From Pseudomonadales bacterium (GTDB taxonomy: Bacteria; Pseudomonadota; Gammaproteobacteria; Pseudomonadales; Azotimanducaceae), in contig JANQKS010000036.1 of NCBI GenBank assembly GCA_028281005.1, positions 1-64,000 of the forward strand: a stretch of 64,000 nt of DNA, written 5' to 3'. This document shows positions 1 to 64,000 of this stretch, piece by piece. The first letter of the stretch is position 1; every line of letters starts with the position of its first letter. The notes beneath the pieces are model-generated. The model saw only the letters and a program-made list of their open reading frames with translations. It made no database searches and was not told the origin of the DNA. The position numbers and the translations under genes were made by a program.

Positions 1-1054
1 AGCTAAGCGCTTCACCTTCAGGATCAGTACCGATCGCGACGGCCATAACTGTCTGATTAACTACCGTTGTCTGATCTGCGATAGGTTCTAGAGAAGGTGG
101 TTGGTCATCATTGCCGTTGTTTATCGTCAGAAGGTAAATCTGTCTAGCAGTCAATCCGGTAACATCGGTAACAAGCACATCAACATCCGTTGGCCCAGTC
201 GTATCCGGGTCCCAAGAAATCAGTCCAGTCCCAGAATCTATGGCCATGCCATTCGGCGCAAGCTGAAGACTATATGTGAGCACATCACCCTGGTCGGCAT
301 CTGTTGCATCAACGTTGTAGGAATAGGCTTCGCCTATGCTCCCAGAACTGACTGGGGTGGAGGTGATCACCGGTGGGTTTTCGCCTGCGAAGATCGCTGT
401 AATCAGCGCGCTATCTTGAGTGCTATTTTCACGACCGTCATTGACAATCAAAGATGCCGTATACTGACCTACAACATCTGCCACGAAGCTAGGGGTTGCG
501 CTTGTGCTGTCTGACAGTGCAGCAGCGCTGCCTGGCGGTCTGGTCAAAGTCCAGGCGTACGTTATTGGATCATCATCGGCATCAGTTGAACCAAAGCCAT
601 CGAGTCCCACCGTTGCGCCTACGTTGACCTGTTGATCTGCACCCGCATCCGCGATAGGCGCTGTATTCACTTGCGGCTCGTCTGCCGTGAAACTCCAAGA
701 CAAATTGCTCGTTGAAAAACGGTATCGGCGGTTGTGTCGAATCGTGAAGGTATCTGCACCTACGGTTGCTCCAGCATCAACGGCACCAAAGGTCACCGCA
801 CCATCGACGACCTGCGTGGCAGGATTTGTCGACGCGACTGTGCCAACAACATTTTCCAGAGATTCTGCAGAGTTGCTCACCGTCGCGGTGAAAACGTACT
901 CATTTACAGCTCGACCCACACGCGTGGCGCTGACCTGCGTAACATTGCTAATCGTGAGATCTTCGACACCAGCGATTGCAATACTGCTGGAGGTAAACAT
1001 AGCCATTACCGCTAAAATCAGTCCGCCAACACGAGTTAAACGTTGAAAAGTCAT
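1..1054 (-). CDS. Ig/PKD-repeat secreted surface protein (3' end outside window)
   Basis: The frame is open from an ATG at 1054 to the window edge, so the C-terminus is missing. The first 28 residues form a signal peptide (MTFQRLTRV, hydrophobic core, cut near AIAG). Residues about 29-127 form a beta-rich domain. About 131-215 look like a PKD/K319-type domain (PIADAGADQ, DDDPITYAWTL, YTASLIVNDG). About 218-305 match a putative-Ig (He_PIG) domain (PPVITSTPV, YSYNVDATD, GLISWDP), and another repeat starts near 312. Proteins of this kind are exported adhesive or structural surface proteins; the ligand cannot be told. The nearest gene upstream on the same strand encodes an ECF sigma factor. Plus-strand frames here are only shadows. 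Confidence 0.75.
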   Translation of the reverse strand, partial: MTFQRLTRVGGLILAVMAMFTSSSIAIAGVEDLTISNVTQVSATRVGRAVNEYVFTATVSNSAESLENVVGTVASTNPATQVVDGAVTFGAVDAGATVGADTFTIRHNRRYRFSTSNLSWSFTADEPQVNTAPIADAGADQQVNVGATVGLDGFGSTDADDDPITYAWTLTRPPGSAAALSDSTSATPSFVADVVGQYTASLIVNDGRENSTQDSALITAIFAGENPPVITSTPVSSGSIGEAYSYNVDATDADQGDVLTYSLQLAPNGMAIDSGTGLISWDPDTTGPTDVDVLVTDVTGLTARQIYLLTINNGNDDQPPSLEPIADQTTVVNQTVMAVAIGTDPEGEALS

Positions 1055-1181
1055 GACCCCCCTTAGAGCACATCGTTTATCAGTCCATTGGGTAACTCAC
1101 CTCGTTCAGAGGTGGCTCATTAGTGAAAGGCGGGGTAGTGTGGAAAAGAGGTTCAGCTAAAATTGCTGAATTACAACTTCT

Positions 1182-1745
1182 TTACATTTGGGGGTGGCTC
1201 AGCTCGCGCTGCAACCAAACACGCGCTGTACGCCAAGATCTTTTGACCGTCGACGTGGAGGTCTCCTGTACTGCAGCTACCTCCTCGTTGGTCAGGCCGC
1301 CAAAATATTTCAGTTCAACGACTTGAACAAGGTCGGACGAAATCTCACCCAGACGCGTGAGTGCTTGATCCAGTTCGTGGATGTCTAGCGTTGTGTCATC
1401 ACCACCGATTTGATCAGTGGCAAATGTGACTTCTACGGCATCCCGTTTTGCCGCATTGCGACGGCGGGCTTCATCCACAAGCACCCGACGCATTGTGCTG
1501 CTTGCAACGCCAATAAAGTGCGCCCTGTCACGCCAATCCAGCTGATTGATCCCAAACATGCGTAGCACACATTCGTTAACGAGCTCTGTCGCCTGGACGA
1601 CGTGACGCTGACGATCACTGCGCAGAATATTTCGTGCAATAGCATGCATGTTGTCATGGACGGCAGAGAAGAGTTGGTCGCGAGCCACATTGTCACCCGC
1701 CTGCCATGCACGTAGCATCTCTGTCAGATCTCCAATTTGCGACAT
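1182..1745 (-). CDS. ECF sigma factor, TIGR02999/Sigma70_ECF type
   Basis: The product is an extracytoplasmic-function sigma factor that directs RNA polymerase to special promoters. Region 2 is seen as QATELVNECVLRMF and WRDRAHFIGVASSTMRRVLVDEARRR, which is characteristic of the Sigma70_ECF (TIGR02999) branch. Region 4 is VVELKYFGGLTNEEVAAVQETSTSTVKRSWRTAR. I chose ATG 1745 (187 residues) because family members begin close to the LTEMLRAWQAGD segment and AGGAAA lies upstream. A GTG at 1811 would add 22 residues. No anti-sigma gene is adjacent, which is usual for this branch. It lies upstream of the Ig-repeat gene, which may be its target, but this is inference. Confidence 0.88.
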   Translation of the reverse strand: MSQIGDLTEMLRAWQAGDNVARDQLFSAVHDNMHAIARNILRSDRQRHVVQATELVNECVLRMFGINQLDWRDRAHFIGVASSTMRRVLVDEARRRNAAKRDAVEVTFATDQIGGDDTTLDIHELDQALTRLGEISSDLVQVVELKYFGGLTNEEVAAVQETSTSTVKRSWRTARVWLQRELSHPQM

Positions 1746-1899
1746 CGTCAGCCTGTATTTCCTACGTTTGTTTCCCACGTTTGACGCACTCGATTGAACC
1801 CAAAATAGCACGCTATACGCCTATATGGGCATAGACCGATGTATCGCTTTGTTCGATCTTAGCCAACCATCGCCTTGTGCGACCCGATCTTGGCGAGCG

Positions 1900-2601
1900 C
1901 TAGCCTCCCGCATTCCGTTTCTGAGCCTCCGCAACCAATCGAGTGAGCTCAGATACGGGGACCGCAAAGCCGATCCCGCTCCCTAGACTTCCCCTTCCGG
2001 TAACCACGCCAAGTACGATGCCAGTCTCATCGACCAAAGGACCGCCTGAGTTTCCTGTGTTAATCGACGCGTCCGTCAGTAACCAAGGAATGTTCCCCAC
2101 CGATCCAGGCAATGCGCTGACAATGCCTTGACTGACAGTGATCCCTGCGCCGAAGGGATTGCCTATCACATACACACGCTCGCCAAGATTGGCTGTACGG
2201 TCAGCGAGTGTTAACACGTTGTTTGATAAACGCTGTGAGGATAAGACGGCTAAGTCCATTGATTCATCCCCTACAACGAGCTCAGCAACAAAACGCCTGG
2301 ACCCCACGATGAGATATAGGGGTGCCTGGCTGAGCACATGATGGTTCGTTACGATCAGATCTTGGCTCACGTAAAAACCGCTAGCTAACGAGTTGGTGTG
2401 ATCACCGATTGCAACCACCGCGGGAACAAGCGCTGCTAGCGCCTGAGACCTACCCTCATCAACGCTCGCACAAGAACTTAAAAAAAGGCTCAGCAGCAGC
2501 AAGAGTTGTGCTCGTGCCACCTTGTTGTGTGCTCGGACTTTAAATGAAGTTCTCAACCCGCTCCCCAACGACCTGGTCAACGTCGCGATTGTCTTTGCCA
2601 A
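1900..2601 (-). CDS. Trypsin-like (Deg/HtrA-type) serine protease lipoprotein
   Basis: This is a chymotrypsin-fold serine protease without a PDZ domain. The triad is visible: His in TNHHVL, Asp in SMDLAVL and Ser in GNSGGPLVD. GNPFGAG and IGFAVPV are typical of the HtrA/Deg group. A hydrophobic stretch ending in LSSC gives a lipobox, so the mature protein is probably membrane-anchored and periplasmic. At 233 codons it is about half the length of DegP, consistent with the lack of PDZ domains. The first codon is uncertain: a long basic N-terminus precedes the lipoprotein signal, and a GTG at 2520 would place the start right before it. It may act in envelope quality control, but the substrate is unknown. 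Confidence 0.85.
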   Translation of the reverse strand: MAKTIATLTRSLGSGLRTSFKVRAHNKVARAQLLLLLSLFLSSCASVDEGRSQALAALVPAVVAIGDHTNSLASGFYVSQDLIVTNHHVLSQAPLYLIVGSRRFVAELVVGDESMDLAVLSSQRLSNNVLTLADRTANLGERVYVIGNPFGAGITVSQGIVSALPGSVGNIPWLLTDASINTGNSGGPLVDETGIVLGVVTGRGSLGSGIGFAVPVSELTRLVAEAQKRNAGG

Positions 2602-2669
2602 AAAAAGAGCTGTCCACCCCGCTCACTCAATCAGCCACAGGAAGTAAATGTAAGAGATTTGTAGGATTT

Positions 2670-2700
2670 GAACCTTTTTTAGAACGCTTTGCGCCTACTA
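2670..2700 (+). promoter_or_regulatory. Candidate ECF promoter of the PEP-CTERM gene
   Basis: TTTGAACC has its GAAC at 2670-2673, followed after 21 bases by CTACTA. This geometry matches five other sites in the window. The GTKAC element is not kept here (GCGC instead), so this is the weakest member. The start codon lies about 80 bases downstream. Confidence 0.4.
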
Positions 2701-2777
2701 CCGATAGAACCAGAAATCTTTTGCTCAATTGCGCTAGCACCTTTTGTTCTGATCGCTACACATACTTGGGAGGTACC

Positions 2778-3455
2778 ATGAAATTCCGACAACTATCGTG
2801 GGCGTTTTTCCTGACGACGCTATTCCACGGTTCAGCACTGGGCGCACCAATTTTTTTTACGGCTACAGACATAGCTGACGAGAACACCGGCGATGATCTT
2901 TGGCGATACGAGTACTTTGTAGCGAATGAAACCGGAATTGAAATTGATACCTTTGTAATCTATTTCGATTGGTTGAGCTACGATTTCAACATCGTCGATT
3001 TAGGTTTCGGTGATGAGGTTAGGCTATCCGACTACGGCACTCCAGCTGGCTGGGATGGTATTGCTGCCCCCGACATCGAAGATCCGCTGAATCCTCTTTT
3101 CGCGGAAGATGGATTTTTTGAGTTTAACTTACAAGCATTGGGCTTATTCGATCCCGCGCCGCCCATTGGTGAAATTTTGGCGGCAGATGCAATCGATGGC
3201 TTCTTTTTGGATTTTATCTGGCGCGGTGGTGGTACCCCAGGTGAGCAGTTCTTTGAATACTATTCCTCCGCTGATCCGTTTGGTCTTCCAGTCGGTGACG
3301 GTTTTACGATGTTGCTGACTGAAGAACGACCCGTTCCGGTTCCCGAACCCGGAACAGGCCTACTTTTAGGCTTGGGATTGTTTGCCTTGGCCGTGCAAAG
3401 AAGGCGAAGATTTTGGTCGCATCCTAGACCTAGAATGGTGCTGCAAAAATCCTAA
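2778..3455 (+). CDS. PEP-CTERM sorting domain protein
   Basis: The 225-residue product has a signal peptide (MKFRQLSW, cut near LGA) and an acidic, aromatic, beta-rich body. It ends with a PEP-CTERM tripartite signal: PEP at 189-191, a hydrophobic segment 193-206 and an RRRR cluster 208-211. In known systems exosortase removes this tail and the protein goes to the cell surface or matrix. Fourteen residues follow the Arg cluster, longer than usual. ATG 2778 is chosen over the longer upstream frame because GGGAGG lies just before it and the signal peptide starts there. No exosortase gene is in the window. A candidate ECF promoter lies upstream. Confidence 0.85.
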   Translation: MKFRQLSWAFFLTTLFHGSALGAPIFFTATDIADENTGDDLWRYEYFVANETGIEIDTFVIYFDWLSYDFNIVDLGFGDEVRLSDYGTPAGWDGIAAPDIEDPLNPLFAEDGFFEFNLQALGLFDPAPPIGEILAADAIDGFFLDFIWRGGGTPGEQFFEYYSSADPFGLPVGDGFTMLLTEERPVPVPEPGTGLLLGLGLFALAVQRRRRFWSHPRPRMVLQKS

Positions 3456-3573
3456 GTTGGGTCTACGCGTGGGAGACCACCAACAGAGAGCTCTGTTGGG
3501 AACATCGTACTCGGCAATTAGCCTACTGCCAGCATTCACCGCACGGCTTGACGTAACAAATCCAAAAAACTTT

Positions 3574-3605
3574 GAACCCTTTTGCTGCCCACCGTGACCT
3601 ATAGG
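3574..3605 (+). promoter_or_regulatory. Candidate ECF promoter of the secreted protein gene at 3628
   Basis: TTTGAACC (GAAC at 3574-3577) is followed after 21 bases by CTATAGG, with GTGAC just before it. Spacing is identical to the sites at 9155, 9633 and 17895. The predicted start of transcription falls near 3610, shortly before the AAGG ribosome site of the next gene. Confidence 0.6.
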
Positions 3606-3627
3606 CAAACAGCTAAAAGGTATCCCC

Positions 3628-3978
3628 ATGAAACTGATCCGCTCCTGCACCGCCATTTTGGTCCTTGCCGCCACGGTATTCTCTCAATGCGTCTACGCAA
3701 CCGAATGGAGCAACGTCGCCATCAACGGGCAACGGCTGACCGTTACCCAGTTGCAAGAGTTGCAGATGCAGATCGGATCCGCGATTACCCCAGGGTCCTA
3801 CTTGGTCGACGCGCAGGGGTGTTGGATGAATCTGAACACCGGCCAAAGCGGCTGTCTGGGCAGTGGCGGTAGCGTAGAGTCCTATTCCTCCCGTTACGGC
3901 AGTGGCGAACGCACCAGCGATGGCAGCTGGAACCACTACAGCTGCATCTACACCACCACCGGTTGGTCCAACTGCTAG
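3628..3978 (+). CDS. Small secreted protein, unrecognised
   Basis: I do not recognise a family. The 116-residue product has a clear signal peptide (MKLIRSC, hydrophobic core, cut near VYA). The mature part is Ser, Gly, Tyr and Trp rich and holds four Cys (GCWMN, GCLGSG, YSCIY and the C-terminal Cys), consistent with two disulfides in the periplasm or outside the cell. The last residue is Cys. AAGG precedes the ATG. It stands alone between the PEP-CTERM gene and a convergent response regulator, and has one of the best copies of the shared ECF promoter pattern, so it probably belongs to the same regulon. Confidence 0.7.
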   Translation: MKLIRSCTAILVLAATVFSQCVYATEWSNVAINGQRLTVTQLQELQMQIGSAITPGSYLVDAQGCWMNLNTGQSGCLGSGGSVESYSSRYGSGERTSDGSWNHYSCIYTTTGWSNC

Positions 3979-4030
3979 GACCTGCAGGCCTCACTCCCAA
4001 TCCCCAACCGCACTGTCGGCCGCCCAGCCA

Positions 4031-4711
4031 CTACGAGCGAGGGCGGTCGACCAAACCCATACGCATCGCTTCAAACACCGCTTCACTGCGGGAGTGTACG
4101 GAGAGTTTCTGATACAGGCGCCGAGTATAAGAACTGACGGTGCTGACCTTGACGTTTAGTAACTCGGCAATGTCCTGATAGCTGTAACCCTTGGCCGCCA
4201 ATTGCAACACTTCCAGCTCCCGCTCACTCAGCAAGGTGGCCGCTTCGATGTTTTCTTCTGCCTGTTCTTCAGGCTTCGCGGGCTGCAGGCGCTTGATCAG
4301 ATAGCTGGCTATGGGCGCCGAGATGGGTGCGCCGCCAGCAAGCAATTGGTTCAAACATTGCTCAATTTGCAAGCTGGTATCGGACTTCAGCAAATAGCCT
4401 TGCGCACCGGCTTCTATGGCTTTGATGACGCTGCGCTCATCTCCAAATACGGAGATCACCAAAATGGGCAGGTTGGGCAAGCGTTCGTTTTGCGCCGCTA
4501 TGATCTCGAGCCCAGAGCCATCGGGCAGCCCCAAATCCACCAGAAGCAGATCAGGCGCCGCATCGTTTAGTGCGGCTTCGGCTTCCGCCACCGTGGCACA
4601 GGCCGCCAGCACCTTAAAGTCCGCCAGGGCTTCGATTTTCTCCGTGAGTTGCGCACGCGTGTGTGGGTCGTCTTCCACCAATGTTACGCCATGTACGGTT
4701 ACGTCTGTCAT
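4031..4711 (-). CDS. NarL/LuxR-family response regulator
   Basis: The N-terminal receiver has the acidic pair EDD (13-15), the phosphoacceptor Asp59 in LLLVDLGLPDG, Ser87 and Lys109. The C-terminal LuxR-type helix-turn-helix starts near residue 160 (LSERELEVLQLAAKGYSYQDIAELL). It should bind DNA as a dimer once phosphorylated. GAGGTAGGT lies before the ATG. The histidine kinase gene ends 40 bases upstream on the same strand, so the two form a cognate pair. They probably share a transcript with the barrel and sigma factor genes further upstream. Confidence 0.95.
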   Translation of the reverse strand: MTDVTVHGVTLVEDDPHTRAQLTEKIEALADFKVLAACATVAEAEAALNDAAPDLLLVDLGLPDGSGLEIIAAQNERLPNLPILVISVFGDERSVIKAIEAGAQGYLLKSDTSLQIEQCLNQLLAGGAPISAPIASYLIKRLQPAKPEEQAEENIEAATLLSERELEVLQLAAKGYSYQDIAELLNVKVSTVSSYTRRLYQKLSVHSRSEAVFEAMRMGLVDRPRS

Positions 4712-4751
4712 ACCTACCTCGGCCTACTTCGACTTACCCCGACCTACTTCG

Positions 4752-6605
4752 CTACGCTGCATCCAGCCACAGCACCACGCGTGTGCCGTTGCCGCCTTTG
4801 TCACCTTCATCGCCTTCATCGCGCTCACCTCCGGTAGCGCAGACAATCTCTAGTTCACCGCCGATCTGTGCAGCGCGTTCACGCATGTGGATTAAGCCAC
4901 GGCCGCGGCCGTTGGTTCGCTCGCCGAAGCCGCAGCCGTCGTCGGCGATGGAAACAAATCTTCGATCCCCTTCTACGCCACTGGCGAGTGTGATGGTGTG
5001 TGCACCCGCATGTTTGATGACATTGGTGAGTGCCTCCTGCACGATGCGCAAAATGTGGCCGGCAGTTTCCGGCAGCAGATGGTCTGAATTCGGCACGTCA
5101 TCTACCCGCCAGCGGAATTCAAGGCCTTGCCGGGTGAGGCGCGGCTCCACCCGCTCGCGGACCAAGGCGAGGATTTGCATCAGATCACTTTCTTCGCGGT
5201 CCAGGGAATGCACCATCATGCGCATGTCGTCGAGGCTGTCGCGCAGGGCCGCTTCCAGTTCTTCCGCAGCAAAGCGGCGGCTTTCCACCATGGCCAAGGT
5301 TGAGACCAATTGGTTGCCGAGGCCGTCGTGCATTTCCCGCACCATGCGCTCTCGTTCATTTAAGACCGCTTCGCGGCGTTCCGCTTGCGCAACACGCTCG
5401 TAGTTGTCCTCAAGCTCAGCATGTTTGGCGGCGACGCGGTCTTCCAGCTCCCGATTGAGGGTTTCCACAGTGCTAAGATGCATGCGTGCGCGGGAGATCA
5501 GCACCATCATCAACGCAAAGGCGTATAAAGGTGGGTTAAACAGGCTCAACACTTGATCTGCCCAGAAGTCTCCTCCTCTGACCACACCCGTTATGTCATG
5601 CAGCACGATCACCGGCACCAGACTAAGAGCCATCAATATCAACCAATGCCGCGGTGGACCTGCCGCCGCTTGGGCCACACGCACCAGCAACCATATGCCT
5701 AAGCTATAGGTGAGCAGCGACCACAGCACCGCAATTTGGTAGACGCGTATGTCGGGGACCAGCAACATCGCTGCCACCAGCGCAATACTCACCCATTTCA
5801 CCGGGCTAGAGAGGCGGCTGCGTTGGCCGCGGATGTCGTTCAGCGCAAAAAAGAAAAACACAAAGGCCAAGTGGAAGGTCATCGGCCGCAATCGTTCCGC
5901 CAGCCCGGCCATGGGTTCCGGAAAAGACAGAAACATCCCGAGCACAGACCAGGAAGCTGCCACCAAACCGGCACTTAAGAAGCGTACACCTCGCGCAGAG
6001 GCATCCCGTCTAAAGGCGGCCAAAAAGATGAGTGCCGCTAGCACGCTGAAGCCCCCCAGCACCAACGGTAAATACACCAAGGTGAGCTTTTTCTGCGCAA
6101 ACTCGGGCTGCAGATTAGCGAGGTAATCGATGCGCGGCGCGCGCACAAAGTGAATGGATGTTTGGGTACCCGTAAAGCGCATCTTGATGTTGTGAGAACC
6201 AGCGCTGGCCAAACTGCGCGGCAGGGTCAGCAGCAACGGCCCTGCGACCACCGGTACCCCCATCCCGGTGACCGCCATGGTGCCGCCTAGATACTCACCG
6301 TCCCAATAGACTTCAAGCAAGCCGGAGCTGTTGGGGATGAGCACACCCAGCGGAGAGGTGGAGGTGGTGTCCAACTGCGGCAATTGTACCGACATCTGAT
6401 ACCAACCGCTCACTGCTTCCGCGCGCCGCTCCACCCGCCAGTAATCTGAAAAAGTGATGGTGTTTGCGTCTGCAAAGTCCGGCGGCGTTTGCGCTTCGCC
6501 CAACTGCAGCACAGCTTGCGCCGGTTCTACGGGCAGCGCTGCCGCTTCGGACACCGCCATACACAGGCACACACACCACACCAGGATGTACCAGCGAGTG
6601 TTCAT
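4752..6605 (-). CDS. 7TMR-DISM histidine kinase (HisKA_3/HATPase_c)
   Basis: After a signal-like N-terminus comes a periplasmic beta-sandwich (7TMR-DISM extracellular type 2, to about residue 165). Seven hydrophobic segments follow (about 175-375), then a coiled coil (about 380-420). The HisKA_3 dimer domain has its phosphorylated His in VREMHDGLGNQL (about residue 426), and the ATPase has IVQEALTNVIKHA, DDGCGFG and GRGLIHMRERA. Such kinases often sense carbohydrate-like or envelope signals, but the ligand is not known here. ATG 6605 is preferred over a TTG at 6629 because the hydrophobic leader begins there. The response regulator follows directly. Confidence 0.93.
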   Translation of the reverse strand: MNTRWYILVWCVCLCMAVSEAAALPVEPAQAVLQLGEAQTPPDFADANTITFSDYWRVERRAEAVSGWYQMSVQLPQLDTTSTSPLGVLIPNSSGLLEVYWDGEYLGGTMAVTGMGVPVVAGPLLLTLPRSLASAGSHNIKMRFTGTQTSIHFVRAPRIDYLANLQPEFAQKKLTLVYLPLVLGGFSVLAALIFLAAFRRDASARGVRFLSAGLVAASWSVLGMFLSFPEPMAGLAERLRPMTFHLAFVFFFFALNDIRGQRSRLSSPVKWVSIALVAAMLLVPDIRVYQIAVLWSLLTYSLGIWLLVRVAQAAAGPPRHWLILMALSLVPVIVLHDITGVVRGGDFWADQVLSLFNPPLYAFALMMVLISRARMHLSTVETLNRELEDRVAAKHAELEDNYERVAQAERREAVLNERERMVREMHDGLGNQLVSTLAMVESRRFAAEELEAALRDSLDDMRMMVHSLDREESDLMQILALVRERVEPRLTRQGLEFRWRVDDVPNSDHLLPETAGHILRIVQEALTNVIKHAGAHTITLASGVEGDRRFVSIADDGCGFGERTNGRGRGLIHMRERAAQIGGELEIVCATGGERDEGDEGDKGGNGTRVVLWLDAA

Positions 6606-6650
6606 TAGCGGGCGGTTCTCGGCACCCAAGCGCGAGCCTGGGTAGCACCC

Positions 6651-7580
6651 CTAGAATCGGTACTTAGCCTCAAACACCACGCCATCGTTTTGTGCGTCAA
6701 AGTCATCGTTGTCTTCGTCAAAGTAACTTAAAGACAACGAAATCTTATCCGTGGGGAAATAATTGGTCCAAACTTCCCAACTGTCGGTATCTCCGCTGCT
6801 GTCGCGGTCAGCGGTCATGAAGTTGGCGCCCACGCCAAAGGCGTCGTTGAAGAACCAGCTGATGTTCACCGCAATGTCGGAGCCATCGTCATCCCCAAAA
6901 TCGGCATCGCCGCGCACGTCTGCGTACAGCAGCTGCGCCTGCCAGGTCATGCCGTTTTCCAACTGCTGGACGTGGGTAACGTCGATACTCCAGGTGTCGT
7001 AATCGATGCCGTCAAAGTCTTCAGTATCAAACCCCACTCGCAGCTGGGTGTACTGGGCCAGGTAATAGGCCACCGCGGCACGATAGAGATCGACGTCTTC
7101 GTCAAAAATCCCGGCATCGATGTCGGTCTGACCAAAACCACCTTCCAGCACCCAGCCGCCGTTAATGACCACCCGGGTGAACAGCTGCCAGGTTTCCGTT
7201 TCGATGTCGGTGTCGTCGGTTTCGATGGTGCTGTAAGCACCGCCAACGCTGGAGGCCCGATCCATAAACGGCGCCAGCAATCTTGGCCCGAGTGAGGTAT
7301 CGACGGGTTCGAAGAAAATTTCACCGGCAACCTGCCAGCCGCTGTAATCCTCATCCGAGGAGGAGCGATCGAATGAAGACGGCTCGACCGGTGGCGAACC
7401 CGTCGGCGGTGAGCTGGTGGGCGGCGGGTCCGGGTCCGAGGAAGGCGGGGGTGTGTAGTCCAACGAACTCTCCGAAACAGAGATGTCGCCCGTTATATAG
7501 CCAAAACTCACTTCGCCGCGGTAATCCGCCCAAGCGGCGGGGGGAGCAAAACACAACACAGTCATTAGAACCTTGCGCAT
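6651..7580 (-). CDS. Outer-membrane beta-barrel protein
   Basis: The product has a signal peptide (MRKVLMTVLCFAPPAAWA) and a Pro/Ser-rich insert near residues 43-70. It continues with alternating amphipathic strands rich in aromatic and acidic residues, and ends in KYRF, the usual aromatic last residue of outer-membrane barrels. About 309 residues would suit a barrel of 12-16 strands. It may be a porin or a signal-sensing barrel; no specific family is recognised. AGGAG lies eight bases before ATG 7580; a GTG directly before it is the alternative. It sits 57 bases after the ECF sigma gene and 45 before the kinase gene, so the four genes probably form one operon. Confidence 0.8.
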   Translation of the reverse strand: MRKVLMTVLCFAPPAAWADYRGEVSFGYITGDISVSESSLDYTPPPSSDPDPPPTSSPPTGSPPVEPSSFDRSSSDEDYSGWQVAGEIFFEPVDTSLGPRLLAPFMDRASSVGGAYSTIETDDTDIETETWQLFTRVVINGGWVLEGGFGQTDIDAGIFDEDVDLYRAAVAYYLAQYTQLRVGFDTEDFDGIDYDTWSIDVTHVQQLENGMTWQAQLLYADVRGDADFGDDDGSDIAVNISWFFNDAFGVGANFMTADRDSSGDTDSWEVWTNYFPTDKISLSLSYFDEDNDDFDAQNDGVVFEAKYRF

Positions 7581-7637
7581 CACAATATCTCCTTCTTCAA
7601 TAAAGTTGCAAAAAAAGTTCCAAAAAGCTCAACAAAT

Positions 7638-8339
7638 TTAGTTGCGGCCAACCAGGGCCAGCACTTCGTCGGAACTGCTCGCCAACGCTTTGCGTAACGC
7701 GCGCTTGGCGTAGTACATGCGCGTGCGTACGGTGGCAGTGGGTGCGCCCACAATCTCAGCAATCTCCGTATAAGAGCATTCGTGGAAAAACGTCAGTTCG
7801 AGCACATCCCTGTGCTCCGCACTGAGGCGCTTCAGCGCATCGCTCAACACCTGTCGCAGGCGCCTGCGGTCCGCGGCGACGGCCAGATGGTCAACTTGGA
7901 TGCGCTCGTCTTCCGTTTCCACACCGGCATCTTCGTCATACACCAGGCGTTGTGTGCCGCGCATGGCGTTAAACGCTTTGAAGCGTGTGATGCCCAGCAA
8001 CCAGGTTGAACATCGGGCTTCATAGCGAAAACGTGTCGCACTGCGCCACACTTCCAAAGCCACATCGTTGGCCAGTTCCTCTGCAAGCGCCGGGTCTTGG
8101 GTTAAGCGCAACGCGTACCGATAGACCCGTTCACCGTGGCGCAGCAACAGTTCACGTAACGCAGCTTGATCTCGCTGTGCGATCCGTTCGATCAATTCGA
8201 CATCCGTGTCTTGCCCTTCGGCCACAGCGCTTACCTGTTCTCCGATGCTTACATGGCCAGGGTACGGCGATCGGCGCTTGAGGTTTGCCACCTGAATTGA
8301 GTACACGCCGCTTTGAACGTTTTTGCGAGTGGGTAACAC
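7638..8339 (-). CDS. ECF sigma factor without adjacent anti-sigma gene
   Basis: Region 2 is seen in LLLRHGERVYRYALRLTQDPALAEELANDVALEVWRSA and CSTWLLGITRFKAFNAMRG, and region 4 in LSAEHRDVLELTFFHECSYTEIAEIVGAPTATVRTRMYYAKRAL. It is a close paralogue of the sigma factor at 9699; LTFFH, CSY and EIAEIV are shared. The reading frame opens at GTG 8339, but the first 38 residues look unlike the family, and a GTG near 8225 with AGG upstream is a plausible true start. The frame's 5' end overlaps the divergent ECF-type promoter at 8315. Downstream are a barrel and a two-component system instead of an anti-sigma gene. Confidence 0.9.
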   Translation of the reverse strand: MLPTRKNVQSGVYSIQVANLKRRSPYPGHVSIGEQVSAVAEGQDTDVELIERIAQRDQAALRELLLRHGERVYRYALRLTQDPALAEELANDVALEVWRSATRFRYEARCSTWLLGITRFKAFNAMRGTQRLVYDEDAGVETEDERIQVDHLAVAADRRRLRQVLSDALKRLSAEHRDVLELTFFHECSYTEIAEIVGAPTATVRTRMYYAKRALRKALASSSDEVLALVGRN

Positions 8340-8346
8340 CTAAGGG
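8315..8346 (+). promoter_or_regulatory. Candidate ECF promoter of the CARDB-like gene
   Basis: TTTGAACG (GAAC at 8315-8318) is followed after 21 bases by CTAAGGG, with AACAC before it. The T-run after GAAC resembles the site at 3574. It overlaps the 5' end of the divergent sigma factor frame, about 45 bases before ATG 8393. Confidence 0.5.
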
Positions 8347-8392
8347 CAGACGCCAAATAAGGTGTCCAACATTTAATCTTTAGGAGAATCTA

Positions 8393-9013
8393 ATGAACGC
8401 AAAAATCCTCTCTCTATACGTTGTCTGCAGCATGTTATTCACCCTGCTATTGACGCCGCTCACAGCCGCAGCAGCACCTTGTGAACTCACCAAGGACCGC
8501 TTCGGTAAATACTCTGGGAATTGCTACCTTCCATCCCGCTTCGGTGATGAGCTGCGCTTCGAAACCCTGGAATGGTCACCCGATTCATTCCGGATATTCC
8601 GGCTGAAGATGCCCGATCTATACTCCGATGACGGCGACTACAACGTGTTTGGCACCGCGGTGGAAGTAGAAGTGCGCACGGGTAACAGTGGCGACTACCG
8701 ATCCGGGGACTTTGATGTCACCGCGGAAGTGCACATCAAATATCCCAACGGCACCATTTACGGCACCCAGATAATCACCGGCCGCGTGACCGGCATCGAT
8801 CCTGGTCAACGGACAAGGACCGTACTTGGATATGTCACCGTGCCTGATCGTGTCAGCGACTGGGATCTACATGTCACCTTTTTCGTTGATTCCGACAATA
8901 TGGCCAGCGGTGGCGAAATCTGGGAAGCCGACGAAACCAACAACGTCTTTGACGACGGCATCTGCCGTGTCTACGGGCAAGACCCTGATTTGACGGTGGG
9001 CGCTTGTGACTAG
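8393..9013 (+). CDS. Secreted CARDB-like protein
   Basis: The 206-residue product has a signal peptide (MNAKILSLYVV, core, cut near AAAA). The mature part is one beta-sandwich whose end (VDSDN, EIWEADETNNVFD) matches the CARDB adhesion-type fold with its DETNN motif. Cys pairs occur near the N-terminus (CELTK, NCYLP) and the C-terminus (GICRVYG, GACD). A role in surface adhesion or as a binding module is likely but unproven. AGGAG lies before the ATG. It is monocistronic, divergent from an ECF sigma gene, and carries a copy of the shared ECF promoter. Confidence 0.8.
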   Translation: MNAKILSLYVVCSMLFTLLLTPLTAAAAPCELTKDRFGKYSGNCYLPSRFGDELRFETLEWSPDSFRIFRLKMPDLYSDDGDYNVFGTAVEVEVRTGNSGDYRSGDFDVTAEVHIKYPNGTIYGTQIITGRVTGIDPGQRTRTVLGYVTVPDRVSDWDLHVTFFVDSDNMASGGEIWEADETNNVFDDGICRVYGQDPDLTVGACD

Positions 9014-9154
9014 GTTTTGGTCCGTCCTCAACCTGTTCGCACTTCTTAGCATTCGCTACGCGCAGGCGGCTCCTTACGGGTCGCCTGCATTGTTTTAGCT
9101 TCGGCAGAACCGCGAACCAAACCTATTACTTTTGAACGCCCCGCAATTATTTTT

Positions 9155-9186
9155 GAACCTCCCCGCAACCAGGTGTGACTTATCTT
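9155..9186 (+). promoter_or_regulatory. Candidate ECF promoter of a short transcript
   Basis: TTTTTGAACC (GAAC at 9155-9158) is followed after 21 bases by TTATCTT, with GTGAC directly before, as at 3574. A second -35-like copy (GAAC at 9134-9137) lies exactly 21 bases upstream and shares the following YCCCGCAA, so the element is a tandem direct repeat. Confidence 0.5.
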
Positions 9187-9211
9187 GTAACGAAACACTT
9201 GGAAGCAAACA

Positions 9212-9298
9212 ATGCGCCGCCAACTGACAGCTTTATCCATCGATTTAATCTTCTTCGCCTTGTTGTTCACCGTTTGCGTGACGAAGGTGTGGACGTAA
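9212..9298 (+). CDS. Possible 28-residue membrane peptide
   Basis: A short frame begins at ATG 9212 after GGAAG and ends at TAA 9296. The product starts MRRQL and has a hydrophobic segment of about 17 residues (ALSIDLIFFALLFTVCV), then KVWT. It could be a single-span small membrane protein or a leader. It lies just behind a candidate ECF promoter and before a pyrimidine tract and terminator. There is no homology support, so this is tentative. Confidence 0.35.
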   Translation: MRRQLTALSIDLIFFALLFTVCVTKVWT

Positions 9299-9302
9299 CG
9301 GA

Positions 9303-9386
9303 GTTTCTCTCTTCTTCTCTCTTCTTCTCTCTCCCTTATCCCTCCCCACTTCCTCTCTCAACTCCTCCTTAAATCCTCTCCCCCCA
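9303..9386 (+). repeat. Pyrimidine tract with short CT repeats
   Basis: Over 80 bases are nearly all C or T on the plus strand, with CTCTTCTT repeated at the start and C-runs at the end. The tract lies between a short frame and a terminator and is unlike anything else in the window. Confidence 0.8.
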
Positions 9387-9387
9387 C

Positions 9388-9414
9388 TCAAGCCCGTCAC
9401 CAGACGGGCTCTTT
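9388..9414 (+). terminator. Intrinsic terminator
   Basis: GAGCCCGTC-type arms are visible: AGCCCGTC, loop ACCA, GACGGGCT, then a run of six T. The stem is GC-rich and perfect. It ends whatever is transcribed from 9155 and also any read-through from the gene at 8393. Confidence 0.85.
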
Positions 9415-9574
9415 TTTGTGGCACATTTACCTACCCTCAATCTAACGGTTGCAACATAGCGGCGATTGCGCAATATTTCTTGTTTCGGGGGGCATTTAGG
9501 CTGCGAAAACAAAAACATAGAGCAACCACCTGCCAAAAGTCATACGGTATGCGCCCAACCTAAGCAAACGGTTC

Positions 9575-9610
9575 GCTATTTATCGCGTCTACACAGCAGG
9601 AATAAATAGC
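9575..9610. promoter_or_regulatory. Inverted repeat upstream of the sigma operon
   Basis: GCTATTTAT (9575-9583) and ATAAATAGC (9602-9610) are perfect 9-base arms with an 18-base spacer. They end about 22 bases before the -35-like GAAC at 9633. There is no T-run, so a regulator site is more likely than a terminator. Confidence 0.45.
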
Positions 9611-9632
9611 CAAAAAAAGACAAAAAAACTTT

Positions 9633-9663
9633 GAACCGTTTGCCAGCTGACTGTTACTCAAGG
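9633..9663 (+). promoter_or_regulatory. Candidate autoregulated ECF promoter of the sigma operon
   Basis: TTTGAACC (GAAC at 9633-9636) is followed after 21 bases by TCAAGG, with GTTAC directly before. The site at 17895 shares the nine bases GTTACTCAA at the same distance. A sigma factor reading its own promoter is usual for this class. Confidence 0.6.
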
Positions 9664-9698
9664 ACTGAGTCACATGCAATAAGAGGTCGTTGGGACCC

Positions 9699-10334
9699 AT
9701 GCCAGTCGCACAGTTGAGCATCATGTCTGCTATATCTCATGCAGAACAGAGCAGCAGCGCCAGCGAAGACGCCGATCAAGGTCTCATCGCGCGCATTGCT
9801 GAAGGTGATAAACGCGCCTTCGAGCAGCTCTTCACAGCCTACGGCGAACGGGTATTCCGTTACGCTTACCGCCTGATCAGTGATCAGACGAAAGCCGAAG
9901 AAGTCACCAACGATGTCATGTTGGAAGTGTGGAAAACTGCCGCCAAGTTTGAACGGCGCTCCAAAGTGAGCACCTGGATCCTCGGCATCACCCGGCACCT
10001 GGCGTTAAACGCCGTGCGCCGCAAGCAGTTGGACACGGTGGATGTGGATGACGCGCCGGAAATCGCCGCGCCAGAAGACAACACCAGTGCCCGCGACCAC
10101 GACCATCAAGTATTGCAGAAGACTCTACGCGAAGCCCTGAGCAAATTGTCGCCAGAGCATCGCGATGTCGTGGAGCTGACCTTTTTTCACGGCTGTTCTT
10201 ACGCGGAGATTGCAGAAATTGTGCAATGTCCGGAAAACACCGTGAAAACCAGAATGTTTCACGCCCGTAAACAACTCCAAGGCCTGCTGGTGGAAGCCGG
10301 CCTGGACCCTGCAAATGTGGAGATGGCGTCATGA
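9699..10334 (+). CDS. ECF sigma factor, first gene of the subtilase operon
   Basis: Region 2 is FTAYGERVFRYAYRLISDQTKAEEVTNDVMLEVWKTA and STWILGITRHLALNAVRR; region 4 is LSPEHRDVVELTFFHGCSYAEIAEIVQCPENTVKTRMFHARKQL. About 211 residues is normal. ATG 9699 is preferred; TTG 9690 and ATG 9723 are alternatives. The stop overlaps the next start (ATGA), and that next gene encodes a membrane anti-sigma factor, so the two are translationally coupled. It is paralogous to the sigma factor at 7638. The most likely regulon is the set of genes with the GAAC-21-YYA promoter pattern in this window. Confidence 0.93.
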   Translation: MPVAQLSIMSAISHAEQSSSASEDADQGLIARIAEGDKRAFEQLFTAYGERVFRYAYRLISDQTKAEEVTNDVMLEVWKTAAKFERRSKVSTWILGITRHLALNAVRRKQLDTVDVDDAPEIAAPEDNTSARDHDHQVLQKTLREALSKLSPEHRDVVELTFFHGCSYAEIAEIVQCPENTVKTRMFHARKQLQGLLVEAGLDPANVEMAS

Positions 10335-11005
10335 ATCGACAAGAAGCACAAGAGCTGTTGCCTTGGTTTGTCGCTGGCACCTTGAACGAACAGGAAACCC
10401 GAGCCGTTCAAGCGTTTATCGACAGCGGCGAAATTACCAGCACGGAGCTGGATGAACTCAATATGTTTGCCACCGCGGTTAATGAACAGACCGCGGACGA
10501 ACCCGAGTACAACCCGGCTATTCTGAATAAAGCCATGGCGCAGCTGGATGCCACGCCGCAGGACGCCATCGAGGAACCCCTGGTGGTCGGTGAAGCCGAA
10601 CCCCAGCGCGGCGGATTTTTCGCCAATCTGCTGGACCGTTTGCAATGGTCACAAACCCCAAGCATGGCCAAACTGGCGCTCGGCGCTCAGTTTGCCGCAG
10701 TACTGGCGTTGGCCGTAGCGGTAGCGGTACCCGGCGGCCAGGACATGGGTGGTGCGTATTACGAAGTGGTCTCCGGCACCAATCCGGCGCTTGCCGCGGA
10801 CTTCAACATTGCCTTTGCCCCGGACACCACAGAAACCGCGGTGCGCGAACTGCTGCTGGAACTGGATGCACAAATTGTTGCTGGGCCCAATAGTCTTGGT
10901 ATGTACGGCATCGCCTTACCTGCCGAAACTGACTTGGCCCAACTGCAAGCCCAGCTAAACAGCAACGCGCTCGTCACCTACGTGCAACCGGCGGCCAACC
11001 CATGA
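10331..11005 (+). CDS. Membrane anti-sigma factor with subtilase-propeptide-like periplasmic domain
   Basis: The cytoplasmic N-terminus (MNRQEAQELLPWFVAGTLNE) matches the sigma-binding part of zinc-less anti-sigma factors. One membrane span lies near 117-133 (FAAVLALAVAVAV). The periplasmic part (about 150-220) contains FNIAFAPDTTETAVRELLLE, AQIVAGPNSLGMYGIALP and VTYVQP. This pattern resembles the I9-type inhibitor/propeptide fold that precedes subtilases. The gene overlaps the sigma gene by 4 bases and the first subtilase gene by 4 bases. The inference is that a subtilase binds or cuts this domain and so controls release of the sigma factor. Confidence 0.8.
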   Translation: MNRQEAQELLPWFVAGTLNEQETRAVQAFIDSGEITSTELDELNMFATAVNEQTADEPEYNPAILNKAMAQLDATPQDAIEEPLVVGEAEPQRGGFFANLLDRLQWSQTPSMAKLALGAQFAAVLALAVAVAVPGGQDMGGAYYEVVSGTNPALAADFNIAFAPDTTETAVRELLLELDAQIVAGPNSLGMYGIALPAETDLAQLQAQLNSNALVTYVQPAANP

Positions 11006-12558
11006 GCGCACGTCTGGGCACCTGTCTCGCTACTCAGCGCGCCCGGGTAAAACTGCTCGTTGGGTGCATGCTGCTGGCCATCGGTGCCAGCAGTTATGCC
11101 GCCAGCCCGCCGAATGACCCGCACTACAACGCTGAAGGGTCATGGGGGCAGGATTTTGCCGACCAATGGGCGCTGCGCCAGCAGCGTGTGTACGCCGACA
11201 TTGCGCCGAATGATGCCGATGAGGAGATCATCGTTGCGGTGATCGACACCGGTCTCGACTATACCCATACCGATCTCGCGGCAGAGAAGCTCTGGCAAAA
11301 CCCCGCTGAGCGTAAAAACGGCCGTGACGATGACAATAACGGCTACGTAGACGATCTCATTGGCTGGAATTTTGTCGACAACAACAACAACCCCTGGGAT
11401 TTGAGCGGTCACGGCACCCACATTGCGGGTGTCATTGCAGCCTGCACCAACAACGGCATAGGCATCGCCGGCGCCAATCCCCAGGCGCGTATCATGGCGT
11501 TGAAAGCCGCCAACTTCATTGGCCAAGCCCGCAGCAGCGCCGTGGCCGCGGCGATCTACTACGCGGTAGACCATGGCGCACGCATCATCAATCTAAGCCT
11601 CGGTGGTGAGCTCGTCACTGAATTGGAAATAGAAGCGGCCAAATATGCCCAACAACAGGATGTCCTCATCCTGGTGGCGGCGGGTAACCAAGGTGTGTCC
11701 GCCGAGCAACAAGGTTACTCCACGCTGCCCGGCGTGCTGGTGGTGGGCGCCAGCGACCAAGTGGGTCAGCGCGCTGGCTTCTCCAACTTCGGTAACAACG
11801 TGGCACTGCTCGCACCAGGCGTGGACGTGTTATCCCTACGTGCGGAAGACACCGACTTTATTGCGCTCACCAATCCGCTGGATTATCCCGACGAAAGTGC
11901 GGTGGTCGGCGAAGAAGGTGAGTACTACCGCGCCTCCGGTACATCATTTTCCACCGCGCTGGCAACAGGTATCGCCTCGCGGGTTCTAAGCCAGCGCCCG
12001 GAATTAACCAGCGGCGAGCTGCGTGAGGCACTGGTGCAAACCGCCACGGACGTAGAACCGCCGGGGGTTGACCAGCTGTCCGGTTATGGCCAACTGGACT
12101 ACGTCGCCGCCCTGCAGGTCGAGCAAGGCGCCTTTGTGCACGCACGCTTGGCCAGTGCCGAACTCGAGCTAGCCGACACCCAGCTGTGGATCAAAATTCA
12201 CGGCACCGCCGCGGCAGCGAACTTTGCCAGCGCTGAATTGCACCTGCGCGCGGTGGCAGGATCCATACCCGTAGAGGAAGAAGATCCGAAATCCAAGAAG
12301 AAAAAGCGTAAGGGAGACGAACTGCCTGAACCCACCCCTTACGACTGGCAGGTCATCAGCACCTTAAACACACCGGTGAAAGCTGAACAGCTCGGACGCT
12401 ACAGCATCACCGAGCTGACCAAACTGGCCGGCGGCTCCACCGCCTGGGAAGTGCGGTTGCAAGTCACCGATGCCGATGGCAGCCAACGCGAAGCCTTTAT
12501 GAGCCTTGGCTTACCCAGACCTGAAACACCCGCCGAGGAGGTTGCCCAAGATGGTTAA
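11002..12558 (+). CDS. Subtilisin-like (S8) serine protease 1
   Basis: The 518-residue product has a signal peptide (cut near SYA). Its triad is Asp82 (VAVIDTGLD), His137 (SGHGTHIAG) and Ser315 (GTSFSTALA), with oxyanion Asn229 (AAGNQG). It has no room for a normal propeptide between signal and catalytic domain: the domain begins by about residue 50. A DDDNNGYVDD segment near 109-118 looks like a calcium site. After about 385 comes a beta domain with a Lys-rich loop (KSKKKKRK). It is exported and probably periplasmic or surface-bound. The missing propeptide and the propeptide-like domain in the adjacent anti-sigma factor suggest they interact. Confidence 0.93.
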   Translation: MSARLGTCLATQRARVKLLVGCMLLAIGASSYAASPPNDPHYNAEGSWGQDFADQWALRQQRVYADIAPNDADEEIIVAVIDTGLDYTHTDLAAEKLWQNPAERKNGRDDDNNGYVDDLIGWNFVDNNNNPWDLSGHGTHIAGVIAACTNNGIGIAGANPQARIMALKAANFIGQARSSAVAAAIYYAVDHGARIINLSLGGELVTELEIEAAKYAQQQDVLILVAAGNQGVSAEQQGYSTLPGVLVVGASDQVGQRAGFSNFGNNVALLAPGVDVLSLRAEDTDFIALTNPLDYPDESAVVGEEGEYYRASGTSFSTALATGIASRVLSQRPELTSGELREALVQTATDVEPPGVDQLSGYGQLDYVAALQVEQGAFVHARLASAELELADTQLWIKIHGTAAAANFASAELHLRAVAGSIPVEEEDPKSKKKKRKGDELPEPTPYDWQVISTLNTPVKAEQLGRYSITELTKLAGGSTAWEVRLQVTDADGSQREAFMSLGLPRPETPAEEVAQDG

Positions 12559-14854
12559 GCGCACCCTTATGCATGCCTCTAAGCACACGCTTAAGCACAC
12601 CCTGGGCAGCCTGTGTTTGCTGCTGGCGATCAGCAGCGCCGCGGCCAGCACTAATAATGAGTATGCCCAGCAGTGGCAACAACCATTGCAGATCACGTTG
12701 CCTGAACCCACCCGCAGCGTATTGCTGTCCAGCATGGTGGAACCCGCGCAATGGTTAGCGGAACACAACATCACCGATGCCCAGCTGTTGCGCCAGGGGC
12801 GCAGCACTATGGTGCAGTTCCCCATGTCGGAAGAAAACTGGGCGATGCGCGAAGAGGCGCTGTGCGGCAGCCCAGGTGTCGCAGCGTGTGACGCCGGGGC
12901 CTGCAAAACCATTATGTTTCGTGCCCAGGCGGGTAACGCCTCCGACACGGAAAAAGTGAAAGCCCGCATCATCGAAACCCCGCCAGACATTGAAGAAACC
13001 GAAACGCTTGAAGAAAACGGCGGTGTTTGCCGCAGCATAGTGCCACCTCCGCTGTTACCGCCAGAAAGCGGCGCGGTGCCGAACTTAACTTTGGACTTCA
13101 GCCAGATGCCGCGGCGCGACGATGCACGTCGCCGAGCAACCTCACCGTCTTCCTCATCCACTTCCCCATCCACTTCGAGTGACGCGGCGTCCACGCAGAC
13201 CGGCCCCGATCTGTCATTGCAAAAAGATGCTGCCACCAGCCCACAGGTGGCTGATAGCGCGGGTGCTACCGACAGTATCAGCCAGGGAGAGGGTGCTCAA
13301 ACCCCTGACACAGTTGCACCAGACACGGCCAGCGCAGCTGCCGAAAGCAGCCCAACCGAAGTTGCCGGGTTCGATGATACCCAGACTACCGAAGCGGCCA
13401 GCGCCGATGGGGCCGCAACGGATCAGCCGGGCGCTACAGACAGTGGCTCATCTGTGGAGACCGAGGCGTCTGAGGTGGCAAGTGCAGAAACACCTGCTGC
13501 GGAACCTTTCGACCCGATGGATTTGTACAGCAATGCCGCTGCTGCGCTACGCGCCGTGGATTTTCAGCTGCAGGTGGCACCAAACTTCACCGACGGCGCC
13601 AATCTTTCCAGCAGCCAATTACCCGCCGACACCACCGATTACAGCCTCATGGTGGGTGAAGGCTGCCAAGCCGTTACCGTTCCGCTGTCCAGCGTAGCAC
13701 CCGCTCGGGTGCCGAACTTGATAGTCGCGCTGGTCAACGGCGACCCCGCCACCGTAGGTGCGGTACATCGTCTTTCACCCATCAAGCAAAGCCAGCTCGC
13801 CAGCACCGGCGACACGCTGGTGGTTTACTACAGCGCGCGCCCGGTGCCGCAAGTGTTACCGCTGTTGCGCCTAGACAGTAACTTCCTGATGGTGGAACCG
13901 GAGCACATCTTCACCACCAGCGCGGCAGCGGCGAGTTATTCCGATCCGCTGGCCACCTTTACCTACGGCCCGGCACACACCGGTGCTTTGGCCCTGCACA
14001 GCGATTCCACCGGCCAGGGTGAGACCATCGCGGTGATTGATACCGGGGTGGCACTTGAACACCCAGATCTGCAAGGGCGGGTGAAACATGAAGACTTCAC
14101 CGATCTTGGCTGGAGCGAAGATGCACACGGCACAGCCGTAGCCAGCATCATCGCGGCCGCGGCCAACAACGGTTTAGGCAGCTACGGGGTGGCCCCGGAC
14201 GCTAACATTCTGGCGCTCAAAGCCTGCCAGCCAAAACAAGAGGGCGGACTGGCGGCACGCTGCTGGACAAGCTCTCTGGTAAAAGCGCTGGATGCCGCCA
14301 TCAGCCAAGATGCACAAATCATCAACATGAGTTTGGCCGGTCCGCCGGATGAAATCTTAAGCAAATACGTTGAGTTGGCTGTCACCCAAAACCGCCTGGT
14401 GATTGCAGGTGCCGGCAACGGCGGACCGCAGGCTTTACCCGCTTTTCCCGCGGCGATCCCCGGTGTACTTGCAGTCACCGCCATCGACCGCAACAACCGG
14501 CCGTATCGTGACGCCAACCAGGGCGACTACATCGACATCGCCGCACCTGGCGTCGACATCATCACCGCATCTCCGGGTGAAGGTTTTCCCGCTTCTTCGG
14601 GCACCTCGTGGGCAGCGGCTCACGTTAGCGGTATCGCTGCGCTTTTAAAGCCGCTAATGCCTTTGGCCACACCCGCAGACATCGCCTTTTTACTGCGCAG
14701 TGAAACCACAGACCTGGGCGCACCCGGTAAAGACCAACAATTTGGCTACGGCGTGGTGGACGCGTGTGCCGCGGCTTCAGTTGCCACCGCCCAGGCCATC
14801 ACCTGCGGTGAGGCTGATATCAGCTTAGAAAGGAGTATCGACAGTGCTGAGTAA
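12551..14854 (+). CDS. Subtilisin-like (S8) serine protease 2 with long N-terminal part
   Basis: ATG 12551 follows GAGGAGG and starts a signal peptide (cut near SAAAS). Residues about 40-180 form an N-terminal domain with several Cys. About 185-330 is a Ser/Thr/Ala/Asp-rich low-complexity linker. A second domain follows to about 480. The catalytic domain has Asp497 (VIDTGVALEHPDL), His526 (DAHGTAVASI) and Ser686 (GTSWAAAHVSG). The gene overlaps the preceding protease gene by 8 bases. Two unlike subtilases in one sigma operon suggest distinct steps, for example one in signalling and one in processing surface proteins; this is inference. Confidence 0.92.
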   Translation: MVKRTLMHASKHTLKHTLGSLCLLLAISSAAASTNNEYAQQWQQPLQITLPEPTRSVLLSSMVEPAQWLAEHNITDAQLLRQGRSTMVQFPMSEENWAMREEALCGSPGVAACDAGACKTIMFRAQAGNASDTEKVKARIIETPPDIEETETLEENGGVCRSIVPPPLLPPESGAVPNLTLDFSQMPRRDDARRRATSPSSSSTSPSTSSDAASTQTGPDLSLQKDAATSPQVADSAGATDSISQGEGAQTPDTVAPDTASAAAESSPTEVAGFDDTQTTEAASADGAATDQPGATDSGSSVETEASEVASAETPAAEPFDPMDLYSNAAAALRAVDFQLQVAPNFTDGANLSSSQLPADTTDYSLMVGEGCQAVTVPLSSVAPARVPNLIVALVNGDPATVGAVHRLSPIKQSQLASTGDTLVVYYSARPVPQVLPLLRLDSNFLMVEPEHIFTTSAAAASYSDPLATFTYGPAHTGALALHSDSTGQGETIAVIDTGVALEHPDLQGRVKHEDFTDLGWSEDAHGTAVASIIAAAANNGLGSYGVAPDANILALKACQPKQEGGLAARCWTSSLVKALDAAISQDAQIINMSLAGPPDEILSKYVELAVTQNRLVIAGAGNGGPQALPAFPAAIPGVLAVTAIDRNNRPYRDANQGDYIDIAAPGVDIITASPGEGFPASSGTSWAAAHVSGIAALLKPLMPLATPADIAFLLRSETTDLGAPGKDQQFGYGVVDACAAASVATAQAITCGEADISLERSIDSAE

Positions 14855-15869
14855 AATCTTAACTCAAGGGCTTCTGAGCGCTGCGCTGCTGTGCAGCACC
14901 TCCGCCGAGGCCAGGGATTTCATCCCTGCATCGGACAAAGGCGACTTTCAGTATTCCGCCCCGAGCGCCTATCCGGACATCAATCTGGACACCACACCCA
15001 TCGAGCAGCAAATTGCGAGCGATGCCGCGACACGCTGCGGCACACCGCTGGCCGCGGCGCCGCTGGACCTGGGTAACGCACAAAGTGTCATGGGCAAAAT
15101 GGTCGGTGCCGCGGCCAATGCGGCCATCGGCCAGTTGGTGGGCGGTTTGCTTGGCGGCGGTGGCGGCGGCAGCAACAAGAAGCCGCGCATGGCCAAAGAC
15201 CCCATCAAGAAGAAGTTTAAACAAAAGATTGAACACCCCGGCGGGGATGCAAGAATCCGCATTGGCGGCCAGGCCTACAGCGATGGTTTGTTGATCAGCG
15301 CCCGGGTAGATAAAGCCGCCGGTAAAGGCACTTTCCACACCATGTTCTTAGAGCAGCCGGATTGCCGCCGCATTTGGCCCGAAGCCTACGCGCAGTATGG
15401 TTTATGGGGCAGCTGGAGCCTCTCGGTTTCGGTCACTAAGACCAAAAGCACCTACCGCGACGGCCAGCTGGTGGACCGTTCGGTGTCCAGGTCCGGTTGG
15501 TCAAAATCCGGGGACTTTGATTTATCCCGCGGTTTTTCTCTGTGGGATCAGCTGCCCGGGGAAGACTTACGCATGATCTTGGACGCGGACGAAGCTTACT
15601 TAACCCAATTGCGGCGGGAGATCGACACGCCGGCCTGGCAGCAGATGGGTTACGCCAAACCCGTCGAAGGTATCCGCGCGGCGGGTGGTGTGTTTCGCTT
15701 GAACCCGCAAGAAATCACGTCGGACACGTTAGCTGTTGTGCACATTACGCACGTGGAGAAAGGACGCTATCGCACAGTGGGTTTTCCACTGCGCATGAGC
15801 CCGCAAGGCGACGGCTTGATGGCGTTTGACTTGCACCCGGGTTTTCAGACACTGTTGGCGAGCGAATAA
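14844..15869 (+). CDS. Secreted protein with glycine-rich segment, unrecognised
   Basis: GTG 14844 follows AAAGGAG and overlaps the protease gene by 11 bases, so it is the last gene of the operon. The 341-residue product has a signal peptide (cut near AEA). A helical Ala/Gly segment runs into a Gly-rich stretch (about 85-110, VGGLLGGGGGGS), reminiscent of glycine-zipper proteins. A Lys-rich patch (KKKFKQK) comes next, and then a long beta-rich domain with WGSWSLSVSV and SLWDQLPGEDLRMILDADE. I recognise no family. It may be a substrate or partner of the two proteases or an envelope-associated structural protein. Confidence 0.75.
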   Translation: MLSKILTQGLLSAALLCSTSAEARDFIPASDKGDFQYSAPSAYPDINLDTTPIEQQIASDAATRCGTPLAAAPLDLGNAQSVMGKMVGAAANAAIGQLVGGLLGGGGGGSNKKPRMAKDPIKKKFKQKIEHPGGDARIRIGGQAYSDGLLISARVDKAAGKGTFHTMFLEQPDCRRIWPEAYAQYGLWGSWSLSVSVTKTKSTYRDGQLVDRSVSRSGWSKSGDFDLSRGFSLWDQLPGEDLRMILDADEAYLTQLRREIDTPAWQQMGYAKPVEGIRAAGGVFRLNPQEITSDTLAVVHITHVEKGRYRTVGFPLRMSPQGDGLMAFDLHPGFQTLLASE

Positions 15870-15881
15870 CGCGGCTGCAAT

Positions 15882-16220
15882 TCACTTCGGCTGCGCCAGG
15901 ACAACCAGATTGTTATCAGGGTCACGCATCAGCACCAGGTGAAAAGAAGTAGCCGGCTCAATCTCGCCCGGCTGCAAGCCTTCCCGGACTAAGCGCGCCC
16001 GCTCTTCGGCCAACCCCTGCACGACGATGGTCAGAGTCCCGTGGCCGGCGTTTGCAGCGTCTTCAAACAATTGCAAACCGGCGCAATCTTTGTGATGCCA
16101 TTCCGCCAGGTCACTCATCGGCTCTTCGTCCGCAGTGCGGCCAAACAACTTTGCAAACCAGGCTGCGCTAACGCTTAGGCTGGAACAGGCCAGCTGGGCA
16201 TAGATCCTCTGGATATTCAT
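15882..16220 (-). CDS. VOC-family (glyoxalase/bleomycin-resistance fold) protein
   Basis: A short VOC domain begins with MNIQRIYAQLACSSLSVSAAWFAKLFG, the usual first beta-alpha unit, and ends with HLVLMRDPDNNLVVLAQ, the last strand with its DP-N motif. About 112 residues is one VOC module. ATG 16220 overlaps the stop of the upstream short hydrolase frame (ATGA). It is divergent from an HxlR-type regulator, which probably controls it. Substrate unknown. Confidence 0.8.
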   Translation of the reverse strand: MNIQRIYAQLACSSLSVSAAWFAKLFGRTADEEPMSDLAEWHHKDCAGLQLFEDAANAGHGTLTIVVQGLAEERARLVREGLQPGEIEPATSFHLVLMRDPDNNLVVLAQPK

Positions 16221-16459
16221 GCAAGCACCTTTAACAACGCCGGGCCACCTAACGAATGCGCGACGATGGTCGACGCGGGGCTCAGCTTTTGTAAGAACGT
16301 GTCCCCCGCCTCTGCCCAACGCGCAAAGTCCAAACTCTCTAATCCGCTGAAGCGGGGATACTCAACCGCGAAGTGTTGCGATAAAAACGTTTGCAGGTGT
16401 TGATCCTCAACGTATGAGCCTTCGCCACCGCCGTGAACCAAGAAAACTTCTTGTTGCAT
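16217..16459 (-). pseudogene. Truncated alpha/beta hydrolase
   Basis: The 80 residues show the start of a small serine hydrolase (MQQEVFLVHGGGEG) and the nucleophile elbow AHSLGGPALLKVLA, where the frame ends. Family members of the RBBP9/YdeN type need about 180-190 residues, with Asp and His of the triad later. Those are missing, and the stop overlaps the VOC start. The gene therefore seems to be the 5' remnant left by a deletion, now coupled to the VOC gene. A functional miniprotein is possible but unlikely. Confidence 0.65.
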
Positions 16460-16473
16460 ATTTCCCTCCCAGC

Positions 16474-16505
16474 TATACTAATTAGTGTTTTAAACCGGTT
16501 TAAAA
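16474..16505 (+). promoter_or_regulatory. Probable HxlR operator and promoter
   Basis: TTTTAAACC-GGTTTAAAA (16488-16505) is a perfect 18-base palindrome. It lies in the 56-base gap between the divergent hydrolase/VOC pair and the HxlR gene. TATACT (16474-16479) with TTGTTG 17 bases upstream could be the promoter of the regulator gene, so binding at the palindrome would block it. Confidence 0.65.
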
Positions 16506-16515
16506 ATAGCATCGG

Positions 16516-17016
16516 ATGAAGTCAGACGCAACTCTCCAAACCCGCTCCGGGTGCCCCATTAACCTAACCCTGGAACTGTTGGGCGACAAATGGAGCCTTA
16601 TCGTGTTGCGCGACATCATCTTTGGGAATCGGCGTCACTTTCGAGAGTTGCTCAATCACTGCCAGGAGAAGATTCCCTCCAACATGTTGGCAAACCGTTT
16701 AAAACGGCTGGAACAAGCAGGCGTGTTAAGTCGCGCGCCGGACCCCAGTCACAAACAAAAGGTGCTGTACTCACTGACAGAGCAGGGCATTGAGCTTTTC
16801 CCTCTACTGGCACACGCCTCAAGCTGGGGGTTGAAATATCTGCCGGTTTCCGACGAGTTGGGCGCGCGCGCCCAGGTGCTGGCCGCTGGCGGCGAGCCGC
16901 TATGGCGGGACTTCATGGATGAGTTACGCGCGGAACACCTTGGCGCCAAACGGGACCAACGCCAAATCTCGGTGCGCGAACGGCTACAGCAGGCTTATCT
17001 AGACGCCGTTCAATAG
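16516..17016 (+). CDS. HxlR-family transcriptional regulator
   Basis: The 166-residue winged-helix protein has the family start CPINLTLELLGDKWSLIVLRDI, which includes the N-terminal Cys often used as a redox or aldehyde sensor. It goes on with FRELLNHCQEKIPSNMLANRLKRLEQAGVL and SLTEQGIELFPLL. The family usually controls a divergent neighbour; here that is the hydrolase remnant and VOC pair. A perfect palindrome lies at its start. The C-terminal tail (about 120-166) is longer than the minimal domain. Confidence 0.92.
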   Translation: MKSDATLQTRSGCPINLTLELLGDKWSLIVLRDIIFGNRRHFRELLNHCQEKIPSNMLANRLKRLEQAGVLSRAPDPSHKQKVLYSLTEQGIELFPLLAHASSWGLKYLPVSDELGARAQVLAAGGEPLWRDFMDELRAEHLGAKRDQRQISVRERLQQAYLDAVQ

Positions 17017-17064
17017 GCGATTTCGCCCCTGTAAGCTTTCAGAAGATCAGAAGATCTGAGCAAT

Positions 17065-17820
17065 TCAGCTGCTGGCATAACGTGCAATGTAAAAGCCATA
17101 ACTGAAGTAATCCCGATACTGCTCATACAGGGCAATTTCTGCTTTTTCCTCCGCCACCAGCGCTGCCGCCGCATCTGCATGCTGATGACGGCTCAAAAGT
17201 TTGTCGAAGTGCAGCTGCAGCGGGCGATAGTAGTTTTCAAGCCAACACTGCTCAGGCAACACAAAGTAGCCGGTAGGCGTAAACCCCAATCGTTCGAGCA
17301 CCGCCATTTTCGCGGCTGCGGTGTCGACTTCGGGGTAAGCTTTGCTCCAGTAGTTGTGCAATTCAGCGGGGCGAGTGGCGGTTAGCCATGTCAGTTCCGA
17401 CACCGCGAGGATGCCATTGGGTTTGAGGTACGCTCGCCAGGCCTCAATCCCCGCGGCAAATCCCATATTGTAGATGGCTCCCTCGGACCAGATGGCATCC
17501 AAACACCCGGGGCCAAACGGCAGGGTATCCATTGACGCCCGGACGCTGCTCACGCGACTGCTCAACCCCGCTCGCTGAGCGTTATCTTCCAGCTTGCGTA
17601 AAAATTGGGGCGCAAGGTCAACCGCGGTGATGTGCGCATCCAGTGCTTTAGCCAGAACCAGCGTTGATGCGCCGCTGCCACAGCCAATGTCGGCGATCTG
17701 TAGACCCGCTCTGGCCTGCAGGCCGGAGAGCGCAAGCGCTAAGCGCGTGTGTTCATCACTGCCTGGGCCTTGGCGCTGACCCTGGGCATGTAACTCTATC
17801 AAGAGCCCTAAATCATCCAT
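17065..17820 (-). CDS. SAM-dependent methyltransferase (class I)
   Basis: Motif I is IADIGCGSGAST (about 42-53), the acidic end of strand 2 is ITAVDLAP, and the post-motif is LDAIWSEGAIYNMGF. Length 251 is normal for a small-molecule class I enzyme. The tail is Tyr-rich (YRDYFSYGFYIARY). Substrate unknown. It is monocistronic and its start faces the promoter region of the DND-repeat operon. Confidence 0.85.
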   Translation of the reverse strand: MDDLGLLIELHAQGQRQGPGSDEHTRLALALSGLQARAGLQIADIGCGSGASTLVLAKALDAHITAVDLAPQFLRKLEDNAQRAGLSSRVSSVRASMDTLPFGPGCLDAIWSEGAIYNMGFAAGIEAWRAYLKPNGILAVSELTWLTATRPAELHNYWSKAYPEVDTAAAKMAVLERLGFTPTGYFVLPEQCWLENYYRPLQLHFDKLLSRHQHADAAAALVAEEKAEIALYEQYRDYFSYGFYIARYASS

Positions 17821-17894
17821 GCAGTGATGTTATCCAGGTCATCGCACACTTTTTTATACTTTTTCACTTTTTTCATTTTTTTTCTCTTTTTGAT

Positions 17895-17926
17895 GAACCT
17901 CGAGCAAACAGCCCGTTACTCAATTG
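17895..17926 (+). promoter_or_regulatory. Candidate ECF promoter of the DND-repeat/CsgG operon
   Basis: GATGAACC (GAAC at 17895-17898) is followed after 21 bases by TCAATTG, with GTTAC directly before. GTTACTCAA is the same nine bases, at the same distance, as in the promoter of the sigma operon at 9633. T-runs precede it (17845-17890). The start codon lies about 55 bases further on. Confidence 0.6.
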
Positions 17927-17979
17927 TCAAGGCAGACAGCAGTCGCCGAAATTTGAAAACCCCAGTAACGGAGATCGAC

Positions 17980-18891
17980 ATGAAAAAAGTATTTACCCCC
18001 ACCTTAATCTTGGCTGGTTTGATGGCCGCAGGTACCGCAGTTGCGGATACGCCTTACGGCTCTTGGTCACAAGCCTCCAGCGCCGACCGCATCACTGAAG
18101 TTGCGATTGACGATTCATTTAACCGTTCCAGCAGATCATCTGTTGAACAAGACAATGACACGGACATTGATGTTCGCAAGTCCAGCTCACAAGACAACGA
18201 TGTAAACATCAGCAAGTCTAATAAGGAAGACAACGATGTTCAGATCACCAAGTCTTTCGAGCAAGACAACGACATCACCAAGACGTGGACGCAAGACAAC
18301 GACGTGCACAAAGACTTCCGCTACAGCAGCGACTATCGCAACGTAGAGGACAATGACGTCAACAAGGAATTCACCTACTCCTCTGACTACCGTCACAGCG
18401 AAGACAACGATGTTCATCAAGACAATGACGTCACCAAGTCTTGGCAGCAAAGCACAGACGTTGACTTCCAGATCGCCACGCCCACGCTGACGGGCTACAA
18501 GCACCAGGATCAGGACGCCGGCCACGCTGCCAGCCAGTCTGTTCTCGGCGCCGCTCGCGGTCACTCGGTTGCAGTTGAAGGTGGTCCCACCTCTGTAAGC
18601 GCCGGCAACGACGAAAATGTGTTCTTCGGTCCAACCATGCAGAACACCAACGTCAACATGCTGCCGCAGACCGACATCCTGGTAAATGGTGCCAACTACG
18701 CTCCGATCAGCGCGGTAAACACCATGGCAGGTCGCGACATGGGTGACAAAGGTGTGTTCGCCCCGGTTGGTAACACCTCAGCTCAGGTTTCTGGTGACAC
18801 CTTGCAGCGCTCTTCCGCAGGACTGAGCCAGTCTGGTGACTCTGCCAACTCCATCGCTGACCAAATGAACGCCAGCATCCGCAACAAATAG
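17980..18891 (+). CDS. Secreted DND-repeat protein, probable CsgG-system substrate
   Basis: ATG 17980 follows GGAG and opens a signal peptide (MKKVFTPTLILAG, cut after AVA). Of 303 residues, about 58-151 hold eight copies of a D-N-D-(V/I/T) unit spaced 14, 12, 12, 10, 18, 18 and 6 residues. Two of them sit in an 18-residue repeat with YSSDYR. The second half (about 165-303) is Gly/Asn/Ser/Gln-rich without Cys. No family is recognised. Repeats, export, a downstream terminator and a CsgG-family channel in the same gene cluster all fit a fibre or matrix subunit. The acidic repeats could bind calcium. Confidence 0.8.
   Translation: MKKVFTPTLILAGLMAAGTAVADTPYGSWSQASSADRITEVAIDDSFNRSSRSSVEQDNDTDIDVRKSSSQDNDVNISKSNKEDNDVQITKSFEQDNDITKTWTQDNDVHKDFRYSSDYRNVEDNDVNKEFTYSSDYRHSEDNDVHQDNDVTKSWQQSTDVDFQIATPTLTGYKHQDQDAGHAASQSVLGAARGHSVAVEGGPTSVSAGNDENVFFGPTMQNTNVNMLPQTDILVNGANYAPISAVNTMAGRDMGDKGVFAPVGNTSAQVSGDTLQRSSAGLSQSGDSANSIADQMNASIRNK
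18148..18432 (+). repeat. Coding repeats for D-N-D units
   Basis: GACAACGA/GACAATGA recurs eight times in frame, mostly as CAAGACAACGA or GAAGACAACGA. The spacing at DNA level is variable (18-54 bases), so this is a protein repeat and not a CRISPR array or tandem satellite. Such repeats can change in number by recombination. Confidence 0.8.
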
Positions 18892-18914
18892 GACCACCCG
18901 GTCTTGTAACCCAC

Positions 18915-18939
18915 AAGGGGGCTTTATGCCCCCTTTCTC
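18915..18939 (+). terminator. Hairpin terminator or attenuator inside the CsgG operon
   Basis: AAGGGGGC, loop TTTAT, GCCCCCTTT then CT. It lies 24 bases after the repeat-protein gene and before the two small secreted protein genes. Partial read-through would give much more of the repeat protein than of the secretion components. Confidence 0.7.
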
Positions 18940-19010
18940 GGTAGGCGCTGCAGGTCAATTGAACAACCGCTTCGATGCCTACAGCAACACGCACAGCACA
19001 GGAGAATGTC

Positions 19011-19448
19011 ATGCGACATCTACTACTCATCACCGCCGTTTTGCTCAGCAGCACCTTCAGCTTAGATACCCGCGCCGAGCAAAGCCAGCAACAAGCTGAG
19101 GCCAACGCCAAGCAACAGATGCTGCAGCGTATTTATCAGATGCGCATGCGCTTCGAGCAAGAGCGCGCTCAGGCAGACAATGAAGCCCGCGCTAACGTGC
19201 GCCTCATCACCGACAGCGGCCGTGGCCCGAGCCGCGGCATCGACAGCCCCACGGTAACCGGCTTGCGGCAACAAACCAATCAACAGTTGGCCCGCTTCGA
19301 AAGCAAGTTTGAGTGCTTGGACATCGAGGTCGAGGACAACAGCGGCAACACCGTGGTGATCTGCGGCGACAACAGCGGTGACATCAATGGCACCAACGTG
19401 TCGGCCCAACGCGACATCATCACCGTCAACGGCGGCGGCCAGAATTAG
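19011..19448 (+). CDS. Small secreted protein of the CsgG operon
   Basis: ATG 19011 follows AGGAG and a signal peptide begins there (MRHLLLITAVLLSS, cut near TRA). Of about 145 residues, 30-65 are helical and Gln/Ala/Arg-rich, a possible coiled coil. The end is short beta repeats rich in Asn and Gly (DNSGNTVVICGDNSGDINGT) with two Cys (FECLD, VICGD). The Asn/Gly end recalls amyloid or beta-helix proteins. A nucleator, chaperone or minor subunit role is inferred from the position between the repeat protein and the channel gene. Confidence 0.7.
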   Translation: MRHLLLITAVLLSSTFSLDTRAEQSQQQAEANAKQQMLQRIYQMRMRFEQERAQADNEARANVRLITDSGRGPSRGIDSPTVTGLRQQTNQQLARFESKFECLDIEVEDNSGNTVVICGDNSGDINGTNVSAQRDIITVNGGGQN

Positions 19449-19473
19449 GTCGCCGTCGCATAGGAGAAATACC

Positions 19474-19806
19474 ATGAAACGCACTTTCAGAAATTTATGC
19501 GCCAGCCTTGCCACCGCCAGTTGTTTGCTCGCGGCAAATGGCTCCAGCGCCAACCCGTTTGTATATCCCGGTAGCTTCCCCGGCTTCATCGTGCTCGCAG
19601 AGCAACGTTACGACCCTGCGATCCAACGTTTGATGGCAGAGCAGTCACTACGCGCCATGCCGCTGAGAAACGGCCAGCTGTATTACGTGTATCCGGTGGA
19701 AGCGTCCACCGCCTATATCGAGCAAATGCAAATTCGCTACCTGGAAGCGTTGCTGGATAAAAAAGCCAGATCCGCGCCCGCTGCAGTTGAACCTGCAGAG
19801 CAGTGA
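19474..19806 (+). CDS. Small secreted protein of the CsgG operon
   Basis: ATG 19474 follows AGGAG and gives a 110-residue product. A signal peptide is followed by a short domain (FVYPGSFPGFIVLAEQRYDPAIQRLMAEQ) and a helix near YIEQMQIRYLEALLDKKAR, then an Ala/Pro/Glu tail. No family is recognised. It lies 25 bases after the previous gene and about 50 before the CsgG-like gene. By position it could play the part of CsgE or CsgF, the periplasmic adaptor or surface tether, but sequence similarity to those is not visible. Confidence 0.7.
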   Translation: MKRTFRNLCASLATASCLLAANGSSANPFVYPGSFPGFIVLAEQRYDPAIQRLMAEQSLRAMPLRNGQLYYVYPVEASTAYIEQMQIRYLEALLDKKARSAPAAVEPAEQ

Positions 19807-19854
19807 GCGTGACCCATAAGTAACCTAATTGAGACTATGACAAGGACCATCACC

Positions 19855-20856
19855 ATGACCCGCATGACCAAGCTGCTCATCCTCGCCGTATGCGGTATCG
19901 CCCTGACTGTGGCCGCCGGTTTGGCAGAAGCGAAGAGCAAAAAGAAAGACGACCAACTTAAGCCTGAAGAAATGCAAGAGCGCCTGGAAAACCTCTCTTG
20001 CTCGGGCATCAAGCCTCGCGTTGCCATCTACAGTTTTTACGCCACAGGCAAAATGGCCTCGTTTGAAGGTTACAACGTGGGTGACGGTTTGGCTGCGCAG
20101 CTGGCGACCGAACTGACCCGCACCGACTGCTTTGTTGTCCTCGACCGCACCGGATTATCAAACTTGCTGCGCGAACAGGAATTGGGCTTGGCCGGCGTGG
20201 TGTCTGCTGAAACCGCACCCGGCGCCGGCCGCTTGGTGGGGGCAGAAGTCATCATCAAAGGCACCATCACCGAGTTTGATCCGAACAAGCGCGGCGGTGG
20301 CCTCACCCTGGGTGTGGCCCTACCCAACACACCGCTGGGCGTGCGCCTGGGCCGCAACGGCAGCAAAGCGCACGTAGGCCTGGACATCAGCGTGATTGAT
20401 GCCACCAACGGGCAGACTAAGTTCTCACATCGAGTAGTAGCGGATTCCAAAACCGGCGGCTGGACCATTGGCCTCGACTACAAGCGTGCCAGCCTCGGCG
20501 GCGATACCTTCGCCAAGTCTCCGCTCGGCATCGCCTCGCGCAACGCCCTGGGCCAGGCTGTCTTAAAAATCGCCGAGGACCTCAGCCGCAACGTTGAGCG
20601 TCGTTTCCAGATTGCCAGCACCGACGCCAACGAGGTGTACCTCAACGCCAACCGTGCTTCGGGCATCCGCGAAGGTGACACCATGAAGGTCTCCACGGTA
20701 GTCCGCAAACTGGTGGACCCTGCCACGGGCTTGCTGCTCGACACGATTGAACGTGAAGTGGGCAAGGTACGCGTCGTCGAAGTGACCGAGCGGTACGCAC
20801 GCGCCGAACTGATTGACGGTGAGCGTATCCGCCGCGGGGACTTTGTACACCTCTAG
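19855..20856 (+). CDS. CsgG-family outer-membrane secretion channel
   Basis: The CsgG/HfaB core is seen in VAIYSFYATG, GLAAQLATELTRTDCFVVLDRTGLSNLL and EQELGLAG. It continues with GRLVGAEVIIKGTITEF and, in the barrel part, DISVIDATNGQTKFSHRV. CsgG forms a nine-subunit channel that exports unfolded amyloid subunits. ATG 19855 follows AAGGA. The leader (cut near AEA) has a Cys but no convincing lipobox, whereas E. coli CsgG is a lipoprotein. The end (about 255-333) adds a domain with GIREGDTMKV and RIRRGDFVHL. It is the last gene of the operon, with a hairpin after it. Confidence 0.85.
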   Translation: MTRMTKLLILAVCGIALTVAAGLAEAKSKKKDDQLKPEEMQERLENLSCSGIKPRVAIYSFYATGKMASFEGYNVGDGLAAQLATELTRTDCFVVLDRTGLSNLLREQELGLAGVVSAETAPGAGRLVGAEVIIKGTITEFDPNKRGGGLTLGVALPNTPLGVRLGRNGSKAHVGLDISVIDATNGQTKFSHRVVADSKTGGWTIGLDYKRASLGGDTFAKSPLGIASRNALGQAVLKIAEDLSRNVERRFQIASTDANEVYLNANRASGIREGDTMKVSTVVRKLVDPATGLLLDTIEREVGKVRVVEVTERYARAELIDGERIRRGDFVHL

Positions 20857-20878
20857 GCGTGCGCATCTGCTAACGCCT

Positions 20879-20902
20879 AACCCGGCTTAGCGCCGGGTTT
20901 GC
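20879..20902 (+). terminator. Hairpin terminator after the CsgG-like gene
   Basis: AACCCGGC, loop TTAGC, GCCGGGTTT. The T-run is only three bases, so termination may be partial. It ends the operon that starts at 17980. Confidence 0.65.
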
Positions 20903-20921
20903 CCTCGGATATCCCTTAGTG

Positions 20922-20947
20922 AGTCGCCCTGCCTGTGTAGGGCGACT
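20922..20947. repeat. Inverted repeat before the cytochrome gene
   Basis: AGTCGCCCT and AGGGCGACT are perfect 9-base arms with an 8-base loop, 20 bases behind the terminator. It has no T-run. It may act as a second stop for the operon or as a 5' structure for the cytochrome gene. Confidence 0.5.
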
Positions 20948-20988
20948 TCGCTTAAACTGTTTAGATATACCTAGCGGGAGAGCCAAAT

Positions 20989-21399
20989 ATGCGAAAGCTG
21001 ATCTTTCTCACCACCGTGTTGGTGGCAGCTTGTCAGACCCAAGCCGAAGTGGATACGCCAGATTACTCCGCGGTTCGCGGCGAACACATTTTTGCCAAAC
21101 ACTGCGCCACCTGCCACGGCGCCAGCGGCGAAGGCATCGAACCTTGGTACCCTTCACTACAACGCCTGGCGGCCCTGCGTGAACCCAACGACATGATCGA
21201 AACCGTCATTACCGGACGGTTTCGTCGTGGCGGCGAAATCAACGGCCATACCATCCCCATCATGCCGGCATGGGGTCAGCTTTCTGATGCAGACGTGGCT
21301 GGGATCGTTAACTACATCCAACAGAATTGGGGGGACGGCGGCGAGGTCAGCATTCAAGATGTCTCTGCCACTAGAGCCCAACTGTGGGAACTGGATTAA
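20989..21399 (+). CDS. Mono-haem c-type cytochrome, probable lipoprotein
   Basis: The 136-residue product has a leader ending in LVAAC (lipobox-like). One CATCH haem site lies at 39-43, and the probable axial Met is in IPIMPAWGQLSD. Class I cytochrome c fold (VAGIVNYIQQNWG is the last helix). It carries electrons in the periplasm. It is monocistronic, ended by a shared terminator, and convergent with a cytochrome c'-like gene. The cbb3 oxidase 5 kb away is a possible acceptor; this is inference. Confidence 0.9.
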   Translation: MRKLIFLTTVLVAACQTQAEVDTPDYSAVRGEHIFAKHCATCHGASGEGIEPWYPSLQRLAALREPNDMIETVITGRFRRGGEINGHTIPIMPAWGQLSDADVAGIVNYIQQNWGDGGEVSIQDVSATRAQLWELD

Positions 21400-21409
21400 G
21401 TGGGAACAT

Positions 21410-21438
21410 AAAAAAGGGTAGCTAAGCGCTACCCTTTT
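21410..21438. terminator. Bidirectional intrinsic terminator
   Basis: AAAAAGGGTAGC, loop TAAGC, GCTACCCTTTT. A-runs and T-runs on both sides let it serve the plus-strand cytochrome gene and the minus-strand cytochrome c'-like gene. Confidence 0.85.
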
Positions 21439-21461
21439 CAGTCCCCATATTCCGTAATTCG

Positions 21462-22019
21462 TTACTCTTCAAAATCTTCCGCGGTAGGCGAAAGTTCACC
21501 AAACTCTCCGCCCGTGGGTAACGCCAGTTTGAAGTCGATGTGGCAACCTTCGCAGATTTCGACGATGGCGTCGCCCACCGATGAAATAGCGCCAATGTCG
21601 CGGGCCTTGACCGCATCGACTGCTTCCGCGCCGACATCGCTCAGTTGCTGAGCCCACTTCTGCCAGTTGGCATCACTGGTCCAGTTATCGTCCAAGGGGC
21701 CGGTGCCCGGCACCGTCAGTAAAGTACCGCCAAGTTCCAGCTGCACCGCACGACGTTCCAACTCTCGCCAGTCCGCATCGGATTCGGGATTACGCCACGC
21801 GGCCACCCATATGGGATCCGCGGCTTGATTCACCATGGCCACCATCACCGAGTTCAGACTGACCGGCAAACGCATGACCCCCGCTGGCGCTGCTTCCACC
21901 GCCGGCGCGGGAGCCGGTGCCGCCGCAGGTGCGCTGGGCTGTTCAGCCTGCTCAGCGCAACCTGCGGTCATTGCAACGCTGGCCAATGCGGCGGTCAAAA
22001 TCTTCGACTTGATCATCAC
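21462..22019 (-). CDS. Cytochrome c'-like lipoprotein
   Basis: The leader MIKSKILTAALASVAMTAGC has a lipobox, and an Ala/Pro linker follows. The body is helical and holds one CEGCH haem site near residue 157, close to the C-terminus as in cytochromes c' and c-556. Such proteins bind NO or buffer electrons. ATG can be either of two adjacent codons. The gene follows the DksA-type gene by 44 bases on the same strand, so they may share a transcript. Confidence 0.8.
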   Translation of the reverse strand: MMIKSKILTAALASVAMTAGCAEQAEQPSAPAAAPAPAPAVEAAPAGVMRLPVSLNSVMVAMVNQAADPIWVAAWRNPESDADWRELERRAVQLELGGTLLTVPGTGPLDDNWTSDANWQKWAQQLSDVGAEAVDAVKARDIGAISSVGDAIVEICEGCHIDFKLALPTGGEFGELSPTAEDFEE

Positions 22020-22063
22020 TCTCCCCTATTCTCGATTTGGATGTTTGTTTTAAGTAGCTTGTT

Positions 22064-22408
22064 TTAAGAAAGACGATCCGCGCAATCAAAGCATAAGCTT
22101 GTTGCCGGTAACGCCTCTAAGCGCGCTGCCGCAATGTCCCCATGGCATTGTGTACAGATACCATAGGTGCCTTCTTCCAACCGTGCCAAGGCAAGACCTA
22201 CCTGGCGTTCCTGTTCGCTCAGTTCATCTTCCAGCGCAATCATGGTTTCACTGTTTTCCATTTCCACCGCTTGCTCGGCAAAATCTTGCGGCAACGGTTC
22301 TTCGCGGTGGTGCACGTGCTTCGCCAAGCGTTCTCGCCGGTCGACGATGCTGGCCTGATACTCTTCCAAACGGGTTCGAATCTCCGCCGTGCGGTCGCTT
22401 GTGCTCAT
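22064..22408 (-). CDS. DksA/TraR-family zinc-finger protein
   Basis: A 114-residue product with an N-terminal helical hairpin (RTRLEEYQASIVDRRERL, ETMIALEDELSEQE). The C-terminal zinc finger has CTQCHGDI and CFDC. Family members bind RNA polymerase through its secondary channel and alter promoter choice with or without ppGpp. ATG 22408 is preferred over TTG 22417. It is divergent from the Hsp20 genes and lies in a stress cluster. Confidence 0.9.
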   Translation of the reverse strand: MSTSDRTAEIRTRLEEYQASIVDRRERLAKHVHHREEPLPQDFAEQAVEMENSETMIALEDELSEQERQVGLALARLEEGTYGICTQCHGDIAAARLEALPATSLCFDCADRLS

Positions 22409-22615
22409 AATTCCCAAAGCACTCCATGAATTATTGAAACTCTATTTAGAGCATAGAAACGCCCTCATCGGGCCACCATCCGGGAATTGTGCAGAGCGTT
22501 AAGGGTAACTACGTACTAGAAAATCCGCACCCCGGCCCAAGTATCTATTTGCCAACAACGAGGCTTATCAGGCTTCACGCGAGCACAGACAACAGATCAC
22601 TTAAGGAGATGCAAG

Positions 22616-23044
22616 ATGAGTACAATCGACCGACCTTCCGGATTGTTAGACGACTTTTATCGCCCCTTTGGCAGCTTGTTTAGAGAGGGATTCCCGAGCC
22701 GGCTTGTCAGCGACAGCGAAGCTTGGCTGCCTGCGGTGGACATCAAACGCAATGACGGCGCCTATAGCATCGAAATGGAAGTGCCGGGTTTTAATCCCGA
22801 AGAGATCGATGTTGAAGCCCACGACGGGGTACTCACCATCCAAGGTGAGCGGCACTCAGAAAGTGACAAAAGTGAAGGCGACTTTATCCGCCGGGAACGA
22901 CGCTACGGCAAGTTTGTGCGCCGCTTCAGCCTGCCCGCCGGGGCCAGCAGCGATGCGATCAACGCCCAGGTCAAAGAAGGTGTGCTGCACATCAGTGTGC
23001 CCAGCAGTAACGGCAATGACCCGAAGAAAATTGCAGTGGAATAA
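22616..23044 (+). CDS. Hsp20/alpha-crystallin small heat-shock protein 1
   Basis: The 142-residue ATP-independent holdase has a short N-terminal arm (DDFYRPFGSLF) and an alpha-crystallin domain with VDIKRNDGAYSIEMEVPGF and DGVLTIQGER. It has an FVRRFSLPAGAS segment and VKEGVLHISVP. AAGGAG lies before the ATG. It is followed 30 bases later by a second Hsp20 gene and is probably co-transcribed with it. Confidence 0.95.
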   Translation: MSTIDRPSGLLDDFYRPFGSLFREGFPSRLVSDSEAWLPAVDIKRNDGAYSIEMEVPGFNPEEIDVEAHDGVLTIQGERHSESDKSEGDFIRRERRYGKFVRRFSLPAGASSDAINAQVKEGVLHISVPSSNGNDPKKIAVE

Positions 23045-23074
23045 TTGCAGCACAAAAAAAGAGGAGCATTTAGC

Positions 23075-23551
23075 ATGGCGCACCCAACGACGCGGAATGA
23101 CCACGAAACGTCCAAAACCTGGCAGTGGCTGGTGAACGGTTGGCACGCTTTACGCGATGCAGCGGTGAGCGCGGTGACCTATTTCACCCCGGCATCGGAA
23201 CAGCAGCAGACTTCACAACGCTGGGGGGTCATCGCCACCGATGTCACCGAACAGCAAGACACCGTTCATGTGGAATTGGAAATCCCCGGCATGAACAAAG
23301 CGGATCTAAGCGTTGAAGTGCACGGCGATCATCTGGTGATCAGCGGCGAAAAGCGCACCAGCGCAACTCGCCACGAAGGTTCCCTGGTATTTACCGAACG
23401 CGCCTACGGGCGCTTTAAGCGAGTGTTGCCGCTGCCTTGTGAGGTGAGCAGCGAAGGCACACAGGCGAAGTATCGCGACGGCGTGTTAAGCGTGAGCATG
23501 CCGAAAGACCGCTCGGTGTCACCACGCGCCATACCTGTAGATCGTGGTTAA
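23075..23551 (+). CDS. Hsp20/alpha-crystallin small heat-shock protein 2
   Basis: ATG 23075 follows GAGGAG and gives 158 residues. The domain core is VHVELEIPGMNKADLSVEVHGDHLVISGEKR, ending FKRVLPLPCEVS and YRDGVLSVSMPK. The N-terminal arm differs from the first Hsp20. Pairs of unlike Hsp20 proteins often form mixed oligomers. It converges with the hemerythrin gene across an inverted repeat. Confidence 0.94.
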   Translation: MAHPTTRNDHETSKTWQWLVNGWHALRDAAVSAVTYFTPASEQQQTSQRWGVIATDVTEQQDTVHVELEIPGMNKADLSVEVHGDHLVISGEKRTSATRHEGSLVFTERAYGRFKRVLPLPCEVSSEGTQAKYRDGVLSVSMPKDRSVSPRAIPVDRG

Positions 23552-23557
23552 GTTTGG

Positions 23558-23602
23558 CTAGGGAGCCTCTGCATAAGTCTCAAAAGCTCAGAGGCTCCCT
23601 AG
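23558..23602. repeat. 14-base inverted repeat between convergent genes
   Basis: CTAGGGAGCCTCTG (23558-23571) and CAGAGGCTCCCTAG (23589-23602) are perfect arms with a 17-base loop. The right arm contains the TAG stop of the minus-strand hemerythrin gene. There is no T-run on either strand, so it may be a Rho-independent pause or an mRNA-stabilising hairpin for both transcripts. Confidence 0.7.
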
Positions 23603-24174
23603 GACGTCGCTTCAGCAACAAACTCGTACAAGGAGGCAAACTTGCCTAAGTTCAACTCGAACATAGGGTCAGCCTGGGTAGCCGTTTGCGCAGCAATAGC
23701 CTGCCAATCTTCCTCGGCTAGCTGGCGTTCTGCCAGGGGGAAGAGGTGATGGATCTCGTTGCGCATATGCGCCCGCTGCAGCTCTAGATAACGTTTGAAA
23801 TGGTCTTGCAGCTGATCCATAGGGACAATGATGTCGTTGAGTATCTGCCCAACATCTCTCTCCAACTGCACGGTGGCGCCTATGATTTCGGCGTGCTGGG
23901 CCAAATTGGTATGCACCAGCTCTCGTTCTGCCGGGGTCAGGCCTTTGTCCAGAACGCGGTCGAACAACTGATCTTCCACCGGATGGTGCACTGTATCCGG
24001 ATATTCTTGTAAATAGCTAATGATGTCCGCCACTATCTCCCAATTCACATCTTCATCCGGCGGGACACTCAGGGCGCGTTCCAGCGCTTCCAGCACACGA
24101 GCGATGTGTAGGTGGTCATCTTCGAGGCGTACCATCACCTGATGTTGCGCCCCCTGCCGTTGCGGTGGTTCCAC
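23599..24174 (-). CDS. Hemerythrin-domain (HHE) protein
   Basis: Metal ligands of the four-helix bundle are visible: His in DDHLHI, HHPVEDQLF, HAEII and RNEIHHLFPLAE. A diiron centre of this type binds O2 or NO or senses them. About 191 residues from GTG 24174 (AAGG upstream), or 178 from ATG 24135. It follows a receiver-domain gene by 6 bases on the same strand, so both are probably translated from one mRNA. Confidence 0.88.
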   Translation of the reverse strand: MEPPQRQGAQHQVMVRLEDDHLHIARVLEALERALSVPPDEDVNWEIVADIISYLQEYPDTVHHPVEDQLFDRVLDKGLTPAERELVHTNLAQHAEIIGATVQLERDVGQILNDIIVPMDQLQDHFKRYLELQRAHMRNEIHHLFPLAERQLAEEDWQAIAAQTATQADPMFELNLGKFASLYEFVAEATS

Positions 24175-24180
24175 GCGACC

Positions 24181-24561
24181 TTAGCCGGTGAGGAAAGACA
24201 ATAAAGGAGAGCGGTCGACCAGAGGTTTGGGCCAAACGTATTCGATACCCACGCGCTCGGCCATACGTACCGCATTCATGGAATTGCGGCTCACCAGCAA
24301 CGCAAATGGAAAATGCAGGCCACGCTGTTTGAGCGTTTGAAACAACTCCACACCGCCACCATCCGGCAGCTGTGCTTCGCAAATCACGCACCGCGGGTGA
24401 ACGTCATCTATAGTGCGCAGAAACGCGGCTTGGGTAGCAAAACCTAGGGCTTGATGGCCATTTGAGTCACACAAGTATTGCAGGCTGTCGCGAACTGCGG
24501 GGTCGCCGTCAACGACGCAAACCACAGCGTGCCTTTTGGGACTCTCATAGATTCCATTCAT
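24181..24561 (-). CDS. Stand-alone pseudo-receiver domain (Glu at phosphosite)
   Basis: The 126-residue product follows the CheY-like fold: CVVDGDPAVRDSL at the start, ICEAQLPDGGG where the phosphoacceptor sits, LLVSRNS and WPKPL with the conserved Lys. The usual Asp is Glu in CEAQLPD, and the acidic pair is reduced to DGD. It is probably not phosphorylated, and Glu may mimic the active state. There is no output domain. The next gene codes for a hemerythrin protein that might be its partner. Confidence 0.8.
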   Translation of the reverse strand: MNGIYESPKRHAVVCVVDGDPAVRDSLQYLCDSNGHQALGFATQAAFLRTIDDVHPRCVICEAQLPDGGGVELFQTLKQRGLHFPFALLVSRNSMNAVRMAERVGIEYVWPKPLVDRSPLLSFLTG

Positions 24562-24665
24562 GGCGGCAGACTAGCGCGGCGTCAACCGGGTCCAAAATGC
24601 GGGAATCTACTTATGCTGAAGAGACTGGGGCTAAAGAGACTGGACTGAAATGGCGGGCGCTTGGC

Positions 24666-25112
24666 TTATGGCTGCTCGGATCGCCGTGTTTGGGATTGCT
24701 GGGACATTAACCGCATGTAGGCAATCCCCGGCGCCAGCGCCCAGCACCACGCCAGTTGGGTCGCTTCGTCCCATTGACTGTCAAACTCCTGGGCGGTCTC
24801 GATCAGCGCCTGCATCCACACCTCGAAGGCGTTGGGGTCAATACCGATGCGGTCATGCACCGCTGCCAGACGATCAAGTTCGGCATTGGGCTCGCCCACC
24901 ACATAGTAGGTGACCAACTGAAACAGCGACTTTTTTAACATCACCACCTGCCGCTCGCGATCCGTGTTGGCGAACATGGCGGCGATCGAGTCGTCTTGCA
25001 GAAAACGATCATAAAAGGCGTTGAAAAACGCATCCGCTCGCCCGTCCATGCCAATGTCGCTACCGAAAATGCGCGCATAGCTGTCTTCAAATCGCGGATT
25101 CGCCAAGCTCAT
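24666..25112 (-). CDS. Single-domain bacterial globin
   Basis: The 148-residue globin-fold protein shows FYDRFLQDD, DRERQVVMLKKSLFQLVTYYV and the proximal His86 in LAAVHDRIGID. The end is FDSQWDEATQLAWCWALAPGIAYM. It has no reductase domain. A role in O2 or NO binding fits the neighbours (hemerythrin, cytochrome c', cbb3 oxidase). It is divergent from a UspA gene. ATG 25112 is clear. Confidence 0.88.
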   Translation of the reverse strand: MSLANPRFEDSYARIFGSDIGMDGRADAFFNAFYDRFLQDDSIAAMFANTDRERQVVMLKKSLFQLVTYYVVGEPNAELDRLAAVHDRIGIDPNAFEVWMQALIETAQEFDSQWDEATQLAWCWALAPGIAYMRLMSQQSQTRRSEQP

Positions 25113-25179
25113 CGAGCCAACCTTCGAGCGTAAGGGTTATCCCTCATCATATGCTGGCTTCCACGCATTGGCGAGTTGA

Positions 25180-25191
25180 AGGCATATGCCT
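25180..25191. promoter_or_regulatory. 12-base palindrome upstream of UspA
   Basis: AGGCATATGCCT is a perfect palindrome in the gap between the globin and UspA genes. It could be a regulator site for either gene. No FNR/Anr-type TTGAT-N4-ATCAA site is seen here. Confidence 0.3.
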
Positions 25192-25233
25192 AATCTGCAA
25201 GCATTGCCCAAAATAACAGGGGAGCAGACCATC

Positions 25234-25686
25234 GTGGCCTACCAAAACATTCTCATCGCCGTTGACCTGACTGAAGAAGCCGAAGAGGTTTTTGCAGCAG
25301 CGCGCAATGCCGCCAACGAACAAAGCGCAACCACCGTTTCAGCCTGCACCATTGTGCGGCCACTGGCGCGTACCTACGGTGGCTTGGACATGGCCAACGT
25401 TGTGGCTGGCGCGCCGTTTGAAGAAGAGATGCGCACACAAGCCAAAGACAAACTGGTGGCGTTGGGTAACGAGTACGGTGTTGCGGATGCGGATACTTAC
25501 GTGCGCATGGGGGCACCGGCCACCGAAATTCGCGCCCTAGCGGAAGAACTCAAGGCAGATCTGATTGTAATCGGCACCCATGGCCGCCACGGCCTGGGTT
25601 TGTTGCTCGGCTCTACCGCCAACGCGGTCCTGCACGGCGTGTCGTGCGACGTGTTAGTTGTAAAAATCCACCCCACACAAGATTAA
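25234..25686 (+). CDS. Universal stress protein (UspA family)
   Basis: One Usp domain: YQNILIAVDLTEEAEEV at the start and the nucleotide-binding end DLIVIGTHGRHGLGLLLGSTANAVLHGVSCDVLVVK (G-2x-G-9x-G-S/T type). GTG 25234 after GGGGAG gives 150 residues starting VAYQNIL, the usual family start; a longer frame begins at 25186. Lies ahead of the cbb3 operon and divergent from the globin gene. Confidence 0.92.
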   Translation: MAYQNILIAVDLTEEAEEVFAAARNAANEQSATTVSACTIVRPLARTYGGLDMANVVAGAPFEEEMRTQAKDKLVALGNEYGVADADTYVRMGAPATEIRALAEELKADLIVIGTHGRHGLGLLLGSTANAVLHGVSCDVLVVKIHPTQD

Positions 25687-25750
25687 TCTCGCCACATTGT
25701 CGAACACGGCACGCCAAAGCGTGCTGATGTTCGGTATCTACTGATACACG

Positions 25751-25767
25751 GGCTCCTCAGAGGAGCC
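25751..25767. repeat. Short hairpin upstream of ccoN
   Basis: GGCTCCTC, centre A, GAGGAGCC is a near-perfect palindrome 41 bases before GTG 25808. A second weaker dyad, GCACGC-caaa-GCGTGC, lies at 25709-25724. Neither has a T-run, so they are more likely leader structures than a terminator. Confidence 0.4.
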
Positions 25768-25807
25768 TACCATCGCCGCCACACCATGCTCCATTAAGGA
25801 AAAGTCT

Positions 25808-27268
25808 GTGACGGCAGAAGAGAATAACTACGACTATGGGGTCGTCCGCTATTTCGCCATCGCGACGGTTGTGTGGGGGATTGTCGGCATGGGAGTGGGT
25901 CTCCTACTCGCCGCTCAACTCGCATGGCCTGCGCTCAATTTTGATGTTCCCTGGCTAAGCTTCGGTCGCCTGCGACCGCTGCATACCAACGCGGTCATTT
26001 TTGCGTTTGGCGGGTGTGCGCTGATGGCCAGCGCGTTTTACGCCGTGCAACGCACCTGTCACACCCCCCTGTTTTCTAACGGGCTGGCGTGGTTTGTCTT
26101 TTGGGGTTGGCAATTGGTGATTTTGAGCGCCGCCATCACCTTACCCTTGGGTATTACCACCTCCAAGGAATACGCAGAGTTAGAATGGCCCATCGACATC
26201 CTTATCACGCTGGTGTGGGTGGCGTTTGCCATTGTGTTTTTCGGCACTATCGCCAAGCGCAAAGTGGAACACATTTATGTGGCCAACTGGTTCTTCGGCG
26301 CGCTCATTATCGGTGTTGCGATCCTACATATTTTCAACAGCCTGGCGCTGCCGGTGTCACTCACCAAAAGCTACTCCGTCTACTCCGGCTCCATCGACGC
26401 CATGGTGCAGTGGTGGTACGGACATAACGCGGTGGGCTTTTTCCTGACCGCCGGCTTCCTCGGCATCATGTATTACTTTGTCCCGAAACAAGCCGGCCGC
26501 CCGGTCTATTCCTATCGCTTGTCGATTGTGCATTTCTGGGCGCTGATCGCGATCTACGTGTGGGCAGGCCCACACCACCTGCACTACACCTCGCTACCGG
26601 ATTGGGCGCAAAGTTTGGGCATGGTGATGTCCTTAGTGCTGTTGGCCCCCTCCTGGGGCGGCATGATCAACGGCATCATGACCCTATCCGGAGCGTGGGA
26701 TAAGCTGCGCACGGATCCGATCATCAAGTTCCTCATCGTTTCCATTTCTTTCTACGGCATGTCGACTTTTGAAGGGCCGATGATGTCGATCAAAACCATC
26801 AACGCGCTGTCGCACAACACCGATTGGACCATTGGCCACGTGCACTCCGGCGCGCTGGGGTGGGTGGCCATGGTCAGCATGGGTGCCATGTATCACCTGA
26901 TACCACTGATGTTTGGGCGTAAAGCCGGCGAGATGTACAGCGTTAAGCTGATTAACCTGCACTTCTGGTTGTCGACCCTGGGGACGGTGATCTACATCGC
27001 ATCCATGTGGGTGAACGGATTGCTGCAAGGCCTGATGTGGCGCGCCACCAGCATCGACGGCACGCTCACCTATAGCTTCGCCGAAGCCGTTGAAGCGAGC
27101 TACCCCGGCTACTACGCACGCTTCGTGGGCGGCGCCATCTTCTTCGTCGGCATCTGCATCATGGCTTACAACGTGTACATGACCACCCAGGGTAAAACCC
27201 GGGAAGAACCTGCCGCACCGGCCACACCCATGCTTGAGCCCAGCAGCCAACAAGGAGTACCGGCATGA
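25808..27268 (+). CDS. ccoN: cbb3 cytochrome c oxidase subunit I
   Basis: The 486-residue product is the catalytic subunit of the high-affinity oxidase. Twelve membrane spans are expected. Haem and copper ligands are seen in [35 protein letters not shown] and [15 protein letters not shown] 25808 follows AAGGA. The stop overlaps the ccoO start (ATGA). It reduces O2 to water with haem b3-CuB and pumps protons, supporting growth at low oxygen. Confidence 0.97.
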
Positions 27269-27894
27269 ACCACAGCAGCATAGAAACCCGGGTGGGACTG
27301 TTGATTGGCTTAACGCTGTTTGCGGTCAGCATTGGCGGCATGGTGGAGATCTTTCCGTTGGTGTTTGACGAAGGCACCCAGCCGATTGAAACCGTTGAAC
27401 CCTACGGCCCGCTGGCACTGGAAGGCAGGGACATCTACATCCGTGAAGGTTGTGTCGGCTGTCATACTCAGATGGTGCGAACCCTACATTCGGAAACCCA
27501 GCGCTACGGGCACTACTCGGTGGCCGGAGAAGATGTTTACGAACGTCCGTTCCTTTGGGGCTCAAAGCGCACCGGTCCGGACCTCGCCCGGGTTGGCGGC
27601 CGCTACAGCGATGATTGGCATGCCGCTCACTTGGCTGATCCACGTAGCGTCGTACCCGTCTCCAATATGCCCGCTTATCCGTGGCTGTTTGACAATGTGT
27701 TAGACGGCGAAGACGTCGCCGACAAAATGCGCACGCTGCAAACCCTGGGTACACCCTACACCGAAGCGGACATCGCCGGTGCCCAAGCCGCGGTGGCCGG
27801 ACGCACTGAGGCTGAAGCGCTGATCACCTATTTACAAACATTGGGCTTGGATATGCGCAACTACGAAGCCCCCACCAGCGGCGCAGGAGAGTAG
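27265..27894 (+). CDS. ccoO: cbb3 oxidase mono-haem subunit
   Basis: One N-terminal membrane helix (about 10-33) and a periplasmic cytochrome c domain with CVGCH at 63-67. [35 protein letters not shown] is the family signature, and the Met ligand is in [10 protein letters not shown]. The 209-residue length is normal. It passes electrons from CcoP to CcoN. Sits between ccoN (4-base overlap) and ccoQ. Confidence 0.97.
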
Positions 27895-27896
27895 TT

Positions 27897-28082
27897 ATGA
27901 CCACTCAGATTTTTGCATTGATCCTGGTGGTGTTGAGTTTTGCGGTTTTGTTCACCTGGGCATTTTGGCCCGGTAACAAAGCCCGCTTTGAGGCACAGGG
28001 CCGCTCCGTGCTCGATCTCGACGATAGCCGACAAGCGCACCACAACAAACAGACAAACAAGCTGGAAGGAGAAGCATCATGA
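27897..28082 (+). CDS. ccoQ: cbb3 oxidase small subunit
   Basis: A 61-residue product with one membrane span (ALILVVLSFAVLFTWAFWPG) and a polar tail with FEAQGRSVLDLDDS, typical of CcoQ. It stabilises the complex and is not catalytic. It lies two bases after ccoO, and its stop overlaps the ccoP start. Confidence 0.9.
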   Translation: MTTQIFALILVVLSFAVLFTWAFWPGNKARFEAQGRSVLDLDDSRQAHHNKQTNKLEGEAS

Positions 28083-28942
28083 GCATGGGTTGGCACTGGT
28101 TTGTTGTGTTGGGCCTGTTGCTCAGCCTGGCCGCCATGTTTTGGTTGTTGTTCGCCAACCGCCAGCGCACCAGCAAAGGCACCACCGGCCACGAATGGGA
28201 TGGTATTGAGGAACTCGATAACCCCTTACCCATGTGGTGGGTAGGTATGTTTGTGGTCAGCATGATATTTACACTGGGATACGTGGCTTATTACCCCGGT
28301 CTCGGCGATTTCAGCGGCGCCGGCAGTTGGAGTTCACAAGCGCAACACGATGCCGAAGCGGCTCGCCACGAAGCGCGCTTTGCACCCTTGTATGCAGAAC
28401 TCGGCAGCATGGATGAAGAGGCCCTCGCGCAAGACAAGCGCGGCATGCAAGTGGGCCGTCGTCTGTATCTGAATCACTGCTCTACCTGCCACGGTGTCAA
28501 CGCCGGCGGCGCATTTGGCTTCCCCAATCTCACCGACGATGAGTGGCAATGGGGTGACTCCTATGAGGACATCCGCTACACCTTAGTCAACGGGCGAGTT
28601 GCGCAGATGGTGCCATGGGGCGCTGCCTTAGGTGAAAAAGGTGTGGTTAACGTGGCGCATTACGTATTGCAAATGTCGGGGCAGGAACATGATGCCGAAC
28701 GCGCCGCAGCCGGGGCGGAGCAATACAACACCTTGTGTGTGGCGTGCCACGGCATGGACGGTAAAGGCAATAAGTTGTTTGGCGCGCCAGATTTAACCAA
28801 CGACATCTGGCTGTACGGCGGCAGCTTGGAACAAATTATGTTCACGCTTAATAACGGCCGCCAAGGCAACATGCCCGCTCAGTCGGACATCCTCAGCGAC
28901 GACAAAATCCACATTCTGACGACTTATATACGGAGTCTGTAA
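28079..28942 (+). CDS. ccoP: cbb3 oxidase di-haem subunit
   Basis: The N-terminus has two hydrophobic segments (about 7-26 and 53-72) joined by HEWDGIEELDNPLPMWW, the family signature. Two cytochrome c domains follow with CSTCH at 134-138 and CVACH at 220-224. The 287-residue product receives electrons from periplasmic donors. The second N-terminal helix marks the longer form found in gammaproteobacteria. Confidence 0.97.
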   Translation: MSMGWHWFVVLGLLLSLAAMFWLLFANRQRTSKGTTGHEWDGIEELDNPLPMWWVGMFVVSMIFTLGYVAYYPGLGDFSGAGSWSSQAQHDAEAARHEARFAPLYAELGSMDEEALAQDKRGMQVGRRLYLNHCSTCHGVNAGGAFGFPNLTDDEWQWGDSYEDIRYTLVNGRVAQMVPWGAALGEKGVVNVAHYVLQMSGQEHDAERAAAGAEQYNTLCVACHGMDGKGNKLFGAPDLTNDIWLYGGSLEQIMFTLNNGRQGNMPAQSDILSDDKIHILTTYIRSL

Positions 28943-28947
28943 TCGAA

Positions 28948-30399
28948 GTGAACGCAGCCGGGCAGGTACCAGAAGAGCCGGTCAAGCTGGAGGGTTTTGC
29001 TCCTGCTGAAGCCACCGACCTGTACAAAAAACGCGAGAAGATTTTTACCCGCTACGTCGGTGGTGTGTACCAGAAGCTGCGTTTTTATACCGGTTGGCCG
29101 CTGCTGCTTGGCTATTTTGGCCTACCCTGGTTGATGTGGGGCGAGCGCCAGGCGGTGCTGTTTGATCTCCCGGCACGGCAATTTCATCTGCTGGGTCTCA
29201 CCATTTGGCCGCAAGATTTATGGCTTTTGGGTTGGCTGCTGATGATCTCCGCATTTGGCTTATTTACTGTCACCACCCTGGTGGGCCGGCTGTGGTGCGG
29301 GTATACCTGCCCGCAGACGGTGTGGACTTCCATCTTCATGTGGGTGGAACAACTCACCGAAGGCCAACGCCACCAACGTGTACGCTTAGACAAGGCGCCC
29401 TGGACTTGGAACAAAATTTGGCGGCGCAGCGCCAAACACATCATGTGGCTGGGTTGGGCGTTTCTGACCGGTCTTACCTTTGTCGGCTATTTCACCCCGA
29501 TCCGCGAACTCACGGTAGATGTGTTTACGCTGCAAGTGTGGGGATGGTCACCGCTGTGGATTTTGTTTTTTACTTGCGCTACCTACATCAACGCCGGCTG
29601 GATGCGTGAGCAGGTGTGCACGTACATGTGCCCATACGCACGATTTCAATCTGCCATGTTCGATAAAGACACCTTAATCGTGTCTTACAACCCGGAACGT
29701 GGTGAGCCGCGCGGTTCACGCAAACGCAACACCGGCGCCACCGAGCTAGGCGACTGCATTGACTGCCAGTTGTGTGTGCAGGTATGTCCAACCGGCATCG
29801 ATATCCGCAACGGTCTGCAATACGAGTGTATCGGCTGTGCCCATTGCATTGATGCCTGTGACGCGGTGATGGCCAAGATGGGTTATGCCCCCGGGTTGGT
29901 CAGTTACACCACAGAAAACGCGTTGGCCGGGCAACCCTCGCGAGTGATACGCGGCCGCAGCATAGGATACGCCTTGATTTGCGCCGCTTTGATCGGCGCG
30001 TTCGTCTTTATGTTATTCGCGCGTGTGGGGTTTGGCTTTGACATCATCCGTGAGCGCGGGGAGCTGTATCAGGTGGTCTCCGGCGGCATAGTGCGCAACG
30101 ACTACCAACTGAAAATCATGAATAAAACCCAGCGCCCCGCGGACTACACCATTGCAGTGACCGAGCCGGCGTGGATCTCGTTAGCCTCAACGCAGCGGAC
30201 TCAGGTAGCTGCCGGTGAGATTGAAAACCTTTCGTTGCAACTATTGGCCGACGCGCCACAAGCGCCGAACGCGCCGAACGCGCCGAACGCGCCGGTCAAG
30301 ATCGAAGTCTGCGAAGTGCAGACTGCAACCTGCATCCAAGAAAACACCACTTTTTTTGCGCCGATGTCATCGGCGACACAACAAACAGGAGTTCGCTAA
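28948..30399 (+). CDS. ccoG: cbb3 assembly polyferredoxin
   Basis: The 483-residue membrane protein has several spans. The 4Fe-4S motifs are in CIDCQLCVQVCPTGIDIRNG and CIGCAHCIDACD, preceded by WCGYTCPQTVW and VCTYMCPYARF. The C-terminal periplasmic Ig-like domain ends the protein. CcoG is a cupric reductase that supplies Cu(I) for CuB assembly. GTG 28948 is the start. Near residue 440 a short Ala-Pro-Asn tandem repeat interrupts the C-terminal domain. Confidence 0.95.
   Translation: MNAAGQVPEEPVKLEGFAPAEATDLYKKREKIFTRYVGGVYQKLRFYTGWPLLLGYFGLPWLMWGERQAVLFDLPARQFHLLGLTIWPQDLWLLGWLLMISAFGLFTVTTLVGRLWCGYTCPQTVWTSIFMWVEQLTEGQRHQRVRLDKAPWTWNKIWRRSAKHIMWLGWAFLTGLTFVGYFTPIRELTVDVFTLQVWGWSPLWILFFTCATYINAGWMREQVCTYMCPYARFQSAMFDKDTLIVSYNPERGEPRGSRKRNTGATELGDCIDCQLCVQVCPTGIDIRNGLQYECIGCAHCIDACDAVMAKMGYAPGLVSYTTENALAGQPSRVIRGRSIGYALICAALIGAFVFMLFARVGFGFDIIRERGELYQVVSGGIVRNDYQLKIMNKTQRPADYTIAVTEPAWISLASTQRTQVAAGEIENLSLQLLADAPQAPNAPNAPNAPVKIEVCEVQTATCIQENTTFFAPMSSATQQTGVR
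30253..30294 (+). repeat. 9-base tandem repeat inside ccoG
   Basis: CGCCGAACG is repeated three times in a row with a partial fourth copy, coding for Ala-Pro-Asn. Being in frame, gain or loss of units would change only linker length. It falls in the periplasmic C-terminal domain. Confidence 0.85.
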
Positions 30400-30566
30400 T
30401 GAAACGTCTCATGTTGGCTTTGGTCATCGGCATCCCCCTGGCCAGCGTGGCTTCAGGCGGTGTGTTGCTGTATTTCGCGCTGAACAGCAACGACGTGAAC
30501 GTGTTCGAAGACGCCAAGGCGCTGTCTAAAACCAGCTGGCACGAAGAGGACAAGACGCAGCCGTGA
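30399..30566 (+). CDS. 55-residue membrane protein at the ccoH/fixH position
   Basis: ATG 30399 shares its A with the ccoG stop, and the stop TGA overlaps the ccoI GTG start, so it is tightly coupled. ACAGGAG lies before it. The product starts MKRLMLALVIGIPLASV and has one span to about residue 27, then a short polar periplasmic tail. CcoH/FixH normally occupies this place but is about 150-170 residues long. This is either a minimal functional equivalent or a remnant of its N-terminal helix. Confidence 0.75.
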   Translation: MKRLMLALVIGIPLASVASGGVLLYFALNSNDVNVFEDAKALSKTSWHEEDKTQP

Positions 30567-32698
30567 CGGTTACCACCATCAACGTCAATGACATGCATTG
30601 CGCATCTTGCAGCAACAAGATCCGCAACGCGCTGCAAAACTTCGCCGGCATACAGAGTTTGCAGTTTAATCCGGTGCGAAGACAGGTTTTTGTCACCCAT
30701 GACGATGCGGTGTCCAGTGCAAATCTGTTGGAGAGTATTGAGCTCGCCGGTTTTCACCCGCATTTGGAAAGCGATTCTCGTTTTGTCTGGCAAGCCAGCC
30801 GCGACCTGCTGAAACGGCTAGGGGTTGCAGGCCTGGCCATGATGCAGGTGATGATGGTGCAAATTGCGCTCTATGCCGGCGCTTTTCAGGGTATCGAAGA
30901 CAGCATCAGGCGCCTGTTGGAATTCACCGCTCTGCTGTTTTGTATTCCCGTTGTGGTGTACGCCGCGGTGCCGTTTTTTCGCAGTGCCCTGACCTCGATT
31001 CGCCACGGACTCAACATGGATGCGCCAATCGCCTTGGCCGTGTCGATTGCTTTTGGCATCAGCCTGGCAAACACCCTACGCGGCAGTGGCGAGGTCTACT
31101 ACGACTCGGTGGTGATGTTCACTTTCCTGATGCTCGGTGCACGGTATCTGGAACAACGGCTACGCCACCGCTTGGGCGTGGAAGACTCTCTACAGGCGTC
31201 CATGCCACGCTTCGCCAATGTGGTTGAAGCAGAGCGGATCGAGCAGCGACCCCTACAACAAGTGGGGGTAGGCGCCCAGCTGTGGATCGCCGAAGGGGAA
31301 CAAATCCCCTTAGATGGCGTGTTGGACAGCGACACCGCCATTGTCGAAGAAGCCCTGCTGACCGGAGAAAGCGATTGGCAACAGCGCCATCACGGCGCGC
31401 GTTTGTTTGCCGGGACGTTCAACCGCGGCCACGGCTTCTACCTCAAATCCACCGCCGTGTTAGAAGATTCTCGGGTGGCTGAAATCGACAAGCTGGCTAA
31501 CACCGCTTTGGATGCCAAGCACCACCTTGCGCGGCTGGCGGACAAAGTCGCCAGGGTATTTGTACCTGCCATCTTATGCATCGCGGCGGCGACCTACTTC
31601 CTGTGGTCGTGGTTTGCACCTGAACAAGCCATTCCCGCAGCCCTGGCGGTGCTGGTGGTGAGTTGCCCGTGTGCTTTGTCTCTGGCCACACCGGCCGCAC
31701 TCACAGCCGCGCTCACACGCTTGCGTCAGGCTGGGGTGTTGGTGAAAAACTCCCGCGCCTTGGAAGTCACCAACGATTTAGGCCACGTATTTTTCGACAA
31801 AACCGGCACCCTCACGGATCCTCGTACTCAAATCAGTGCCGTGCATCGATTGGGCAGCCTAAGCGAAGATGAGTGCTTGCGCTACGCCGCCGCCTTACAG
31901 GCGCACGCCTCGCACCCATTGGCAGAGGCGTTTAAAAACGCACAGGTAAAACCCGCACTGCAAGCTGAAGTAGTCACTGGGCAGGGGGTGCAGGGTACGG
32001 TCGAAAACCACCAGGTACGCATCGGGAGCGCCGCATTCTGCGGCTGCAGCGGGCAAACTCAGGCTACCGCCGAGGCTTCCGGCAAACAAGTGTTTCTCAG
32101 CATCGATGACAAACCGGCTGCGGTATTTACAATCGATAACCCACTGCGCTCTGATGCTCAACAGACCGTCAAGGCGCTGCAGTCCGACGGCCTCACGGTG
32201 AACATGCTAAGCGGCGACAACCAGGCCAATTGCGCGCCGCTGGCGGCGCAAATTGGGATCCAGTACATTGCCGCCAGCCTGCCGGAAGCCAAACCACAAG
32301 TACTGCAACAAGCACGCAATAACAACCAGGACAGCAACAGCCCTCACCACGGTGTGCTTTACGTCGGTGACGGCGTTAACGACCTACCGGCGCTTGCCAC
32401 CGCGGATGTGTCGGTTGCTACGTTGGAGACCTCCGACCTAGTGAAATCTAAAGCAGACGTGGTGCTGCTCACTCGACGCTTAGGCGCGCTGCGCGACTTT
32501 TTACGCATCGGCGGCCGCAGCCGTCAAATCATGCGCCAAAACCTAATGTGGGCGCTGTTGTACAACGTATTGGCGATACCGCTGGCTGCGTTTGGCTATG
32601 CCCCGCCTTGGGCTGCCGCTTTGGGTATGTCGATCAGTTCATTGATTGTCATGGCCAACGCCACACGCATTCTCAATACACCGCTGGAGACAGACTGA
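30563..32698 (+). CDS. ccoI: Copper-transporting P-type ATPase for cbb3 assembly
   Basis: The 711-residue P1B ATPase has an N-terminal metal-binding domain with MHCASC (Cys13 and Cys16) and six to eight spans. The transmembrane CPC lies near residue 369 (SCPCALSLATPAAL), TGES in the actuator domain, DKTGTLTDP near 412 and GDGVNDLPAL near the end. In the cco cluster it exports copper for CuB insertion into CcoN. GTG start; the next gene, ccoS, begins two bases after it. Confidence 0.95.
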   Translation: MTVTTINVNDMHCASCSNKIRNALQNFAGIQSLQFNPVRRQVFVTHDDAVSSANLLESIELAGFHPHLESDSRFVWQASRDLLKRLGVAGLAMMQVMMVQIALYAGAFQGIEDSIRRLLEFTALLFCIPVVVYAAVPFFRSALTSIRHGLNMDAPIALAVSIAFGISLANTLRGSGEVYYDSVVMFTFLMLGARYLEQRLRHRLGVEDSLQASMPRFANVVEAERIEQRPLQQVGVGAQLWIAEGEQIPLDGVLDSDTAIVEEALLTGESDWQQRHHGARLFAGTFNRGHGFYLKSTAVLEDSRVAEIDKLANTALDAKHHLARLADKVARVFVPAILCIAAATYFLWSWFAPEQAIPAALAVLVVSCPCALSLATPAALTAALTRLRQAGVLVKNSRALEVTNDLGHVFFDKTGTLTDPRTQISAVHRLGSLSEDECLRYAAALQAHASHPLAEAFKNAQVKPALQAEVVTGQGVQGTVENHQVRIGSAAFCGCSGQTQATAEASGKQVFLSIDDKPAAVFTIDNPLRSDAQQTVKALQSDGLTVNMLSGDNQANCAPLAAQIGIQYIAASLPEAKPQVLQQARNNNQDSNSPHHGVLYVGDGVNDLPALATADVSVATLETSDLVKSKADVVLLTRRLGALRDFLRIGGRSRQIMRQNLMWALLYNVLAIPLAAFGYAPPWAAALGMSISSLIVMANATRILNTPLETD

Positions 32699-32700
32699 TC

Positions 32701-32856
32701 ATGGAAATTTTGGTGCTGCTCATACCACTGTCGATCATCTTGTTAGGGTTGGCGGCGTGGGCATTTATCTGGGCGGTGAATAACCGCCAGTTTGATGATC
32801 TAGACAAACACGCAATGGATATTCTTAGTGACGAACCGGGGAGTAACGACCGATGA
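32701..32856 (+). CDS. ccoS: cbb3 oxidase maturation protein
   Basis: The 51-residue product starts MEILVLLIPLSIILLGLAAW, has one span, then FIWAVNNRQFDDLDKHAMDIL, the typical CcoS signature (VxxGQFDDLD-like). CcoS is needed for cofactor insertion into CcoN. The stop overlaps the next start (ATGA). Confidence 0.92.
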   Translation: MEILVLLIPLSIILLGLAAWAFIWAVNNRQFDDLDKHAMDILSDEPGSNDR

Positions 32857-33455
32857 ACACCTTAACAAACGGCCTGCTGCTGATGTTTGCACCCAGCAAA
32901 GCCTGGCAAGCCATCGCCGATGACGCACCCAGCGTGGGCAAAGTGCTGTCGCTGCACACTGTGCTGTTGGCGTTGATTCCGGCGGTGAGCTGGTACATCG
33001 GCGTCACACAGTACGGCTGGGACGTCGCCGGAGAAACCATGCGTTTAACCGCAGCGAGCGCTCTGCCGATGTGTGTCATGTTCTATTTCGCCTGTGTGGG
33101 CGGCGTCGTTTTTCTCGGCTACATGGTGCAATGGATGTCGACCACGTACGGGGATCAAGCCAGCTTGTCCCAAGGGATCGCGTTGATCAGTTATACCGCG
33201 ACGCCGTTTTTTGTGGCCGGCGTATTGGGTTTGTACCCGGTACTGTGGCTGGACATAGCCCTTGGCATGGCGGTGGCTTGTTACTGCATCTACTTATTGT
33301 ACGCCGGTGTAGCGCCCGTCATGCGTGTGGCGCAAGAACGCGGGTTCCTATATGCCAGCGCGGTATTTGCCGTGGCATTGGTTTCTTTTGTGGGTCTATT
33401 GACGGTGACCGTACTTGTGTGGGACTTTGGGCCTGCGCCTGAATACACCTATTAA
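32853..33455 (+). CDS. Yip1-family membrane protein
   Basis: The 200-residue product has five hydrophobic segments and begins with a Yip1-like stretch (MFAPSKAWQAIADDAPSVGKVL). It overlaps ccoS by 4 bases and so is read from the cco mRNA. The role of Yip1 proteins in bacteria is poorly known. The tight coupling suggests a part in oxidase assembly or membrane insertion, which is inference. Confidence 0.8.
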   Translation: MNTLTNGLLLMFAPSKAWQAIADDAPSVGKVLSLHTVLLALIPAVSWYIGVTQYGWDVAGETMRLTAASALPMCVMFYFACVGGVVFLGYMVQWMSTTYGDQASLSQGIALISYTATPFFVAGVLGLYPVLWLDIALGMAVACYCIYLLYAGVAPVMRVAQERGFLYASAVFAVALVSFVGLLTVTVLVWDFGPAPEYTY

Positions 33456-33493
33456 GAGGCGGCATCAAAAGGCGAACTAGGAGTACAAGTGCC

Positions 33494-33859
33494 ATGGCGG
33501 ACAGCAACGAAAATGCAGGTTGGGAGGTGTTTGACATCGCTGAACTGGTCGCACGCGGCTCCGAAGAACCGGTCAGCTATCAGGAGTTTTTAAGGGTGCC
33601 CGCCATGTCTTGCGGATTGTACCGATTGAGCAAAGATTCCAAAGACATGCAAACGCCCCACGATGAAGACGAGTTGTACTACGTGGTGGAAGGCAGAGCG
33701 CGTTTACGTATCGGTGATGAGGAACGCGAGGTTGGCCCAGGCTCTGTCATGTACGTGCGAGCCACTGAGCAACACTCCTTCTTCGAGATCTACGAAGACA
33801 TGGTGTTACTGGTGGTTTTTCCCACCACTGCTACGGCTGGTCAAGCTGCGCAAGGCTAA
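33494..33859 (+). CDS. Cupin-domain protein
   Basis: One small cupin barrel of 121 residues. Motif 1 is HDEDELYYVVEGRARLRIGDEE and motif 2 is GSVMYVRATEQHSF, with His/Glu/His metal ligands. AGGAG lies before the ATG. The substrate is unknown. The 3' end overlaps the convergent UspA gene by 29 bases. It may be the last gene of the cco transcript. Confidence 0.88.
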   Translation: MADSNENAGWEVFDIAELVARGSEEPVSYQEFLRVPAMSCGLYRLSKDSKDMQTPHDEDELYYVVEGRARLRIGDEEREVGPGSVMYVRATEQHSFFEIYEDMVLLVVFPTTATAGQAAQG

Positions 33860-34277
33860 AGACCCAGGTGTCCACCGGGACGCCGTGCAGAACACTAGAG
33901 GCTTTGGAGCCTAACACCCGCTGCCAACCCGAGTGGCCGTGGGAGCCCAGCATACAAGCATCAAACTCGCCTTCCCGCAGCAAGGCATGAATCTCGTGAG
34001 CAACACGCCCATAACGCACATGCAGTTGATCGTCGCTAAATCCAAGCGGTCCACACAGTTCTATGAGCCGCCCCTTGGCGTTGGCCACCGTCTGTTCATA
34101 CATTTGTTGGTATACCTGGCCGGTCATGGTCGGATCGATGCTGTAGCTCACCGACGCGGGATCGACGACGTGTACCACTTCCAAACGAGTGTCATCGCCG
34201 GCTGCACCCAAGGCTTTTTGCAGCACAAATTTGGCCGCCTCGTCAGAGAGCTCGATGGCTACCAGCGCTTTTTTCAT
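33831..34277 (-). CDS. Universal stress protein (UspA family)
   Basis: ATG 34277 opens MKKALVAIELSDEAAKFVLQKAL. The nucleotide-binding end is ACMLGSHGHSGWQRVLGSKASSVLHGVPVDTWVFSL. 148 residues, one Usp domain. Divergent from the amino acid permease and overlapping the cupin 3' end. Second of three Usp genes in the stress region. Confidence 0.9.
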   Translation of the reverse strand: MKKALVAIELSDEAAKFVLQKALGAAGDDTRLEVVHVVDPASVSYSIDPTMTGQVYQQMYEQTVANAKGRLIELCGPLGFSDDQLHVRYGRVAHEIHALLREGEFDACMLGSHGHSGWQRVLGSKASSVLHGVPVDTWVFSLAQLDQP

Positions 34278-34321
34278 CGTCAACGTCTCTTGTGTCCGCC
34301 TGTATTTTTTGAGCGTACCAC

Positions 34322-35524
34322 ATGACACAGCCCACTGCGCTAAAACGTAGCCTGTCGCTGACCCAGATGGTGCTTTACGGACTGGGCACTACCGTGGGCG
34401 CGGGTATTTATGCGCTCATCGGCGAAATTGCCGGCCAATCGGGATACTTAGCTCCCTGGGCTTTTTTAATGGCGGCCGGGTTAGCGGCTTTCACCGCCTT
34501 GTCGTTCGCACAATTGTCCGCGCGATTTCCGCGTGCAGCCGGGGCAGCCTTGTATGTACAAGAGGGTTTTGGCTTAGCTCGGCTGGGGCAACTGGTCGGA
34601 CTGATGGTGATCCTCGCCGGTGTCGTCTCTTCTGCTGCCTTGCTCAACGGTTTTGTCGGTTATCTGCAAGAATTCACGGACGGTGGTCGTGTCACCATTA
34701 TCTTAATTGCCGGCGTTGTGCTGTGTAGCGTAGCGGTGTGGGGCATCACGGAATCGGTGTGGCTGGCGGGCATTGTCAGTGTCATCGAGGTCCTCGGCTT
34801 GGTGTGGATCACCGCGTTGGCCAGCCAGTCCATCGATTTCGCAACCATTGACGCCGCGCGTTTCACCCCAGATTTTAATGTCGGCGACTGGTCTATGGTT
34901 TTTGGCGGCGCGGTACTGGCGTTTTACGCCTACATCGGTTTTGAAGACATGGTTGAGGTGGCGGAGGAAGTCATACGGGTAAAAAAGAACCTACCGCGCG
35001 CCATTATCCTCACCTTGGTGTTATCTACGCTCATTTATATCGCACTGGTGACCAGCACCGTGTTGGCGGTGGGTCCTGAACGGCTTGCAGCATCCGACGC
35101 ACCTCTGGCAGATGTCTACCGGCAATTGACCGGCGCCCAACCGACTGTGATCTCGTTCATCGGTTTGTTTGCGATCATCAACGGCGCGCTGATCCAAATT
35201 ATCATGGCATCCCGCGTGTTGTATGGCCTTGCCTCGCGCAATCAGTTGCCGCAACGCTTCGCACAAGTTAACCCGCGCACGCGCACGCCTCTATTTGCCA
35301 CACTTTGTGTGGCAGTTGGCGTCATTTTGCTTGCGCTGGTAGGCACCCTGGCAGGCTTAGCAGAACTTACTTCGGTGACGATGCTGAGCGTGTTTGCGTT
35401 GGTGAACTTTTCGCTGTGCCGATTACTATGGCATGACAAGCGCTTAAACGCAGTTGTGGGTTTGTTGGGGGGCATCATCTGCACAGGCGTTGCCGCCCGT
35501 GCGGTGTGGATGTGGCTGGCCTAG
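34322..35524 (+). CDS. APC-family amino acid permease
   Basis: The 400-residue product has about 11-12 spans. The first helix carries the family signature LTQMVLYGLGTTVGAGIYALIGEIAG, and helix 6 has FYAYIGFEDMVEVAEEV. It is a secondary amino acid or polyamine transporter of the inner membrane; the substrate cannot be told. ATG 34322, divergent from the UspA gene by 44 bases. Confidence 0.9.
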   Translation: MTQPTALKRSLSLTQMVLYGLGTTVGAGIYALIGEIAGQSGYLAPWAFLMAAGLAAFTALSFAQLSARFPRAAGAALYVQEGFGLARLGQLVGLMVILAGVVSSAALLNGFVGYLQEFTDGGRVTIILIAGVVLCSVAVWGITESVWLAGIVSVIEVLGLVWITALASQSIDFATIDAARFTPDFNVGDWSMVFGGAVLAFYAYIGFEDMVEVAEEVIRVKKNLPRAIILTLVLSTLIYIALVTSTVLAVGPERLAASDAPLADVYRQLTGAQPTVISFIGLFAIINGALIQIIMASRVLYGLASRNQLPQRFAQVNPRTRTPLFATLCVAVGVILLALVGTLAGLAELTSVTMLSVFALVNFSLCRLLWHDKRLNAVVGLLGGIICTGVAARAVWMWLA

Positions 35525-35546
35525 CCGCAGCCCAGCCAAGAGTTCT

Positions 35547-36113
35547 CTAAGGCGGAAACGACTCAAACAACGCCGGTATCGATTCGCGAATCACCGCATC
35601 GGACTGATCACGGTCCTTCGGAAATAAATTGCGCTCCACCCAGCCCCGCCATATAGGCTCACCCGCGTAGTAAACATCCGCCGCCAAGAAACCGATGGTG
35701 CGCATATCCATGCGCGTAGTGGCACCCGGGTCAACACGTTCCCAGCAATCCGTGTCTACACAGGGGGATTCGTTCACCGTCATGGAGACCAGCTCACGGC
35801 GCGTCCGCAAAATGAGGGCAACTTCGATGTCGGCAATTTGTTCTGTGGTCGGCGTCTCCTCAGTCACCCGCTCGACAAAGGCAAAACCTTTGTTCTTCAG
35901 CTCAGCGGTGACCGCTTGCGTAAGGCCTTTTGCCACCAGGGGGCTGACGTAGCCGGTTTGATCATCCAGATCTAGGGGTTGGTCGGAACGCCAAGTAAAG
36001 GTGGATGCCTCACTCAAGAATCCTGCCGCCACCACACACTGGCTCCCGGTTTGCATCGGCGCCTGACACCCTGCCACGCATAGCGCGGCCATAAGAATCC
36101 AGATTTTGCGCAT
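35547..36113 (-). CDS. DUF4136-like lipoprotein
   Basis: ATG 36113 follows GGAGG and starts MRKIWILMAALCVAGC, a clear lipobox. The body (FTWRSDQPLDLDD, VAKGLTQAVTAELKNKGFAFVE, ADIEVALILRTRRELVSM) matches the DUF4136 pattern, including the C-terminal IRESIPALFESFPP. Function unknown; probably anchored in the outer membrane facing the periplasm. It is divergent from a haem c lipoprotein gene. The longer upstream frame is not supported. Confidence 0.8.
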   Translation of the reverse strand: MRKIWILMAALCVAGCQAPMQTGSQCVVAAGFLSEASTFTWRSDQPLDLDDQTGYVSPLVAKGLTQAVTAELKNKGFAFVERVTEETPTTEQIADIEVALILRTRRELVSMTVNESPCVDTDCWERVDPGATTRMDMRTIGFLAADVYYAGEPIWRGWVERNLFPKDRDQSDAVIRESIPALFESFPP

Positions 36114-36237
36114 GTGTTTGCCTCCAATTTGCATCACGGTGCCGTCCAAACGCGTTAGAATATTTAACCCGTACAAGTGAACCAAACAGGCTCGCGCAGG
36201 TTTATGCGCAATTGTACGTACTAGAGGAGTGTCAGCC

Positions 36238-36780
36238 ATGACGATGGGTGTTAGAGCAGCGTACAGATGTATTACCGGTGTAAAGGCGCATGTCGGCGTC
36301 GGAGCCAATGACTGCAATCAACCAACCGCGGCAATGGGTCTCACCAGACCCTTCAAGCACTGGGTCACGCTTGTTGCCGTCACCCTATTGGCCAGTGCTT
36401 GTGGGAGGCCGGAGTTTGTTTTGCCACCCGGAAACGTCGAAGCCGGTAAAGCCACCTTCGAGGAGCTACGCTGCAACAGCTGCCATAGCGTGCAAGGCCA
36501 CGTGGCCCATGCCCCTGCGGAAGAAGGCGCCATACACGTAGAGTTAGGCGGCACCGTTAGCCGTGTGAAAACTTACGCTGACCTGGTGACCTCCATCATC
36601 AACCCGTCACACAAATTGTCTCGCGGCCTCAACACCATGACCACCACAGAAGATGGGGCCTCACGCATGCCGGTGTACAACGAGGTGATGACCGTACAAC
36701 AGCTGGTGGATCTAACCGCCTTTCTCGAGACAACCTACGAAGTCTGGGTGCCGCCTTACAACGTCTATCAATACCCCTAA
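36238..36780 (+). CDS. Haem c lipoprotein
   Basis: ATG 36238 follows GAGGAG. The leader is unusual: about 40 residues precede the hydrophobic core (WVTLVAVTLLASAC, lipobox). ATG 36334 would give a standard leader but has no ribosome site. One CNSCH haem site follows. The probable axial Met is in SRMPVYNEVMTVQQLVDLTAFL, a class I cytochrome c end. Periplasmic electron carrier, divergent from the DUF4136 lipoprotein gene. Confidence 0.82.
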   Translation: MTMGVRAAYRCITGVKAHVGVGANDCNQPTAAMGLTRPFKHWVTLVAVTLLASACGRPEFVLPPGNVEAGKATFEELRCNSCHSVQGHVAHAPAEEGAIHVELGGTVSRVKTYADLVTSIINPSHKLSRGLNTMTTTEDGASRMPVYNEVMTVQQLVDLTAFLETTYEVWVPPYNVYQYP

Positions 36781-36805
36781 GGCCACAAACAGATTCACAA
36801 TTTCG

Positions 36806-37693
36806 TTAAGGGTGCACGGCCAATACATCACACACCGCCTTGGTCAAAATCCTTTCCGCGGTATTGCCTAACCCCAGGACATTTTTTGCTCGGTGTGCGT
36901 AGGAGCCGATCACCAGTTGATCCGCCTTAAGTTTGCGCGCCAATTGCGCTAAAGTCCGGCCCGCTTTACCTACCGGCATGTGTACGCGGCTCTTGGGAAT
37001 GGCATAAGGTTTTAACAAGCGTTCTAACTCCGGCGTCACCTTTTCCATAATCTTCCGTTTCGAAACCGACTCTTTGATGATGTCGAGGTCACGCAGAACC
37101 TGGGACACTTCGATGGCAAATACCACATGCACTTTCCCTCCCTGCAGCGCCGCCATTTGATGCGCCGCTTCCAATACCCGACAGTTCAGATGGCGATGTT
37201 TAGTATCGACGTGACTCAAGTCCAACGTCGCCAGAACCACGCCGCTGCCCTTACCGCGCCGTTTTGAGGTCAATAGCAGGGGTACCGAGCAGCTGCTGAG
37301 TAATTCCCAATCTGTCGGCGTGTGCACCAGCGAACCGCTTTTGTGTACCGTTTTGATGATGAGATCCGGGCGCTTGTTGCGCGCTGCCGGTTGATTTAGC
37401 TCGTCCACTACCCACTGAGCAATGTCCGGGCTCCAGACGGTACGCGCCTTCACGTCTGGCTGCTGGCTTACCAATTCCGCTAGCCACCGTTTACGCTCCT
37501 CCACCAATCCATGCCGCAGTTTTTTGCGGTCTGCGGCAGACAGCGCCGAGCTGTGCTCGCACATCGCGTTCCATAAAAACGACACTGCCTGTACCCGGGC
37601 ACCGCTGTTGGCCTGTAGCTCCAGCGCACGACGCCAGGCAATTTGTTCGTGTTTGGGTTTATCTAAAACGACGGTAACGTTGTTGAGGTCCAT
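36806..37693 (-). CDS. Tandem universal stress protein (two Usp domains)
   Basis: The 295-residue product has two Usp domains: about 1-145 (NVTVVLDKPKHEQIAWRRALELQ) and about 150-295 (VVLATLDLSHVD). The second ends ADQLVIGSYAHRAKNVLGLGNTAERILTKAVCDVLAVHP, an intact nucleotide-binding loop. The first domain ends without that loop (PLLLTSKRRGKGS), as in UspE-type proteins. It is the third Usp gene of the stress region. Confidence 0.92.
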   Translation of the reverse strand: MDLNNVTVVLDKPKHEQIAWRRALELQANSGARVQAVSFLWNAMCEHSSALSAADRKKLRHGLVEERKRWLAELVSQQPDVKARTVWSPDIAQWVVDELNQPAARNKRPDLIIKTVHKSGSLVHTPTDWELLSSCSVPLLLTSKRRGKGSGVVLATLDLSHVDTKHRHLNCRVLEAAHQMAALQGGKVHVVFAIEVSQVLRDLDIIKESVSKRKIMEKVTPELERLLKPYAIPKSRVHMPVGKAGRTLAQLARKLKADQLVIGSYAHRAKNVLGLGNTAERILTKAVCDVLAVHP

Positions 37694-37785
37694 AATGCAT
37701 CCTCTAGTTGCTTGCCAAGTGTTAGCGTAGCGTCACGTTTACCCGCCCACCATGGGGGTTAGTACCTACACCTTGAGCGCTGCAT

Positions 37786-38451
37786 TTAGGCAGCCACTGC
37801 CACTTCTTCCTCAGCGAGAAACAGCAACACACTGCCGGGTTCCGCAAAACGCTGGGCGTCGCTAGATTGGTCTTCAACCATCTGACGAGATGACATGGCC
37901 GTCCGCGCTGCCGCGACGTTGGGCCAATGTAACTCTGTGATGCCGTCGTAGGGTGGGCGACCGCGCGCATATGTTTCGGCCAACGGGTGGCATTGTAAGT
38001 AATAGACGGCTTGTTCGGTTAAGGCAGCGATGGGTCCGTGGTTAAGCCACCAGTAGCGTTGAAAATCTTCCACACTTAGATGGTCTTGGCGCCGAAAAGG
38101 AAAAACGCCCTTAATGAAGCCACCCTGGTGGTGTTGCGGCAGCCGCATGACGGTCCTCGCCATACCGGTAACAATTGGGCCAACACGCGTTGACGCGCTC
38201 AGCAGATCACCAAGCGCCGCGGCCTGGGTGGTGCTGTCCAACGCCGCTGCCTGTTCTGCAAACCACAGCTCAGCCACGCCGATAAACGGCGGTGTGGCTT
38301 GTGGGTCCACTTGATCGGCCAAGGTGCGGGTTTGCGTATAACCTATCGCCTGCGGCAGCACCTGCCGAAAAAGCGCCTGCGCTTGGTCTGCGGTGGCGTG
38401 AAATGGATCACTCCCCGGCGCGCCTTCTAGAAAAAAGTACGTCTTGAACAC
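37786..38451 (-). CDS. EthD-domain protein
   Basis: The C-terminal half shows the EthD/dimeric alpha-beta barrel pattern (FPFRRQDHLSVEDFQRYWWLNHGPIA, DGITELHWPNVAAARTAM). The N-terminal half (MFKTYFFLEGAPG, FIGVAELWFAE) looks like a second, diverged copy. Such proteins often serve in breakdown of cyclic compounds; the substrate is unknown. The start lies inside the 3' end of the pabB-pabC fusion gene (44-base overlap). Confidence 0.75.
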   Translation of the reverse strand: MFKTYFFLEGAPGSDPFHATADQAQALFRQVLPQAIGYTQTRTLADQVDPQATPPFIGVAELWFAEQAAALDSTTQAAALGDLLSASTRVGPIVTGMARTVMRLPQHHQGGFIKGVFPFRRQDHLSVEDFQRYWWLNHGPIAALTEQAVYYLQCHPLAETYARGRPPYDGITELHWPNVAAARTAMSSRQMVEDQSSDAQRFAEPGSVLLFLAEEEVAVAA

Positions 38452-40291
38452 GTGTTTCGTTTCCTTCTGCCCAGGCTTCTGCCTGGGACCCTGATGGTTG
38501 TTGTAACCCTTGCGATCCCTCGGACTTTACCTCCAGTTCGGCGCTGCGCCATCCGCGCAACGCGTTGATGAGATGCCATGCTTCCACTTTAGCGGTTTCC
38601 CCCAGCGGCAGCGACCGTTCTCTAATCACACCCTGCTGTATAAGCTCCGCCCGTAATGTCCCGGGTAACAAGCCATCTGCGACGGGTGGCGTGAAATGCT
38701 CACCGCCCAGTTGATAAACCACATTGGCGATGCTGGTCTCAGTCACATAACCCTGACGGTTAAACAACAGCGGCTCAAATCCGGCCGGTACCTCGTCGGC
38801 TGCGTTGGCGTACACATCTCGCAAGGTAGTTTTGTGATAAAGAAAGACGTTGTCCGTGTCCACTGCGGTAGTGGCCAGCTGCAATGGTTGCGCGGGTGTC
38901 TGCCCACCCTCTCCCACATCCGCCAACGCGGTCGTTGCAATCTCGCAACGGCCATCTCTAGCCAGCAGCAAGCGCACTTTCTGCGGGGGCGGGGGCTGGG
39001 ATGGATGTTGTTGAAGTCCGTCGAGGGCGGCGTCGAGCTGCTGCTCCACATCCGCGATGGCAACATCAAACTGAAAATATTTCGCGCTGGCCGCCAGCCG
39101 CGCCAGATGCCGCTGCCGCAAATAAATACCTAACCCCGGTTGCCAGCGCATGGTTTCCAACAGTTGGAAACACCGTGGTTGTGTGTACAGGACCTGGGTT
39201 TTGGCCAACAACTCCGCGTATTCATCATCCGCGTCCGAATCCCATACGATGCCGCCGCCGGCGCCATAAAACGTGGTATTCGAACGCTTTTCCGTCCAAG
39301 CCGTGCGAATCGCGATGTTAAAACGTCGCAAGCCGGTGGGTTCCATGACACCGATGCTGCCGGTATAGATATCCCGCGGCTGTTTCTCCTGACGGTTGAT
39401 GATCTGCATCGCCGCACGCTTGGGAGCACCGGTAATAGAGGCACCCGGAAACAAGGCGCTAAACACAGCAGCGGTATCGGTGTTTGCAACGGCCTCAACA
39501 GTCGACGTCATTTGCCAAACGGTTGGGTACTGTTCGACATCAAACAACGCCGAAGTCTGCACGGACCCTGGCTGCGCGATACGGCCTAGGTCGTTGCGCA
39601 CCATGTCGGTGATCATTAGGTTTTCCGCGCGGTTTTTTGGCGACGCCCGCAACCAAGCGGCGGCTTGCTCATCGGTGGCACTGTCTAACCCGCGGCGCAC
39701 GGTACCTTTCATCGGACGACAACGCAGCCGCTGTCCGTTTTGCTCAAAAAAGAGCTCAGGTGATGCGGAGACAATGGTGAACTGTTCACCATCGAGATAG
39801 GCCCCATACGGCGCGTCTGCAGCGATGCGCACAAAATCTGCCGCACTCAAGCAGCCCGGTGATTGCAGACGGTCGGTTAAATTGACCTGGTATGTATCCC
39901 CTCGAGCGATATGACGGCGCAGCTGTTGCACCTTTGCTCGATACTCATCCGCAGAAACTGCGAGACGCCACTGCCAACTGGCCTGGTCACTCGCTGCCTG
40001 CTCAGCTACACGTTCCAATGTGTCCAGGCGTTTGCGCTCGGCAAACAGACCAAAACACAGGAGTGGCAGCCCCGCACTGGTTTGCTCGGGCAACGCTGCA
40101 TCGAAGCCAGAGGCCGCCGCATAACTGACAAAACCGGCGGCATAGATTTGCTCCGCTTGCACGCGGTGTTCCACTTCGGCTAAGGCGGTGCTGACCTCGG
40201 TGTGCACATCCGTGGCGATCACCGCCAGCGGATCGGTGTATGTAAACCAGCAGCGCCTGTCGGGATCACGCAATACAACCGTTGAGAGCAT
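38408..40291 (-). CDS. pabB: Aminodeoxychorismate synthase I / aminodeoxychorismate lyase fusion
   Basis: Residues about 1-380 are PabB, the chorismate-binding enzyme: DTYQVNLTDRL, SPELFFEQNGQRLRCRPMKGTVRRG, NLMITDMVRNDLGRIA, PGASITGAPKRAAMQIINRQE. About 395-600 are a PabC-like class IV PLP fold (FQLLETMRWQPGLGIYLRQRHLARL, ETSIANVVYQL, GLLPGTLRAELIQQG). Together they make p-aminobenzoate for folate. ATG 40291 is preferred to the longer frame. The expected PLP Lys is probably in LYHKTTLRDVY, as in known lyases. Confidence 0.93.
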   Translation of the reverse strand: MLSTVVLRDPDRRCWFTYTDPLAVIATDVHTEVSTALAEVEHRVQAEQIYAAGFVSYAAASGFDAALPEQTSAGLPLLCFGLFAERKRLDTLERVAEQAASDQASWQWRLAVSADEYRAKVQQLRRHIARGDTYQVNLTDRLQSPGCLSAADFVRIAADAPYGAYLDGEQFTIVSASPELFFEQNGQRLRCRPMKGTVRRGLDSATDEQAAAWLRASPKNRAENLMITDMVRNDLGRIAQPGSVQTSALFDVEQYPTVWQMTSTVEAVANTDTAAVFSALFPGASITGAPKRAAMQIINRQEKQPRDIYTGSIGVMEPTGLRRFNIAIRTAWTEKRSNTTFYGAGGGIVWDSDADDEYAELLAKTQVLYTQPRCFQLLETMRWQPGLGIYLRQRHLARLAASAKYFQFDVAIADVEQQLDAALDGLQQHPSQPPPPQKVRLLLARDGRCEIATTALADVGEGGQTPAQPLQLATTAVDTDNVFLYHKTTLRDVYANAADEVPAGFEPLLFNRQGYVTETSIANVVYQLGGEHFTPPVADGLLPGTLRAELIQQGVIRERSLPLGETAKVEAWHLINALRGWRSAELEVKSEGSQGLQQPSGSQAEAWAEGNETRVQDVLFSRRRAGE

Positions 40292-40329
40292 GAAGTGTGT
40301 CAATGGGGAGGTAGGGAGTTGGCTGCAGG

Positions 40330-40860
40330 TTAAGCGCCTCGCGGCATGATGGCCGGATCGCCCGGTCGCCATAACTCGTGAGCGCGACGCCAACCGGCAA
40401 ATGCGTTGAGAATGTGCGGTGGATCATCGTGGATTTCGGTAAAACCACCGCTGACGCTGCGTGTGTCGATGTAGCAGGCGTCCACGTCATCCGCGTGCAG
40501 CTCACAAGCCAATTCAAACCCCATATCGAGGATGCGCTGTTTCTCTTCTTCGTAGTTGTTGACCAACAGACCCACGTGGTGGAAACCCTCTTCTCCGGGC
40601 GCATACATGTCGCGGTAAATCGAAGGGGTGTCGTCGTGCTGCTGAATAAACTGGATCATCATGTCGCCTAAGTACCCAAAGGCATAGCTGACATCAGCTT
40701 CTTGGTCTGTCCCGCGATACATGAAGGTATCGGTTTTGTGATGGTGGGTCACCACGAAGGGCCCGGCCCGATACAAACGATTCCACTTCTCGCAAGCCTC
40801 CTCTACATCGTTCACCAAATAGGCTTCCTGGAAAAACTCATATCTGTCTAACATCGGCAT
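40330..40860 (-). CDS. VOC-family protein
   Basis: ATG 40860 (MPMLDRYEFF, AGGGGG upstream) gives 176 residues. The fold is seen in YEFFQEAYLVNDVEEACEKWNRLYRAGPF and EEGFHHVGLLVNNYEEEKQRILDMGFELAC, with metal-type His and Glu residues in both halves. Similar proteins cluster with steroid or polycyclic catabolism genes in some bacteria, but the substrate cannot be told here. It lies just upstream of the pabB-pabC fusion on the same strand. Confidence 0.82.
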   Translation of the reverse strand: MPMLDRYEFFQEAYLVNDVEEACEKWNRLYRAGPFVVTHHHKTDTFMYRGTDQEADVSYAFGYLGDMMIQFIQQHDDTPSIYRDMYAPGEEGFHHVGLLVNNYEEEKQRILDMGFELACELHADDVDACYIDTRSVSGGFTEIHDDPPHILNAFAGWRRAHELWRPGDPAIMPRGA

Positions 40861-40976
40861 GTGAGGTGCCCCCTGGCTTTGTTTGATATCCAAGTTGGAT
40901 AGCGAAAGTACCCAATTGCGGCCGACATATGCAAGCGTATAGAGTGCGGGTCACTAGCAACCACTTGGGAGAGTGT

Positions 40977-42857
40977 GTGCGTTATCTCATCTCACTCAGC
41001 TTACTGATCATCAGCTTGGCCGGATTACAGTCGGTACAAGCCAACCCACACAGCCTGCCGGTAGATGATCGCTTTCAAGCTTATCTCGACGGTTTAGTGG
41101 CGGCTCAATTCAGCGACTACAAGCTGGCGGGCCTAACCCTGGTGATGGTGAAAGACGGTAAGGTGGTGTTGAAAAAAGGTTACGGCTTTGCCGACCTGGA
41201 AACGGCCACACCCGTAGACCCTGAGCGGCATCTGTTCCGGCCGGGTTCGGTCTCTAAATTGTTCACATGGACCGCGGTCATGCAGTTAGTGGAACAAGGT
41301 AAGCTGGATCTCAATGCGGATGTCGCCACTTATGTGCCGCAGTTTACTATTCCCAACGAATTTGATCAGCCGATGACATTAACCCACATCCTCACCCATA
41401 CGCCGGGGCTGGAGGACGGGGCCGCCGGCTACCTGTTTGGCGACAGTGAAGATGACCTGATCCCCTTAGCGGAAGCACTGGCCAAATACACCCCCGCCCA
41501 AGTACGCCCGCCCGGCACCTATTCGTCTTATTCCAACTGGGCAACCGCGTTGGCGGGTTTAATTATCGCCAATGTCAGTGGCATGAGCTTTGAGGACTAT
41601 GTGCAACAGCACATCTTTACCCCTCTAGGTATGCAACAGGCCACTTTCGACGAACCTCTGCCGGCCGACATCGCCGCGGACATGAGTGTAGGTTATATCA
41701 CTCAACAAGGGGGGCTTGACCCATTGGGGTTTGAGTACATCAAGAACTTTGGACCAGCGGGTGCGATGTCGGCGAGCGCCAGCGCCATGGCGCCGTTTAT
41801 GATCGCGCACCTCAATCAAGGGCAGTTTGAAGACGTGGAGTTACTGCAACCGGAAACCACGGCGCTCATGCACAGCAACCTGTTCACCCACCATCCCAGC
41901 GCCATCGCATGGGCACACGGCTTCTACGAATACCATCGCAACGGTCAGCGCTTCATCGGCCACGCTGGCGATACCATCGCGTTTCATTCGCAGATGGTGT
42001 TGGATCTACAGCACAACTTCGGGTTTTACCTGTCCTTTAACGCCGGTGAAGGCGCCCGCGCACGCACCGCCATCGTTGACGGCATTATCGACTACTTCTA
42101 TCCACCCACCCCCATTGGCTATGCCTATGAACCTTTGGCCGGCAGCGCTGAGCGGATTGCCGAAGTGGCCGGCGCCTACCGCAGCAATCGGCGTTCGTTT
42201 ACCAAGCTTGAAGGTGTTGTCGGTCTGGCCGCGGATCTGCCGATCGTGCCCGCGGGAGAAGGCGCCATTAGCATTCCCGTCCCCATGATCGGCGGCCGCT
42301 TTATCGAAACCGAACCTTATGTGTTCACCGAACAGAGTGGGCAAGGCGTGATTAGCTTTGGGAGGAACGCAGACGGCCAGGTAACTCACGCCTTTATGGG
42401 TTTGTTGGCGGCAGATAAAGTACCCGCCACTCAGCAAGCTGGCAATCATCAGCTGATTGTTCTACTGGCTTTGCTGGCATCGCTGTTTGTGGTCATCAAC
42501 GGCATTCGCAATCGAGCCACGCAGCTTACCGGCCCGGCGCTGTGGGGCAATCGCAGCGTGGTGGGAGCCGCCGCCTGTAATTTGCTGCTGGTGGTGGGTT
42601 TGCTAGCGGTCAGCACCAGCTTTGACATGAACCGTGCGGTATTTGATTTCCCGCCGCCGGGCACAGGGGCTGTGCTGGTGTTTCCCATCTTCAGCCTAGT
42701 GTTTACCATCGCTGCGCTGGTCCTGTTGGTGCCGGTGTGGATGTCGCCCCAATGCGGCGTGTGGGCACGGTTGCGATACACCTATGTCACCCTGGTTTTT
42801 ACGGCGCTATGCTTGGTGTTCAACTATTGGAACATGATCGGCTGGAAGTACTATTGA
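40977..42857 (+). CDS. Serine beta-lactamase-family hydrolase with C-terminal membrane spans
   Basis: The catalytic SxxK is Ser-Val-Ser-Lys in RPGSVSKLFTWTAV (about residue 91), the YxN is in YSSYSNWATALAG, and HTPGLED is typical of family S12 (class C beta-lactamase-like/esterase). GTG 40977 after GGGAGA opens a signal peptide (VRYLISLSLLIISLAG); the frame extends upstream to 40929. After about residue 480 come four or five hydrophobic helices. Members include peptidases and esterases; true beta-lactam resistance is unlikely. It is joined to xthA by a 1-base overlap. Confidence 0.88.
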   Translation: MRYLISLSLLIISLAGLQSVQANPHSLPVDDRFQAYLDGLVAAQFSDYKLAGLTLVMVKDGKVVLKKGYGFADLETATPVDPERHLFRPGSVSKLFTWTAVMQLVEQGKLDLNADVATYVPQFTIPNEFDQPMTLTHILTHTPGLEDGAAGYLFGDSEDDLIPLAEALAKYTPAQVRPPGTYSSYSNWATALAGLIIANVSGMSFEDYVQQHIFTPLGMQQATFDEPLPADIAADMSVGYITQQGGLDPLGFEYIKNFGPAGAMSASASAMAPFMIAHLNQGQFEDVELLQPETTALMHSNLFTHHPSAIAWAHGFYEYHRNGQRFIGHAGDTIAFHSQMVLDLQHNFGFYLSFNAGEGARARTAIVDGIIDYFYPPTPIGYAYEPLAGSAERIAEVAGAYRSNRRSFTKLEGVVGLAADLPIVPAGEGAISIPVPMIGGRFIETEPYVFTEQSGQGVISFGRNADGQVTHAFMGLLAADKVPATQQAGNHQLIVLLALLASLFVVINGIRNRATQLTGPALWGNRSVVGAAACNLLLVVGLLAVSTSFDMNRAVFDFPPPGTGAVLVFPIFSLVFTIAALVLLVPVWMSPQCGVWARLRYTYVTLVFTALCLVFNYWNMIGWKYY

Positions 42858-43627
42858 TGCGCATAGCAACCTGGAACATCAACGGCCTGCGGGCTCGTCT
42901 GGATTACATCAAATTGTGGCTCGAAGCCCGCCAACCCAACGTGGTCGGATTTCAGGAGCTTAAAACCCCAACCGACAACTTTCCCCATGAGTTTTTTGCG
43001 GATCTGGGTTACACCGCTTTGGTGCATGGACAAAAAAGCTGGAACGGTGTCGCTATCCTCACCAACGTGGATGCCGAGCACCGCCAATCCGGCCTGCCCG
43101 GTGAAGACGATTGGGGTGCGCGCCTGATCACAGCGGAGATCGAAGGTGGGCTTGAATTCACCACGGTGTATTGCCCTAACGGTAAATCCGTAGAGCACGA
43201 CGACTACCCTAACAAGCTGCGCTGGTACGACAGCCTGCACAGCCACTGGCAGCAAAGCGGTCACGACAAGCGTATTCTGTGTGGCGATTTCAACATTGTG
43301 CCCACGCCACTGGACAGCTGGCTGGGGACCGAAGGAGACGGCGGCATATTCCACACCGTGGAAGAGCGCCAGCGTTTCACCGCGCTCATGGACACCGGCT
43401 TAACCGACTTATACCGCCATCTTTATCCCGAAGAACAAGCCTTTTCCTGGTGGGATTACCGTGGCGGCGCCTTCCACCGCAAACACGGCTTGCGCATCGA
43501 TTTTCTACTCGGCACCGACGCCGCTGTGGCTGCCACCCAAGAGGTCGTCATCGACCGGGATTTTCGCAAGAAACAAGAAGGCCTGACCGCGTCTGATCAT
43601 GCGCCGGTCTACGCGGATCTAAACTAG
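42857..43627 (+). CDS. xthA: Exodeoxyribonuclease III
   Basis: The 256-residue product has the AP-endonuclease signatures WNINGLRARLDY, VGFQELK, WNGVAIL, GDFNIVPTPLD and SDHAPVYADL. It repairs abasic sites and degrades one strand of duplex DNA. ATG 42857 overlaps the preceding stop (TGATG), so translation is coupled to an unrelated hydrolase gene. Confidence 0.97.
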   Translation: MRIATWNINGLRARLDYIKLWLEARQPNVVGFQELKTPTDNFPHEFFADLGYTALVHGQKSWNGVAILTNVDAEHRQSGLPGEDDWGARLITAEIEGGLEFTTVYCPNGKSVEHDDYPNKLRWYDSLHSHWQQSGHDKRILCGDFNIVPTPLDSWLGTEGDGGIFHTVEERQRFTALMDTGLTDLYRHLYPEEQAFSWWDYRGGAFHRKHGLRIDFLLGTDAAVAATQEVVIDRDFRKKQEGLTASDHAPVYADLN

Positions 43628-43701
43628 CCCAGGTAGCCACACATATTTCACTTAAGCTTTACCCCGGCATCTGGTAAGGTACGCGCTCCAGAATCTAGCC
43701 C

Positions 43702-43707
43702 TATAAT
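43702..43707 (+). promoter_or_regulatory. Possible -10 element of the EF-G gene
   Basis: A perfect TATAAT lies 67 bases before ATG 43775 in the only AT-rich stretch of the gap. No convincing -35 hexamer is found 16-18 bases upstream, so activation or a UP-type element may be needed. Confidence 0.35.
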
Positions 43708-43774
43708 ATTTTCCTTATTTTTCAATAAGTTACGTTGTTGAGGCTATTCATTTACAGGCTTTTCGAGAACCAAC

Positions 43775-45862
43775 ATGACTGACCTAACGCTCTATCGGAA
43801 CATTGGCATCTTCGCCCACGTAGATGCGGGTAAGACCACCACCACCGAACGTATTCTGAAACTCACCGGTAAAATCCACAAAATCGGTGAAGTTCACGAT
43901 GGAGCAGCCACCACCGACTTCATGGAGCAAGAGCAAGAGCGCGGTATCACCATTCAGTCCGCGGCCACCTCCTGCGAGTGGAACGGCCATCGACTCAACA
44001 TCATCGACACACCCGGACACGTCGATTTCACCATTGAAGTGTATCGCTCGTTGAAAGTCCTCGACGGTGGCGTGGGTGTATTTTGCGGCTCCGGTGGTGT
44101 GGAACCACAGTCCGAGACGAACTGGCGTTACGCCAACGAATCCGAAGTCTCCCGCCTGATCTTCGTCAACAAACTCGATCGCCTTGGCGCCGATTTCTAC
44201 CGTGTCGTTGAGCAGATCAAAGATGTCTTGGGCGCGGTGCCGTTGGTAATGACGTTACCCATCGGCATCGAAGACGACTTTGTCGGTGTCATCGACCTGC
44301 TCACGCGTGAAGCCTGGGTGTGGGACGACACCGGTAACCCCGAGGCTTACGAAATCCAGGAAGTACCCGCGGACATGGCCGACCAGGTTGAGGAGTACCG
44401 CGAGCAATTGGTCGAAACCGCCCTGGAACAAGACGACGACCTGATGGAAGCCTACCTGGAAGGTGAAGAACCTTCGGTGGAAGACTTAAAGAAGTGTATC
44501 CGCAAAGGCGCCATAGCATTGGACTTTTTTCCGACCTTCTGCGGCTCTGCCTTTAAGAACAAAGGTGTGCAAAACGTGCTCAACGCCGTGGTTGATTACC
44601 TGCCTAACCCAACCGAAGTAGATCCACAGCCCGAGGTGGACTTGGAAGGTAATGAAACCGGCGGCAAAGCGTTGGTGGATCCAGAGTACCCGCTGCGCGC
44701 ATTGGCGTTCAAAATTATGGACGACCGCTATGGTGCCCTCACCTTCACCCGCATCTATTCCGGTACGCTGAACAAAGGCGACAACGTACTGAATACCTAC
44801 ACCGGCAAAACCGAACGTATCGGCCGGATTGTTGAGATGCATGCCGACTCCCGCGAGGAGCTTGATACCGCGCAAGCCGGTGACATTGTTGCGTTGTTGG
44901 GCATGAAAAACACCCAAACGGGCCACACGCTGTGCGACCCCAACAACCCAGCCACCCTGGAACCGATGGTATTCCCAGATCCGGTGATATCAGTGGCCAT
45001 CGCACCGCGCGACAAAGCTGGCGCAGAGAAGATGGGTATCGCCCTGTCCAAAATGGTGGCGGAAGACCCCTCTTTCTATGTGGAAACCGACGAAGAGTCC
45101 GGTGAGACCATCATGAAGGGCATGGGAGAGCTGCACCTGGATATTAAGGTCGATATTCTCAAGCGTACCCATGGGATTGATGTGGATGTCGGTAAACCTC
45201 AAGTGGCTTACCGCGAAACCATCACCCAACTTGTGGAAGACACTTATACGCACAAGAAACAAACCGGTGGTGCGGGTCAGTTTGCCAAGATCGACTACAT
45301 CATTGAACCGGGTGAAGTTGGCAGCGGCTACGAGTTTGAATCGAAAGTCACCGGCGGCAACGTACCGCGGGAATTCTGGCCGGCGGTGGAGAAAGCGTTT
45401 GGCCAATCCATGGATGAAGGCACCCTCGCCGGCTTCCCACTCCTCGACGTCAAAGTGACTTTGACCGACGGCGGCTACCACCCGGTAGACTCCTCGGCCA
45501 TTGCCTACGAATTGGCGGCCAAAGCGGCGTATCGTCAAACTGTGCCGAAAGCCAGCCCACAAATGCTGGAGCCGATCATGAAGGTGGACGTATTTACCCC
45601 TGACGATCACGTCGGTGACGTTATCGGCGACCTCAACCGCCGCCGCGGCATGATCAAATCCCAGGAAGCTGGGGCTACCGGGGTACGTGTGAAAGCGGAT
45701 TGTCCGTTGGCTGAAATGTTTGGCTACATCGGCGATCTGCGCACCATGACCTCTGGTCGCGGCCAGTTCTCCATGGAGTTTTCACACTACGCGCCGTGCC
45801 CCGCCAATGTCGCGGAAGCGGTCATCGCTGAGGTGAAAGAGCGCAAAGCCGCGATGTCGTAA
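43775..45862 (+). CDS. fusA: Elongation factor G, second-type (FusB/FusA2-like)
   Basis: The 695-residue translational GTPase has G1 [15 protein letters not shown], switch [14 protein letters not shown] and NKLD, then domains II-V ([26 protein letters not shown]). [18 protein letters not shown] and the short spacing after [17 protein letters not shown] resemble the Pseudomonas FusB group more than canonical FusA. It is not in an rpsL-rpsG-tufA operon here. A canonical copy probably exists elsewhere; that is inference. Confidence 0.9.
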
Positions 45863-45881
45863 AGACACCGCGCATCGATCG

Positions 45882-45916
45882 AAGCCGTCCGGGTTCTACC
45901 CTGACGGCTTTTTTTT
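45882..45916 (+). terminator. Intrinsic terminator of the EF-G gene
   Basis: AAGCCGTC, then CGGG-TTCTA-CCCT, then GACGGCTT followed by a run of T. Strong stem and eight-base T-run. It stands 20 bases after the stop. Confidence 0.9.
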
Positions 45917-45934
45917 GCGTGTCATTTTTCCAGG

Positions 45935-47317
45935 TTAGTTGTTGAGGGCGGCAGCAAAATGGGCCGCTTGTTCACCCGCTAACTTGCCGAATACGATGCA
46001 CGGTCCAAAGGACCCACCCCCACCGACATAACGATCGCCATGCAGATTCCCCACAGTTTCCCCCGCCGCATACAACCCCGCGATGGGTTTCTCGTCCTCC
46101 CCCAGCACCCGGGTGTCGGCATCTATACGCAGACCCGTCCCAGTCCAGCAGACGATGGCCGGACGCACTTCCACTGCATAAAACGGCGGTTCGCTGATGC
46201 TCTGTAGGCCACCGGATTTGAAAAACGCGCTGTCTGCACCGTTTTGCGCATCGAAATTGTAGCGCGCCACGGTACCCTGCAATCCGCGTGGGTCTACGCC
46301 GGCTGAAGCCGCCAGATCAGCCAGGGTGTTGGCTCGATGAATAACGCCTTCTTCTGCCTTGCGTGCAAGCACATCTGCTACCCAATAGGCCTGGGACATG
46401 GAATTTGGTTTCGCGTCGCGCCGCGCTTGTTCATCAAACACAGCAAACACTGCACTCTGCTGATGGGTGATCAGCCCACCCAGCACGGTATAAGGCGCAG
46501 ATTCATCGGCAAAACGCCGGCCTGCCTGGTTCACCAAAATTAACCAATTGGGCAGCAAAACTTCGAGGTCTCGGCTAAATCCGGGGGTCACCAGCAACAA
46601 GCCACGGTTATGGCCTGCCAGGGTGGCGCCTACACGCTGACCCAACGCAATGCCGTCACCTTGGGCGCCTGCGCTGCCAATGTACCAACCCCAGTCACCG
46701 CTGGCCGCGGCGTCCGGATAGTAGGTTTTGAGCATGTCCGCGTTTGCGCCGAAGCCACCGGTGGCCATGATGACCGCAGCACAGTTGGCGCTGTCTTCCC
46801 CAATTTGAAGGCCCGTCACTTGCCCATCTGCATCCGTGATGAGACCGGTCACCCGAGACTGCAGCACCAAATCCACACCTTTGTGGCTGCGGTGACCGTC
46901 CAACACCTGCACCACTGCCTCACCAGATCCTTCCGGTTGATGGCCGCGTGGGATCGAACCCACCCCGGAGGGGTACACACCCTGGGCGGGAAACTTCACC
47001 CCCAAAGCTTGCAACCACTCAAACGTGGGGGCGCTAAGGTCGCAATAACGACGCACCACGGCCGGATCCACCAACCACTGGTTTAATGTCATGTAGTGTT
47101 CGAACATGGCGTCTGCGGTGTCGCCATATACCCCAGCTTGTGCCTGTACCGAAGTACCGGCGGCATAAAAGTGGCCGCCGCTAAGGCGCGAAGAGCCGCC
47201 CACTTGGGTATCCCCTTCCACCACCAACACGCGCGCGCCGGTATCAGCCGCAGCAACCGCGGCGGACAATCCGGCAGCACCCGCTCCGATGACAATGACA
47301 TCGTAGTCTCTAGGCAT
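45935..47317 (-). CDS. FAD-binding oxidoreductase (fumarate reductase/ketosteroid dehydrogenase family)
   Basis: The 460-residue flavoprotein opens with DVIVIGAGAAGLSAAVAAADTGARVLVVE (Rossmann, GxGxxG) and GGSSRLSGGHFYAAG. It has ATGGFGANADMLKTYYP and ends PIAGLYAAGETVGNLHGDRYVGGGGSFGPCIVFGKLAG, the family signature. It reduces or dehydrogenates a C-C bond of an unknown substrate; no haem domain or signal peptide, so cytoplasmic. ATG 47317. Confidence 0.9.
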   Translation of the reverse strand: MPRDYDVIVIGAGAAGLSAAVAAADTGARVLVVEGDTQVGGSSRLSGGHFYAAGTSVQAQAGVYGDTADAMFEHYMTLNQWLVDPAVVRRYCDLSAPTFEWLQALGVKFPAQGVYPSGVGSIPRGHQPEGSGEAVVQVLDGHRSHKGVDLVLQSRVTGLITDADGQVTGLQIGEDSANCAAVIMATGGFGANADMLKTYYPDAAASGDWGWYIGSAGAQGDGIALGQRVGATLAGHNRGLLLVTPGFSRDLEVLLPNWLILVNQAGRRFADESAPYTVLGGLITHQQSAVFAVFDEQARRDAKPNSMSQAYWVADVLARKAEEGVIHRANTLADLAASAGVDPRGLQGTVARYNFDAQNGADSAFFKSGGLQSISEPPFYAVEVRPAIVCWTGTGLRIDADTRVLGEDEKPIAGLYAAGETVGNLHGDRYVGGGGSFGPCIVFGKLAGEQAAHFAAALNN

Positions 47318-47397
47318 GTTTGAAGTTTAGAGAGTGTGTAAAACCGAGTAAATCGGGGGTTGGCGTGAGGCCACTGCCGGTTAGTGCGAGGATAGAT

Positions 47398-48489
47398 TCA
47401 CACGTTAAACCGAAAGTGTACTACGTCACCATCCGACAGCTCGTAGTCTTTGCCTTCAAGGCGCCAACGACCGGCATCCTTGGCACCCTGCTCACCACCA
47501 TGTGTTACATAGTCTTCGTAGGAGATGACCTCAGCGCGGATAAACCCTTTTTCGAAGTCCGTGTGGATGACACCCGCACCCTGAGGCGCTTTGGCGCCAA
47601 CGGGCACGGTCCAGGCACGCACCTCTTTAGGCCCAGCGGTGAAGTACTGCTGCAGGCCTAACAATTTATAACCGGCGCGGATCACGCGATTTAAACCCGG
47701 CTCTTCAATGCCAAGATCCGCAAGAAACTCCTCACGCTCTTCGTCTTCCAGCTCTGCCACCTCAGCTTCGATCTGATTGCTCACCACCACCACTTCGGCA
47801 GCTTCGGATTGCGCGATGGCTCGAACCTCATCCACCAAGGGGTTGTCCGTTAAACCGTCTTCAGCAACATTAGCGATGTACAGCACTGGCTTGGAAGTTA
47901 TGAAGTGGAATTCCCGGGTCGCTAATTGTTCTTCTTGGCTTAGCTCCGCCGAACGAGCAGGTAAACCGGCCTCCAGTTTTTCTTTGACCTTTTCGAGAAT
48001 ATCCAGCAGGGCTTTGGCTTCTTTGTCTCCGGAATTTGCCACCCGCCGATTACGGTCGTAGACCCGCTCCAAGGTATCCAAGTCTGCCAACGCCAGCTCG
48101 GTGTTGATGATTTCAATATCGTCTTTAGGAGATACCCGGCCGGCCACGTGCACCACATTGTCATCGTCAAAACAACGCACAACGTGGGCAATGGCATCGG
48201 TTTCTCTTATGTGCGCCAGAAACTGGTTACCCAAACCTTCACCCTGGGAGGCACCGGCCACTAGGCCAGCGATGTCGACAAACTCCATGGTGGCCGGGAT
48301 GACCTTTTGTGGCTGTACCAGTTCCGCCAGCTTCTGCAGGCGCGGGTCGGGCACCGGGACAACGCCGGTGTTTGGGTCAATGGTGCAAAAGGGAAAGTTC
48401 TCGGCATCAATACCGGCCTTGGTCAGCGCATTAAACAGCGTCGACTTACCCACATTGGGCATGCCTACAATTCCACATTTAAATCCCAC
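47398..48489 (-). CDS. ychF: Ribosome-binding ATPase YchF
   Basis: GTG 48489 opens [21 protein letters not shown] (P-loop). [27 protein letters not shown] is the G3 region, and the TGS end is [35 protein letters not shown]. At 363 residues it is an Obg-family ATPase that binds the ribosome. The pth gene lies upstream on the same strand, the usual pair. Confidence 0.97.
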
Positions 48490-48582
48490 GTTTGCTTCTC
48501 ACGCTTACTTCTTATTCCGTTCGTTTTCGCAACACCGTCGCACGTCTCGCCACGTTAACACCTGTGACCTTTAGTATTGCGT

Positions 48583-49233
48583 CTATGCTGGTTTGTCGGT
48601 GTTGCCTTGTTGTTTTGCTTTCGCGTTCGCATCTTTGTTTGGAGAGCTGGGATGGCTTGCATGCATCACATTCATCGCTTGCTGCCATTGTCCTTGCATC
48701 ATGGCTTGCAACAACGCCGTATCAAAATCGGTAGCCTGCTCGATCAACGTCCGCTCTCCCGCAGGCATGGCACGCTGGGTGAGATAAGCGGTCACCAAAT
48801 TCTTGTCGTTAGGATGGCCAACGCCAATACGCAAGCGGTAGAAGCCGCCGTCATTGCCACAGCCGGCGCGCACACTCTTAACGCCGTTGTGGCCGTTGTC
48901 ACCGCCACCTTGCTTGAGCCGCACAACGCCGGGGGCAAATGCCATCTCGTCGTAAGCCACTAACATTTCGCCCACCTTGAGCTTAAAGAAACGTTGCACC
49001 GCGCCGACGGACTCACCACTGACGTTCATATAGGTGCTGGGTACCAACAGACGGCAGTCCGCTCCTGCGATTAAACCGCGGCCAATTTCACCTTTGAATT
49101 TACTGTCGGCGCTTAACGGCACGGCATAGCGGCGCGATAGTTCCCGCACCCAAAGGGCACCCACATTGTGGCGGGTATGATCGTACTGTGGGCTGGGATT
49201 ACCTAAACCAACGATTAGCTTGAGGGCTGTCAT
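48583..49233 (-). CDS. pth: Peptidyl-tRNA hydrolase
   Basis: KLIVGLGNPSPQYDHTRHNVGALWV holds the catalytic His, and STYMNVSGESVGAVQRFFKL, AYDEMAFAPGVVRLKQGGGDNGHNGVKS complete the fold. It recycles tRNA from drop-off peptidyl-tRNA. The core ends near residue 190; a polar tail of about 25 residues (SPNKDANAKAKQQ) is extra. ATG 49233. Confidence 0.97.
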   Translation of the reverse strand: MTALKLIVGLGNPSPQYDHTRHNVGALWVRELSRRYAVPLSADSKFKGEIGRGLIAGADCRLLVPSTYMNVSGESVGAVQRFFKLKVGEMLVAYDEMAFAPGVVRLKQGGGDNGHNGVKSVRAGCGNDGGFYRLRIGVGHPNDKNLVTAYLTQRAMPAGERTLIEQATDFDTALLQAMMQGQWQQAMNVMHASHPSSPNKDANAKAKQQGNTDKPA

Positions 49234-49278
49234 GCGTGTGCTCGGACCGGCAGCAATGTACCGGCCCGATATACGGCA

Positions 49279-49971
49279 TTATTCGTCGTCACCGCCGTCT
49301 GCATCGTCGGCAGCTTCAGCGTCGCCTTCCGTAGGCGGTGCTTCGGTATCCGCTTCGGCAGCCAACTCTTCTTCCTCTTCCAGACCACCACGCTTAGCGT
49401 TGACACTCACCACAGTGATGTCGTGATCTTCGCCATAGGTGAGGGCAACAACGGTGACTCCCGGCGGCAGCGCTAATCCACTTAGGTGTATCGCGTAACC
49501 TATATCGAGGTCTTGCATGTCCACTTCAATGTACTCGGGTAAGTCTGCCGGTAGACAGCTAATTTCCACTTCGTTGAGGTTGTGGGAAATGATACCGCCG
49601 CCAATCTTCACACCGACGCACTGCTCTTCGTTGATGAAGTGCAGCGGTACGCTCACGTTGATGGGTTTATTTGCACTGACTCGTTGGAAATCGATGTGCA
49701 GCACTTTGCCGCTGGCGGGGTTGCGTTGCAGATCACGCACCACTGCCTGATTTGATTTGCCATCTACCAATACATCCAGGATCTGCGAAAAGAACGCTTC
49801 CTGTTGCATGGCTTTGGCCAGCTCGTTAGTGGCCAGGGTGAGGTTTTGCGGTGCGTCTTCGGCACCATAAATAATGGCCGGGATCTTTTCTCCGGATCGA
49901 CGCAGGCGGCGGCTCGCACCTTTCCCTACATCGGTTCGGATCTCGGCTGTCAGGGCTATTTTATCTGACAT
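49279..49971 (-). CDS. rplY: Ribosomal protein bL25 (CTC form)
   Basis: ATG 49971 follows GGAG. The N-terminal L25 domain binds 5S rRNA (EIRTDVGKGASRRLRRSGEKIPAIIYG, HIDFQRVSANKPI). The C-terminal TL5/CTC domain has VPLHFINEEQC, NEVEISCLPADLPEYIEVDM. An acidic tail (EEEEELAAEADTEAPP) ends it. The 230-residue length is normal for the CTC form. Confidence 0.96.
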   Translation of the reverse strand: MSDKIALTAEIRTDVGKGASRRLRRSGEKIPAIIYGAEDAPQNLTLATNELAKAMQQEAFFSQILDVLVDGKSNQAVVRDLQRNPASGKVLHIDFQRVSANKPINVSVPLHFINEEQCVGVKIGGGIISHNLNEVEISCLPADLPEYIEVDMQDLDIGYAIHLSGLALPPGVTVVALTYGEDHDITVVSVNAKRGGLEEEEELAAEADTEAPPTEGDAEAADDADGGDDE

Positions 49972-50050
49972 GGCTGTCTCCACTTGTTGGTTTAACCCGT
50001 TGTAGCCAGCTTGCGACCAGCCGGCTCCAGGGCGGTTCGATCATCGCTCT

Positions 50051-50150
50051 GTTTCTATCGAAACATCATGTTCCTAGCGGAACGATGGCGTAGCGCTATG
50101 TTCCTATCGCAACGATAACGTAGCGCCATGTTTCTATCGAAACATGGCGC
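50051..50150. repeat. Cluster of four palindromic units between prs and rplY
   Basis: Units GTTTC-TATC-GAAAC (50051), GTTCC-TAGC-GGAAC (50070), GTTCC-TATC-GCAAC (50100) and GTTTC-TATC-GAAAC (50130) recur with spacings of 19, 30 and 30 bases. The last three are joined by a shared TAGCGC spacer. The last unit extends to a perfect 12-base stem (50123-50134 with 50139-50150) that spans the prs stop codon. A REP-like element or an mRNA 3'-protecting array is likely. Confidence 0.85.
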
Positions 50151-51078
50151 TGATCGATTCTTCATTGCTTACTCGCCGAATTGATTCAGCCAGTAAACGG
50201 TCGAGGCTCAGCTGGGTGATCTTGCCACACTGCTTGGCCTCATCGGTGAGCGGTATGGTGTCAGTCACCACCATCTCATCCATTTCGGACGCGGCGATAC
50301 GCTCGAGCGCCGGCCCTGAAAATACAGGGTGGGTCACGTAAGACACCACCTTGATGGCACCCTCGTCTTTGAGCGCCTGTGCCGCAGCACACAAGGTACC
50401 CGCGGTATCTGCTATATCATCCACCAAGATGCAGGTTTTTCCCGCCACATCACCGATGACATTCATCACCCGGCTCTCGTTCGCCTGGGGTCGACGCTTG
50501 TCGATGATCGCCAAATCCAGATCATTGATCTGTTTGGCGATCGCTCGTGCCCGCACCACACCGCCAACATCCGGCGACACCACAATCGGGTTTTCGTAAC
50601 CCGCGGCGCTGATGTGGTCTACCAGCACCGGTGAACCGTACACATTGTCCACCGCAATATTGAAAAAACCCTGGATCTGATCGGCGTGTAAATCCACCGT
50701 CAAAATCCGGTTCACCCCCACCGCGCTGATCATGTCAGCCACCACCTTGGCGCTGATCGAGACCCGCGCCGATCGTGGGCGTCGGTCCTGGCGGGCATAC
50801 CCGTAATACGGAATCACCGCTGTCACCCGAATGGCAGAAGCGCGCTTTATGGCGTCTGCCATGATTAACAGTTCCATCAAGCTGTCGTTGGTCGGCGCGC
50901 AAGTGGACTGCAACAAAAACACATCGGACCCACGGACATTTTCATGGATCTCCACCATGACTTCGCCGTCGCTAAATCGCCCGACGTCTGCCCTTCCCAA
51001 GTCCACACCAAGCTTCCCTGCTACACGCCGTGCAAGCCCCGGGTTGGAACCGCCGGCAAACAGCATCAAATTGGCCAA
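50134..51078 (-). CDS. prs: Ribose-phosphate pyrophosphokinase
   Basis: It makes PRPP from ribose 5-phosphate and ATP. Seen: [48 protein letters not shown] (flexible loop), [22 protein letters not shown] and the PRPP-binding [21 protein letters not shown] 51078 is the start, with GAGGA upstream. 314 residues. tRNA-Gln lies just upstream and probably shares its promoter. Confidence 0.97.
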
Positions 51079-51129
51079 GCCATCGTCCTCTTTTCTTTCG
51101 AGATTTGTCTCTAAGAGCGGGTGGTGAAA

Positions 51130-51204
51130 TGGCTGGGGTGGCAGGATTCGAACCTGCGCATGCCGGGATCAAAACCCGGTGCCTTACCGCTTGGCGACAC
51201 CCCA
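51130..51204 (-). tRNA. tRNA-Gln (UUG)
   Basis: 75 bases fold to a full cloverleaf: acceptor TGGGGTG/CACCCCA with encoded GCCA end, D-arm, anticodon loop TTTTGAT with TTG, and T-arm GCAGG-TTCGAATC-CCTGC-like. A tRNA-Gln before prs is the usual arrangement in many gammaproteobacteria. Confidence 0.97.
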
Positions 51205-51220
51205 ATTTTTCGAGCGCGCT

Positions 51221-51249
51221 ATTGTGCGGATCAGGTCACCCTGTGTCAA
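51221..51249 (-). promoter_or_regulatory. Sigma-70 promoter of tRNA-Gln/prs
   Basis: On the minus strand TTGACA (51249-51244), a 17-base spacer, then CACAAT (51226-51221). A GC-rich discriminator follows, as in promoters under stringent control. Transcription would start near 51214, some ten bases before the tRNA. Confidence 0.7.
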
Positions 51250-51275
51250 ACCTAGATCGCTTTGGAATCAACGGC

Positions 51276-51878
51276 TTAACCGCCGTTGCGCTGGGTATAC
51301 TCGCGCACCACAACAGTCACTTTACGGCTGCCGCTGGTGGCGACTATGCGCGCCGGTGTGGTGTGCTCAAATGGGGCCGCAGGGCGGGATGTATAACGCT
51401 GCAAGGAGACCCGCCAGCCCGCTTGATCAAAGGCTGTATAACGGCCGAGATCGTCCAGCACGGCACCCGCATGCGGCAGTGTCGTAGACGGAAACCCTTG
51501 GATCCAAGCGGGCAACACCGCAATCGGCACACTCCACCCCAGATTCGCCGCCATGACCTGCTCCGGCGCACCTTGGGCCAAAATTTCATCGCCGCGGCGC
51601 ACCTGCATACGCTCCACATCGCCGCGCAGTAGGGTTCTACCTTGCCCCAGCGGACCCCATACCTCTATGTCGTAGCCGTCTTGATAGTGGCGCCAGCTGA
51701 ACCGTGCTGAATAGCCGTTTTCGTCATCTTTTATGCCAAATTTGCCGTCTGCGGCAAACGCCATATCGGTGTCTGTGCGGGTGGGTTGGACCGCACAACC
51801 GCCTAAAAACAGTGCGATGAGAATACCGTTGGAAATTAGAGACTTAACTACAGCCTTTAGGCACCAATCTGCTATCAT
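51276..51878 (-). CDS. lolB: Outer-membrane lipoprotein receptor LolB
   Basis: Leader ending LFLGGC (lipobox). The mature part has the LolB pattern: FAADGKFGIKDDENGYSARFSWRHYQDGYDIEVWGPLGQGRTLLRG, LGWSVPIAVLPAWIQG and DQAGWRVSLQRY. It accepts lipoproteins from LolA and inserts them in the outer membrane. 200 residues. It is divergent from hemA; ispE, the usual next gene, is missing. Confidence 0.93.
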   Translation of the reverse strand: MIADWCLKAVVKSLISNGILIALFLGGCAVQPTRTDTDMAFAADGKFGIKDDENGYSARFSWRHYQDGYDIEVWGPLGQGRTLLRGDVERMQVRRGDEILAQGAPEQVMAANLGWSVPIAVLPAWIQGFPSTTLPHAGAVLDDLGRYTAFDQAGWRVSLQRYTSRPAAPFEHTTPARIVATSGSRKVTVVVREYTQRNGG

Positions 51879-51908
51879 TCTCTACCCGCGGGAGCATTGT
51901 TCGTATCA

Positions 51909-53216
51909 ATGAGCATATTGGCATACGGCTTAAACTATCGCACGGCCTCAGTCGAGCTGCGCGAGCGCGTGGCCTTCCCGGAAGACCACGTACAAGATGC
52001 CCTGCACCAAGTACAAAGGGATGTGGAGGGGGTACGTGAAGCGGCCATCATCTCCACTTGCAATCGCACCGAATTATATTGCGCCATTCACCCAGAGGCG
52101 GAGGAAGAACTCACCGCTTGGGTGAGCCGTCACCGCGCGGTGGACAGCGCTGAACTCGACAACGCCGTCTACAAGCATTGGGATCAAGAAGCGGCGCGCC
52201 ATCAAATACGCGTGGCGTCGGGCCTAGATAGCCAAGTGCTCGGCGAGCCTCAGATCATGGGGCAAGTTAAGACCGCTTACGAAATTGCGCGCGAGTGCGG
52301 CACGCTAGGCCCTGAGCTCAACCTGCTGTCACAGATCAGCCTACGCACCGCCAAACAAGTTCGCACGCAAACTGAAATTGGCCGCAATCCCATTTCGGTG
52401 GCCTACGCTGCGGTGAGCTTAGCGCAACAAATCTTCACCGACCTTGGCACCAAAAAGGCCTTGCTGCTGGGCGCCGGTGAAACCATCAGCCTGGTGGCCG
52501 ACCACTTGGCCGCGCAAGGCATCGGCAAGATGGCCATCGCCAACCGTACCTTGGTGAATGCTGAATTGTTGGCGGCCAAATACGACGCCGAGTACATGCA
52601 ACTGACCGACGTGGCTGAGCGTCTGGCGGACTTCGATGTTGTCATCGCCTCCACCGGTAGCTCGCTGCCCATCATCGGTAAAGGTGCTGTTGAGGCCGCC
52701 ATCAAGCACCGTCGGCGCCGCCCGGTGTTTATGGTCGACATTGCCGTTCCAAGGGACATTGAACCGGAGGTGGGTGAACTACCAGACGTATACCTGTACT
52801 CCGTCGACGACTTATCGCAAATTGTAGAAGGCAACATCCAACAACGCCGCGAGGCTGCGGAGACCGCGGAGTCATTTGTGTTGGAGGGTGCCCGGCTTTA
52901 TCTGCGCGAAAGCAGGGTGCAGAAAGACAAAGACCTATTGCGTGCATTTCGCGACCAAGCCAAGGCCATCCAAGCAGAATCCCTCGCCCGGGCCAAAAAA
53001 GATCTAGCGCGGGGTACAGATCCCCAACGTGTGCTGGAGCGGCTCTCAAACGATCTCACCAACAAGCTGATCCACGCGCCGACCATGGCGATACGTGATG
53101 CCAGCGCAGATGGGCGTACCGACTTACTCGACTATATGCGAACGTTGTACGACGTTACCGAAGCTGAAGACGACGCTGCCGAGACGAACTCCGTCTCCGG
53201 CAAACAAGATAGTTAA
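51909..53216 (+). CDS. hemA: Glutamyl-tRNA reductase
   Basis: ATG 51909 ([23 protein letters not shown]) is chosen by family start. The catalytic Cys is in [11 protein letters not shown], with [30 protein letters not shown] and [16 protein letters not shown] (NADPH). It makes glutamate-1-semialdehyde, the first step to haem. 435 residues. prfA follows after five bases, the usual order. Confidence 0.97.
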
Positions 53217-53221
53217 CCCAA

Positions 53222-54313
53222 ATGGCGCTGTCTCAATCCATGGCCATCAAAATGGCCGGCCTCAACGATCGCTTTGAAGAAGTGGGTGCGCTGCTGTCCG
53301 ACCCCGATGTGATGGGCGATCGGGAGAAATTTACCAGCTTGTCCAGAGAGTTTGCCGAGCTGGAACCGGTGGTGATGTGTTACCGCGACGTGCAGAAGCT
53401 TGAACAAGCACTGGAGGAGGCAAAGTCTCTGCTCGACGAGGACGACGCCGACATGCGCGCGCTGGCGGAAGAAGATATCCAGGAGACCAGCGCGGCTTTA
53501 GAGACCCTCAGCGCTCAATTGCAAACGCTGCTGCTGCCGAAAGACCCAAACGATCATTCCAACGTTTTCTTAGAAATCCGTGCCGGAACCGGCGGTGATG
53601 AAGCAGCCATTTTCTCCGGCGACCTGTTTCGCATGTATACCAAGTTTGCCGAGTCGAAGGGCTGGAAAATCGAAGTGATGAACGAGCGGCCCGGCGAACA
53701 CGGCGGCTTCAAAGAAGTGATTTCCCGCATCGAAGGCAAAGACGTCTACAGCCAGCTGAAGTTTGAATCCGGCGCGCATCGCGTGCAGCGTGTCCCGGAA
53801 ACGGAATCCCAGGGACGTATACACACCTCTGCATGCACCGTGGCAATCATGCCGGAAGTCGACGAAATCGATTCCATCGACATCGACAAAAAAGACATCC
53901 GGGAAGACACTTTCCGCGCATCCGGCGCCGGCGGGCAGCACGTCAACAAAACCGACTCGGCCATCCGCCTCACCCACATCCCCACGGGTACGGTGGTGGA
54001 GTGTCAGGACGAACGCTCCCAACACAAAAACCGCGCCCGCGCCATGTCGCTGTTGCAGGCTAAATTGCTGGACGCCGCGCGCAGCGCCCAAGAGTCCGAA
54101 CAAGCGGAAAACCGCCGCCAGTTGGTGGGCTCAGGCGATCGATCGGAGCGCATCCGCACCTACAACTTCCCCCAGGGGCGGGTCACCGATCACCGCATCA
54201 ACCTGACGCTGTACAAACTCGATGAGGTGATGGAAGGGTCTTTAGGCAACGTCATCGCACCGTTGATACAAGAACACCAAGCAGACCTGCTGCAAGAGCT
54301 TGGCCAAGAATAA
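53222..54313 (+). CDS. prfA: Peptide chain release factor 1
   Basis: The GGQ tip is at 237-239 ([19 protein letters not shown]). The stop-reading PxT-type region is near [23 protein letters not shown]. 363 residues, normal. It releases peptides at UAA and UAG and is methylated on the GGQ Gln by the PrmC encoded next. Overlaps prmC by 14 bases. Confidence 0.98.
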
Positions 54314-55133
54314 GGCGCAGCTACCAAGCCCGACCACCGTAGGCCAATGGCTGGCCGCGGTTGCCGACCTGCCGCGCCGCGATTGTGAGTATTTGCTCTG
54401 CCAGGCCCTCGGCCTATCCAACGCGCAGATTTTGGCGTTCCCGGACACACCCATTTGCGCCGCAGAACAGGCGCGCTTGCAACAGGCGACCCAACAGTTA
54501 CGTGCTGGTATACCGGTGGCTTACGTGCTTGGCTACGAAGAGTTTTGGTCGCTGCGTTTCGAAGTCAGCCCGGATGTGCTGATTCCTCGCCCCGAAACTG
54601 AATTGTTAGTCCAATTGGCATTGGAACTCACCCCCGCCGGCGGCAGCGTGTTGGACCTGGGCACCGGCAGCGGCGCCATTGCCGTAGCAATCGCCCATAC
54701 CCGCCCCGACGTAGAAGTGAGCGCGGTTGATCGATCCACCGCCGCGTTGGCCGTGGCGGCACGCAACGCCGCACGCCATCGGGTAAAAGTTAATTTCTGT
54801 GCGAGCAACTGGTTGCAAGCGCTGCGCGGTGGTTGGCATACCATCGTGTGCAACCCACCCTATATCGCCGCTGGTGATCCACACTTACCCGCATTGTCCC
54901 ATGAGCCGCAGCACGCGCTGGTGGCGGCCGCACAAGGTTTACAGGACCTGCAAGCAGTGATCACGCAAAGCCCGCCATACCTCAACCCCGGCGGATATCT
55001 GATACTTGAGCATGGCTACAATCAAGCGGAAAAGGTTCGCCACATGATGGAGCAGGGCGGGTATAGCAACGTGCACACGCGCAGAGACCTTGCGCACATT
55101 GAACGCGCAACGTTAGGCTGTTGGGGCACTTGA
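54300..55133 (+). CDS. prmC: Release factor glutamine methyltransferase
   Basis: SAM motif I is [16 protein letters not shown], and the catalytic NPPY is in [31 protein letters not shown] precedes it. The 277-residue product methylates the GGQ glutamine of release factors. Start TTG 54300 lies inside prfA; no ATG is available before the conserved N-terminus. Confidence 0.95.
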
Positions 55134-55144
55134 GACCACACCGG

Positions 55145-55888
55145 ATGGAAGACGAAGAGCTATTGCGCTACAGCCGGCAGATTATGTTGCCGGACTTTGA
55201 TGTTGCGGGTCAGGAAGCGCTTAACCAAGCTTGCGTGCTTATTGTGGGGATTGGTGGTCTTGGTTCTCCAGCGGCCTTATATCTCGGGGCGGCCGGCATC
55301 GGGCAACTGATATTGTGCGACGACGACCAGGTAGAACTCACCAACCTGCAGCGCCAGATTGCTCACACCACGGCCGGCTTGGGAGAAAACAAGGCACGCT
55401 CCGCCAAAGCCACCATCGCCGCCATTAACCCGCACGTCGACGTGCACGTCATCGACCACCGCCTCGACCATACAGAGTTCAATGACGTTTTGCACAACGT
55501 CGACGTGGTGCTCGATTGCACGGACAATTTTGACACACGCTATCTCATCAACGACCTGTGCTGGAAGGCTGGCGTACCGGTGGTGTCAGGCGCGGCGATT
55601 CGCTGGGAAGGGCAGATCAGCGTGTTTGATCCGCAGACGCCAAACGCACCCTGCTATCGCTGCCTCTACCCCAGCGGTGACAACACCGCCTTAAACTGTG
55701 CGGACAATGGCGTCATCTCGCCACTGGTGGGCATCATCGGCACGTGCCAGGCAATAGAAACCATTAAATACATCGCCCAGGTGGGCGAGACGTTGGTAGG
55801 TTACGTATTGTACTTTGACAGCAAGTATATGGACTGGCGCAAGCTTAAGCTGGCGCGCCGGGAACAATGTCCGGTGTGTGGGCAGTGA
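55145..55888 (+). CDS. moeB: MoeB/ThiF-family adenylyltransferase
   Basis: ATG 55145 ([26 protein letters not shown]). The ATP site is [21 protein letters not shown], with [13 protein letters not shown] and [16 protein letters not shown]. Zinc ligands are CYRC and CPVC. It activates a ubiquitin-like sulfur carrier (MoaD or ThiS). 247 residues. The hemA-prfA-prmC-moeB order is common; the 3' end overlaps lipB by 44 bases, convergent. Confidence 0.95.
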
Positions 55889-56501
55889 GCTTGAAGTAAT
55901 TCAGCAGCTTGCTGATCAGCTGATCCTGCACTGTCTTTAATTGTACCGGCGCAAAATCTGCCATCTGTGTCACCTGCACCCCAAATAAACCGCACGGATT
56001 GATGCGTGAAAACGGTTCTAGGTCCATATCGACGTTTAAACTCAGCCCGTGGTAGGAGCAGCCGCGACGCACACGTAACCCCAGCGAACCTATTTTGTCG
56101 CCACCCACGTAGACGCCCGGTGCATCTGCACGGGGTTCACCCTGAATGCCGTAACCGGCGACGGTCTGCACCATACAGTGCTCTATACCGGTGACAAGGT
56201 CACGCACGCCAAGCTGCAGGCGCCGCAGATCAAAAAGCAGATAAGCGGTAATCTGCCCAGGGCCGTGGTAAGTCACCTGTCCACCGCGGTCCGACTGCAC
56301 CACTGGAATATCTCCCGGCGCAAGCAAGTGCTCAGCCTTACCCGCCTGACCTTGGGTAAACACCGGCTGATGTTCGGTTAACCAGATTTCATCGATAGTG
56401 CCAGCGTCCCTGGATTCGGTAAATGCTTGCATATCGGCAAACACCGGCTCGTAGGCGGTGACGCCTAAATTGCGCACAATCACGGGGCGCGCAGAACTCA
56501 C
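55845..56501 (-). CDS. lipB: Octanoyl transferase
   Basis: The 218-residue product transfers octanoyl from ACP to lipoyl domains. Seen: [47 protein letters not shown] and the catalytic Cys in [17 protein letters not shown] 56501 overlaps the ybeD stop. The start and family length agree. Confidence 0.96.
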
Positions 56502-56764
56502 AACACCATCCTCACCCCAGGCAGGGCAATCAATTCCTGATGCATCGCCTGTAACTGAGGTTCACCGGTTGCGATGATGGTGACCCGCACGGATTGAAAG
56601 TTACCTTTGCTGCTCTGACGAGTGCTCACTTCGTCCGGGGTGACCTCCGGCGCATGACGGCGCACGACGTTGATGATATCCGCCACGGACTCACTCACAT
56701 CCCCGATGATTTTAATCGGGTAGCGACAAGGAAATTCAATACGCGGCGCGTCGGTATCACTCAT
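56498..56764 (-). CDS. ybeD: YbeD (DUF493) family protein
   Basis: ATG 56764 gives 88 residues with the family pattern [32 protein letters not shown] and [32 protein letters not shown]. It has a ferredoxin-like ACT-type fold. Placed between dacA (8-base overlap) and lipB (4-base overlap), the classical order. Likely regulatory, role unknown. Confidence 0.95.
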
Positions 56765-57935
56765 CGCTAAACAGTTGACTGAAAAACAGCGAGATAAAAT
56801 CACTCAGTTGGCTGAACATGCCGGATTCCTCTACATCCGCCAGCGCCACTAAGGGTGCTTGGTAGATGGTTTCATCGTGCAGCCTAAGCTTAAGCTCCCC
56901 CACCTCTTGACCTACCACCAAGGGTGCTTCCAGGAGCTTAGGCACCACCAGTTCCGCTTCGATGTCTTTGTAGTAGCCGCGCGGAAAAGTGACAACAACA
57001 TCCTCAGCAACACCTAAACTCACGGCGTCCACTTCGCCGTAGTAAAGCTGTTGTTCCTTCAGCGACACGTCGGCTTCATAAAGTGACTGGGTTTCGAAAT
57101 AACGAAACCCATAAGACAACAGCTTTTGGCTCTCACGCATGCGGGCTTGGTCACTGTCGGTACCCATCACCACAGAAATCAAACGCATGCCTTGACGCAC
57201 GGCTGACGCCACCAGGCAGTAGCCGGCCTCGCGGGTATATCCGGTTTTCACACCATCCACCGTACGGTCACGCCAGAGCAACTTGTTGCGATTGGGCTGA
57301 TCGATGTTGTTGAACTCGTAACTGCGCTGGGAATACACGGCGTAATGGTCAGGGAAGCGCTGGATAAGATCCCGGGTCAGCAACGCCATATCCCACGCAG
57401 AGCTGTAATGTTCCGAGTCGGGTAGGCCGGTGGAGTTTGTGAAGTGAGTATTGCGCATGCCCAACACCGCTGCCTGCTGATTCATCATGTTGGCAAAGGC
57501 CAGCTCACTGCCGCCAATATGCTCCGCTAAAGCAACGCTGGCATCGTTTCCGGATTGGATGATGATGCCTTTCAACAGATCATCCACGCTGACTTGGGTG
57601 CCCTCACGGATAAACGTTTTTGAACCGCCGGTGCGCCAAGCGTTGACGCTGACCAGCACCTGGTCCTGAGGCGACAGACGACCGGCAACAATCTCCTGTT
57701 CGGCGATATAACTGGTCATAATTTTCGTCAAACTGGCAGGTGGGTTCTGTTCGTGCGCGTTGTGTTCCACCAGCACTTCTTGAGAGGTCGCGTCGATCAA
57801 CAAATAGGAGGTAGCGGCAATGTCCGGCGGCGGCGGTATGATCGGTGCAGCGGCGTAAGCCGCACCTACGCTGTGCAGCAGCAGTACGAGCGCAAGCATG
57901 ACGGTGCCATTACGGCCTGGAAGGCAATCTGTCAT
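56757..57935 (-). CDS. dacA: D-alanyl-D-alanine carboxypeptidase (PBP5/6)
   Basis: Active-site motifs: SLTK (near residue 68), SGND and KTG in VDGVKTGYTREAGYC. Signal peptide begins near MTDCLPGRNGTVM and is cut near AYA. The C-terminal beta domain ends with an amphipathic helix ([15 protein letters not shown]) for membrane binding. It trims pentapeptides in the periplasm. ATG 57935 is preferred to TTG 57956. Confidence 0.96.
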   Translation of the reverse strand: MTDCLPGRNGTVMLALVLLLHSVGAAYAAAPIIPPPPDIAATSYLLIDATSQEVLVEHNAHEQNPPASLTKIMTSYIAEQEIVAGRLSPQDQVLVSVNAWRTGGSKTFIREGTQVSVDDLLKGIIIQSGNDASVALAEHIGGSELAFANMMNQQAAVLGMRNTHFTNSTGLPDSEHYSSAWDMALLTRDLIQRFPDHYAVYSQRSYEFNNIDQPNRNKLLWRDRTVDGVKTGYTREAGYCLVASAVRQGMRLISVVMGTDSDQARMRESQKLLSYGFRYFETQSLYEADVSLKEQQLYYGEVDAVSLGVAEDVVVTFPRGYYKDIEAELVVPKLLEAPLVVGQEVGELKLRLHDETIYQAPLVALADVEESGMFSQLSDFISLFFSQLFSDE

Positions 57936-58000
57936 TAAGTAACCAATGAAATCCAAATAAGCGCGCAGTTTACCATCGAGTGTCCCCCGGCGGTGACACC

Positions 58001-58804
58001 TCAGGGTCGCGGTATAATCTTAGGTTTGCCGTAGTCTGCGGCCTGCAGCAAGGCCTGCAGCCGTGGGATCTGTTCCTTGGTTACGGGACCAAGGCGCACC
58101 CGGTAAAAACCGTCCGTGGGGATTTTTACCACCACCCCGCGAAACCCCGTGAGTTCCTGCAATTCCCGGTGACTGCGATCAGCCCGTTCAAACTCACTAA
58201 ATGCCCCAGCCTGGACCATAAACGTCTCTGCCTGCTGCAGAGGAGTGAGCGACTCTGGCGACACAACCTCGATACGCACCCGACTGGTGCCTTGTTCATG
58301 GAAACCCAGTTTCACCGCTGCTGCGTAAGACAAATCTATGATGCGGTCACCCGCAAACGGTCCGCGGTCATTAACTTTAACAATGGTCTGTTTGTTGTTG
58401 GCCAGATTGGTGACGCGTATATAGGTGGGTAGCGGTAGGTGTTTATGCGCAGCGGTGAGTTTGTAAACATCAAATTTTTCACCGCTGGAAGTTTCCCGGC
58501 CGTGGAACTTGGTGCCGTACCATGACGCTGTGCCTTCCTGCCAAAACCCCTCCGCGGAATCCATCACACGATAGGACTTACCCCAGACGGTATACACCGG
58601 TCCGTTGCCGCGCTTACTCAGCGGTTCGTCACGCACAACCGGGTCCGGCAGGCGCTTAAGCCGCTGGATCAAATCAGGCGCGTGTCGGGGGGCCGCATCT
58701 TGGCGCGGTTTCGGCGGCGGCGGGTGGCCGCCCCCCGAGATGGCGCAGCCGCTTAACACTAAGACAACTGCCATCCCCAACGTGCCCATGTGCAAGCGCA
58801 TCAT
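58001..58804 (-). CDS. rlpA: Septal-ring lytic transglycosylase RlpA
   Basis: A lipoprotein leader (LVLSGC), a Pro-rich linker, then a double-psi beta-barrel with EGTASWYGTKFHGRETSSGEKFD and VKVNDRGPFAGDRIIDLSYAAA, where the catalytic Asp is. A SPOR domain (AETFMVQAGAFSEFERA) ends it and binds bare glycan strands at the septum. 267 residues; overlaps mltB by 4 bases. Confidence 0.95.
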   Translation of the reverse strand: MMRLHMGTLGMAVVLVLSGCAISGGGHPPPPKPRQDAAPRHAPDLIQRLKRLPDPVVRDEPLSKRGNGPVYTVWGKSYRVMDSAEGFWQEGTASWYGTKFHGRETSSGEKFDVYKLTAAHKHLPLPTYIRVTNLANNKQTIVKVNDRGPFAGDRIIDLSYAAAVKLGFHEQGTSRVRIEVVSPESLTPLQQAETFMVQAGAFSEFERADRSHRELQELTGFRGVVVKIPTDGFYRVRLGPVTKEQIPRLQALLQAADYGKPKIIPRP

Positions 58805-59895
58805 CGCTGGGCCACCGCTTCTGCGCGCTGCCGCTGGATGCGTTCGGCCAGTTGATGCACCGCCATGGCATACATATGGCTGCGGTTATAGCGCGTAATG
58901 ACGTAAAAATCGTGCAACCCTAACCAGTACTCATCCCCGTCAGCGGCATCCAGCTTGTATAAAGCTGCTTTGGCGGACGGCTGAAGCTGCACAGAGTCTG
59001 GGATTTGCACGCCACGCGCCTGCAGCTCAGCCACCGTATGACGCAATTCAAGCGAAGCATTGGCCATACTGGCAAGGGTCGCATCCGCGAGGGTAACCGG
59101 CACGGCAACCGGTCCATTCCCGCGCCAGCGGTGGCGAGCAAAATAGTTGGCCACACTGCCAATGGCATCTACCGGGTTCCGCCAGATATCGCGCACGCCA
59201 TCTGCGTCAAAGTCCACCGCATAGTGGCGATAGCTTGACGGAATGAACTGCCCGTAACCCATCGCACCCGCGTATGAGCCGGTCAGCTGGCGCGGGTCTT
59301 TGCCTTCCTCACGCGCCAACAGCAAAAACTCCGTAAGCTCTTTGCGGAAAAATTTAGCGCGCGGCGGATAGTCAAAACCCAAGGTAGTGAGCGCATCCAG
59401 GACGGGAAAGGAGCCGGTGACCTGCCCGTAGCGAGTCTCAATGCCTAGAATGGCAACAATGTAGTGCGGGGCAACACCGTAAGCCTGCGCCGCCCGCTCT
59501 AGCGTTGCCTGATGCGCCGCCCAAAAGGCCACACCTTGCTCTACGCGGGGTTCATCAACCAGGTGATTACGGTAGCGCGCCCAGGTCCACACCCGCTCAG
59601 CAGGTTTAGAGATGCGCTCGATGATATCTTGACGCTGTCGCACCTCAGCAAACATCTGCTGCAACGCTGCGTGCTGAAAACCATGCTGCTCACTCAACTG
59701 TGCGATGTACTCGGCAATGTCGGCGCGCTGCGCATAAGGTGTGGGGTGCACGGCAGGGTCGGTTTGCGCCAGTGATGGCGCCGCTAAGCTGCCGAACACA
59801 AGCACGGCCCAGCTAAGGTGGTGTAGGCGCTTCAGCAACCGCTCCACCATTTGCCGCATTGCGACGGTTCGACGCTCAAATGGGGAAACCGTCAT
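58801..59895 (-). CDS. mltB: Membrane-bound lytic transglycosylase B
   Basis: Family 3 lytic transglycosylase. The catalytic Glu is in ILGIETRYGQVTGSFPVLDALTTL, with PRQLTGSYAGAMGYGQFIPSSYRHYAVDFDGDG-like calcium region (DFDADGVRD). The leader has a hydrophobic core (LSWAVLVFGSLAAPSLA) without a lipobox Cys, so the protein may be soluble. Starts at 59895, 59859 or 59850 are all possible; the longer frame to 60012 overlaps rodA and is less likely. Confidence 0.9.
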   Translation of the reverse strand: MTVSPFERRTVAMRQMVERLLKRLHHLSWAVLVFGSLAAPSLAQTDPAVHPTPYAQRADIAEYIAQLSEQHGFQHAALQQMFAEVRQRQDIIERISKPAERVWTWARYRNHLVDEPRVEQGVAFWAAHQATLERAAQAYGVAPHYIVAILGIETRYGQVTGSFPVLDALTTLGFDYPPRAKFFRKELTEFLLLAREEGKDPRQLTGSYAGAMGYGQFIPSSYRHYAVDFDADGVRDIWRNPVDAIGSVANYFARHRWRGNGPVAVPVTLADATLASMANASLELRHTVAELQARGVQIPDSVQLQPSAKAALYKLDAADGDEYWLGLHDFYVITRYNRSHMYAMAVHQLAERIQRQRAEAVAQR

Positions 59896-59971
59896 GGTCA
59901 AACTACATCTAGCCATCCACTTGCCCAATACTGCTAATTTACCTAACCCTTGTAATCCCTCGTAACCCTCG

Positions 59972-61099
59972 TTACCAAGCCTTATGTGAACGAATGGCCA
60001 TGAGGATGCCAAAACTTGCCATCAAGGTAATGGCGGAGGTACCGCCGTAACTCACCAGCGGCAGAGGCACACCCACCACCGGCAGCAAACCGCTGACCAT
60101 GGCGATGTTCACAAACACGTAGACAAAAAATGTCAGGATTAGTGCCCCGGACAACAGGCGGCCAAACGTGCTCTGGGCACTGGCCGCCATAAACAAACCG
60201 CGACCTATGACCAACACATACAACACCAACAGCAACAGCACGCCGAGCAAACCAAGCTCCTCGCCAACCACCGCAATGATAAAGTCCGTGCGGGCTTCAG
60301 GTAGAAAGTCTAAGTGACTCTGGGTGCCTTGCAACAGGCCTTTACCCAACACTCCGCCTGAGCCGATGGCCGTGGTGGATTGCATGATGTTCCACCCCGC
60401 GCCGAGCGGGTCACTTTCCGGGTCAAACAGCGTCAATATGCGCTGCCGCTGGTAATCCTGCAGGGTGTACCACAAACCCGGCGCTGCCGCGGCAAAGGCG
60501 AGTGCAGCGTAGAACATCCAGCGCCACGGCAATCCGGCGAGCACCACCACTGCCAGACCAGCCCCGGCGACCAGGATGCCCGTACCTAAATCGGGCTGCG
60601 CAATGATGGCGCCCGCAGGAACAGCCACAATCGCCAGCGCCACGCAGACGTCTTTAAATGAAGGCGGCAACGGCCGGCCATGGAAGTACCAGGCAACCGC
60701 CATGGGTGCCGCAATTTTCATGAGCTCCGAGGGTTGGAAGCGAATTATACCGGGTATGTCGAGCCAGCGCTGGGAACCTTTTACCGTGACGCCGAACAGC
60801 AACACCATGATCAGCAGGAAAACGCCAAACAAGTACACAAACGGCGCCCAGCGCATATAGATCTGCGGCGGCAGCTGCGCGGCAATGACCAGAGCCACAA
60901 AGGCCAAACCAATGCGCACCAACTGCGCTTGAAAGAGCACTTCACTGCGGTTCACCGCGCTGTACAACACCACCAAACCAAACCCAATCACCATGCTCAG
61001 CAACAACAGCATCACGGGATCGATATGAATCGCATGCAGCCAACGCCCATGCAACTCGCGTTCGTGTTGGGGGAGACTGCGAATAAAGTCGTTGGCCAC
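59972..61099 (-). CDS. mrdB: SEDS-family peptidoglycan polymerase RodA
   Basis: The 375-residue product has ten spans, with the family regions ITFRFQPSELMKIA (RFQPSELMK), AQPDLGTGILV, NIMQSTTAIGSGGVLGKGLLQGTQ, LPEARTDFIIAVVGEELG and the C-terminal PLVSYGGTSAITLMASFGI. It works with PBP2 in lateral wall growth. GTG 61099 starts it 20 bases after mrdA. Confidence 0.96.
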   Translation of the reverse strand: MANDFIRSLPQHERELHGRWLHAIHIDPVMLLLLSMVIGFGLVVLYSAVNRSEVLFQAQLVRIGLAFVALVIAAQLPPQIYMRWAPFVYLFGVFLLIMVLLFGVTVKGSQRWLDIPGIIRFQPSELMKIAAPMAVAWYFHGRPLPPSFKDVCVALAIVAVPAGAIIAQPDLGTGILVAGAGLAVVVLAGLPWRWMFYAALAFAAAAPGLWYTLQDYQRQRILTLFDPESDPLGAGWNIMQSTTAIGSGGVLGKGLLQGTQSHLDFLPEARTDFIIAVVGEELGLLGVLLLLVLYVLVIGRGLFMAASAQSTFGRLLSGALILTFFVYVFVNIAMVSGLLPVVGVPLPLVSYGGTSAITLMASFGILMAIRSHKAW

Positions 61100-61118
61100 T
61101 GCTTAAACGACCTCGAGC

Positions 61119-63002
61119 CTACCTGAGCGCCAGCTGCGGCAGCAGATAAGCATCCATCACCTCTCTTGCCACGGGTGCCGCCACCGAGCTGCCCCCACCG
61201 CCATTTTCCACCAGCACGGAGAGCGCGATGAGCGGTTTGTCCGCGGGTGCAAAGGCAATAAACCAGGCGTGTTTACGCTGAAACTCAGCCAGCTCTTCTT
61301 CGTTGTATTCCTCACCCTGAGGGATCTCTACGACCTGAGCGGTACCCGACTTACCCGCCATGCGATAAGCGATGTCGCGACCTATATAGGCCCACGCGGT
61401 GCCATTCCCACGAAACCCTTGATTGCCGCGATGAATGACGTCCTCCATGGCATCCACCATATTTTCCCAATCGTCGGCGCTTGGCCCCACCACTTCCGGC
61501 CAGGGTGGGGGTGGGTCCGCCTCGGGCAGGGGTGCATCGCTGGACAACAACATGCGCGGCCGCACCAGGCGCCCGCGATTGGCTATGGTCGCCGCCACCG
61601 TCGCCATTTGCAGCGGGGTCACCAACATGTCCCCTTGGCCAATGCTCATGTTAACGGAATCCCCGGGATACCAGATTTCCCCTTTATAACCACGTTTCCA
61701 CACAGGATCCGGCAACAACCCCCGGCTGGCATCCGCGACATCGATAGACGTGGCTTCGCCGAAGCCAAACTGCGCGGAAAAATCCACCAGCCGTTCCACC
61801 GGCATACGGGTTGCTAGGTCATAAAAGAACACGTTGGAGGAGCGGTAAATGGCGCGTCGCAAATCAACCGTACCTTGGCCGCCGGCGTTGTTGCGCGTCC
61901 AGCTCCAGTCACGGAAGATCCGCTGTTGACCCGGTAGCTTAAAATAACCGCGGTCTTCCACGGTTTCGTCCCAGGTCACCACCTCCTCGACTATGCCGGC
62001 CAGACCAACAATGGGTTTGAAGGTCGAACCCGGCGCATACTGGCCGTTTACCGCGCGGTTAAACAACGGTTTGTAGACTGCATGGCTGAGTTCGGAGAAC
62101 TGTTCGGTGCTCATACCGGAAATAAACAGGTTGGGGTCGTAACCCGGATTGCTGACCATGGCCAACACCCCACCTGAGCGCGGATCCAACGCCACGACGC
62201 TGCCGCGCCGCTCACCTAACGCAGCGCTGGCCGCAATCTGCAGGCGGCTGTCTAAGTGTAAGCTGATGTTCTGACCAGCAACCGGTCGCTGAATATCTAA
62301 CACCTGACGTATGCGGCCGTGAGCATCGGTCTCCACCTGCTGGTAGCCGACGTCCCCATGCAGGGAGCGCTCATAGTATTTTTCTACACCACGGCGACCA
62401 ACAAATTTGGTGGCGCTGTAGGTAACTTCGTCAAGCCGCTGCAAATCCTCTTCGGTGACCCGGCGCACGGAGCCGATGGCGTGGGCTAACAAAGACCCGT
62501 ACGGATAGTTGCGGATTTGTTCCGAAGTGATTTCTACGCCGCGAAAGCGATGACGATTTACCGCCAGCACGGCAATCTCTTCTTCGCTCAGCGCTTGACG
62601 CAAGGCCACCGGTTCTAATGGACGGCGTTTGCGCCGCAGGCGGGTTTCGAAGTCTGATATGTCCGCGGGTGTGACACTGACCAAACGACCCAGGCGCTCT
62701 ATGGTGCTGGCGAGATTATCAATGCGTTCAGTGACCAAGGTCAGGTTAGAGGTGACCCGATTATCCGCCAGCAACTCACCGTGCCGATCGAAGATGAGGC
62801 CGCGCGGCGGTGCCAGCGGCTGCACTTGGATGCGGTTCTGATCAGATCGGGTCACATAAGTTTCGTGCTCCCAAACCTGCAGCTGCACAAAACGTAATGC
62901 CAGCAAACCGACCAGCAGCAGAACGCCTAAAAACAAAACCACCGTTCGCGAGCCAAACATCTGTTGCTCACGTATGGGATCTTTAATGGATAAGCCAACC
63001 AT
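61119..63002 (-). CDS. mrdA: Penicillin-binding protein 2
   Basis: The 627-residue transpeptidase of elongation has an N-terminal span (about 20-42), a dimerisation domain and the catalytic SxxK Ser326-Lys329 (YAPGSTFKPIVG). SxN is in RSSNVFFY and KSGT in MAGKSGTAQVV. GNGTAWAYIG precedes it. It is placed between rlmH and mrdB, the standard order. ATG 63002. Confidence 0.97.
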   Translation of the reverse strand: MVGLSIKDPIREQQMFGSRTVVLFLGVLLLVGLLALRFVQLQVWEHETYVTRSDQNRIQVQPLAPPRGLIFDRHGELLADNRVTSNLTLVTERIDNLASTIERLGRLVSVTPADISDFETRLRRKRRPLEPVALRQALSEEEIAVLAVNRHRFRGVEITSEQIRNYPYGSLLAHAIGSVRRVTEEDLQRLDEVTYSATKFVGRRGVEKYYERSLHGDVGYQQVETDAHGRIRQVLDIQRPVAGQNISLHLDSRLQIAASAALGERRGSVVALDPRSGGVLAMVSNPGYDPNLFISGMSTEQFSELSHAVYKPLFNRAVNGQYAPGSTFKPIVGLAGIVEEVVTWDETVEDRGYFKLPGQQRIFRDWSWTRNNAGGQGTVDLRRAIYRSSNVFFYDLATRMPVERLVDFSAQFGFGEATSIDVADASRGLLPDPVWKRGYKGEIWYPGDSVNMSIGQGDMLVTPLQMATVAATIANRGRLVRPRMLLSSDAPLPEADPPPPWPEVVGPSADDWENMVDAMEDVIHRGNQGFRGNGTAWAYIGRDIAYRMAGKSGTAQVVEIPQGEEYNEEELAEFQRKHAWFIAFAPADKPLIALSVLVENGGGGSSVAAPVAREVMDAYLLPQLALR

Positions 63003-63010
63003 GATTAACG

Positions 63011-63475
63011 TTAGGCTCGATGGTACGGGTGCCCCGCCCCGATACTCCAGGCACGATAGAGTGCTTCGGCCGCCACCACGCGCACGAGGTAGTGGGGAAA
63101 TGTTAAAGATGATAGTGACATCAGTTCATCGGCGCGCTTGAGCGCTGCTTTGCTCAAGCCGTCGGAGCCACCGATCAGAAAGGCGACATTGCGGCCCGCC
63201 ATACGCCACTGTTCCATTTTATCCGCCAATTGCACACTACTGACCGGTCGCCCACTTTCCGTCAACGCCACTACCCAATCGTCATCACTCAATTGCGCCG
63301 TCATCTTGGCGCCTTCAGCCTGCACAAACTGCGCAACATCACCGTGGTGTTTAGGGGCGGTGATTTCCACCAATTCTAACGGCATTTCCCTGGGCATGCG
63401 CTTTGCGTATTCCGCAAAACCCTCACGCACCCAGGCAGGGGATTTCACGCCTACAGACAGCAATCGAAATTTCAT
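63011..63475 (-). CDS. rlmH: 23S rRNA pseudouridine-1915 N3-methyltransferase
   Basis: ATG 63475 gives 154 residues: MKFRLLSVGVKSPAWVREGFAEYAKRMP, LTESGRPVSSVQLADKM, FLIGGSDGLSKAALKRADELMSLSSLTFPHYLVRVVAAEALYRAW and the end HPYHRA. It is a SPOUT enzyme with a trefoil knot. It lies between rsfS and mrdA as usual. Confidence 0.97.
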   Translation of the reverse strand: MKFRLLSVGVKSPAWVREGFAEYAKRMPREMPLELVEITAPKHHGDVAQFVQAEGAKMTAQLSDDDWVVALTESGRPVSSVQLADKMEQWRMAGRNVAFLIGGSDGLSKAALKRADELMSLSSLTFPHYLVRVVAAEALYRAWSIGAGHPYHRA

Positions 63476-63533
63476 GGCTGCGTAGTTTCCTGCTTTGCGT
63501 GGCAGGACGCTAGTGCTCAGAAGCACCCTATAT

Positions 63534-63881
63534 CTACAGCGTGGATTCGTTGTCAGCCGGTAATTCCGACCACAACCTCTCCAGATCGTAAAACTCGCGG
63601 GCGTCTTTCTGCATGACATGCACGATGACATCGCCTACATCCAACAACACCCATTCGTACGTCTCCCTGCCTTCGACGCCCCGAGGCGCCTCACCAAACT
63701 GTTTGGCAGCCTCAACGGCGCGATCAACCAGCGCTTTGACATGTCGATTCGACGTGCCGCTGACCAACAGCATGTAGTCCGTTATGGGGGTGAGTTTAGA
63801 AACTTCTAAAGCGAGGATGTCTTGCCCTTTGCCATCTTCAAGGGCATTTACGAGGTGATCACGCAGTTTTGTTGCGCTCAA
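63534..63881 (-). CDS. rsfS: Ribosomal silencing factor
   Basis: The 115-residue product has LVNALEDGKGQDILALEVSKLTPITDYMLLVSGTSNRHVKAL, WVLLDVGDVIVHVM and REFYDLERLWSE. It binds uL14 and blocks subunit joining in starvation. TTG 63881 overlaps the nadD stop, so the two are coupled. Confidence 0.96.
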   Translation of the reverse strand: MSATKLRDHLVNALEDGKGQDILALEVSKLTPITDYMLLVSGTSNRHVKALVDRAVEAAKQFGEAPRGVEGRETYEWVLLDVGDVIVHVMQKDAREFYDLERLWSELPADNESTL

Positions 63882-64000
63882 ATAGCGTTCTCCGTATTAA
63901 CGTAGAGCCGATGTTGCCTAATATAGGCATAGACGGGGGGCGCAAGCAAATGCTCTACGGCCTTGCCGGCGGCTATGTCTGACCGAATGGCAGTGGCGGA
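63878..64000 (-). CDS. nadD: Nicotinate-nucleotide adenylyltransferase, C-terminal end
   Basis: Only the last 40 residues are in the window: SATAIRSDIAAGKAVEHLLA and PPVYAYIRQHRLYV. This is the ISSTxIR motif and final helix of NadD, which joins ATP and nicotinate mononucleotide for NAD synthesis. The frame is open to the window edge. Its stop overlaps the rsfS start. Confidence 0.88.
   Translation of the reverse strand, partial: SATAIRSDIAAGKAVEHLLAPPVYAYIRQHRLYVNTENAI

Follow-up and report, generated by a model that had tools for sequence, protein, structure and literature searches.

An ECF sigma factor gene adjoins a CsgG-family gene cluster with a candidate non-curlin cargo in uncultured gammaproteobacteria

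The window, a stretch of 64,000 nucleotides from a Pseudomonadales bacterium, carries four consecutive genes on the forward strand, P0001-P0002-P0003-P0004 (17980-20856), whose products all have signal-peptide-like starts, as judged by eye. They encode a 303-residue protein with D-N-D repeats that is the candidate main substrate (P0001, 17980..18891), the two small exported proteins that had been predicted here (P0002, 19011..19448, with two invariant cysteines; P0003, 19474..19806) and a CsgG-family protein (P0004, 19855..20856). The original prediction took these four genes for the whole cluster, which proved too small: it missed a half made up of sigma factor, anti-sigma factor and subtilases, as well as a promoter common to both halves, and the upstream edge of the gene unit lies at about 9632. 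Following that edge, also on the forward strand, are an ECF sigma factor with Sigma70 regions 2 and 4 (9723..10334; Pfam Sigma70_r2 1e-15, Sigma70_r4_2 3.5e-17; the start is the first ATG of an open frame that begins at 9690), an adjacent anti-sigma factor (10331..11005), the subtilases S8a (11002..12558) and S8b (12551..14854), and P0005 (14844..15869), an exported protein without a Pfam family that stands ahead of P0001 in 10 of 12 genomes.

The gene set is rare and belongs to uncultured gammaproteobacteria. P0002 was found in 12 of the 206 genomes searched in the bacterial family, and the order P0001-P0004 is unbroken in all 12, which upholds the predicted link between a CsgG gene and a substrate candidate that is not a curlin. 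Relatives of P0004 at 62-83% identity occur in 11 genomes; with the window's own added, this is the very set of 12 that has P0002. Beyond it, the best long match among the 206 has 33% identity, and no close CsgG homologue in these genomes lacks P0001-P0003 as neighbours. Anti-sigma relatives above 200 bits were also found in 12 of the 206 genomes, 11 of them among those with P0002. G892 has a close anti-sigma relative too, though the two halves of the system lie there on separate contigs, and the exceptions to the co-occurrence, G858 and G851, are both assemblies less than 80% complete. Several other candidates were set aside. A P0002 match in G331 (7.1e-4) falls inside another gene, which we take to be MlaC; P0005 relatives in G463, G687 and G753 are longer proteins that have no other cluster genes alongside in the DNA examined (for G687 a single 4.2 kb contig); and relatives of G062, in 5 of 77 genomes, coincide with the places of matches from the P0002 search. 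As to a mobile origin, P0001 and P0002 had no matches on plasmids and P0004 had none in viral contigs. At one locus (L063) the genes before P0001 resemble conjugation genes by eye. A defence system was rejected as well: the PADLOC matches were subtilase and IetS only, to S8a and S8b.

An ECF-type motif, GAACC-N15-GTTACTCA, stands as an exact match before the sigma gene (9632..9660, there as TGAACC-N15-GTTACTCA) and before P0001 (17894..17922), and with two mismatches before P0004 (19788..19816), where it overlaps the end of P0003; all three sites are on the forward strand. It precedes the sigma gene in all 10 genomes with sigma in the DNA examined, P0001 in 12/12 copies and P0004 in 11/12 genomes, and every site has a spacer of 15. 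We first spotted the motif by eye upstream of sigma and of P0001; with the pattern in hand, we then found the sites before P0004 and before a small gene that diverges from sigma. Because the motif was spotted in the same sequences, the shuffle control, in which 7 of 44,000 upstream regions shuffled base by base matched, is after the fact. A looser form is no commoner in the window than chance (8 found, 6.46 expected), and the upstream check for P0002, P0003 and P0005 covered 5, 3 and 5 loci, respectively. A scan for sigma-70 promoters between 9400 and 21100 returned none against 4.2 expected. Since one promoter motif stands before sigma, P0001 and P0004, the sigma unit, the P0001 unit and P0004 very likely form one regulon. 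Of the terminator proposed after P0001, the stem is there in the window, but not a strong T-run. A strong stem follows P0001 in 12/12 genomes, 8 of which also have five or more T in a row (folds judged by eye); in the window it is an 8-pair stem-loop on the forward strand (18915-18935; z -2.19 in a shuffle control applied to this copy only) with a weak T-run, for which the consensus scan has no forward-strand entry, and it may act as a partial terminator.

The anti-sigma factor has a zf-HC2-like start, one hydrophobic membrane segment (present in 8/8 homologues) and a C-terminal part that resembles a subtilase prodomain. Seven of the eight homologues match zf-HC2 at E<=0.1 (5e-7 at best), and the window protein itself reaches 14.7 bits, under the cut-off of 22.2. 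The part similar to Fervidolysin_NPro was recognised at E<=0.1 in four of the eight homologues (4e-5 at best); the window protein scores 20.2 bits, short of the cut-off of 21. When structures were searched with the anti-sigma profile, ChrR came up (E 0.0098) but no prodomain. Both neighbouring proteases match Pfam Peptidase_S8: S8a does so at residues 74-363 (3.8e-51) with no prodomain recognised, S8b at residues 488-734 (4.4e-43) behind a long N-terminal region. Triads of sigma factor, anti-sigma factor and S8 protease that lack P0001-P0004 make up 17 of 18 further loci of the bacterial family (L078-L095), and the promoter motif was not found there. This recurring triad would merit a study of its own.

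The eight D-N-D units claimed for P0001 are indeed present, each directly preceded by E or Q; when the mature protein was shuffled 20,000 times, a mean of 0.40 and a maximum of 5 units turned up. Across nine aligned copies, however, their number runs 8, 6, 6, 6, 7, 3, 8, 1 and 0, so the repeat is a variable rather than a conserved part, and we dropped it as the defining feature. Residues 166-303 contain 37.7% G+N+S+Q, with alanine the commonest single residue (13.0%); cysteine is absent from mature P0001 in 9/9 copies, and the AlphaFold model gave no usable fold (pLDDT 33.8). A motif of about 25 residues is common to P0001 and the C-terminal part of P0002 (hhalign P 4.1e-5), although it is weak: the window's P0002 scores 4.6 bits against 6.6 for the best shuffle, and the reverse search did not rise above shuffles. 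This motif may be a lead towards P0002 as a minor subunit, rather than evidence for a nucleator. The roles of adaptor and nucleator given to the small proteins found no support: P0003 does not resemble CsgE or CsgF of E. coli in sequence, and P0002 offers only the P0001-like motif. Comparisons of profiles with single E. coli sequences, which are weak negatives, gave no match of P0001 to CsgA, of P0002 to CsgB or CsgF, or of P0003 to CsgE or CsgF. The predicted lack of recognisable curli components was borne out: the curlin repeat (PF07012), CsgE (PF10627) and CsgF (PF10614) were each found in 0/12 genomes, with a positive E. coli control.

P0004 matches Pfam CsgG (PF03783) at 1.5e-28 over 197 of 210 positions, a domain present in 8/8 copies, and its profile matches E. 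coli CsgG (P 1.1e-6). With the narrower CsgG model of NCBIfam, P0004 reaches 16.8 bits, where the cut-off is 505. The C-terminal part resembles FlgT_C (2.7e-5; 24.9 bits, under the cut-off of 27) at E<=0.01 in 8/8 copies, other FlgT domains not being among the Pfam matches. When the model of P0004 was used in a fold search, the LPHT ring (TMq 0.54, 303 columns) and FlgT (TMq 0.49, 308 columns) were the top two, while CsgG folds reached TMq 0.34-0.40. The lead of FlgT in this ranking is probably owed in part to the extra C-terminal domain. The hairpin region of CsgG is kept, with modelled strands at 132-145, 151-155, 162-182 and 188-207, a region predicted with low confidence. No lipobox was found in the 8/8 copies tested. 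Membership of the CsgG family thus stands as originally predicted, while the lack of a lipobox and a fold closer to FlgT than to CsgG leave the channel itself no more than likely.

How could the two halves work together? The reading that we favour, for which the chances seem to us about even, is that the locus encodes a sigma-controlled system of CsgG type, which exports a cargo other than curlin and assembles it on the surface, and whose sigma factor is probably freed by proteolysis. The ECF sigma factor would be held by the membrane anti-sigma factor, whose prodomain-like periplasmic end most likely interacts with S8a, seemingly a protease without a prodomain of its own. Proteolysis of the anti-sigma factor would release sigma, which would then transcribe, all from one promoter type, the unit that it belongs to, the P0001-P0002-P0003 unit and P0004. 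P0004 would form a CsgG-type outer-membrane oligomer that exports P0001, the putative main subunit. P0002 would serve as a minor subunit and P0003 would help in the periplasm, and what they build would be a polymer or coat on the cell surface.

Alternatively, P0004 could be a FlgT-like ring or scaffold at the outer membrane that holds P0001-P0003 as structural proteins of the periplasm or envelope, with the sigma/subtilase half sensing the state of the envelope. We consider this rather unlikely, even though FlgT and the LPHT ring beat CsgG in the fold search and every one of the eight copies combines a FlgT_C-like domain with the lack of a lipobox. The CsgG match covers nearly the whole family model, the hairpin region is not only present but conserved, the FlgT_C score stays under its cut-off, and part of the FlgT lead probably comes from the additional domain.

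The protease genes might instead be the main business of the sigma/anti-sigma/subtilase half, P0001-P0004 being co-targets, for instance substrates of the exported subtilases. The triads that occur without P0001-P0004 are in line with this idea, but close anti-sigma relatives and P0002 almost always co-occur and the motif is missing from those triad loci, which makes it very unlikely in our view. Slightly less probable still is a far-diverged curli or HfaABD system whose subunits are no longer recognisable by sequence. A QSGDxxNSIAD stretch in P0001 is, as we see it, loosely like a curlin repeat and would speak for such an origin. So does the precedent of a CsgG-like HfaB that serves the CsgA-like HfaA and HfaD, described in the excerpt of PMC6707917. 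The three curli families were nevertheless missing from all 12 genomes while the E. coli control was positive, and P0001 and P0002 appeared unrelated to CsgA and CsgB in the (weak) single-sequence comparisons.

A bolder version of sigma-controlled export is, to our mind, unlikely: a surface polymer independent of curlin, with the prodomain of the neighbouring subtilase supplied in trans by the anti-sigma factor. A single proteolytic event in the periplasm would then free sigma and switch on substrate, channel and protease together. If export under sigma control is true, CsgG-type export would reach beyond curlin-like or holdfast subunits, and a single ECF sigma factor, dedicated to the task and switched with the help of proteases, would govern an entire export system. 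Both halves can be put to a direct test in laboratory strains, since the gene set is small and the motif and the 12 genomes are at hand. In the open-licence literature we found no paper on the set of P0001-P0004 and sigma genes, nor one that describes a subtilase prodomain in an anti-sigma factor.

Among known systems, curli are similar in that the gene for a CsgG-family protein lies with genes for small exported proteins and for an exported protein with repeats. Here, in contrast, the curlin repeat, CsgE and CsgF were not found in the 12 genomes, P0004 has no lipobox and an added FlgT_C-like domain, and ECF sigma and anti-sigma genes adjoin. According to the parts of the literature consulted, curli CsgG is a lipoprotein (PMC8072697) and CsgE is missing from some curli systems (PMC3521004). 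In the holdfast anchor of Caulobacter, outer-membrane targeting of HfaA and HfaD needs the CsgG-like HfaB (PMC6707917). That system shares a CsgG-like protein with ours, and the excerpt of that account does not name CsgE or CsgF; it differs in regulation, a comparison made by description rather than by Hfa sequences. An NCBIfam search of the cluster proteins gave no match to an Hfa-type family. FlgT of the Vibrio flagellar H ring offers the best whole-length fold matches to P0004 and a similar C-terminal domain, whereas the gene context of P0004 is non-flagellar in the loci read (by eye) and P0004 retains the CsgG hairpin region. Finally, the regulatory half resembles ECF sigma/zf-HC2 anti-sigma systems in its adjacent genes, its membrane segment and a motif before its own gene, and stands apart from them by the prodomain-like periplasmic end of the anti-sigma factor and by its subtilase neighbours.

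All four genes that the original prediction had grouped as a curli-like secretion operon without curlins are present at 17980-20856: those for the D-N-D repeat protein P0001 (17980-18891), the small exported proteins P0002 (19011-19448) and P0003 (19474-19806), and the CsgG-family protein P0004 (19855-20856). A genome-contig scan with P0004 gave one order and one strand in 7/7 loci. Within the bacterial family, 206 genomes were searched with a P0002 profile; 12 of them, from 7 of 37 genera, gave a match, and all 12 keep the P0001-P0004 order. P0004 itself matched 42 of the 206 at E<=1e-5, and the identities fall into two separate groups: the upper one, made up of the window's genome plus 11 with 62-83% identity, is identical to the P0002 set, the lower matches reach at most 33% over most of their length, and the exception, genome G848, shows 55% identity but over just 65 residues. 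Since the close relatives of P0004 are exactly the P0002 genomes, with the four genes in order in each, close CsgG homologues standing without the small proteins and the repeat gene, which would speak against the prediction, occur in none of the 206. An order sample (390 genomes) returned the own genome and one false match, and a class sample (369 genomes), searched with the exported protein P0005 (14844-15869), returned, apart from the window's genome, three longer relatives whose gene neighbourhoods differ; both being samples, rare cases may exist elsewhere. Locus L015 carries two P0001 copies in one genome (2436-3239 and 4205-5008), each preceded by the promoter motif described below. The window's genome also holds a second CsgG-family gene (contig C73, 546-1196; loci L002 and L044), ~27% identical to P0004, and no relatives of P0001-P0003 were found beside it.

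No Pfam or NCBIfam model matches P0001, P0002 or P0003 at its cut-off. P0001 does contain eight D-N-D units, each preceded by E or Q, against a chance mean of 0.40 and a maximum of 5 in 20,000 shuffles of the mature protein. Across nine aligned copies the count varies (8, 6, 6, 6, 7, 3, 8, 1 and 0), the C-terminal half is conserved and the mature protein lacks cysteine. AlphaFold placed no residue of P0001 confidently (mean pLDDT 33.8, 9 sequences), an outcome compatible with a protein that is unfolded or polymerises, and just as much with a shallow alignment. Where a terminator was proposed after P0001, inspection by eye shows a strong stem in 12/12 genomes and a run of at least five Ts in 8/12; the window's own T-run is weak. 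P0002 has two invariant cysteines, and hhalign detects a ~25-residue motif common to it and P0001 at P 4.1e-5 (probability 69.8%). The P0001 profile scores eight P0002 proteins at 4.6 to 17.3 bits, five of them exceeding the best of 1000 shuffles (6.6); the window's own P0002, at 4.6, falls below it, and the reverse search peaks at 5.5, not above its shuffles (7.6). A minor-subunit role for P0002 is a lead to follow and not an established result.

As predicted, P0004 belongs to the CsgG family (Pfam CsgG, E 1.5e-28, spanning 197/210 domain positions), and profile comparison aligned residues 31-189 of E. coli CsgG (P 1.1e-6). The main rival to a channel is a FlgT-like ring. Foldseek with the P0004 model (mean pLDDT 61.2, pTM 0.58) ranked the LPHT ring (TMq 0.54) and FlgT (0.49) above CsgG structures (0.34-0.40), all at an rmsd of ~7-10; the extra C-terminal domain of P0004 probably favours the first two scores. 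The model has strands at 132-145, 151-155, 162-182 and 188-207, with residues 145-168 and 201-220 scoring below 50, and no lipobox was found in 8/8 copies. We hold a channel to be the likelier reading.

Upstream of P0001 lie an ECF sigma factor (9723-10334), an anti-sigma factor (10331-11005), the subtilases S8a (11002-12558) and S8b (12551-14854), and P0005, which precedes P0001 in 10/12 genomes; of the remaining two, the L014 contig begins at P0001 and L063 has a different neighbourhood. The gap between P0005 and P0001 may hold other genes: in the window, three unrelated ones (15882-17820), including an HxlR-type regulator and a methyltransferase (Pfam). Different genes occupy it in L041 and L042. 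Near the cluster, the window also encodes an exported protein (6651-7583) that looks homologous, by eye, to one in L062 (10640-11608) sited between P0005 and P0001. The anti-sigma profile matched 34/206 genomes at E<=1e-6; 12 score over 200 bits, 11 of them P0002 genomes. Genome G851 (77% complete) has such a match and none to P0002, and G858 (74% complete) matches P0002 and has no anti-sigma match over 200 bits. In G892 both halves are present, with sigma, anti-sigma and S8a on a different contig from P0001-P0004.

Comparing upstream regions side by side revealed a motif, written as GAACC, 13-18 bases, GT[TG]AC[TC][CT]A. It precedes the sigma gene in 10/10 genomes whose examined DNA includes it and P0001 in 12/12 copies from 11 genomes, with a spacer of 15 at every one of these sites; the motif turned up in 7 of 44,000 shuffles of upstream regions. 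Applied afterwards, the pattern was also found before P0004 in 11/12 genomes (all except L062), and not before P0002 (5 loci checked), P0003 (3) or P0005 (5). The motif is absent from the 18 loci around weaker anti-sigma matches (L078-L095). Exact copies of TGAACC-N15-GTTACTCA stand in the window solely before sigma and P0001, and with up to two mismatches there are 4 sites against 0.27 expected; a looser pattern is at chance level (8 against 6.46). Some sites lack a clear downstream gene (window 9154; L043 1045). That at 9154-9182 is promoter-like with two mismatches, and the open frame downstream has just 28 residues. Since the motif precedes sigma, P0001 and P0004, the sigma factor most likely drives its own gene together with P0004 and the genes for the candidate substrates. 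Divergent from sigma, a ~55-residue protein is preceded by the pattern in L042 (2477-2647), L043 (1165-1329), L064 (5577-5738) and L074 (359-523), and L075 has a weak relative without it. A further site (3574-3601) precedes a 116-residue exported protein (3628-3978) with no Pfam match, a possible further cargo; L039, L062 and L063 have relatives close to the cluster, and no promoter site was found in the 350 bases preceding those matches.

The anti-sigma factor has a single membrane segment (8/8 homologues) and a zf-HC2-like N-terminus (7/8, E<=0.1), and its C-terminal part resembles the fervidolysin prodomain in 4/8 (best 4e-5); the window's copy scores 20.2 bits, with the cut-off at 21. When its profile was searched against structures, ChrR, itself an anti-sigma factor, was matched (E 0.0098), and no match to a prodomain was obtained. 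In the window's S8a, Pfam recognises an S8 domain from residue 74 and no prodomain, and four scanned homologues likewise show the S8 domain alone; by eye, five of eight S8a proteins begin shortly before the catalytic domain and three carry a longer extension. Judging from these sequences, the anti-sigma factor may supply the S8a prodomain in trans. Genomes without P0002 also carry sigma, anti-sigma and S8 side by side: of the 18 loci L078-L095, all from such genomes, 17 show this grouping, the exception being L095, where S8 was not found in the DNA examined. Our search of open-licence literature found no description of an anti-sigma factor with a subtilase prodomain; one paper notes that subtilases occur close to ECF54 sigma factors, in a setting that lacks an anti-sigma factor (PMC8999054).

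Curlin repeats, CsgE and CsgF, which the original prediction could not recognise, were each found in 0/12 genomes, with the E. coli positive control matched. The P0001-P0004 system differs from curli in these three and in the lipoprotein anchor (lipobox in 0/8 P0004); it fails curli membership and can still work like curli. In HfaABD, a CsgG relative is required to place other surface proteins (PMC6707917). We class the locus as a variant CsgG-type system that has a substrate family and a sigma switch to itself.
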